The position numbers and the translations under genes are program-made. Under the pieces are notes generated by a model. It was not told the origin of the DNA. It searched no databases and saw nothing but the letters and a program-made list of their open reading frames with translations. A DNA stretch of 30,900 nt, taken from the IMG/VR virus record IMGVR_UViG_3300035698_004590, positions 1 to 30,900 of that record, one strand, 5' to 3'. This document shows, piece after piece, positions 1-30,900 of this stretch (position 1 is the first letter of the stretch; each line of letters starts with the position of its first letter). The stretch comes from a virus.

Positions 1-2
1 AG

Positions 3-161
3 AAAACAGGACAACTCACACTATCCTTGGAAAAAGATGTTAAACGTGCGTTCCGGTTCATGCACGAAGATATTATGAAGTTACTGAATCAAGATGTTCG
101 GAAATCCCGAACAACTGAAGTCCAGACGTTTGGAAAGGGGACAATAGATGAAAATGTTTGA
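3..161 (+). CDS. 3' end of an unknown protein (cut by window start)
   Basis: The reading frame is open from the window edge and gives 52 residues, ending in a TGA at 159-161. The residues are Lys/Arg-rich and look helical, with a candidate internal Met at 60. The stop overlaps the next start (148) by 14 bases, as in other translationally coupled genes of this window. The true start lies outside the window. I recognise no domain and propose no function. It is called because the frame is uninterrupted and fits the gene chain. Confidence 0.45.
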   Translation, partial: KTGQLTLSLEKDVKRAFRFMHEDIMKLLNQDVRKSRTTEVQTFGKGTIDENV

Positions 162-468
162 TGGACTAAAAACCGATGTCTGGCTTGACGATACTTCAAA
201 GCCACGATGGGATGGTGATGTGCGGAAAAAACAAAACCTGTACTTCGGTTGTAACTACGACGATATCCCTACCATAATAATAAAGTGGGCAGAAACGTCA
301 AGAGGATTCGGGGAATACGTATTCCAAAGAATCGATGACCAGATGATATGCCATAGCGAATTTGACTCACGCGAAACCGTAAAGAGGATATTATGCGAAA
401 TGGTTGACAGATGCGTTTTTACTGACGAACCCGAAAAAGCAAAAACACTTGCAATTAAAGATGTATAA
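148..468 (+). CDS. Hypothetical protein, 106 aa
   Basis: A soluble, mixed alpha/beta-looking protein of 106 residues, rich in Asp and Arg, without membrane segments. A good ribosome-binding site (GGAAAGGGG, 131-140) stands about 7 bases before the ATG. It has three Cys (positions about 35, 68 and 83) but no CxxC pair. It overlaps the end of the upstream partial gene and is followed by the non-coding element before the replication genes. It probably belongs to the same rightward early transcript. I do not recognise the family. Confidence 0.6.
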   Translation: MKMFDGLKTDVWLDDTSKPRWDGDVRKKQNLYFGCNYDDIPTIIIKWAETSRGFGEYVFQRIDDQMICHSEFDSRETVKRILCEMVDRCVFTDEPEKAKTLAIKDV

Positions 469-522
469 TGGTAGAAGGTAGAAGAGAGGCAATAAACCAA
501 TGGAATGTCACGGATTCCGGAT

Positions 523-534
523 AAATTTAAATTT
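523..534. repeat. 12-bp A/T palindrome
   Basis: AAATTTAAATTT is a perfect palindrome. It lies 3 bases before the large inverted repeat and about 90 bases before the replication gene. An AT-rich palindrome here could be an unwinding element or protein site. No function can be shown from the sequence. Confidence 0.5.
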
Positions 535-537
535 AGG

Positions 538-605
538 AAGGGCTATACAAGGACAGCGCATCCCTGCGTTGGAAGAGGCCGTGACCCTCGCTTTGTATAG
601 CCCTT
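538..605 (+). other. Structured element: long inverted repeat folding as a three-way junction
   Basis: A 13-bp perfect inverted repeat (538-550 with 593-605) extends by G551-T592 and G552-C591 to 15 pairs. The 38 bases inside form two more hairpins: 554-571 (7 pairs, including one G-U, with a TCCC loop) and 575-589 (4 pairs, with a 7-base loop). The junction strands are short: A553, GAA (572-574) and G590. The element ends 21 bases before the start of the replication gene at 627. No T-tract follows, so it is not an intrinsic terminator. Options are a structured leader RNA or a replication-origin structure. Confidence 0.6.
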
Positions 606-626
606 TGTACGTTTAAGGTGACCACC

Positions 627-1358
627 ATGAAGAGACCAGCGTTTCAATTCTATCCTGCCGATTGGCTAAATGATATTAAACTTCAGTCCTGTTCGCTTGA
701 AGCGCAAGGATTATTGATAAATATTATGTGCCTGATGCACCAAAGTAAGCCCTATGGATTTTTAACTATAAACGGTTCTATCCCACTCGGTAAGGACGTT
801 GCACGACTGCTAAGAATCCATCATAAGACATACCATACGAGGCTCAAAGAATTGATTCTATACGGTGCCTTATGTGAGGATAAAAGTGGATGTATATTTA
901 ATAAGAGAATGGTGAAAGATGAACAGTTGCGTGAAGTTAGAATAGAATCAGGAAGGATGGGAGGCTCCCCTTTGCTTAAGCAAAATGGTGGGCAAAATGG
1001 TAAGCAAAAAGTACCCCCTTCATCTTCATCTTCATCTTCGTCTTCATCTTTAAAGAAATATATGTCCGATTCTACCGAATACAGACTAGCCGAATTACTC
1101 TTTTTAGAGATCAAAAAGAACAACCCAAAGCATCGAGAACCTAACCTTCAAAAGTGGTCCAAGAATATTGAGTTCATGCTACGGATAGATAAAAGAACGC
1201 CAGAAGATATACGGCAAATTATATTATATGCTCAAGGTGATGACTTTTGGAGAAGCAATATATTGTCTACGGAAAAACTGAGAGAAAAGTTTGATAGGTT
1301 GATGATGAAGAAAAAACCATTTTATAAAGATGCATATGCAACCTCATTAGGAGATTGA
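627..1358 (+). CDS. DUF1376-like replication protein (replisome organiser type)
   Basis: A 243-residue protein whose N-terminus (KRPAFQFYPADWLND) matches the DUF1376 pattern, a winged-helix-like domain found in phage replication initiator/loader proteins. The first 100 residues form this domain. A run of ten serines (about residues 132-141) is a flexible linker. The C-terminal 90 residues are helical and charged, with a W...NI..MLR.D pattern like DnaD-type replisome organisers. The ATG at 627 is preferred over the in-frame GTG at 618, because AAGGTG (615-620) then has a 6-base spacing. The primase-helicase gene follows after one base, so it probably recruits that enzyme to the origin. The exact role is inferred. 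Confidence 0.7.
   Translation: MKRPAFQFYPADWLNDIKLQSCSLEAQGLLINIMCLMHQSKPYGFLTINGSIPLGKDVARLLRIHHKTYHTRLKELILYGALCEDKSGCIFNKRMVKDEQLREVRIESGRMGGSPLLKQNGGQNGKQKVPPSSSSSSSSSSLKKYMSDSTEYRLAELLFLEIKKNNPKHREPNLQKWSKNIEFMLRIDKRTPEDIRQIILYAQGDDFWRSNILSTEKLREKFDRLMMKKKPFYKDAYATSLGD
1020..1049 (+). repeat. TCATCT hexanucleotide repeat coding poly-Ser linker
   Basis: Ten consecutive Ser codons made of alternating TCA/TCG and TCT. The 6-base period makes the tract prone to slippage in 6-base, frame-preserving steps, so linker length may vary between relatives. Confidence 0.8.
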
Positions 1359-1359
1359 C

Positions 1360-3015
1360 GTGGAAATACGGGAATACTTAGCAAGCAAAGGTTTCAACTG
1401 GACTGAAAAAAACAGGAACGGGCAAAGTGAAGCTATTATGAATTGCTGTTTCTGTGATGATCGGCAGAAGAAGTTCGCAATCAATTTAGAAAACGGCGCA
1501 TTTATGTGTATGCACCAGAATAGCTGCGGGATGAAGGGTTCATTCTGGGATTTTCAGAAGGCGCTGGGAGACGAGCCGAAGCACCTGAATAGCGATAGGA
1601 CGTTCTATTCACAAAAAGCACCGGTATATATAAAACCAGAAGTTAAGACTAAAAAACCGGATACCAAAGTTATTGGATACCTGAAGAGTAGGGGATTCTC
1701 AGAAGAAACCATAAAATATTTCAAGATAGGTCAACATAATGGCAATACAGTTATGCTCCCATTTTTTAAAGATGGAGAATTAGTAAATGTAAAGTATAGA
1801 AGTATAGAAGATAAGACAATGTGGACAGAAAAGAATGCAGAGCCGATACTATTCAATCGAGACAATGTAAAAACAAACGAGCTGATTATCACCGAGGGCG
1901 AATATGATACGATGGCATTACATGAATATGGTATCGAGTCGGTTTCAGTTTCAAATGGTGTAAAGGATTTCCGTTGGCTGGAAAATGAATGGGATTGGAT
2001 AAATAAATACAAAACGATCTATATTTGTTTTGATTCAGACATAGCAGGGCAGAAGGGGGCATTTGAATTAGCTCAAAAGTTAGGGTTATGGCGGTGCAGG
2101 ACTGCAAAATTCCCTTACAAAGATGCTAATGAATGTCTTAAAAATAGCGTGGATAAAACTACCATTCAAGACTGTTTAGTAACAGCCGAAGATTTTACGC
2201 CTCCGATGCTGGCTTCACCTGATGAATTTACAGAAGATATTATAGATTCATTTAACAACCCCAATAAAGACAGAGGAACTTCGACTGGTTTTGGGTATCT
2301 TGACGACATACTTGGTGGGTGGCGGGATTCAGAGCTTACGATATGGTCTGGAAGGAATAGTGCAGGGAAATCTACTATGCTAAATCAAATCTTTTTGCAT
2401 TTGGTTAAGCAAAACATTAAGGGGTGCATAGCATCATTTGAGATGCCTGTTGTACGGTACTTGGGATGGATGGCAAGGCAGTTTACTGAGAAAGCATATC
2501 CAGAAGGGTGGGAAGTACGGAACTTTATAGATGCAGTTAATGAACATCTCTATATTTTAAATTCTTTGGATAGTCTATCGCCTGCTATAATACTAGATAA
2601 CTTTGAATACGCTACACGAAGATATGGTGTAAAGCACTTCCTGATAGACAGTTTAATGAAAGTACAATTCCCTGGGCGTGAAGAGCTGAAAGAACACAAG
2701 GCATTCATAAACCAGCTCACTGGATTTGCACACAAGTTTAAATGTCATGTGCATCTCGTAGCACATCCACGGAAGGGGGCAAGGGACAGCGACAGGCCGG
2801 GGAAGGTGGATATTATGGGAACTGGGGACATAACCAACCTCGCCGATAACGTCTTGATTATGCACCGTCCTGACGAAGAAGAACGAGAATCAGGAAAAGC
2901 AAATGGTAAAATAATACCGGATAGCGTGTTATACATAAAAAAGAACAGGGTAAGAGGTGATGAAGGCAGTTTTAAGCTTCATTTTAATTCAGACACTAAA
3001 AAGTTCCACGAATAG
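1360..3015 (+). CDS. Bifunctional DNA primase-helicase (T7 gp4-like)
   Basis: At 551 residues it is close to T7 gp4 (566). A Cys/His-rich zinc-binding region (C29, C30, C32, C50, C56) starts the primase. The Toprim fold follows, with the EGEYD motif (179-183) and the metal-binding DSD (225-227). The C-terminal half is a DnaB/RecA-type helicase: Walker A GRNSAGKST (331-339), Walker B-like FLIDS (427-431), a VAHPRK motif (467-472) and a conserved final KNR..G segment. It unwinds the fork and makes RNA primers. It starts at GTG 1360 with AGGAG just upstream, one base after the DUF1376-like gene. A phage DNA polymerase would be expected nearby but is not in the window. Confidence 0.93.
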   Translation: MEIREYLASKGFNWTEKNRNGQSEAIMNCCFCDDRQKKFAINLENGAFMCMHQNSCGMKGSFWDFQKALGDEPKHLNSDRTFYSQKAPVYIKPEVKTKKPDTKVIGYLKSRGFSEETIKYFKIGQHNGNTVMLPFFKDGELVNVKYRSIEDKTMWTEKNAEPILFNRDNVKTNELIITEGEYDTMALHEYGIESVSVSNGVKDFRWLENEWDWINKYKTIYICFDSDIAGQKGAFELAQKLGLWRCRTAKFPYKDANECLKNSVDKTTIQDCLVTAEDFTPPMLASPDEFTEDIIDSFNNPNKDRGTSTGFGYLDDILGGWRDSELTIWSGRNSAGKSTMLNQIFLHLVKQNIKGCIASFEMPVVRYLGWMARQFTEKAYPEGWEVRNFIDAVNEHLYILNSLDSLSPAIILDNFEYATRRYGVKHFLIDSLMKVQFPGREELKEHKAFINQLTGFAHKFKCHVHLVAHPRKGARDSDRPGKVDIMGTGDITNLADNVLIMHRPDEEERESGKANGKIIPDSVLYIKKNRVRGDEGSFKLHFNSDTKKFHE

Positions 3016-3024
3016 GGTGATATT

Positions 3025-3339
3025 ATGAAAGTAACATCAGGGGAAGAAAGATTTACATCGGCTGGTGGGAGAATGTTGGAATGTCCATATTGTAATTGCC
3101 TGTATCTGCATCAAGGTAGAGTTGAAGTATTTAACAGGTCAATGGAGGATTCACCAGAAGGTTTGCATGTAACTATAGAGGGTCAAGAATTAGTGACTAA
3201 CCGTAGAATGCATCGCAATCCAAGTTCCAGACGGCAAGGACTTACGATCATTTTTGAATGCGAGGAATGTGGTGCCAACATTTCGCTGTTAATATCACAG
3301 CATAAAGGGAATACGTGGATGAATTATGCGAGAGCTTAA
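3025..3339 (+). CDS. Zinc-ribbon-like protein, 104 aa
   Basis: Two CxxC pairs, C20-C23 (followed by C25) and C79-C82, about 56 residues apart, suggest a single zinc-binding ribbon closed over an insert. Such small phage zinc proteins often bind nucleic acid, but nothing here shows the ligand. It follows the primase-helicase by 9 bases with GGGTGAT as ribosome site. The next gene overlaps its end by 14 bases, so it belongs to the replication transcript. The family is not recognised. Confidence 0.65.
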   Translation: MKVTSGEERFTSAGGRMLECPYCNCLYLHQGRVEVFNRSMEDSPEGLHVTIEGQELVTNRRMHRNPSSRRQGLTIIFECEECGANISLLISQHKGNTWMNYARA

Positions 3340-3520
3340 CCACTTAGACACATTACTACAAGACGGCGTGTATGAACTCAATGTTATGATTAAAGAGAAG
3401 ATATACACCTACTATTTACGATCAGAGTATGCTTACCGAAAGTTCCTTACATATTATCGCAAGGGGCATTATGGCAAGGCGATAGCAACACTAAACCAAC
3501 ATAAGGAGATAATAAGATAA
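3326..3520 (+). CDS. Hypothetical protein, 64 aa
   Basis: A small basic, Tyr-rich helical protein (64 residues) whose start lies inside the end of the zinc-ribbon-like gene and whose stop shares bases with the next ATG (TAATG). No strong ribosome site precedes it, so translational coupling is likely. No domain is recognised. The tight overlaps on both sides are the main evidence that it is real. Confidence 0.55.
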   Translation: MRELNHLDTLLQDGVYELNVMIKEKIYTYYLRSEYAYRKFLTYYRKGHYGKAIATLNQHKEIIR

Positions 3521-3720
3521 TGGGTAAGACGTACACAAAAATAGGAGAGTTTAAAGGGTTCCCGGTACTGTTAATCAACTACATGGACAGGGAGGGTGAA
3601 GAACGGACTTTAGTATCATTCGGCGTGAAGAAGGCTGAAGGCATACTGGAACACTCCGATGAAATTGCGAAGTTTGTTGGGGAAAACAGCAGGAAGAAAA
3701 CTGAGAAATCACCATTTTGA
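3520..3720 (+). CDS. Hypothetical protein, 66 aa
   Basis: The start overlaps the previous stop by one base and has AAGGAG at a suitable distance. The protein has a short beta-rich N-terminal half (K..GEFKG.PVLLINY) and a charged helical end (KKAEGILEH...EIAKFV) with a Lys-rich tail. This layout resembles small phage proteins encoded beside replication genes, but I cannot name the family. Soluble, no Cys. Confidence 0.6.
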   Translation: MGKTYTKIGEFKGFPVLLINYMDREGEERTLVSFGVKKAEGILEHSDEIAKFVGENSRKKTEKSPF

Positions 3721-3734
3721 GGGAGAGAGATAAA

Positions 3735-3860
3735 ATGCCCTATAAATCAATCGATTGGAATTTCTACGACGATGGCCTAAGAGACGGAACTATCACTGTG
3801 ACTGAAGTAATGAGTGAAACTGCCTGTAAAGCTATGACAGTGTCCAAACTACTTGGATGA
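3735..3860 (+). CDS. Small hypothetical protein, 41 aa (possibly truncated by frameshift)
   Basis: ATG at 3735 follows GAGGGAGAGAG, a strong ribosome site. The 41-residue product stops at TGA 3858-3860, ending in ...TVSKLLG. A second open frame (3841-3936) continues with coding-like sequence (LDDLKAAIKRHGGKR...), so a +1 shift near CTACTTGGA would give a protein of about 66 residues. Either the gene is really short, or it is broken, or a frameshift is used. No family recognised. Confidence 0.5.
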   Translation: MPYKSIDWNFYDDGLRDGTITVTEVMSETACKAMTVSKLLG

Positions 3861-3936
3861 TCTGAAGGCTGCAATTAAGCGCCACGGTGGGAAAAGAGAG
3901 ATGATAGCCGCGTTTTTGAAAGAAGGGGAATGTTAA
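3841..3936 (+). pseudogene. Out-of-frame continuation of the 3735 gene
   Basis: A 31-residue open frame without a good start codon. It reads as a helical, basic peptide (LDDLKAAIKRHGG, then MIAAFLKEGEC) and follows directly on the frame that ends at 3860. The best explanation is the displaced 3' end of the 3735 gene after a one-base change, or a +1 frameshift product. A separate peptide starting at TTG 3853 or ATG 3901 is less likely. Confidence 0.35.
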
Positions 3937-3944
3937 TACAGCAT

Positions 3945-3975
3945 AAAAAAGGCTGCCCAGGATCCCCGGACAGCC
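3945..3975 (-). terminator. Intrinsic terminator of the leftward cassette
   Basis: On the minus strand GGCTGTCCGGG and CCTGGGCAGCC pair as an 11-bp stem (two G-U) with a 3-base loop (+ coordinates 3951-3975), followed directly by six T (3950 to 3945). It stands 12 bases after the stop of the last leftward gene. The plus-strand orientation has no T-tract, so it ends leftward transcription only. Confidence 0.85.
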
Positions 3976-3987
3976 AGTCTCATAACC

Positions 3988-4200
3988 TCAACGTTGATTG
4001 TGGATTAGATTAAACACCTCCTTTCCTTTCAACTGCTTGTTTATTAATTGTAAAGATGCTATAGTCTTCACCTGATCTTTGACAATCCTTTTAAGCCTAT
4101 CAATCTCGTAGTTAAAAACCGAGATTGTGCCCTCCATGTCCTCGATTATCTTGTCCCTCTTCTTCATTTCTGTCTGCAATGTGTCAATTATCCGTTGCAT
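3988..4200 (-). CDS. Small coiled-coil protein, 70 aa
   Basis: Nearly the whole 70-residue protein is a predicted coiled coil: heptad-like Ile/Leu/Met spacing through MQRIIDTLQTEMKKRD, IIEDMEGTISVF and IDRLKRIVKDQV, with a short charged tail. The ATG at 4200 is chosen over the in-frame ATG at 4230: GAGGGGG stands 7 bases before it, and it follows the previous stop by one base. It is the last gene of the leftward cassette, just before the terminator. Function unknown; self-assembly or partner binding is likely. Confidence 0.65.
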   Translation of the reverse strand: MQRIIDTLQTEMKKRDKIIEDMEGTISVFNYEIDRLKRIVKDQVKTIASLQLINKQLKGKEVFNLIHNQR

Positions 4201-4201
4201 T

Positions 4202-4339
4202 TCACACCCCCTCGATCTGATAACCGGCATCTACAGCCGCTTTGATCGACCAACTGCTAACCTGCGTTGCAAGGTATTCAATACAATCAAAGAATGAACC
4301 TCTAAAAACCTCTTCCCCATCATGCGTCAAAATATACAT
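4202..4339 (-). CDS. Small hypothetical protein, 45 aa
   Basis: ATG at 4339 is preceded by GGGAGGG. The product starts MYILTHDGEEVFRGSFFDC and reads as two beta strands followed by a helix (IEYLATQVSSW), ending 1 base before the coiled-coil gene. The ribosome site, the tight spacing and the protein-like composition support it despite its length. No family can be named. Confidence 0.6.
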   Translation of the reverse strand: MYILTHDGEEVFRGSFFDCIEYLATQVSSWSIKAAVDAGYQIEGV

Positions 4340-4426
4340 TCCAAGCCCTCCCTCTTCTTAGTTGGCACCTACACCCCAACGAACCCCTGAAAGTTGATCT
4401 GAGAGGATCGTCGGGCGTTCAGGTGG

Positions 4427-4480
4427 TTATTCTGGTTCAAAATGCTCCCTTAACTCGTAAAATTCTTTTGTGTCTCTCAT
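4427..4480 (-). CDS. Possible 17-residue peptide
   Basis: ATG at 4480 follows a very good ribosome site (GGGAGGTAAGAGA) and encodes MRDTKEFYELREHFEPE. A strong ribosome site before so short a frame suggests either a real micro-gene or a leader peptide for the genes downstream. The only evidence is the site and the position in the cassette. Confidence 0.3.
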   Translation of the reverse strand: MRDTKEFYELREHFEPE

Positions 4481-4551
4481 TTCTCTTACCTCCCTCTTAT
4501 ATTTAACTCCTTGCGCTGCCCTCCGTCCTCCGCGGAAAGCAGGGTAAATGG

Positions 4552-4971
4552 TTAATGTGCATCATTTAGCCATTTCTTCGCTATCATCGGCTTTGATGCA
4601 ATTTCTTCGATTTGTCCATCCTCATGCTCAATTGCTATGACTAACGTATGGTGGTGATATCCCTTTCCAAGCGTTCTTGTTGCTTCCGCTTTCGCCCCCT
4701 TTGCCGTGGTTGCTATTGCATTGCCATCAAACTGTGTGCGGATAGCGTCAAAATCTTGTTGCATACTTGCCTTAATCCCCTCTGCCCACTTAATTTGTTT
4801 GTCTGATCCTCTCATGTCTCTATTCCTTTCCTTTTCATTTGCCTTATCCCAAGCGTCGAATTTATCTCGGAACTTGCCAAAACTTTGAACGTTGTCATCG
4901 TCCTCAACTATGATGCTCCAGTACCTTCCATCACTATCGCGACCCTCAAAAACTTCTGCTAGATTTTTCAT
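4552..4971 (-). CDS. Hypothetical protein, 139 aa, first gene of the leftward cassette
   Basis: A 139-residue acidic/basic mixed protein with GGAGG 5 bases before its ATG. The N-terminal 35 residues are beta-like (GRYWSIIVEDDDNVQSFG). The middle holds a GSDKQIKWAEGIKA helix, a pattern (KQI.WAE.I) I know from uncharacterised phage and mobile-element proteins. The C-terminal part has a YHHH segment and a beta hairpin (LVIAIEHEDGQIEEI). No catalytic motif is evident. It is transcribed away from the terminase promoter. Confidence 0.65.
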   Translation of the reverse strand: MKNLAEVFEGRDSDGRYWSIIVEDDDNVQSFGKFRDKFDAWDKANEKERNRDMRGSDKQIKWAEGIKASMQQDFDAIRTQFDGNAIATTAKGAKAEATRTLGKGYHHHTLVIAIEHEDGQIEEIASKPMIAKKWLNDAH

Positions 4972-5094
4972 GATGACCTCCGTTTATTTTTAGAACTCAA
5001 TTATATATAAGCAACTATAGTGCCACCGATAGTAATAATAGTAATAAAATGAATTGTGCAATGATAACAACAACTAAGCGATAGTAAATAAAGT

Positions 5095-5123
5095 TTGACA
5101 AGAGATGACCGCTATGAAATAAT
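5095..5123 (+). promoter_or_regulatory. Sigma70-type promoter for the packaging/structural genes
   Basis: TTGACA (5095-5100) matches the -35 consensus exactly. After 17 bases comes AATAAT (5118-5123), 5 of 6 bases of the -10 consensus. Transcription would begin near 5130, leaving a leader of about 230 bases before the small terminase gene. It is the clearest promoter in the window and supports use of host RNA polymerase. Confidence 0.7.
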
Positions 5124-5140
5124 ACAGGTAAATGCGAAAC

Positions 5141-5164
5141 AAATTACACAGTAAATTACGCAGT
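5141..5164 (+). repeat. Tandem 12-bp direct repeats (iteron-like)
   Basis: AAATTACACAGT and AAATTACGCAGT abut (11 of 12 identical). A further copy of ATTACACAGT lies at 5231-5240. Short repeats just upstream of a small terminase gene could be packaging (pac) recognition sites or repressor sites. Confidence 0.5.
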
Positions 5165-5250
5165 AGAAACAATAGTCAAGCAAATAAGGTGTTTAAAGGT
5201 GCGTAAAAAAAAGCCCAATAATGAAATAAGATTACACAGTGCTCCATTAA

Positions 5251-5343
5251 TCATTAAAAGAGGTAGACTTTAAAGCTCTTATAAGCCGCAGGAATGAAAT
5301 CACCGACAGGGCGCAAGTGATTGATAAACTGTTAGGCGAGTAG
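5251..5343 (+). pseudogene. Short coding-like remnant without a start codon
   Basis: Thirty codons between two stops read as a plausible helical peptide (VDFKALISRRNEITDRAQV, then IDKLLGE) but contain no ATG, GTG or TTG start. It ends 15 bases before the small terminase gene. It may be the 3' end of a decayed small gene or chance. Confidence 0.25.
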
Positions 5344-5357
5344 TTACAGGATGAGCC

Positions 5358-5858
5358 ATGAGTAAGGACACAGCAAGACAAATCACAATCCCGCCTGATG
5401 ATCAACTACCCACTATACCCATACAACGACAAAAACGCATACCTATAGAGACACTGATCGAACTATCCCAAGTGAAGAAACTAAGTCACGCACAGATAAG
5501 TAAGATTATCGGATGCACACCCTCTAATGTAACACAGAGATTAAACAATGCAGGCATAACAACCCTAAGACAATACAAACAAAACAAGGATTTAGTATTT
5601 GAGAGTCTACAACAAAGGATAGTAACATCCTTAACGGATGGGGATATTAAAAAGGCTCCAATGGGGTCCAGGGTACTTGCTGTGGCCCAATTACAAGATA
5701 AGATTCACACACTTAGAGGGGAGGCCAGCGCTATCGTTAGTTATGACCCTATTGCATTGCAGGAGCGATATGCACAGCTTAAGGGTATGTTGTCTGATGC
5801 TATTGATGTAACGCCCGAGGATGCTCTACAAGGCGCTAAAGAGGGTAAGCTGGTATGA
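5358..5858 (+). CDS. Probable terminase small subunit (HTH DNA-binding protein)
   Basis: A 166-residue protein. Residues about 35-70 form a helix-turn-helix (LSHAQISKIIGCTPSNVTQRL) followed by a helical oligomerisation-like part and an acidic C-terminal segment. Size, HTH fold, position ahead of the large terminase and the repeats just upstream fit a small terminase that recognises the packaging site. The large subunit is not adjacent (7754), because six genes separate them, so a regulatory HTH protein remains possible. AGGA precedes the ATG. Confidence 0.55.
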   Translation: MSKDTARQITIPPDDQLPTIPIQRQKRIPIETLIELSQVKKLSHAQISKIIGCTPSNVTQRLNNAGITTLRQYKQNKDLVFESLQQRIVTSLTDGDIKKAPMGSRVLAVAQLQDKIHTLRGEASAIVSYDPIALQERYAQLKGMLSDAIDVTPEDALQGAKEGKLV

Positions 5859-5913
5859 TAGTATGCCTTATTGATTATGTTTATCATCGCATTAATATAA
5901 CTAAGAGGGGAAT

Positions 5914-6147
5914 ATGGACACGGAACAGCTAAAAAAGGGCAGGGAAAAGGGTATGCAGTCACCTAACTTTGGGAGAGGCAGACACCCTACCAGGCACACA
6001 TACACAGTGCAGGACATTGCAAAGGTAACAGGCAGAGCAGAGGGGACAGTACGTAATGATATATGTAATGGAGTGTTGGTGGTTGATGACCTATTGAGCG
6101 TGTCACGGTATGTGTGGATTCATGAGAGTGGTGAGGATAATGATTAG
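5914..6147 (+). CDS. Small HTH protein, 77 aa
   Basis: After a basic N-terminus (KKGREKG...GRGRHPTR), residues about 29-52 (YTVQDIAKVTGRAEGTVRND) form a MerR/excisionase-like helix-turn-helix, and a short tail follows. It probably binds DNA as a small regulator or accessory packaging factor. AGAGGGG stands before the ATG. The end overlaps the next small gene by 8 bases. The exact role cannot be read from the sequence. Confidence 0.65.
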   Translation: MDTEQLKKGREKGMQSPNFGRGRHPTRHTYTVQDIAKVTGRAEGTVRNDICNGVLVVDDLLSVSRYVWIHESGEDND

Positions 6148-6271
6148 TAATTCTAAGGAGGGGACCCCCCACCCCCGGGTTTTGAGGACGGTGGCTTCTA
6201 TCTATCTATCTGTCCCTCCATACGAAAATTACAAAAGGGTTTTTTATGAGAGGTTACGTCCCCAAGAGTAG
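6140..6271 (+). CDS. Small hypothetical protein, 43 aa
   Basis: ATG at 6140 overlaps the end of the HTH gene by 8 bases, with GTGAGG just upstream. The product is basic and Tyr/Pro-rich (RVLRTVASIYLSVPPYENY, then KRVFYERLRPQE). The TATC repeat at about 6198-6210 is in frame as IYLS. The gene fills what would otherwise be a gap. No homologue is recognised. Composition and coupling support it moderately. Confidence 0.45.
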   Translation: MISNSKEGTPHPRVLRTVASIYLSVPPYENYKRVFYERLRPQE

Positions 6272-6371
6272 GGCCATGTTAATCATTTTATTTATATTGA
6301 AGTTTTTTTGTGTTGTGAGTGTTCCGGCAGGTTTTTTTATTTTGGTTTATTTTTTGAGGGATTTGCCATAG
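6246..6371 (+). CDS. Small single-pass membrane protein, 41 aa
   Basis: A short basic N-terminus (MRGYVPKSRA) is followed by one strongly hydrophobic stretch (residues 11-37, with LIILFILKFFCVVSVPAGFF), which points to an inner-membrane protein with N-in orientation. AAAAGGG precedes the ATG by 6 bases. It overlaps the previous small gene by 26 bases. It could be a small holin-like or superinfection-related protein, but neither is shown. An internal start at 6276 is possible. Confidence 0.5.
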   Translation: MRGYVPKSRAMLIILFILKFFCVVSVPAGFFILVYFLRDLP

Positions 6372-6382
6372 GGGGTTTTTAG

Positions 6383-6547
6383 ATGGGTATATTTGAGAGA
6401 GTTGGTTGGTTTTTTAATTGGTTTGCGGAGAAGGACGTTGCCGGGGAGTGTGAGCTTCGTGCTTGGATGGAGTCTAACCCGGAGGATGTTGTGGGGTATA
6501 TCAGGTGTCTTGAGGATAAGTTGGTTAGGTCATATGGTGGTTTTTAA
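6383..6547 (+). CDS. Small hypothetical protein, 54 aa
   Basis: ATG at 6383 follows GGGGG 8 bases upstream. The product begins with an aromatic amphipathic helix (IFERVGWFFNWFAEKD) and continues with an acidic helical part ending VRSYGGF. Its TAA overlaps the ATG of the next gene (TAATG at 6545-6549). It uses unusually G/T-rich codons. The amphipathic helix suggests membrane or protein association. No family recognised. Confidence 0.55.
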   Translation: MGIFERVGWFFNWFAEKDVAGECELRAWMESNPEDVVGYIRCLEDKLVRSYGGF

Positions 6548-7422
6548 TGCAGTATAGTCGTCCGTTATCTAGTATTGATGGTTTAATATTGAGTTCTTAT
6601 ACTAAGGATTTTAATTATATTCGACCTCGTAAGAGTTATTTGGTTGCTGAAGGCTCCTTCAGCCTAGCCAATTCCCGCCTCAGCTTAGTTGACGGAACCG
6701 CTTTTGCTGATTGGGGGGTGGATTTGTCCACTTTGGTTCCCGACATTTACACGGGAGCGGATTCTGGTAATCACAAGTATCTCGCAAAGATAACTGACAG
6801 TGCTGGCAAGTCCATCTTTGGGTTTGTTGGTGCGGTAGGTGGTGGGGAGACGTTGGGGGGAAATTTAATTGCCAATGGGTCAGATTGGACAGGAGCTACT
6901 GGAGCAATTCCACCTACAGGGTGGGCGATATATCGGGACCCTACCTTTTTCATATTTGATTCTGGTGATGGTGCTCCATACGATAAATGTCTTAAATTGC
7001 AATATGATGCTGGATTTATTAATCCTGCGGTGCAGATATTGCCCGCTGTTAATGCAAAGGGTTTATATCTAATATCGAGTTATTCAAAAAAAGGTACTGC
7101 TAATCACTTATATATACTCTACGGTGATCTGACACGGTATTATGAGGCAACCGTGACAGATGCTTCATGGACAGAGCATGGCGGGTACTATACAATGGTT
7201 GAGGCTACCTGTAGACTATGGTTTCAGATTATTACTTCTGGAGCAGGTCTATACGAATTACTTGATGAGGTTTCCATCAAACAAGTAACCGACTGCAACG
7301 CAACCGGCTTCCACCTTATTAGCACACAAGCAGGTGATGTGCAGAACTGGTTCGGAGATACTGCGAATATAAATTTCAATGATCCTGCGGGATATGACTG
7401 GCAGTTGTTGAGGGTAGCATAA
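6547..7422 (+). CDS. Probable virion protein with carbohydrate-binding-like domain
   Basis: A 291-residue, beta-rich, Gly/Tyr/Trp-rich protein. Residues about 106-245 resemble a CBM/galactose-binding jelly roll as seen in phage appendage proteins: NLIANGSDWTGATGAIPPTG opening followed by alternating strands and a Trp/Tyr-rich second half. The N-terminal 100 residues are separate strands, and the C-terminal 45 residues end in YDWQLLRVA. Such proteins decorate the head or tail and bind glycans. Its place before the large terminase rather than in the tail cluster is unusual. The call rests on composition and a partial motif. Confidence 0.45.
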   Translation: MQYSRPLSSIDGLILSSYTKDFNYIRPRKSYLVAEGSFSLANSRLSLVDGTAFADWGVDLSTLVPDIYTGADSGNHKYLAKITDSAGKSIFGFVGAVGGGETLGGNLIANGSDWTGATGAIPPTGWAIYRDPTFFIFDSGDGAPYDKCLKLQYDAGFINPAVQILPAVNAKGLYLISSYSKKGTANHLYILYGDLTRYYEATVTDASWTEHGGYYTMVEATCRLWFQIITSGAGLYELLDEVSIKQVTDCNATGFHLISTQAGDVQNWFGDTANINFNDPAGYDWQLLRVA

Positions 7423-7754
7423 TGAAGTGGAATTTGTGGAAGAAGGATAAAGCAGAGATAAAATACGATACCCATTGTGTTCCTTCTGCCATCTTCTGTG
7501 CCACAGTCTTTGCGATAAACCAGAAATGCGAGGTAAGGATTACAGTCTTCAATCTTCGTAAAGGAGTAGACCACGTACAAGCGCAGGCAGAGATAGACGG
7601 GGAGTTCGTTTATTTGACTGAATATTGGAATGGGAAGAGTATGGCCGTTAAGACTTATGGCAAGAATCATCCAGACGCTAAAGAACCGTACAGGTATTAT
7701 GGTTTATTGGAGTTCATGGAGCAACAGGAGGAAGTTTTGGGGTTGAAAATCTAG
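7422..7754 (+). CDS. Transglutaminase-like (papain-fold) small protein, 110 aa
   Basis: Residues 16-33 (DTHCVPSAIFCATVFAIN) show a Cys (C19) at the start of a helix. H51 follows in DHVQAQAEIDGEFVYL, the strand pattern typical of bacterial transglutaminase-like cysteine peptidases, and E67 or a nearby residue could complete the triad. At 110 residues it is a minimal domain. It overlaps both neighbours by one base, next to the large terminase, so it is expressed with the packaging genes. It may cleave a virion or cell-wall substrate. Activity is not shown: the acidic third residue is not the usual Asp. Confidence 0.45.
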   Translation: MKWNLWKKDKAEIKYDTHCVPSAIFCATVFAINQKCEVRITVFNLRKGVDHVQAQAEIDGEFVYLTEYWNGKSMAVKTYGKNHPDAKEPYRYYGLLEFMEQQEEVLGLKI

Positions 7755-9205
7755 TGAAGAAGGTTGAAGTAGCCGAAAAAATAAAGGAAGAATTTGCAGA
7801 GCTGGAGAAGTTATTCTGGGCGAATCGTATATATCATTTCAGAGAGGGTGGTATATGGCAGCCGAATCCTTTACAGGTTGCCTTACTTGAAGCGTGGGAT
7901 GACCCTAACAAGAAGGTTTTCTCAGCCTGCGGAGCCAACAGGATTGGAAAAACTCTTATAGGTGTAGTCATAGGGTTATCGGTGATGTTTGGTGAATGGC
8001 CATGGAGTGGTGAGAAGATACCGTTTATCCATAAAGACCCTCGTAAGGTAAGATATGTAGGGCAGGGGTGGGAGAGTCACGTAAAGACAGTTGTTGAGCC
8101 TGAATTGAAGAAAATGTGGCCTCAGTGTCGTGCAGTTGAGACGAAGAAGAACAATCAGGGCGTTGAGGCGTTATGGAAAGATAAAGCAACCGGTTCAACT
8201 TTGGAAATTATGTCAAATAACCAGGAATCGGATACATTTGAAGGATGGTCGGGTGATTTGATTATATGGGATGAACCGCCTAAGAGAGCGAACAGAATAG
8301 CCGCGGCCAGAGGGTTGGTTGATAGGCAGGGCAGGGAACTGTTCGTTGCTACTTTGCTGAAGGAAGCGTGGATACATCGGGAGGTTATAAAGGCAAGGTT
8401 GGTGAATGGTGAGCCTGATTTAAGTGTATTCAGCGTGAATGCGGATATTTCGGTTAATGTTGGTTACGGACTGACACAAGAAGGCGTTGACCAGTTCGTT
8501 AAGACTCTTAAAGCAGATGAAATAGAAGCCCGCATTAAGGGTAAACCTTCGTATTTGGGGAATCTGGTATTGCCTAATTTTGATAGGGATGTTCATACTG
8601 TGAACAGGTTTAAAATTCCACTTGATTATATAGTTGATATTTCGATAGACTTCCATCCATCGAAGCCCTGGGCGGTATTGTTTGAGGCTACGGGTCAGAA
8701 AGATTTCCATTATATGTACGATTTTATTTACGAGAAGGGTAATCCGAAGTATATAGCCGAAGAAATTGTCAGGAAGATACGAAAAGAAGAATTGTTTGTT
8801 AATTCGATAACGATTGATCCGCTAGCAAAGGGTGATGAGAATGCCCACTTGGAAGCTGAAACGGTTTATAAGATAATGGATAAGGTTTTCAGGTCATATA
8901 ATTATAAACTTGACACCGCATCTAAGGATAAGGATAATGGCATTTCGATGTTGAATGATTCGTTTTTATCAGAGAACGGTATGCCATCAAGGTATATTTT
9001 CAAGGATATGGGAGTTGTTATAGAACATTTAGAGGATTGGATGTATGACCCTGATACTTTTAAGCCATCAAAGGAAAAGGATGATTTCTGTGAAATGGCG
9101 TACAGGATCGCATTACGTAACACAAAATGGAAAGACCCTTATGACAGGGTATCAAGGATGAACAAACTTCCTCCCGCTGATATGGGAGTGGTAGCGTTTG
9201 GGTGA
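7754..9205 (+). CDS. Terminase large subunit
   Basis: DNA-packaging motor, 483 residues. The ATPase domain has Walker A GANRIGKT (60-67) and Walker B LIIWDE (169-174, catalytic E174), with an arginine-rich stretch downstream. The C-terminal RNase H-like nuclease shows acidic residues at D295/D299 (VDISIDFHPS) and D355 (ITIDPLAKGDEN). It hydrolyses ATP to pump DNA through the portal and cuts the concatemer. The GTG start at 7754 overlaps the previous TAG. No other start near it keeps the full N-terminal helix. Confidence 0.92.
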   Translation: MKKVEVAEKIKEEFAELEKLFWANRIYHFREGGIWQPNPLQVALLEAWDDPNKKVFSACGANRIGKTLIGVVIGLSVMFGEWPWSGEKIPFIHKDPRKVRYVGQGWESHVKTVVEPELKKMWPQCRAVETKKNNQGVEALWKDKATGSTLEIMSNNQESDTFEGWSGDLIIWDEPPKRANRIAAARGLVDRQGRELFVATLLKEAWIHREVIKARLVNGEPDLSVFSVNADISVNVGYGLTQEGVDQFVKTLKADEIEARIKGKPSYLGNLVLPNFDRDVHTVNRFKIPLDYIVDISIDFHPSKPWAVLFEATGQKDFHYMYDFIYEKGNPKYIAEEIVRKIRKEELFVNSITIDPLAKGDENAHLEAETVYKIMDKVFRSYNYKLDTASKDKDNGISMLNDSFLSENGMPSRYIFKDMGVVIEHLEDWMYDPDTFKPSKEKDDFCEMAYRIALRNTKWKDPYDRVSRMNKLPPADMGVVAFG

Positions 9206-9213
9206 GGTGAATT

Positions 9214-9705
9214 ATGAGTAGCGTTGTCCAAACAGTACAAAAAGCAATACCCAAAGAGATTGACAAGTGGAGTCCAAAACAAGTTCCAAAGGAAGTGACA
9301 AAAGCCGTGACTTTTCAGACTACGGGGAGTAAGGAAAAAGATGTAGCCATACATGCCACAATCGGCACTATGCTTTTCGGTCCAGCCGGAGCGGGTATTG
9401 GCGCACAGGTTGGTGGAGCAATCGCTGATATAGAAGAAGCGAAATTAAAAGCCGGGGCAAGTATGGCACAAGCACAGGCTGCCGCTGAAGCTAAGGCCGG
9501 TGCCGCTGCAAAGGTTGCCGCTGCAAAGGTTGCCGCTGCTGATAAAAGTGCCTCTGAAAAAGCGACTGCGGATAAAAGCGCAAAAGAAAAGGCTGCAATA
9601 ACTACTCGTAGACGCAGAGGGACGCAGAAGTATTTCACAAAAGGTGGTGCAAGGGGATTATTAAGTCAAGCCCCGGTACAACTAAAGACCCTCTTGGGAG
9701 AATAA
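9214..9705 (+). CDS. Ala-rich virion-associated protein, 163 aa
   Basis: Residues about 47-72 form a glycine-zipper-like hydrophobic stretch (TMLFGPAGAGIGAQVGGAI). Then comes an Ala/Lys-rich helical region with repeats, and an Arg-rich C-terminal tail (TRRRRG...GGARGLL, ending KTLLGE). The tail resembles the short conserved ending I know from small podovirus proteins encoded near the portal. Possible roles are an ejected membrane-active protein or a head-tail component. It starts 8 bases after the large terminase. Confidence 0.6.
   Translation: MSSVVQTVQKAIPKEIDKWSPKQVPKEVTKAVTFQTTGSKEKDVAIHATIGTMLFGPAGAGIGAQVGGAIADIEEAKLKAGASMAQAQAAAEAKAGAAAKVAAAKVAAADKSASEKATADKSAKEKAAITTRRRRGTQKYFTKGGARGLLSQAPVQLKTLLGE
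9501..9539 (+). repeat. 15-bp tandem repeat in the Ala-rich gene
   Basis: TGCCGCTGCAAAGGT occurs twice back-to-back without mismatch (9501-9515, 9516-9530), followed by a partial third copy to 9539. Being a multiple of three it keeps the frame and repeats AAAKV in the protein. It suggests recent slippage expansion of the helical rod. Confidence 0.85.
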
Positions 9706-9735
9706 TATGAATGAAATAAATTGTAGGAGAGAATT

Positions 9736-10083
9736 ATGATTCCTTTAGTTTTAACACAAGACGGACTCGGCAAGGTAGCCATTGGCATGAGACAACCTTC
9801 ACATGTGGATTACTTATTGCTTGTGGCCAACACGGGAGTTACGTTGACAGTTCCAACCGGCGCGAAGCATGTATTGTTTTCATGTTCGACCAATTTCTTC
9901 GTACAGTACACAAGCAACGCCCTGACTTCTACGGTATATGCGGCAAGTAGCACGGATGCAAGTGGTCTGTTGACAAATGCCGCACTTGAGCAGAATCCCG
10001 AATTGAGATCACTAAAATCAGTTGCTGGTCTTGGGATTATTGCAAAAGCCGCTGGCGACTTAACTTTGTCATGGTTTGGTTAA
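9736..10083 (+). CDS. Hypothetical structural protein, 115 aa
   Basis: A beta-rich protein (TGVTLTVPTGAKHVLFSCST) with Ser/Thr/Ala-rich loops, like small head or tail decoration proteins. It lies between the terminase and portal genes, where podoviruses often carry small virion proteins. AGGAGAG precedes the ATG. It ends directly against the next ATG. Assignment as structural is by context and composition only. Confidence 0.55.
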   Translation: MIPLVLTQDGLGKVAIGMRQPSHVDYLLLVANTGVTLTVPTGAKHVLFSCSTNFFVQYTSNALTSTVYAASSTDASGLLTNAALEQNPELRSLKSVAGLGIIAKAAGDLTLSWFG

Positions 10084-10584
10084 ATGTATGCACAAAATCC
10101 CAATAATGCTGCGGTAATTCTTGCAGAAGTTGAAAAGGTAGAACATCACTTACATACCGGAGAGCATTGGTATGGGAAATCTGCGGGTGATACTTTTCTT
10201 GATCCTGATGTTTTGACGGAATGGCAGGTGGTGGCAGGGGCTGGTTCAGCGTATGGTACAGCGGTACAGATTTCCAATGGAGATGAAGTTGAAGCGGGGA
10301 ATCCACTTAAATATTTTGATATGCACAAGATTCTTGTTACTGCGGTTTCTGCTACGAGTAAGGTTTATAAACTTCAATTTCTTTATGGAACAGGAGCAAT
10401 AGGAGATGCGACTATCGCTACAGAGATTGTTGGTTATTTCCCCGCAACAACAGGTAAATCAGATTCTATTCTTTTTGTGATGCCAAGAATTACCTGTAAT
10501 AATAAGGTATGGGTTAAAGCAGCCTGTGAAACAGACTCTGCGACCCTCGATTTCATAGTGGGATTGCATATTTATGAGGTCTAA
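10084..10584 (+). CDS. Hypothetical virion protein, 166 aa
   Basis: Residues 1-30 contain a helical start and a HHLHTGEHWYGK segment. The rest is strand-rich (KILVTAVSATSKVYKLQFLY; SILFVMPRITCNNKVWVKA), suggesting a jelly-roll-like fold. It starts directly after the previous stop without its own clear ribosome site, so it is probably coupled to it. It sits 3 bases before the portal gene. Context suggests a head component, perhaps a head fibre or decoration protein. No family is named. Confidence 0.55.
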   Translation: MYAQNPNNAAVILAEVEKVEHHLHTGEHWYGKSAGDTFLDPDVLTEWQVVAGAGSAYGTAVQISNGDEVEAGNPLKYFDMHKILVTAVSATSKVYKLQFLYGTGAIGDATIATEIVGYFPATTGKSDSILFVMPRITCNNKVWVKAACETDSATLDFIVGLHIYEV

Positions 10585-10587
10585 ATT

Positions 10588-12276
10588 ATGTTGACAACAA
10601 AAGAAATTGAGTCTTGCATCACGCGGTTTGGAGAGAAAAAGACAGATCGCAGTAACTTTGATTCTGTTTGGCAGGAAATACGAGATTATGAGTTGCCGAA
10701 CCGTCCGAGCTTTCTGAGTAAGGAAACTTCGGGTGCCAAGACAATGGAAAAGATATTTGATGGTACAGTGATTGATGCTATTAATGTCTGTAAGGCTGGA
10801 CTTAACGGGATGCTGACGAATGCGGCGTTGCCGTGGCATGGGATTGAAATGTCGGATAAGGAGCTTAACAAAGACCCTTCCATGCAGGATGCTTTAATCG
10901 AAGTAAATGGTGTGATGTCGCAGGAATATCATTCAAGTAATTTTTATACAAATATTGATGGGGTGTATGAAGAAATAATAGGATTTGGGCAATCAGGGTT
11001 ATTTATAGGACAGGGAAAGAAAACGGCTCTTAACTTTATGCCGATTCCATTAAGCCAGATATATACTGATGAAGATTCCGAGGGGGATGTAGATACCGTC
11101 TATAGAGCACGAAAGATGACAGCGCGGCAGGCGAGACAGGAATGGCCGGATAGTAAACTTACCCCTCAAATGATAAAAGCTCTTACTGATAGTGGAGATA
11201 AGGAAAACGAAGAATTTGATATTGTCCATATTGTGCGTCCAAGATCAGATAGGGAGATAGACAAGAAAGGGAATTATAAGCAGGACAAGGTAAACAAACC
11301 CATTCTTTCAGCTTATATCGCTATAGAAGAAAAGATAGTTCTTGATGAAGGCGGTTATGAAGAAATGCCATACGCTGTACCTAGACTATTTCTCAGTTCC
11401 GGGGAGGGGTATGGGAGAGGTTTGGGATGGAATGCACTACCTGATGTTAAGATGCTCAACACGATGGAAAAGACAGGTCTCAGGGCATGGCAGAAAGCTA
11501 CTGATCCGCCTTTGGTTCTTCCTGATGAGGGAATGTCGTTGCCGGTTAAAACCGGGCCAGGTGGTGTGACTTACAATTCAAATTGGGATAAACCCGGTGC
11601 GGATGCTAAACCTCTTTACGGTTCAGGTCAGTTCCAGATGATGCCTAACTTTGAGCAGAAATGCGAACAGAAACGTAACCAGATAAGGGAGTTTTTCTTT
11701 TATAAGCAATTCAGGACACAACAAGAAGGACAGCCCCGTACAGCACAGGAAATTATTCAGATTGCTAGCGAGAATCTTAAAATCTTGGGGCCGTTGCTTA
11801 ACAGGTTCATGGAGGAACTCTTAAAGCCTATAATTATACGTTCATTCTGGATACTTTTCAGGGCAGGGAAGTTTCCAAAATTGTCCAATGTTTTAGGGGT
11901 GGCAGATGAGTCTTTAGATTTTAAGATAGTTTATTTATCACCGATTGCGAAGGCTCAGAGACTTTACGAGGCACAGGAACTTCAGAACGCATTTACAATG
12001 CTTTTACCTGCCGCACAGATAAAGCCTGAAATGGTAGATGCTATAAGTGGTGATAAGTATTACGAGACAGTTGTTGAGTTGTATCCGGCGTTGAGAAAGG
12101 TATCAGAAAGTCCGTCAAGGGTGAGGGAGATGAGGGAAGAAAGGGCACGGGCAGAGGCAGAAGCCAAACTGGCACAGGATATTGGGGCTACTCTTGAGGG
12201 GGCAAAAATGGCCTCTGAAACTGACCCGAACGAGGGACTTTTGGGAGCATTAACCGGAACTATAGGAGCACCATGA
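10588..12276 (+). CDS. Portal protein (podovirus head-to-tail connector)
   Basis: A 562-residue protein matching the head-tail connector family (T7 gp8-like). The N-terminus carries the family pattern W.EI.DYELPNRPSF and IFDGTVIDA, the middle has FGQSGLFIG and PRLFLSSGEGYGRG, and a helical region around EFFFYKQFRTQQEG..RTAQEI leads to a charged Ala/Glu-rich C-terminal helix. Twelve copies would form the vertex ring through which DNA passes. Length is near the usual 510-560 for the family. Its stop overlaps the next start by 4 bases. Confidence 0.92.
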   Translation: MLTTKEIESCITRFGEKKTDRSNFDSVWQEIRDYELPNRPSFLSKETSGAKTMEKIFDGTVIDAINVCKAGLNGMLTNAALPWHGIEMSDKELNKDPSMQDALIEVNGVMSQEYHSSNFYTNIDGVYEEIIGFGQSGLFIGQGKKTALNFMPIPLSQIYTDEDSEGDVDTVYRARKMTARQARQEWPDSKLTPQMIKALTDSGDKENEEFDIVHIVRPRSDREIDKKGNYKQDKVNKPILSAYIAIEEKIVLDEGGYEEMPYAVPRLFLSSGEGYGRGLGWNALPDVKMLNTMEKTGLRAWQKATDPPLVLPDEGMSLPVKTGPGGVTYNSNWDKPGADAKPLYGSGQFQMMPNFEQKCEQKRNQIREFFFYKQFRTQQEGQPRTAQEIIQIASENLKILGPLLNRFMEELLKPIIIRSFWILFRAGKFPKLSNVLGVADESLDFKIVYLSPIAKAQRLYEAQELQNAFTMLLPAAQIKPEMVDAISGDKYYETVVELYPALRKVSESPSRVREMREERARAEAEAKLAQDIGATLEGAKMASETDPNEGLLGALTGTIGAP

Positions 12277-12500
12277 GAACCCGTCAAGTAATGTTACCAA
12301 TGAAAGACTTGGCGGCAATGGGAAGTGGGTTCTTTGTTGCACAGTATTTGAGAGGACATGGCATGAATCCAGAGGGAAATATTAAGAGATTCATTGATAA
12401 AGAAAAACAAATGATGATTTACACGGAGGTATTGGAGGATGAAAGACCCAAAGAGATTAGAGAGGTATCAAAGGTGGAAGGCGGTATTTGGAAGCCCTGA
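12273..12500 (+). CDS. Hypothetical protein, 75 aa
   Basis: Overlaps the portal stop by 4 bases (ATGA). A basic 75-residue protein with a short Gly/aromatic-rich helix (MGSGFFVAQYLRGHGM) and a charged C-terminal part. Its 3' part overlaps the next gene by 62 bases in another frame. Small genes in this place between portal and scaffold are common in podoviruses, but the role is unknown. Confidence 0.55.
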   Translation: MRTRQVMLPMKDLAAMGSGFFVAQYLRGHGMNPEGNIKRFIDKEKQMMIYTEVLEDERPKEIREVSKVEGGIWKP

Positions 12501-12702
12501 GGGGGCATCGGTTCTAAAAGATTTGAGGAAGATGGCAGGACAGGATTCTCAGTCGCTTGTTCAAAGTATAGTAGATGGTAAGATTGACCCGTTCTTTACA
12601 ATATTCAATGAGGGAAGAAGAAGTGTTTGGTTGGATATTGATAAGTGTTTAACCGAACCACCGGATTTACCGAAGGAGGATGTTGATGAAGGAGAAGGTT
12701 GA
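12439..12702 (+). CDS. Bbp19-like small phage protein, 87 aa
   Basis: The pattern RYQRWKAVFGSPEGASVLKD, then NEGRRSVWLDIDKCL, agrees with the Bbp19-like phage domain: a helix, FGTPEG-type turn, a second helix and an EGRR..v..I motif. Members are encoded between portal and scaffold genes in podoviruses. Their function is not established. GGAGG stands 9 bases before ATG 12439. It overlaps the previous gene by 62 bases and the next small gene by 17. Confidence 0.7.
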   Translation: MKDPKRLERYQRWKAVFGSPEGASVLKDLRKMAGQDSQSLVQSIVDGKIDPFFTIFNEGRRSVWLDIDKCLTEPPDLPKEDVDEGEG

Positions 12703-12853
12703 GAAGATACGGAATGATATAAAGACAGTGGTAACTAATCAGAGTGATGAGGTAACAATTTGTTTATTAAGAATAATAGAACTAATGGAGGAAAAAGATG
12801 GACGACCAGAGACAGACACCAAACGGAAGCCAGGAAGACCGAAGCGTAAGTGA
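12686..12853 (+). CDS. Small basic protein with AT-hook-like tail, 55 aa
   Basis: ATG at 12686 has a near-perfect ribosome site (AAGGAGG, 6-base spacing). The first 37 residues form a helix (VEKIRNDIKTVVTNQ...ICLLRIIELME). The end, KRKPGRPKRK, resembles an AT-hook (GRP flanked by basic residues), suggesting DNA or nucleic-acid contact. It overlaps the Bbp19-like gene by 17 bases and the scaffold gene by 56 bases in a different frame. The strong ribosome site is the main support. Confidence 0.6.
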   Translation: MKEKVEKIRNDIKTVVTNQSDEVTICLLRIIELMEEKDGRPETDTKRKPGRPKRK

Positions 12854-13607
12854 TTATCGAGAGGGATTTGCGCCTGAAATGAAAACGGCAATGGAGAAGT
12901 TTGATACTACGGAAAAATTAGCTTCCGGTTATATCGAACTTGAAAAAGATTCCAGTCGATTAAGGAACGAAAAGGGATTGATTATACCGGGTGAGAACGC
13001 GACACCTGAAGAGATGAGTGCTTATTATAATTCTCTTGGAAGGCCAGAAACAGCAGATGGATACGAACTTTCAGAACCGAAAGATATGCCCGATGGAATG
13101 GTATATGATGCTGAACGAACAAAGGCATTTGCTGAAATCGCACACAAAGAGGGTGTTACGGCTAAGCAACTTTCAGCACTTCATAAAGCATGGAATGATA
13201 ATGTCAGAGAGCAGATCGAAGCACAAAACACAGAGGTAACGAAGTTTGCTACGGAATCTACGGCTGAGATTAAGAAGGAATGGGGTGCTGATTTTGAGGC
13301 TAATCTCGCTCAGGCAGATACGGCGATTGATAAAATCTTTGGTCCTGATTTTAATAAGATGCTGAAAGATACCGGACTTGCAAATCATCCAGATGTTGTA
13401 AGGGGAATGTTTAAGGCTTCACAGGCGATAGGGGAACACGCGTTGACGATTGGGAAACCTAAGCATGAAGTTGGCGAGTTCACTATGGAAAAACTTATAA
13501 GTATGAAAATGGACCCAAGGTATTCCGATTCAGGGCAAAGAGATCCAGCTTACATAAAAGAAGTTGAAATGTATAATAGAAATTTGTCAGAAACAATGGG
13601 TGCGTAA
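12798..13607 (+). CDS. Scaffolding protein
   Basis: A 269-residue, acidic, mostly helical protein without Cys or Trp-rich core. It has the typical podovirus scaffold pattern: disordered polar N-terminus, LIIPGENATPEEMSAYYNSL, GRPETADGYEL..PKDMPDG, and a long helix from about 105 to 180. It would guide assembly of the capsid shell and then leave. Ribosome site GGAGG lies before ATG 12798. It precedes the major capsid gene by 139 bases, the usual order. Confidence 0.85.
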   Translation: MDDQRQTPNGSQEDRSVSDYREGFAPEMKTAMEKFDTTEKLASGYIELEKDSSRLRNEKGLIIPGENATPEEMSAYYNSLGRPETADGYELSEPKDMPDGMVYDAERTKAFAEIAHKEGVTAKQLSALHKAWNDNVREQIEAQNTEVTKFATESTAEIKKEWGADFEANLAQADTAIDKIFGPDFNKMLKDTGLANHPDVVRGMFKASQAIGEHALTIGKPKHEVGEFTMEKLISMKMDPRYSDSGQRDPAYIKEVEMYNRNLSETMGA

Positions 13608-13746
13608 GCTAACCCAAAACAATTAACTCTTAACCACAGAAACAAAGGCCCACCAAGAGAGTAAACGACCCATTGGCAATCGTTTTCCTTCTTAATGGCA
13701 ACCAAAGTAAACGTGCTTTGAAAACTATTATGAAAGGAGAACGACA

Positions 13747-14583
13747 ATGGCTAATACTATTGACCAGAGTTTCACAACCGATTATGACTCAGACGTTCAT
13801 GCGGCTTATCAGCAGTACGGAAGTAAGTTGCGTAACACTGTTCGGTTAAAGAAACTCAACCCAGGCCAAATCGCCAGATTCCAGCTTCTCGGGAAGGGTA
13901 CGGCGACCGACAAAGCCAGAAATGGTGATGTTGTTCCTATGAACCCCGTCCACTCCTATGAGGATGTAACCAGTACGGACAAGTATGCACCTGAATATGT
14001 CGATAATCTTGATGATATCAAGAACAACATCGATGAAAGGACGTTGTATGCTCGTGCCGGCGCAGGCGCATTGGGGCGTGAGATAGATCAACGAATCTTC
14101 ACGGTTCTTAACGCCGTAACTACCAATGCGATTGCAACTGGTAGCGAAGGTCTTTCCAAGTATAAACTTCTTCAGGCGATTCTGGCTCTTAATGAGAACG
14201 ATGTTCCTGATGATGGTGACAGGTGGGGAGTTCTTTCGGCGCAGGCATGGGAAGAGTTTATCAACATAGCTGAAGTTAAAAGCAGAGATTATATAACTGA
14301 TCTCGTGTGGACGAAGGGAACACAGGTGGTCAACTGGAGGGGAATCAAGTGGTTCTTCCATTCAGCACTACCTCTTTCCACGAATGACCGCTCCAACTTC
14401 ATTTTTCACCGCACCGCGGTTGGTCTTGCGGAAAACAAAGCGATAACGACCAGAATTGATTGGGTCCCGCAGAAAGCGGCATATCTTATCGATTCAATGA
14501 TGTCATGTGGCGCAGTTGTTATAGACGAACAGGGTATTGTTAAAATATCCTGTGACGAGTCTTCAACCGCGTTACTGGCTTAA
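13747..14583 (+). CDS. Major capsid protein
   Basis: At 278 residues it is of the T7 gp10A-like capsid type by position and pattern: N-terminal arm (MANTIDQSFTTDYDSDVHAA), then beta-rich segments (LNPGQIARFQLLGKGTA), a helical spine region around GREIDQRIFTVLNAVT, and a C-terminal beta part (AAYLIDSMMSCGAVVIDEQG). It forms the icosahedral shell with an HK97 fold (family knowledge). AAAGGAGAA precedes the ATG. The 139-base gap upstream holds no gene and no clear promoter. It is shorter than T7 gp10A (345). Confidence 0.88.
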   Translation: MANTIDQSFTTDYDSDVHAAYQQYGSKLRNTVRLKKLNPGQIARFQLLGKGTATDKARNGDVVPMNPVHSYEDVTSTDKYAPEYVDNLDDIKNNIDERTLYARAGAGALGREIDQRIFTVLNAVTTNAIATGSEGLSKYKLLQAILALNENDVPDDGDRWGVLSAQAWEEFINIAEVKSRDYITDLVWTKGTQVVNWRGIKWFFHSALPLSTNDRSNFIFHRTAVGLAENKAITTRIDWVPQKAAYLIDSMMSCGAVVIDEQGIVKISCDESSTALLA

Positions 14584-14592
14584 GGAGGTGAT
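14581..14592 (+). promoter_or_regulatory. Perfect Shine-Dalgarno for the 82-aa gene
   Basis: TAAGGAGGTGAT is fully complementary to the 3' end of typical bacterial 16S rRNA over 12 bases. It includes the capsid gene's TAA stop. GGAGG lies 7 bases before ATG 14596. It indicates very high translation of the downstream small protein. Confidence 0.8.
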
Positions 14593-14595
14593 GAT

Positions 14596-14844
14596 ATGGC
14601 TTTTGCAGCAGCAGGACTTAATTGTATAGCCGTAGGGCCAACTAAGCTCTATATCTATAACACAGGAGACTCGCTTACTTCGGCAACAGTTTTAACCAAT
14701 TTCAATACAACCAATTGCCCTGGTATGAGTGCGGGTGACATTATCCTATGCGCCCACGCAACGGCTACACTCTTGGACTCAATCAGGATAACGGCTATTG
14801 ATGCAACATCCTGTACTTTTGTCGAGCGTGCAGATCTAGGATAA
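14596..14844 (+). CDS. Probable small head decoration protein, 82 aa
   Basis: An 82-residue, beta-rich protein with N-terminal AFAAAGLNCIAVGPTKLYIY, a central AGDIILCAHA strand and a final TFVERADLG. Small proteins of this size directly after the capsid gene, with a similar start (AFAA.GL), are frequent in related phages and are thought to be head decoration or minor capsid components. The perfect ribosome site fits a high-copy virion protein. The role is inferred. Confidence 0.6.
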   Translation: MAFAAAGLNCIAVGPTKLYIYNTGDSLTSATVLTNFNTTNCPGMSAGDIILCAHATATLLDSIRITAIDATSCTFVERADLG

Positions 14845-14850
14845 ACTACG

Positions 14851-14875
14851 GGGTGGGGGGAAACCCTCACCCTTT
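14851..14875 (+). terminator. GNRA-capped stem-loop after the capsid genes
   Basis: GGGTGGGGG (14851-14859) pairs with CCCTCACCC (14864-14872) over 9 bp with one G-U, closed by a GAAA tetraloop, then TTT. It lies 7 bases after the decoration gene stop and just before the polymerase-like gene's ribosome site. The short T-tract suggests a weak terminator or an RNA-stabilising/processing hairpin, comparable in position to T7's terminator after gene 10. Confidence 0.65.
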
Positions 14876-14891
14876 AACCAAGGGAGGAATT

Positions 14892-16460
14892 ATGTTCGGA
14901 GAGGGATATGTTTTCTTGTTAGCGGCGATTATACCTTTTTTCTCGTGGCAACAAAGAGAAGAAGGTAGAAATCTTGTATCAATGGTAATAACTGGAGCAT
15001 TTTTAATAATGTGGTTAGCAACTGGTACAGTACCTATTGTGTGGGACATGACGACTATTTATGTGTTGTGTTTTGCATTGTGGATGATTGCTTCTGTTTT
15101 CTGGTCACATTCTCGTCAGAGCAGTCAGGATTTGTTCTTTATGCTTTGCGGGCTGGTTGTTTTTCTTTCCGCAAGAGCGATACCGTTTGAGATACTTCTT
15201 CCGATATTATTCATTCCTGGAGTAATCTTTGCCGGAGCATCGTTAATTTTCTACAAAAATCCACACCCCAAAAAGAAATATCCTATTTTCGGGAATTCTA
15301 ACCACATTGGAGCTTTTCTTTTAATTCCCTTATTCGCGGGAACGTGGCTCACGTTTAATGTATCTTGGTTTATAGCTCCTCTCGTTATCTTGATTGCCAC
15401 TGCAATAGGTTTAGTAAAATGTCGTGGTGCACAAGTAGCTGTTATCGTAGGACTTTTATATGTTGCATGTATAGAACAGATATATATGCTGGCAACTATT
15501 CCGATGATGTTAATATTTTTATATTTAATTTGCCGTTCAAGGGGCAAAACTTTCTATGCTTCCACTTCAAATAGAATATCGCTTTTTCTTGCAGCACTTT
15601 TACTTATAATAAAGTCCCCACTATCCGGCTATGGATTAAGAACATTCAGACGGGAATATCCTGCCATTATACCAAGTTTATTGAATAGCAAACTTTTAAA
15701 ACACTTTTATGCAAGAAGAACAACAGTTGAAAGTTCAACTTCTCATCGTATCCATAACGATCATCTTGAAATAATATTCGAGCTTGGAATTATTGGATAC
15801 ATTCTTTTTCTTGCAATATTCAGTTCGTTGTTGTGGACGGAGAACATCCTCCTCTCCGGGGCGGTTATCGCCTTTGCGGTGCATGGGTTTTTCTTCTTCC
15901 CTCTCAGAGAAGCCCACACCGCATTCCCATTTTGGGCATTAGCGGGTGGTCTTGCTAGTACATCTTCACCAATAATAACTTTCAATCCCATTATTGCCAT
16001 AGTTTTAGCCTTAATCGTAGGAAGAATAATGTATTGGGCATTAGTTAAGATACTTGGTGTTTCCTATTACGACCGGTCAGTAAAGATTGCAGTATCACCA
16101 AATGCTGAAACAGAAGTAGACAAGAAGGCACTTCTTCATAAGCAGACATGGATTAACTTGGCGGTTAAGTGTGACCCGTACAACAATTTATATCTTACAG
16201 TTCTTTACTATTACAATATCTTCACTAATCCCGAACAAGCCTTTCAATTCGCCTCGAGGTGCATAGAAAATTATGATGGTGGGAAGGTTCGGTGGGGTGT
16301 TTGCGATCAGTATGCAAGAGCATTATTAAGAGTAGGTGGATTAGGTGTGGCTGAAAGTGCAGTTAAATACGCTCTGCATATATGTCCTGATTTCAAACAA
16401 TCACAGGATTTGCTTGCACAGATTCAAGAAATGAAAAGTCAAATGGAGAAATCAAAATGA
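14892..16460 (+). CDS. O-antigen ligase/polymerase-like (Wzy/WaaL) membrane protein with helical C-terminal extension
   Basis: A 522-residue polytopic membrane protein (start at ATG 14892, ribosome site AAGGGAGGAATT). About 10-12 hydrophobic segments span residues 5-395. Family marks: GNSNHIGAFLL (134-144); the periplasmic-loop motif GYGLRTFRREYP (246-257); and HNDHLEIIFELGIIG (288-302), as in the O-antigen ligase/Wzy_C family; then PLREAHTAFPFW. Residues about 415-520 are soluble helical repeats resembling TPRs, found in some Wzy-like proteins. The family transfers or polymerises surface glycans at the periplasmic face. Between head and tail genes this looks like a cargo gene altering the host envelope. 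Confidence 0.85.
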   Translation: MFGEGYVFLLAAIIPFFSWQQREEGRNLVSMVITGAFLIMWLATGTVPIVWDMTTIYVLCFALWMIASVFWSHSRQSSQDLFFMLCGLVVFLSARAIPFEILLPILFIPGVIFAGASLIFYKNPHPKKKYPIFGNSNHIGAFLLIPLFAGTWLTFNVSWFIAPLVILIATAIGLVKCRGAQVAVIVGLLYVACIEQIYMLATIPMMLIFLYLICRSRGKTFYASTSNRISLFLAALLLIIKSPLSGYGLRTFRREYPAIIPSLLNSKLLKHFYARRTTVESSTSHRIHNDHLEIIFELGIIGYILFLAIFSSLLWTENILLSGAVIAFAVHGFFFFPLREAHTAFPFWALAGGLASTSSPIITFNPIIAIVLALIVGRIMYWALVKILGVSYYDRSVKIAVSPNAETEVDKKALLHKQTWINLAVKCDPYNNLYLTVLYYYNIFTNPEQAFQFASRCIENYDGGKVRWGVCDQYARALLRVGGLGVAESAVKYALHICPDFKQSQDLLAQIQEMKSQMEKSK

Positions 16461-17305
16461 AGATAAAAGTTTATTTTGAAAAGGCAGGTGCTTACGCTAC
16501 CGGACTTTCACCAACATTAAATATAAGGGATATATCAGACGGGTCACTTTCCGTTGAAGCCGGTGAAATGACGGAAGTTGGTGATGGGTTTTATTACTAT
16601 GACTTTACGGCATACGATTATACGGTAACTTATTCAATACTATGTGATGGAACCTCACAATTAGCTACTGACGATGACCGCTATGTTCCGGGTAATTTTA
16701 CTTATGGTGAGGTAACTTCGTCAGTTGCCGGCGGGGCAAGCATTGTTGGGTTATGTAATCAAGCACTCTTCATATTGGGGCAGAAAAGCATTATTTCGTT
16801 GACTGAAGATACTGAGGCGGCAAGATTATGTAACGGTAGATATGCTTATAATAGAGATGCGGCTATCCGTTCATATCCGTGGAATTGTGCAATGGCAAGG
16901 ACGTCTCTGGCGCAGAGTGGTACTACACCATCATGGAAATACGATTACAAATATGCACTACCAACCAACCCATACTGTTTGAGGGTTATGTCAATGGAAG
17001 AACAGGAAGAAAGCGGGTATAACTGGAAGATAGAGGGACGTTTTCTTTTAACCGATGCGACTACTTGTTATATTTTGTATTTGGCAAGACTCACAGATGT
17101 GAATGAAATGGATTTATTGATGAGGGAAGCTATCGCCGCAAGATTAGCCGCAGATATTTGTTATGCACTTACGGGTAGTTCTACTCAACAGGATAAAATG
17201 TGGGAACTATACGAACGAAAAATGAGAATAGCCAAATCAGTTGACGCACAGGAAGGAACACCGGAATCTTTAACTACTGATACGTTTCTTAATGCGAGAC
17301 ATTAA
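16457..17305 (+). CDS. Tail tubular protein A-like (T7 gp11-type) with extra N-terminal domain
   Basis: Residues about 95-282 match the gp11 gatekeeper family: IVGLCNQALFILGQKSI, RYAYNRDAAIRSYPWNCA, and MREAIAARLAADICYALTG followed by a charged helix. The first 85 residues are an additional beta domain (VYFEKAGAYATGLSPTLNI, then EVGDGFYYYDF), so the protein (282) is longer than T7 gp11 (196). It would form the dodecameric ring between portal and nozzle. It overlaps the upstream glycan-polymerase-like gene by 4 bases (ATGA), so the cargo gene and tail gene are translationally linked. Confidence 0.8.
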   Translation: MKIKVYFEKAGAYATGLSPTLNIRDISDGSLSVEAGEMTEVGDGFYYYDFTAYDYTVTYSILCDGTSQLATDDDRYVPGNFTYGEVTSSVAGGASIVGLCNQALFILGQKSIISLTEDTEAARLCNGRYAYNRDAAIRSYPWNCAMARTSLAQSGTTPSWKYDYKYALPTNPYCLRVMSMEEQEESGYNWKIEGRFLLTDATTCYILYLARLTDVNEMDLLMREAIAARLAADICYALTGSSTQQDKMWELYERKMRIAKSVDAQEGTPESLTTDTFLNARH

Positions 17306-17317
17306 AGGTGTAAGTAT

Positions 17318-19057
17318 ATGAAAACAAGTCAGATTTTGACCAACTTCACGGCGGGAATTTTCTCACCAAGACTTTATGGCAGGGTGGATTTATCAAAGTA
17401 TTTTAATGCCTGCCGTACACTTCAGAACATGATTGTGTATCCTCATGGTGGTGCGTCAAGACGATTCGGTACAGTCTATGTCGCTGATGCTAAAGCAAGT
17501 GCCACTATATCGCGTTTAATACCGTTTCAGTTTAATGTCGAACAGTCATATATACTTGAATTTGGACAAAATTATATCAGATTCTTCAAAGATAATGGTC
17601 AAATAGTAAGTGGTGTTACTCCGGTAGAGGTAGCGTCAACATATACAACCGACTTATTGTTCGATATTGGTTTCGCTCAGAATGCCGACACAATGCGGTT
17701 GGTTAATAAATCTGTCGCGCCAAAAATACTTACACGAACAAGTCATGTAGATTGGACGCTTGCAACATCAACATTTACAGCACAGCCAGCGGACTGGTCA
17801 GCGGCAAGTGGGTATCCTGGCCATGTTGCATTATACGAACAGAGGTCGCTTTATGGTGGCACTTCCGACAAGCCACAAACAATATGGTTTAGCGTAACTG
17901 GAAACCTCGACGATATGACCACCGGTACAGCGGCAGACGATAGCTTTAACGTAACCCTTGATGACGATAATGTTCTTTTATGGATCAATGTTGGAAGGTT
18001 TCTTCACGCAGGCACGGGGGCTTCAGAGTGGGTTATATCTTCAGGGGCAACCGATGAAGCAATGTCACCAACTGCACGAAAAGCCAGAAGGGTGTCACGG
18101 TATGGCAGTGCGGCTATTCCCGGTAAAAGAGCAGGGAACGCTATTTTGTTTGTTCAGCGGGCCGGGAAGAAGATACGGGAACTGATTTATGATTATGTTC
18201 AGGACAACTTTGGTGACCCACCAGAATTAACAATATTCGCAGAACACATTACATCAACTGGTATTAAGTCGTATGCGTTTCAGAATGAACCTGATTCAAT
18301 CCTATGGTGTGTCTTAAACGATGGTACGATTGCAGCATTTACTTACAACAAAGCACAGGAAATAACAGCATGGCACTTGCATACCACAGGAAGCTCTACG
18401 AGTACCGGATTGTTTGAAGATGTTGAAGTCATTTCAGTTTCAGATCATGACCAGGTATGGTTTATAGTAAGACGATATATAGACGGGGAATGGAAACGAT
18501 ACATAGAATATATGGCTCCTGATTTTGGGGATACTAAGGCGGATTGCTGGTTTGTTGATTCGGGATTAAAGTATGATGGGACTGGTGCGAGTTCAGTTTC
18601 AGGATTAGACCACCTTGAGGGAGTAACAGTTTCAATACTTGCAGATGGGGCACCAGAACCAAATCAGGTTGTAACTTCCGGTAAGATCACACGTACAACA
18701 ACGTCATCCGTAGTAATCGTCGGGATTCCTTATACTTCGATTCTTGAACCAATGGATTTGGAAACCAAAGAAGGAAGCGGTTCTTCACAGGGTAAAAGGA
18801 AAAAGATACACCATATACTTGTAAGGTTCTACAAGACTCTTGGAGCTAATGTTGGAAGTTCTGAAGGTACTATCGATACGATACCTTTCAGAAAGCCAGG
18901 GGACCCTATGGGTACATCACCACCATTATTCACAGGAGATAAAAATGTACCGTTCCCTGGAGGGTGGGACAGGCACGGATATATAAGGATAATACAGAAA
19001 CAGCCATTACCATTGACGGTACTGGCAATAGAACCTTTAGTAAATGTCGGAGATTGA
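17318..19057 (+). CDS. Tail tubular protein B-like nozzle protein (T7 gp12-type)
   Basis: A 579-residue, beta-rich protein with the family opening: NFTAGIFSPRLYGRVDLSKY, then LQNMIVYPHGGASRRFGTVY, followed by IPFQFNVEQSYILEFG. Later blocks (SPTARKARRVSRYG; ...DDQVW-type beta-propeller-like strands; HHILVRFYKT) agree with the nozzle/tail-tube family. It is shorter than T7 gp12 (794). It forms the distal tube where fibres attach. AAAGGTG precedes the ATG. Confidence 0.85.
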   Translation: MKTSQILTNFTAGIFSPRLYGRVDLSKYFNACRTLQNMIVYPHGGASRRFGTVYVADAKASATISRLIPFQFNVEQSYILEFGQNYIRFFKDNGQIVSGVTPVEVASTYTTDLLFDIGFAQNADTMRLVNKSVAPKILTRTSHVDWTLATSTFTAQPADWSAASGYPGHVALYEQRSLYGGTSDKPQTIWFSVTGNLDDMTTGTAADDSFNVTLDDDNVLLWINVGRFLHAGTGASEWVISSGATDEAMSPTARKARRVSRYGSAAIPGKRAGNAILFVQRAGKKIRELIYDYVQDNFGDPPELTIFAEHITSTGIKSYAFQNEPDSILWCVLNDGTIAAFTYNKAQEITAWHLHTTGSSTSTGLFEDVEVISVSDHDQVWFIVRRYIDGEWKRYIEYMAPDFGDTKADCWFVDSGLKYDGTGASSVSGLDHLEGVTVSILADGAPEPNQVVTSGKITRTTTSSVVIVGIPYTSILEPMDLETKEGSGSSQGKRKKIHHILVRFYKTLGANVGSSEGTIDTIPFRKPGDPMGTSPPLFTGDKNVPFPGGWDRHGYIRIIQKQPLPLTVLAIEPLVNVGD

Positions 19058-19058
19058 T

Positions 19059-19502
19059 ATGTTGCGAGTTGTCAAGTTTGAACCTGAACACATGATAAAG
19101 ATTGAAAAAGACGATGTTGATTCTGATGTTTTAATGAATATCGGAAACTTGGAAGAACGAGCAGAGATATACGCGAATAGTGGTCCGGCGATAAGCTTAC
19201 TTGAAGATGACACAGTATTGGCAGTTGGTGGAATTATTAAATTTTGGGAAGGTGTTGGTGAAGTTTGGATGATAATATCACCTGAAGGGCGTAAGCATAA
19301 TATTGCAGTTTACCGCAACATGATGAAGTTTATAAACAAGTGTCTTGACGATGGATTCCACCGAATACAGACTAATGTTCTATACACATTTAAGAAAGCA
19401 CATACAAGCATACTCAGGTTGGGCTTCATTCCTGAAGGCATGATGATAAACTATGGCCCGAATAAAGAAAACTATATCCGTTATGTAAAGTTGAGGAAAT
19501 AA
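19059..19502 (+). CDS. GNAT-fold acetyltransferase-like protein (DUF2833 type)
   Basis: A 147-residue protein with GNAT layout: MLRVVKFEPEHM start, central strand LAVGGIIKFWEGVGEVWMII, a helix after it (AVYRNMMKFINKCLDD), RIQTNV, and the C-terminal ILRLGFIPEGMMINYG. Podoviruses carry such DUF2833 proteins in the place of T7 gp13, where they are thought to assist virion assembly. The CoA-binding loop (RxxGxG/A) is not conserved, so catalysis is doubtful. ATG 19059 is chosen because GGAG stands 7 bases upstream. An in-frame ATG at 19044 lies inside the previous gene. Confidence 0.75.
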   Translation: MLRVVKFEPEHMIKIEKDDVDSDVLMNIGNLEERAEIYANSGPAISLLEDDTVLAVGGIIKFWEGVGEVWMIISPEGRKHNIAVYRNMMKFINKCLDDGFHRIQTNVLYTFKKAHTSILRLGFIPEGMMINYGPNKENYIRYVKLRK

Positions 19503-19503
19503 C

Positions 19504-20061
19504 ATGTCCACAGGAATATCATTAGCAGGTGTTGGGTTAGCAGCATATTCACAGTATAAGGCCGGCAAGGACGCGAGAAAGATTGCGGAACAGAACCAAG
19601 TCGCCCTTAACCAAACTGCCGAGGATAACGAGGAAATCGCAAGGGAAAACTTTCTCATCGCTAATCGCGAAGCTGTTGCGGTTAAGGAACGTGGACTTGC
19701 TGAGGTAACATTTGCACGTAGAGATATACAAAAACTTTTAGCTTATCAGAGAACACAAGAAGCTATATCGGGATTTAGGTATGGGGGAACAGCGGTTGAT
19801 GTTGCAAGAGAATCCGCACAAGAAGGTGAAGAAGATGTGGCAATGATATGGGCTAACGCTGTTAAGGAAGCAGATACGATAAGAGACAGGGGCAGGGTTG
19901 CTTCATTACAGGGTGAACGCATAGCAGGTCAGTTAAGGACACGGGGAGACATTACAGCGCAGCAGGGTCAATATGCTGCATCTGCCGGACGCTATGGCGC
20001 AACAGCAACATTGCTTTCAGGCGTAAGCAGACAATATCAATTTTCAAAGATAAACCAATAG
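19504..20061 (+). CDS. Internal virion protein, gp14-like ejection protein
   Basis: A 185-residue protein with a short Gly/Ala-rich N-terminal hydrophobic segment (ISLAGVGLAAYSQYKAG) followed by long charged helices up to about 140 and a Gln/Ala/Gly-rich end (AAQQGQYAASAGRYGATAT-like). Size and build are as in T7 gp14 (196), which is ejected and forms the outer-membrane channel for DNA entry. It is the first of three consecutive ejection genes. Confidence 0.75.
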   Translation: MSTGISLAGVGLAAYSQYKAGKDARKIAEQNQVALNQTAEDNEEIARENFLIANREAVAVKERGLAEVTFARRDIQKLLAYQRTQEAISGFRYGGTAVDVARESAQEGEEDVAMIWANAVKEADTIRDRGRVASLQGERIAGQLRTRGDITAQQGQYAASAGRYGATATLLSGVSRQYQFSKINQ

Positions 20062-20069
20062 GATAAATT

Positions 20070-21632
20070 ATGCCTAGGATAACTAAATACGAGAAGAAGG
20101 TTTTACCAAGCGGCAAGGGTAGTGAGGTGATGACACCTTATAAGCAGGCACCACCGTTAATGCCTATCAATGCAAGAGCCGGTGAATATCAAGCGTTGTC
20201 ACGCTTAGGTGGTGCAATCACCGGCGCGGCTGAAGATTACATGAAGGTACAGGCAAAACTTGAAGATAATAGGCAATTCGCAATCGCCGAATATGCGTCA
20301 AATGAGTTTGCTAAATCTCAAATAAACGATCAGGTTAACTGGAATAACAGTCATGCCTTTGATAAAGCTAATCCCGAAGCAGTAAAAGAACGGTTAGAAG
20401 CCCTTGAAAGCAAGAAACGCGAAATCCTTGAACAGTATCCCGACTTTAAACCTCATGTAAAAGCGGCACTTGGTAAAGCCATAGATCGAGAAATATTAAA
20501 ACGGTACAATGAATCATCTAACCATGTTGAGGCACAGGTTAAAGCCCTTAACAGTGAAAATTTCAAAGCAAGCAAAGTAAGACTTCTTCTTGACGTTCAA
20601 AACGGGATTAAAACAGTAGAAGAAGCCAAGAAATTACATCAAGATTCTGCAAACACAAATCATGTGAATCCTAATACTTTGTTAGTTGATTTGGTAGATA
20701 TTGAGAAAGCAGGAAGGCAAAGACTTTATGACCTGGCGTGGCAAGATGCTATGACAGCCTCAACAAGAAAAGAAGCTATTGCAGGAATAAAGGAAGTTCC
20801 TGGGCTTACACCTTCTGAAAGAAATGCCTTAATAGCTGCGTATACGAGAGAACAGGACTTTAGAAAGGCACAGGCTAAGGAACAATTAGGGAAAATTATA
20901 ACCGGGACACAGGATGATTTTGTCACAAGGGCTTTTAATGCTAAGAATCCATTAACTCATCCAGAAGTAGATAATTCTATTTTAGACCCCACTGGGGATG
21001 GGTCAAAAGCATTTTTTCATAACCTTATAGATAAGCGAGTCAAGGCGGTTATTGACAATACAAACCTTCCATATACTACCGATAACGGTAAGGCGATTGC
21101 TGATCTTTTATTGAGAAACACTGATCCTAACCAGCCTCCCTTATCAGCAACCGAGATATTAAGTCGTGTCCCCGAATCAGATAGTTATAGTTGGAAAACT
21201 GCACAGAATTTGATAAAAACAATGGATATGACAAATTCAGACGTATTTAAAATAGCAGATGCTTCATTAAAAGCTATGTTTGGTTACGAAGGGATACTGA
21301 AAGGTTTTGGAACAAAGCAACTTGGAAGTATATATTACACAAATGCGACTACTGAAATTTTAGCCGATTTAGCAAAGTCACCACTAAAGGGTGCAGACTT
21401 AAGAAACAAAATGTATGAACTTTCAGAACCACATTTAAAGGAATATTGGAAAACAACAAACGAGTCAGATGAAGATATAAATGCAAGACTAAACGCAATG
21501 GGTATCAAAAAATCCCCTACAAGCAACATAATGCCCCCTCCAAGGCAAGAAGTTATTGTGCCCCAAGGTGGATACCCAAAAAAGAAAGAAAACGAATCAG
21601 AGAACGAATATCTTAAAAGGATAGGTCTGTGA
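20070..21632 (+). CDS. Internal virion protein, gp15-like ejection protein
   Basis: A 520-residue, soluble, helical protein. The N-terminal motif (PYKQAPPLMPINARAGEYQA) and the long helices from residue 40 to 300 resemble core/ejection proteins between gp14 and gp16 homologues. T7 gp15 is longer (747). The C-terminal part ends in a Pro-rich linker and NESEN EYLKRIGL-like tail. It would build the tube through the periplasm with its neighbour. The end overlaps the next GTG start by 4 bases. Confidence 0.7.
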   Translation: MPRITKYEKKVLPSGKGSEVMTPYKQAPPLMPINARAGEYQALSRLGGAITGAAEDYMKVQAKLEDNRQFAIAEYASNEFAKSQINDQVNWNNSHAFDKANPEAVKERLEALESKKREILEQYPDFKPHVKAALGKAIDREILKRYNESSNHVEAQVKALNSENFKASKVRLLLDVQNGIKTVEEAKKLHQDSANTNHVNPNTLLVDLVDIEKAGRQRLYDLAWQDAMTASTRKEAIAGIKEVPGLTPSERNALIAAYTREQDFRKAQAKEQLGKIITGTQDDFVTRAFNAKNPLTHPEVDNSILDPTGDGSKAFFHNLIDKRVKAVIDNTNLPYTTDNGKAIADLLLRNTDPNQPPLSATEILSRVPESDSYSWKTAQNLIKTMDMTNSDVFKIADASLKAMFGYEGILKGFGTKQLGSIYYTNATTEILADLAKSPLKGADLRNKMYELSEPHLKEYWKTTNESDEDINARLNAMGIKKSPTSNIMPPPRQEVIVPQGGYPKKKENESENEYLKRIGL

Positions 21633-24600
21633 GAATAACCGCATTACGAGAAGCAGGTTTTGATGATAAGAGTATTCAGGGCTATGTTAACAAACGTAGG
21701 GTTGCGCTTGCACAGGGGGGATTTTCTCAAGCACAGATAAATAACTATTTCGGCTCGTTTTATGACAATCCAGTTGCTGATGAATTGGGTAAATTATCTC
21801 CCGAAGTTGGGACTCCCGAACCAGTACAAGAATCCGAAAAACTTCCCATCAGGGAGCAATTAAAAGTTAAGAAGGCTGTTGAAGGTGTAGAACCATCCAT
21901 AAAAGGAGAAGTATATAAAAGAGCAATCGAAAAACAACGTGAGAAAGAGTTTGGGACAATATCTGAAGAACCCTTCTCTGTTGGTACTGCAATTTCCAAT
22001 ATCCCACGTAATACGGAAGAAATAGTAAATTCGGTTAGTTCGTTAATTATGAGTACGGGATTGTTTACTTATAGGTTTGGTGCAAATCTCATAAAAGATG
22101 CGAATACTGCATTAAGTGGGAAACTACAAACTGGAGATGTTGAGGGAGCAGTTGAGAAGCAGTTTAAACCAGCATTTAATTTTGTAAGTGAAGTATCAGA
22201 TTATTGGATGGATGCAGTTATTAGGGGAAAGACTCCAGAAGAACTATCTAAAACCAAAACAGGCAAAGTTTTAACAGCATTATATGAACCGATTGAGCGC
22301 CAAGGGTTTGGAAAAGCACTTACAAATTTTATTCAAGAAAAGCCAATTGATGCTTTATTTATTGGTGCAGCATTGTATAGCACTATTGGATCAGGCACAC
22401 GACTTACCCTTGAAGGTGTAAACAATGTGGTAACAAAAGGTAGCAGGGTAAATACTGCTATTGATGAAATTTTGAGTGTTAAAAGAACTCCTGTTGTTTA
22501 TAACATGCCCTACGTTGAAGATGATGTTGTAAATATTTCAAAGTCAATAGAATTTTCACGACAATATTCAGACAATCCCCTTACAAAACATATCTTTCAA
22601 CAATCCTTCGATAAAGTGCTTGAAGAATATCCTGCAATGAAAGAAATGTTTGCCGGAAGGAAAGCCAAGAAGTTGTTAAATTCCACTCGTAATATGTATG
22701 AGGATGCTACTTTTGAAGAAAGACAAATGATGCACACCGAGATATTTAAGCAACTTGACACCCTAACTGAAGGAGAACAAGCTGTCATGGTGCCATATCT
22801 TGAGGGAAGGTTGAGTTTAATTCACGAACCATCAGAACAGTTCAAAGGATTTGAGGGTTGGTACAGAACTTTAGTTGGAAACATTCAGGATGACTTGCTT
22901 ACAAGGGGAAAGTTGACTCCCGAAATAATAGAAAACCGAATGTTTCAACCTATTGAAAAAGCTACTGGACTTACTAAGGGACAGATTGTTGAAGAATTTG
23001 GCGATTTTACTCCTGTATATGTTCATCATTTCTTTCCTGAAAGATTTAATACAAAGATGGGTACGTTCTTTGCCGATACTATGGGGAAGAGATATAAACC
23101 TTCATTCCTTAAAAAGTCACAGGGAGTACAGGGATATAACGAAAGTCTCAAAGAAATACTCCCAAAATGGACAGCCGAATATATTAAGTTCAAAAACACC
23201 GAAGCATTTATAACTGATTTCACGGCTAAATTTGGAACAAAGGTAAACATAAAAGACGTTATAGAAGTATCAGGTGGTTTGAAGGTAGGGGAAAAGATTT
23301 ATCCCGGATACAAGATAGTAGCTCCGGACAACTACCTTTCATTCTATAAACGTAAGATAGACTTCTATAAAGAAGTATCAAACCGGATGGAGAACGCTAC
23401 CTTTGATGAGGCTATCGGCGATGCTTTACGTGAAATGTCAATAACGGTGGTTGGTGTGAGTAAAAACAAACCTGTTTATCTTGTCCCCGGTGAACTTGTG
23501 AAGGAACTTGAATCTTTTGCGACACCCATATTTGGTTCCTCTAAAGCTCAGGATATTGTCAGACTTGTTATGGATAAACCAACACAAATCTGGAAAGACT
23601 CAGTTTTGGCATTAGTCCCTCGTTGGATAAAGAACAATGTCATGGGCGATATAATCTTCAATACAATGGAAGGCGTTGGCCCGTTAAGTTATAGCAGGGG
23701 GTTTCAGAAACTTTATCAGGACGTAATTCCAGACGAATTGTTAAAGGCTTCGTTTGCCAATGTAATGAAGTACAACCCTAAACTTGGAACAACGGCTAAT
23801 ACCGCTGTTGGTAAATTAGTTAAGGAACTTTATGATTCTAAGACAGTTGCGAATATTGCTAAAGCCAAAGATTGGGGTTATTCAGTCAACACGATGTTTG
23901 AACAGCCGTTTGTCAGGGCATTGTATGTGAAATTGGCAAGAGAAAAAGCTGTAAAGTTATTAAAGACTGATGGCGTTGCTGTTGATGAAGCTAATATCTT
24001 GGCAAAAATGGCAGAAATGAAATCTTCTCCCGAACTTGTTGAACCAATAATTGCAATAGTAAAAGAAACGCTTCCTGTGTTTAATCTTACGGGAAATTGG
24101 GAACGTAAATATATTAGACGGATAATGCCTTTTTATAACTGGTATTATTTCATGGGCAAGTATGCCGCCAAACTTCCGGCAAAACATCCATTCAAAACAG
24201 TCGGCGCCAGGGGATTGGGAGCTTTATCTGAAGGTCAAAGGGAAGGCGTTTATAAAGAAATGTTTCCATTTATGACAAGGGAAATTGAGGAAGGCGGGAT
24301 ACCCGAAGTTTTTAATCATTTATGGCCTGTTTCTAATGAAGAAGGGAAAGTAACCTTTTTTAATGCCCGTGGATTAAATGCTTTTGACACTATAACAGAT
24401 TTTGCAACGTTTGATGTTATTAATATGATGTCACCAATGGTCACTGTCCCATACGAAAGAATAACAGGAAGATCGGCCTTTGGAGATAGGGAGTTTGTAA
24501 GTGGCGAAAAGGGCGTTGAGGTTACGATTGATGGTATCCAGTATAACGACTTTGAGAAAGTCATACCGCCGTTGATGGATCACATATTGAGTGTTTTCCC

Positions 24601-25021
24601 ACAATATACATTACTAAAACAAACACTTGTTCCGGCACGCCAATATGACACGGGTACAATCTTTAACCCTGAACCGCAAATAGATGAAATAACCGGTGAA
24701 CCAAAATACCCAATAGATCACATTGAGAAACTTCTAAATTATATGGGTATTGATAAAAAAACAATGGACAAAGTAGATTTAAGGGCAAGATGGGACAATT
24801 ATTTACAGAGGAAACAACAGGCATTTGGTGGGGCATTTAGAAAAGGTCAGGGGATTTCAGCGCAAGCATTATCATTTGATGATATTAAAGCAATCATAAA
24901 TGAGATTAAACAAGACAAGCTTTTGTGGGGAAAATTGGTAGATGAAATGAAAGATATTGCACGAACAAATAAGGAAGAAACCAAAAGGCTTAGAGACCTT
25001 ATAAGGGAAGAAGAACGATGA
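21629..25021 (+). CDS. Large internal virion protein, gp16-like
   Basis: 1130 residues, the largest protein here and the last of the ejection set. The N-terminus contains two short helical repeats (ALREAGFDDKSIQGYVNKRR and ALAQGGFSQAQINNYFG) of a kind seen in phage ejection proteins. The central and C-terminal parts are helical with aromatic segments (RRIMPFYNWYYFMGKYAAKL). No lytic transglycosylase signature is visible, unlike T7 gp16. It probably forms the inner-membrane part of the ejection channel. It starts with GTG 21629, AAAAGGAT upstream. Confidence 0.75.
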   Translation: MRITALREAGFDDKSIQGYVNKRRVALAQGGFSQAQINNYFGSFYDNPVADELGKLSPEVGTPEPVQESEKLPIREQLKVKKAVEGVEPSIKGEVYKRAIEKQREKEFGTISEEPFSVGTAISNIPRNTEEIVNSVSSLIMSTGLFTYRFGANLIKDANTALSGKLQTGDVEGAVEKQFKPAFNFVSEVSDYWMDAVIRGKTPEELSKTKTGKVLTALYEPIERQGFGKALTNFIQEKPIDALFIGAALYSTIGSGTRLTLEGVNNVVTKGSRVNTAIDEILSVKRTPVVYNMPYVEDDVVNISKSIEFSRQYSDNPLTKHIFQQSFDKVLEEYPAMKEMFAGRKAKKLLNSTRNMYEDATFEERQMMHTEIFKQLDTLTEGEQAVMVPYLEGRLSLIHEPSEQFKGFEGWYRTLVGNIQDDLLTRGKLTPEIIENRMFQPIEKATGLTKGQIVEEFGDFTPVYVHHFFPERFNTKMGTFFADTMGKRYKPSFLKKSQGVQGYNESLKEILPKWTAEYIKFKNTEAFITDFTAKFGTKVNIKDVIEVSGGLKVGEKIYPGYKIVAPDNYLSFYKRKIDFYKEVSNRMENATFDEAIGDALREMSITVVGVSKNKPVYLVPGELVKELESFATPIFGSSKAQDIVRLVMDKPTQIWKDSVLALVPRWIKNNVMGDIIFNTMEGVGPLSYSRGFQKLYQDVIPDELLKASFANVMKYNPKLGTTANTAVGKLVKELYDSKTVANIAKAKDWGYSVNTMFEQPFVRALYVKLAREKAVKLLKTDGVAVDEANILAKMAEMKSSPELVEPIIAIVKETLPVFNLTGNWERKYIRRIMPFYNWYYFMGKYAAKLPAKHPFKTVGARGLGALSEGQREGVYKEMFPFMTREIEEGGIPEVFNHLWPVSNEEGKVTFFNARGLNAFDTITDFATFDVINMMSPMVTVPYERITGRSAFGDREFVSGEKGVEVTIDGIQYNDFEKVIPPLMDHILSVFPQYTLLKQTLVPARQYDTGTIFNPEPQIDEITGEPKYPIDHIEKLLNYMGIDKKTMDKVDLRARWDNYLQRKQQAFGGAFRKGQGISAQALSFDDIKAIINEIKQDKLLWGKLVDEMKDIARTNKEETKRLRDLIREEER

Positions 25022-25110
25022 AACATTGGCCAATGATAATCGCTATTCTGTCTTTAACTGCACCGATTTGGTTGGCTATTCTTGATAAAATAATAGGAGT
25101 TATAAAATGA
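25018..25110 (+). CDS. 30-residue single-pass membrane peptide
   Basis: ATG 25018 overlaps the stop of the gp16-like gene (ATGA) and its own TGA overlaps the tailspike ATG (ATGA). The peptide, MKHWPMIIAILSLTAPIW followed by LAILDKIIGVIK, is one membrane helix with short polar ends. AAGGGAAG lies upstream. Exact 4-base overlaps on both sides argue strongly for a real gene. It may be a small holin-like or translation-coupling peptide, but its role is unknown. Confidence 0.6.
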   Translation: MKHWPMIIAILSLTAPIWLAILDKIIGVIK

Positions 25111-27584
25111 CAGTATCAACCCCAACATTCAGATGGCCTTATACCGCGACTGCCGCGGCAAGTACCGCATATCCTTACACCAACAAAATACTGACTGAAG
25201 ATGATTTGGCAGTATATGTCGAGGATGTTCTTCAAACCATTGCCGCGCACTATACGGTAAGCGGTGTAGGGCTTGATGCCGGCGGGAATGTTACATTTGT
25301 CACCGCCCCTGCCACAGGTGAAAGTGTTCTTCTCACAAAAGACGGCGTTGAAATTACACAATTAACCGATTATCAGGAAAACGATGCCTTCCCCGCTTCA
25401 GCGCACGAAGACGCATTAGATAAACTCACAAATATAATGCAGAAGATGTGGGATTATACTCGTAGGTCTGTTAAGTTGGCGATTACTTCAACACTTTCCG
25501 ACCTTGAACTCCCTGTCCCGCAGGCAAGCACATATCTTGGCTGGAATGCAACCGCGGACGCTATTGAAAACCTGACACTGGTTAATAATGGAGCTATATC
25601 AGATACAGCTTATAATTCAACGACATGGGATGGTGCTACAGGGGTAGCCCCAAGTAAGAATGTTGTAAGAGATCAGTTTGAAGCCATTCTTGATGATGAT
25701 GGAATCCCTTATGCTGCGGTGTACGGTTCAGGCAATCTTTATTTCCCTGACTACAACGAGACCGACCAGGGTGATGCTGGAGATGGTAAGTCTGCCAAAG
25801 CGTATATTGATACCATAAATACTGATTCTGCCACTTTAGTTTTTCGGCACAACTCCGGTGCGGCTACTACAACCTACACCTTTTCTACAAGTGAAACAAT
25901 TCCAGCTAATATCAATGTAATAATCGAAAAGGGTGCAATTCTCTCTATTGGTAATACTTTCACCCTTACTATCAACGGCCCTTTAAAGGCGGGAGTGTAT
26001 CAGGTATTTAGTGGTGATGGGACTATAGTATTTGCTGATGGGGTAGTGCCTGAAGTTTATGTGGAATGGTGGGGTACAAATACAACTCCTGGCACGACAG
26101 ATATGACAGATGCAATAAAAGCCGCTCTTGCTACTGGTGTCAATGTAGAACTTCTCGCTACCACCTATGGGCATACTGGTGGTCTTGTCCAAGATCAGCC
26201 AGGACAATCAGTGAGAGGGGCAAGGAAGGTAATATCTGGGTATACAAGTATAGGAACTACCCTCAAGAAATTGTCAGGGACTTTAACTGGCTATTCGATG
26301 GGCTGTCATGTTGGGGCACTTGAAAATATAACCTTTGACAATAATACTTTAGCAGGAAATGCTTTACAGATATCTGGCCATTATCTATCTGTAAAAGAAC
26401 TATATATTACTGGGCAAGGTGGAACAGACTTTGCGCTACTTTTTAGTGGTAATAATGTAAGTTATTTTGAGGGCATTTCTTTCGGGGAAAATTGCTATGG
26501 GGCGATTCAAGCTACGGGGATAAATGCTATACTATATGGAGAGTTTCATAAGATTTATGTAGGTGGGGTAACAGGACCGCTTGCAATTGACTTAATAAAT
26601 ACACAAAATACTTCATTCTATGACTTGTCTTGTGAATCTCCTATGAAAATAGGAACTACATGCGAGAATATAAACTTCTATAATTTTTCTTCAGAAACGG
26701 ATATTACAGATACTATACTTATTGATGTAGATAGTGCAGCAATTAGAAATATTAATTTCTATGGCGTAAGAATCTCAACTTCCGCAAACCGTACTGTTGC
26801 CCTTATAAATGTTGATAGTGCAAAAAGTGTTCATTTTGATGGGCTTCAGATTATTGATCTTACAAGTGATAGTCCTATTATATTTACTCTTGATACGACT
26901 AAGCATTTTTCAGTAAAGAACACCACTGCCTATATTTTAAATGCTTCTGATATGATTCAGTGTAACTCCGCTGGAGGTTTTAATGTAGGGGTTGTAGTAG
27001 ATAATGTAAACTGGTCAGATGGAGTTGCCGGTACAATGTCTTGGTTCGTTTCTGGATTGTCTGTTAGTAATACAAACTATATCCAGGTCTTCTATGATGG
27101 TTCTCAAAAAGCCATCTCCATGACAAATATTAACGCAACTATTGACACTACTAATATTAACACAGGTAGCGAGGTTTTGTTGTCCAACTGTGATGGAGCA
27201 ATTACTATAGAAAATGTTGAGATGAATCCATTGCTGTTAAATTGTACCGGAGTAGTTACGGATGCTGGTGGTAATGCAGTGGAGCTACCAGGTGCGTATG
27301 AAGTCGTTTCTACAAATAGCGTATTATCAACAAAAGGGTTTTCTTATGTCTCAGGTATAATCGCGGCGATATCAGTTACATTAGCTGGTGGTGGGATAAA
27401 TGGGGCTATTAAAACTATCTTTTGTGGGAGTGTGGCAACCGGCACCGTAAGCTTATCGGTAGCTAACCATGAAACATCTTCACCGGAAACATTTACTTTT
27501 GACACTGCTGGCGACACTTTAACATTACAGTGGACTGCGGGTGTTTGGGTAACGCTGCATAATTATGGAGTAACAGTACCCTAA
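25107..27584 (+). CDS. Tailspike/tail fibre: T7-type anchor plus beta-helix
   Basis: 825 residues. The first 150 match the T7 tail-fibre N-terminal domain: TPTFRWPYTATAAASTAYPY, TEDDLAVYVEDV, ...HYTVSGVG, then PASAHEDALDKLTNIMQ, which fixes it to the nozzle. A linker follows (150-330). Residues about 340-740 carry repeated short strands (ENITFDNNTL, NISFYDLS-like, NINFYNFS, SVHFDGLQI) typical of right-handed beta-helix spikes that bind or cleave surface polysaccharide. The last 80 residues are a beta-rich cap/trimerisation end. Enzyme class cannot be told. It likely decides host range. Confidence 0.85.
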   Translation: MTVSTPTFRWPYTATAAASTAYPYTNKILTEDDLAVYVEDVLQTIAAHYTVSGVGLDAGGNVTFVTAPATGESVLLTKDGVEITQLTDYQENDAFPASAHEDALDKLTNIMQKMWDYTRRSVKLAITSTLSDLELPVPQASTYLGWNATADAIENLTLVNNGAISDTAYNSTTWDGATGVAPSKNVVRDQFEAILDDDGIPYAAVYGSGNLYFPDYNETDQGDAGDGKSAKAYIDTINTDSATLVFRHNSGAATTTYTFSTSETIPANINVIIEKGAILSIGNTFTLTINGPLKAGVYQVFSGDGTIVFADGVVPEVYVEWWGTNTTPGTTDMTDAIKAALATGVNVELLATTYGHTGGLVQDQPGQSVRGARKVISGYTSIGTTLKKLSGTLTGYSMGCHVGALENITFDNNTLAGNALQISGHYLSVKELYITGQGGTDFALLFSGNNVSYFEGISFGENCYGAIQATGINAILYGEFHKIYVGGVTGPLAIDLINTQNTSFYDLSCESPMKIGTTCENINFYNFSSETDITDTILIDVDSAAIRNINFYGVRISTSANRTVALINVDSAKSVHFDGLQIIDLTSDSPIIFTLDTTKHFSVKNTTAYILNASDMIQCNSAGGFNVGVVVDNVNWSDGVAGTMSWFVSGLSVSNTNYIQVFYDGSQKAISMTNINATIDTTNINTGSEVLLSNCDGAITIENVEMNPLLLNCTGVVTDAGGNAVELPGAYEVVSTNSVLSTKGFSYVSGIIAAISVTLAGGGINGAIKTIFCGSVATGTVSLSVANHETSSPETFTFDTAGDTLTLQWTAGVWVTLHNYGVTVP

Positions 27585-27601
27585 GGAAGTAGCTAAATAG
27601 G

Positions 27602-27826
27602 ATGTCTAAAATGTTAATGGCAGATGCAGTAGTAGTAGGGCCTGAGATTTTGACTTTTGGTGGGATAGTTATTACAGGACTTTGTAAATGGCGATCTCAA
27701 GGTACTAACGGGTATATGTCAAAAGCATTATGCGATGAACGGTCGAGTGCTATTCAGCAAGATATAGCTGAAATCAAATTGGTGCAGCATGAGATATTTA
27801 AAGAGTTGAGGGAGCAAAGGAAGTGA
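27602..27826 (+). CDS. Possible holin or lysis accessory, 74 aa
   Basis: A hydrophobic stretch near residues 6-28 (MADAVVVGPEILTFGGIVIT) is followed by a Cys-containing charged coiled coil (ALCDERSSAIQQDIAEIKLV). This one-helix-plus-coiled-coil layout is shared by small phage membrane proteins encoded next to endolysins. Its stop overlaps the endopeptidase start, which supports a lysis role. ATG 27611 has the better placed AGGA and may be the true start. The membrane segment is only moderately hydrophobic, so holin is a suggestion. Confidence 0.5.
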   Translation: MSKMLMADAVVVGPEILTFGGIVITGLCKWRSQGTNGYMSKALCDERSSAIQQDIAEIKLVQHEIFKELREQRK

Positions 27827-28170
27827 ACAACTTCATCCTCTTTGAGTTTGCCTGCAAAGATAAATGCGGCAAGTGCGACATGGATAAGGGGTTTTTAAAA
27901 AGGATTGACCTCGCCCGTGATTACTCAAACGTACCTTATATTATAAACTCAGGTTGTCGTTGCGAGGCTCATAACCTTGCAGTAGGGTCAACAAGCCTGA
28001 ACCACATAGAAGGTAAGGCAGCGGATATAAAATTCACTTCTAATTGGACACTTATGCGAATTGTAACGGGTCTAGTTTTGGCAGGGTTTAGGAGAATAGG
28101 GATTAACCGTAAGTATAAATTCGTCCATGTTGATAATAGGGATAAACCAGAAAGTCTTTGGGGGTACTGA
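27823..28170 (+). CDS. Peptidase M15 family endolysin (L-Ala-D-Glu or D-Ala type endopeptidase)
   Basis: A compact 115-residue M15 domain. Pattern SGCRCEAHNLAVG, then NHIEGKAADI, gives zinc ligands H61 and D68, and FVHVD provides the third ligand H102. RIGI and the final W.Y are also family marks. It cleaves peptide cross-links of the peptidoglycan at the end of infection. It has no signal peptide, so a holin is needed for export. GTG start 27823 overlaps the holin candidate by 4 bases and has AAAGGAA upstream. Four additional Cys near the N-terminus are unusual. Confidence 0.9.
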   Translation: MNNFILFEFACKDKCGKCDMDKGFLKRIDLARDYSNVPYIINSGCRCEAHNLAVGSTSLNHIEGKAADIKFTSNWTLMRIVTGLVLAGFRRIGINRKYKFVHVDNRDKPESLWGY

Positions 28171-28535
28171 TGAATATCAAAGAAGAACTGATAGATAACT
28201 ACAAGTATTATAGACTTCTGGCACCGTATAGATTCAAGAGCGTTGTTCTGGGGTGCACGATCACCGTCCCCAAAGGGTTTGTATATGACAAGGAAAGTGT
28301 CCCTATTATAACCGGAACATCAGTCAGAGGTGGACTTATCCATGATTATCTTTGTCGGATAGATTCTGTTCCAGTTGTCACGAAAGAGCAAGCCGCCAAT
28401 GTTTACCTTGAAGTTATGACCAGAAGGAAGAATGCGTGGTGGCGACGATACATAAAGTATTGGGCTGTCAGAGTAGCCTTCGGGTATTTTCACAAGTTCA
28501 AAGTCCTCGCCACCTATGAGGAGATAACCAGTTAA
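28170..28535 (+). CDS. DUF1353 family protein
   Basis: A 121-residue protein with DUF1353 marks: VPKGFVYDKESVP, GGLIHDYLCR, then a helix with ANVYLEVM, and WAVRVAFGYF. The family is common in the late region of tailed phages, often beside lysis genes. Its function is unknown. ATG 28170 shares a base with the endolysin stop and has GGGGGT upstream. It is preferred over the in-frame TTG at 28158. It is the last rightward gene. Confidence 0.8.
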   Translation: MNIKEELIDNYKYYRLLAPYRFKSVVLGCTITVPKGFVYDKESVPIITGTSVRGGLIHDYLCRIDSVPVVTKEQAANVYLEVMTRRKNAWWRRYIKYWAVRVAFGYFHKFKVLATYEEITS

Positions 28536-28635
28536 TCCATTTCCACCACCTTCTGCATAGTTCACAATCACAATGGTAGGGGTGCATGGATGCTGTCTGT
28601 TTCTCTTCGTTAGTCATATCTGTTAATATATCCAT
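28498..28635 (-). CDS. Possible Cys-rich small protein, 45 aa
   Basis: An open frame from ATG 28635 with MTNEEKQTASMHPYHCDCEL then a Trp/Arg-rich end (RRWWKWINWLSPHRW). H21, C22, C24 and C27 could bind zinc. It overlaps the end of the RyR-domain gene by 13 bases and runs 38 bases into the 3' end of the convergent DUF1353 gene. No clear ribosome site is present, so coupling would be needed. The unusual composition could also be chance antisense reading. Confidence 0.35.
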   Translation of the reverse strand: MDILTDMTNEEKQTASMHPYHCDCELCRRWWKWINWLSPHRWRGL

Positions 28636-28985
28636 TGTCTTGCTATCTCACACAAAGCAACAAATACAGCATCCTTGTCACGCTCTAATTGCCCCAAATC
28701 AGCATACGGCACTAAATCAGGATGGACTTTTCTTTCCCGGTCATACTTGTCACCATATATCCATCCCATTGCATAATAAGCCTGCATCCAGCTCCCGTGT
28801 AGTTCTTCTGGTGACTTGCTCCTCTGCTCACCGCATTGCCTCTCAATAACTTTTCTGAATTGTGCCTTGAAAGGTTCTTCTCTGTCATTCCATAGATCAG
28901 GTATAATCGGAGCACTTGAAGCCTCTGCTGCAATTCTTGCCCCGTTGTACACAAACTTTGCTCTGCGTTCTGTTAAATCAGTCAT
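28623..28985 (-). CDS. RyR-domain protein, 120 aa
   Basis: Residues about 58-115 match the RyR domain (ELHGSWMQAYYAMGWIYGDK, ...KVHPDLVPYADL, EKD-like ERDKDAVF). This fold, named from ryanodine receptors, also occurs in phage and bacterial proteins of unknown role. The N-terminal 55 residues are a variable helical part (RAKFVYNGARIAAEA). ATG 28985 is chosen because GAGAGGGG stands 6 bases upstream. The in-frame ATG at 29012 lacks a ribosome site. It belongs to the leftward gene group. Confidence 0.75.
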   Translation of the reverse strand: MTDLTERRAKFVYNGARIAAEASSAPIIPDLWNDREEPFKAQFRKVIERQCGEQRSKSPEELHGSWMQAYYAMGWIYGDKYDRERKVHPDLVPYADLGQLERDKDAVFVALCEIARQWIY

Positions 28986-29015
28986 CTTATCCCCTCTCTT
29001 TATTTTGCCCATAGT

Positions 29016-29219
29016 TTATAGTGTATCGAGTCTTTTTCTTTCAATTATCGACCTGTCCAATGTTTCTTCTAAATCGTACCCCCATGCGAATGAAGGACGT
29101 TCTTTCTGAATCGTGTAATCGTAGTGATATATCCACACATCCCAGCCATTGTCAGTCCATCGGGTGCGTATGCATACCTTGTATCCGGCTTTGACTAATT
29201 GCTCTAGTTTGTTAATCAT
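29016..29219 (-). CDS. Hypothetical protein, 67 aa
   Basis: A short helix (MINKLEQLVKAGYK) is followed by strands rich in Trp/Tyr (CIRTRWTDNGWDVWIYHYD) and a final helix (DLEETLDRSIIERKRL). It looks like a small alpha/beta protein. GAGGTG lies before ATG 29219, whereas the in-frame GTG at 29225 is less likely. Neighbours are the RyR and DUF1367 genes. No family is recognised. Confidence 0.6.
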   Translation of the reverse strand: MINKLEQLVKAGYKVCIRTRWTDNGWDVWIYHYDYTIQKERPSFAWGYDLEETLDRSIIERKRLDTL

Positions 29220-29236
29220 TCCCACCTCACTCTGCC

Positions 29237-29695
29237 TTACGTGTAGCTCATGTATTGGTTGACGATGTTATCAAGTTTCTCTTTCGTCATATCACTGTCA
29301 TAGATATGCTTCAATAATACGTTAATGCTGCCGTTGTAGAGCTTTTCAAATACTTCCGGTTCCATTCTGGCAAAAGATATGCTGTCGGCCACAACCCGGG
29401 TGCTGCCGTCCAGTCGGATGTCGACATGGAAAAACCCTGCCAAGATGGTAACGTCTTTTCGGAACGTATCGAAATTCTTTGCAGGAACACCATACTTAGA
29501 GTCAATCTGCGGTGCAGACCAGTTATCGAATCCCACGGTTAGCAATGACCACCATTTCTTAAAGAACTGGTAATTGTGCATCAATTTGAAGTCGGCGTGT
29601 ACGACGGCACCGGCCTTGATCTTCTTTGCCCATTCTTCGGTTTCAATGGTTGCTGGCACAAACCCGGCCTGTGTTTTCGTGAGATAGATTTCCAT
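29237..29695 (-). CDS. DUF1367 family protein
   Basis: A 152-residue protein with the DUF1367 pattern: LTKTQAGFVPATIE start, KIKAGAVVHADFK, a helix with FFKKWWSLLTVGFDNW, FRKDVTILAGF, and SISFARMEPEVFEKLYN. The family is found in recombination/early regions of tailed phages; no biochemical role is established. Here it lies in the same leftward group as the Rad52-like annealing protein, matching that pattern. Confidence 0.8.
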   Translation of the reverse strand: MEIYLTKTQAGFVPATIETEEWAKKIKAGAVVHADFKLMHNYQFFKKWWSLLTVGFDNWSAPQIDSKYGVPAKNFDTFRKDVTILAGFFHVDIRLDGSTRVVADSISFARMEPEVFEKLYNGSINVLLKHIYDSDMTKEKLDNIVNQYMSYT

Positions 29696-29699
29696 CCCG

Positions 29700-29861
29700 C
29701 TAATCCTTCCTCAATTCTGGCTTCCCATTAATCCACCGTGAATATTCTATGCACCCGAAGCAATCCTTTTTCCCGTCACAGGTATAACATGGTTTTGCGT
29801 CAAACCACCCGTACAGTTCTGGATTCTTCTTTCGGTATGCTTCCCATGTATGCTCTTCCAT
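29700..29861 (-). CDS. Small zinc-binding protein, 53 aa
   Basis: ATG 29861 has a good ribosome site (GGAGTGAGG). The 53-residue product contains CYTCDGKKDCFGC, two CxxC pairs five residues apart, giving a compact zinc knuckle, with helical ends (MEEHTWEAYRKKNPELYGWF; WINGKPELRKD). Spacing to neighbours is 3-4 bases. It could bind nucleic acid or a partner protein. Function unknown. Confidence 0.65.
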   Translation of the reverse strand: MEEHTWEAYRKKNPELYGWFDAKPCYTCDGKKDCFGCIEYSRWINGKPELRKD

Positions 29862-29864
29862 TCC

Positions 29865-30065
29865 TCACTCCTTTCCAATGCGCCTAGCAATGGCCTTGGC
29901 GATCTGCCTCCTGGAAACTATACAGGGGTCGATAAGAGAATATATCTCCTCTGCATCCGGCAATTCCGACATTACGTGGTTGTGATATGCCTCGTAGTCG
30001 TCGATGGCTCTGTTGTACCCTATATCTGTAACATAAAACTCTTCTTTCTTTTCAGGCTTTTCCAT
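29865..30065 (-). CDS. Hypothetical protein, 66 aa, related to its upstream neighbour
   Basis: The C-terminal half (SELPDAEEIYSLIDP...AKAIARRIGKE) matches the C-terminal half of the protein encoded just upstream, so the two are paralogous at that end. The N-terminus is short and charged. ATG 30065 overlaps the previous stop (ATGA) with GGAG 5 bases upstream. An ATG at 30068 is in frame too. Helical and soluble. Function unknown. Confidence 0.6.
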   Translation of the reverse strand: MEKPEKKEEFYVTDIGYNRAIDDYEAYHNHVMSELPDAEEIYSLIDPCIVSRRQIAKAIARRIGKE

Positions 30066-30325
30066 CATTTCTCCTTTCCTATCCTCTTTGCGATTGCTTT
30101 TGATACCCAATAATTTATCGGACCCATCCCTTTAGCACTCGATTCTATTATTTCCAATATCTCATTTATATCCGGCAACTCAGACAACCGCTCTGCCCTA
30201 TCCTTGTTGACGTAATGTGCTACCCAATGCCGCAACTCGCTACCTTTAATCAGAAAGCCTCCGGTGTCAGCAAGGCTCTCGATGATTTTCGCTGTTTCAT
30301 TTGTTGAAAGTTCAAAGTCTTGCAT
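30065..30325 (-). CDS. Hypothetical protein, 86 aa, related to its downstream neighbour
   Basis: An 86-residue helical protein with GAGGAG 8 bases before the ATG. Its second half (RLSELPDINEILEIIE...KAIAKRIGKEK) is a paralogue of the neighbour's second half. The first half (FELSTNETAKIIESLADTGG) is unique. The shared module LPD..EI...I...KAIA.RIGK may be a common interaction domain. It follows the Rad52-like gene by 12 bases. No known family is named. Confidence 0.65.
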   Translation of the reverse strand: MQDFELSTNETAKIIESLADTGGFLIKGSELRHWVAHYVNKDRAERLSELPDINEILEIIESSAKGMGPINYWVSKAIAKRIGKEK

Positions 30326-30337
30326 ATCACATCTCCT

Positions 30338-30900
30338 CTACATCGGCACATCGTCATCAAACTCGGGAACGTCCTGCTCCCCTAAGAACTCCACCTTAGT
30401 CGTTGCAATGTCTTTGAGCATCATGGTAAGTTCCTTCACGCCGGTGCCTTCGTACTTTTGAGTCAGCCACAGGAAGAATGCTTTTTTGCCACCGTCTGTC
30501 ATGCCACCCATTGCATCATTCAACTGCTTTTTAATCGGTGCTTTTTCAATGGCATCTTGGGCCTGTTCAGCATTCTTGATAGGCTCTTTCTTGGCCGGCT
30601 TTTTTTCGTCCTCTGTATCTTCATCACCGTGCAGAATTCCCTTATGCCACAAGTCTAAAGCGGCACCAAACCGCATAGCGGCATTCCTGAGAGCATCGCC
30701 AATGACTTCTTTCTCTCTGCTTCCGATCTCTTTGTAGGTTGACGCTTCCGCATGGCCGTAACCGATTCTTGTATGGCCGCATACAGTCAGTTTTATCCAC
30801 AAGCCACCCGATTTATCAAAGGCAGGTAATCCTTCTTCAGTAATGGCAAAAGGTTCCCATGCCCACAAAGGATCTGCATCAAGCAACCTGTCTGTCAAAG
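30338..30900 (-). CDS. Rad52-like single-strand annealing protein (5' end outside window)
   Basis: 187 codons to the window edge. Residues DADPLWAWEPFAITEEGLPA, GGLWIKLTVCGHTRIGYG, and EKEVIGDALRNAAMRFGAAL form the conserved core of a phage Rad52/Erf-type annealing family. A Lys/Asp-rich linker follows, then a helical C-terminal region and an acidic tail ending DDDVPM, as SSB-like acidic tips often do. It anneals complementary DNA strands in recombination and repair. The reading frame stays open at the edge, and the TTG at 30898 is unlikely to be the true start. Confidence 0.8.
   Translation of the reverse strand, partial: LTDRLLDADPLWAWEPFAITEEGLPAFDKSGGLWIKLTVCGHTRIGYGHAEASTYKEIGSREKEVIGDALRNAAMRFGAALDLWHKGILHGDEDTEDEKKPAKKEPIKNAEQAQDAIEKAPIKKQLNDAMGGMTDGGKKAFFLWLTQKYEGTGVKELTMMLKDIATTKVEFLGEQDVPEFDDDVPM

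Follow-up and report, generated by a model that had tools for sequence, protein, structure and literature searches.

The wzy-like gene described here appears to encode a member of a branch of the WaaL/Wzy (Wzy_C) superfamily that is specific to phages and is made late, together with the virion proteins. From our point of view, its product is best read as a glycan transferase that faces the cytosol, is guided by its TPR domain and most likely has a virion protein as its acceptor, a reading to which we give a probability of about 0.38. The gene lies in IMG/VR record IMGVR_UViG_3300035698_004590, of which positions 1 to 30,900 were analysed; this whole stretch of 30,900 nucleotides is called the window in the following.

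The wzy-like gene and its neighbourhood

Judged by the sequences of its portal, major capsid, tail A/B and internal virion proteins, the window phage groups with the T7-like/HTVC010P-like podoviruses; in a portal comparison, its closest annotated isolates are pelagiphages at ~34% identity. In the two records checked, HTVC010P and MW202510, a Wzy_C protein is absent. The features around the gene are:

10588-12276 (+): portal/head-tail connector (Head-tail_con, family match)
12798-13607 (+): scaffold/assembly protein (phrog_3742; weak T7 capsid-assembly match)
13747-14583 (+): major capsid protein (Phage_capsid_2, phrog_3437)
14596-14844 (+): putative capsid decoration protein, 82 aa, candidate acceptor; function assigned by position only, homologs in the same place
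14850-14873 (+): GC-rich hairpin without U-tract, just 5' of the wzy-like ribosome binding site
14882-14887 (+): Shine-Dalgarno-like GGGAGG 5' of the wzy-like ORF, fixing the ATG at 14892
14892-16460 (+): Wzy_C (PF04932) WaaL-fold membrane protein with C-terminal TPR domain, 522 aa (Pfam, homologs, AF2, VIA-align)
16457-17305 (+): gp11-like tail tubular protein A (phrog_394), start codon within the wzy-like stop
17318-19057 (+): gp12-like tail tubular protein B (phrog_376)

As the first-pass annotation had described, the gene encodes 522 residues and sits between the decoration ORF, for which Pfam and phrog gave no family match, and the gp11-like tail gene, with which it shares four bases (ATGA). 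The same overlap occurs in the related contigs L003, L002, L005 and L014; in L017 it is longer and the tail gene starts with GTG. The gp11-like protein of the window further carries ~94 extra N-terminal residues that the L017 copy does not have. Homologs of the wzy-like protein align from the ATG at 14892, and four relatives at 83, 68, 63 and 46% identity share this start, so that the GTG at 14853 reported by the ORF finder is unlikely in view of both the ribosome binding site and the homolog alignment. Between the window and L003, its nearest relative, dN/dS for the gene is 0.11/1.25 (about 0.09), similar to the adjoining capsid and tail genes. The ORF is hence a real, conserved gene under purifying selection, which rules out a chance reading frame.

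The hairpin at 14850-14873 recurs at the same place, with lineage-specific sequence, in L002, L003, L005, L014, L017 and L029 (z-scores of -0.9 to -3.7). It has no T-run and was not found by the terminator scan, which speaks against a standard terminator, and a comparison with Rfam gave no match; perhaps it marks a point of processing or attenuation that sets the capsid genes apart from the tail genes, comparable to the T7 capsid/tail boundary. Elsewhere in the window, an ORF at 5358-5858 shows a weak sigma-70 region 4 match just under the cut-off, possibly a late regulator, and an endolysin-like ORF (phrog_894; 27823-28170) overlaps a DUF1353/tail-chaperone-like ORF (region 27823-28535).

Fold, active site and TPR domain

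In the Pfam scan, the wzy-like protein matched Wzy_C (PF04932) with an E-value of 6.5e-8 and 32.9 bits, above the cut-off of 31.7. An AF2 model built from a 12-sequence alignment reached a pLDDT of 83.6 and a pTM of 0.84 over the 522 residues (four close sequences gave a pLDDT of 39). A Foldseek search of the model against PDB and BFVD returned nothing at E < 0.001 and had TPR proteins in its top rows. WaaL 7TPG, absent from these rows, surfaced only after re-ranking with VIA-align, where it was the best match and stood well above the TPR rows (Z 21.3, 333 residues, model residues 1-360, 16% identity over the structural alignment). The parts of the protein map to the gene as follows:

14892-16061 (+): membrane domain, residues 1-390, with 12 WaaL-type TM helices and an extra TM13 (366-390) (AF2, VIA-align)
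15423-15425 (+): codon of R178 (CRGA motif), equivalent to R215 of E. coli WaaL (alignment with QTRAT of E. coli WaaL)
15573-15575 (+): codon of R228, equivalent to R288 of E. coli WaaL (GARLAMY; alignment)
15753-15755 (+): codon of H288 (HND...E...E.G..G), the essential WaaL/Wzy_C His (alignment)
16062-16457 (+): C-terminal TPR-like domain, residues 391-522 (AF2, VIA-align)

R228 and H288 are invariant in 12/12 aligned sequences, down to 20% identity, and the motif around them is also kept, while the R178 position is Lys in some homologs. Going by the model, the protein is almost certainly a Wzy_C/WaaL-fold enzyme, and the retention of fold and residues predicts that it is very probably active. 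With the WaaL fold and the Arg-Arg-His residues both preserved in its membrane domain, the protein most likely takes a lipid-carried glycan and passes it on to an acceptor. One could also imagine a virion or assembly membrane protein without activity that serves as scaffold or anchor, which would suit the position in the head module; with His, second Arg and surrounding motif invariant in the 12 sequences, we consider this highly improbable.

The C-terminal part, residues 384-520, matches many TPR chains (VIA-align Z about 15, rmsd 2-3) and shows a weak sequence match to designed TPRs. It is preceded by an extra helix (366-397) that follows the WaaL part, is hydrophobic up to ~390 and, by helix count, places the TPR domain on the H288 side. 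Both the Wzy/WaaL fold and the TPR-like C-terminus had been suggested by the first-pass annotation, and the structure prediction it had called for gave the WaaL fold and the TPR match.

In its 12-TM fold, Arg-Arg-His residues and HN(D/E) motif the phage protein is thus like WaaL (7TPG from Cupriavidus metallidurans; E. coli WaaL), from which it differs in the extra TM13 and TPR domain, the predicted opposite orientation and the location of its gene in a head module.

Predicted membrane orientation

According to PMC4815439 and the WaaL maps cited there, the His loop of WaaL and Wzy is periplasmic and the N-terminus cytoplasmic. For the phage proteins, the orientation was predicted from the way in which Lys and Arg of the short loops divide between the His side of the membrane and the other one, with the parity anchored on the conserved Arg and His. 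Eleven phage proteins were compared with 10 bacterial ligases, of which nine came from PLSDB and the tenth was WaaL of E. coli K-12; in the segmentation of two phage proteins and one control, a helix had to be placed manually. D3 Wzy-beta, for which in-silico topology had been judged unsatisfactory before PhoA/LacZ mapping placed it as N-in with 10 TMS and a periplasmic His (PMC4815439), was left out of the controls, as the helix count of the simple segmentation misfits the published periplasmic His.

The Lys plus Arg counts, His side versus opposite side, were 99:14 for the phage proteins and 56:149 for the bacterial ligases. The share on the opposite side ranged from 0.00 to 0.25 in the phages and from 0.57 to 0.79 in the bacteria, without overlap, and the corresponding densities were 0.048 (opposite) and 0.183 (His side) compared to 0.275 and 0.098. 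The difference between the two sets gave a Mann-Whitney p of 1.2e-4, a value that overstates independence in view of the kinship of the 11 phage proteins. A segmentation made independently from the AF2 helices gave the same charge picture. The first loop after the His-adjacent TM helix separates the two sets by itself, being basic in the controls (YKKR, RNRN, PMKCR, REKKY) and neutral or acidic in nearly all phage proteins (WTEN, TYDP, SSID). Phage N-termini further show almost no Lys or Arg ahead of TM1.

As Lys and Arg lie on the catalytic side in 11/11 phage proteins, the positive-inside rule predicts that both the active site and the TPR domain are cytoplasmic. This rule is statistical, and cationic loops close to an active site can be catalytic; on the charge pattern, we regard a cytosolic active site, inverted compared to WaaL/Wzy, as probable. 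In the literature searched, mostly non-subscription papers, no report of a cytosol-facing or inverted WaaL/Wzy_C homolog was found.

The Wzy_C match, the WaaL fold and the catalytic residues would equally suit a normally oriented, periplasmic O-antigen ligase or polymerase that is made late, alters the host surface glycans and blocks the binding of other phages or of released progeny. Phage Wzy proteins that change the host polysaccharide are known, as in the case of D3 Wzy-beta (PMC4815439) and of an A. baumannii prophage Wzy (PMC9241936). We nevertheless think this rather unlikely for the wzy-like protein: the charge distribution is reversed relative to the bacterial ligases in all 11 phage proteins, the TPR domain would end up in the periplasm, late expression would presumably leave little time for remodelling a whole envelope, and the gene belongs to the head module in each of four head types, not to a conversion module as in D3 or VarioGold. 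A change of host surface glycans was what the first-pass annotation had proposed, and as this needs a periplasmic active site, the predicted orientation goes against it; the fold, the TPR domain, the unusual location among head and tail genes, the late-gene context and the conservation are supported. By profile score, WaaL fold and Arg/Arg/His residues the protein is a member of the Wzy_C superfamily. A periplasmic catalytic side is a defining feature of O-antigen ligases and polymerases; as it is predicted to be absent in 11/11 phage proteins, we do not count the wzy-like protein among these enzymes.

Relatives and their genomic place

In IMG/VR, every window-type contig covering the locus (L002, L003, L004, L005/L011, L014, L017 and L029; L006 ends inside the gene) has the wzy-like gene between the decoration gene and tail A, and the window protein is 30-83% identical to those of its podovirus relatives with a Phage_capsid_2 capsid. 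A random single insertion, against which the first-pass annotation had suggested a check on conservation, is ruled out by the retention of the gene in all relatives that cover the locus.

Further head types were found by wider scans with growing alignments. In L026-L028 (34% identity) and L034 (31%), which have a lambda-type portal, an S49 protease and a Mu gpT capsid, the wzy-like gene directly follows the decoration gene. L039 (33%) is a P22-coat phage with the order coat, 83-aa ORF, wzy-like gene and gp4-like adaptor, and its wzy-like protein has no TPR domain, from which it follows that this domain is not essential everywhere. L037 (a 101-kb contig) and L038 are large phages with Phage_capsid_4, in which the gene lies between capsid and head-completion genes (20-26% identity). 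Overall, the gene occurs in the head modules of four head types with different major capsid families, and among the viral contigs found, no family member was seen outside a head module. The profile search gave exactly one Wzy_C match per record in 11/11 records tested; the homologs scored 31.7-63.9 bits, with L039 below the cut-off at 23.4.

At the sensitivity used, no relative was detected by tblastn in INPHARED (four family members as queries) or among the PLSDB plasmids (one family member), nor in GTDB by two alignment-based scans, which rely on short peptide patterns that bacterial relatives could escape.

D3 Wzy-beta and VarioGold VG_p25 are likewise Wzy_C proteins encoded by phages, but their genes belong to conversion-type clusters close to integrase/attP and are read from the opposite strand. 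The D3 gene wzy-beta is grouped with iap, an acetylase and attP/int, whereas the wzy-like gene sits in the head module, and the D3 and VarioGold sequences in INPHARED gave no tblastn match to the family. A serotype-conversion module of the D3 type is ruled out by location, as all relatives have the gene among their head genes and no integrase is seen in the window. In agreement with the first-pass annotation, no tyrosine integrase was found in the window, a linear 30.9-kb record that is probably incomplete, nor in G001 (35 kb), a relative carrying the wzy-like gene. The L028 contig has an integrase at its far end, not beside the wzy-like gene, which makes this phage type probably temperate, and in L036, a window-type relative, a serine recombinase (346-966) lies upstream of the packaging genes.

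Some relatives show further features. L014 has the putative decoration gene in two tandem copies (3951-4490) 5' of the wzy-like gene. The decoration-like proteins of L027 (7394-7981), L034 (6273-6803) and L039 (2182-2433) have in common a stretch rich in S/T, after which comes a YGFxTxAQA motif, and L034, which has the wzy-like gene, also carries a GT2-type glycosyltransferase gene in its tail region (12094-13431). The S/T content of the decoration ORFs (0.17-0.23) is not telling. From one phage type to another, the decoration ORFs show no obvious homology, and a common acceptor is consequently not implied.

Phage head modules accept passenger genes, and the locus could therefore be a convenient expression slot only, for a cytosol-facing transferase acting on host proteins or lipid A-core, e.g., in defence or counter-defence. 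The topology prediction and the TPR domain would fit such an enzyme as well. We consider it improbable, given that no own promoter was seen near the gene and that phages whose capsid families are unrelated have it in this same slot.

Proposed role

In the reading that we prefer, the cytoplasmic active site could take undecaprenyl-linked glycans from the inner leaflet prior to flipping, and the TPR domain would present a protein acceptor to it. The most likely acceptor would be the virion protein encoded next door (decoration or capsid), resulting in sugar-coated particles. A virion protein is the likeliest candidate because unrelated phages keep the gene linked to their head genes, often right after the decoration gene; given a cytosolic active site, we rate the chances of such an acceptor as about even. 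Capsid sugars have been proposed for mycobacteriophages encoding glycosyltransferases (PMC11256854).

An inverted enzyme might instead drain or misroute lipid-linked precursors at the inner leaflet (O-unit, lipid II or lipid A-core before flipping) and in this way stop envelope synthesis or aid lysis. The predicted cytosolic active site and the late-gene position are compatible with this. The endolysin is, however, located elsewhere (27823-28170), and both the fused TPR domain and the constant link to head genes point to a protein partner, so that precursor draining appears even a little less probable than an action on host targets.

With regard to known protein glycosylation systems, our preferred reading of a virion-protein transferase would bring the wzy-like protein close to the PglL-type protein O-oligosaccharyltransferases, with which it shares the Wzy_C domain and, as proposed here, the transfer of a lipid-linked glycan to protein. 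In contrast to PglL, which itself works in the periplasm, it gave no match to PglL_A (PF15864) or Wzy_C_2 (PF11846) in Pfam scans up to E 0.1. The joining of a TPR region to a sugar transferase is further reminiscent of OGT and SPINDLY, where the TPR serves protein substrates; these are, however, soluble GT-B enzymes that use nucleotide sugars and have an unrelated catalytic fold.

We tentatively suggest, with slightly more reserve than for the preferred reading itself, a new class of phage enzyme, namely an inverted WaaL-fold oligosaccharyltransferase that uses a TPR substrate arm to transfer host lipid-linked sugars onto capsid or decoration proteins, and that has independently lodged beside the decoration gene in the head modules of unrelated tailed phages. 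The phage Wzy_C enzymes described so far modify the host surface and are encoded in lysogenic conversion clusters, and a Wzy_C protein in a phage head module was not reported in the literature searched, mostly non-subscription papers. The wzy-like branch, on the other hand, occurs within the head modules of phages with at least four head types, has no matches in isolate phage genomes and is apparently inverted. If true, a periplasmic enzyme class would have been turned round for cytoplasmic work, which would provide phages with a simple source of virion glycans and represent a testable example of inverted topology within a large enzyme family. Cytosolic glycan transfer to protein would further be attractive for glycoengineering.
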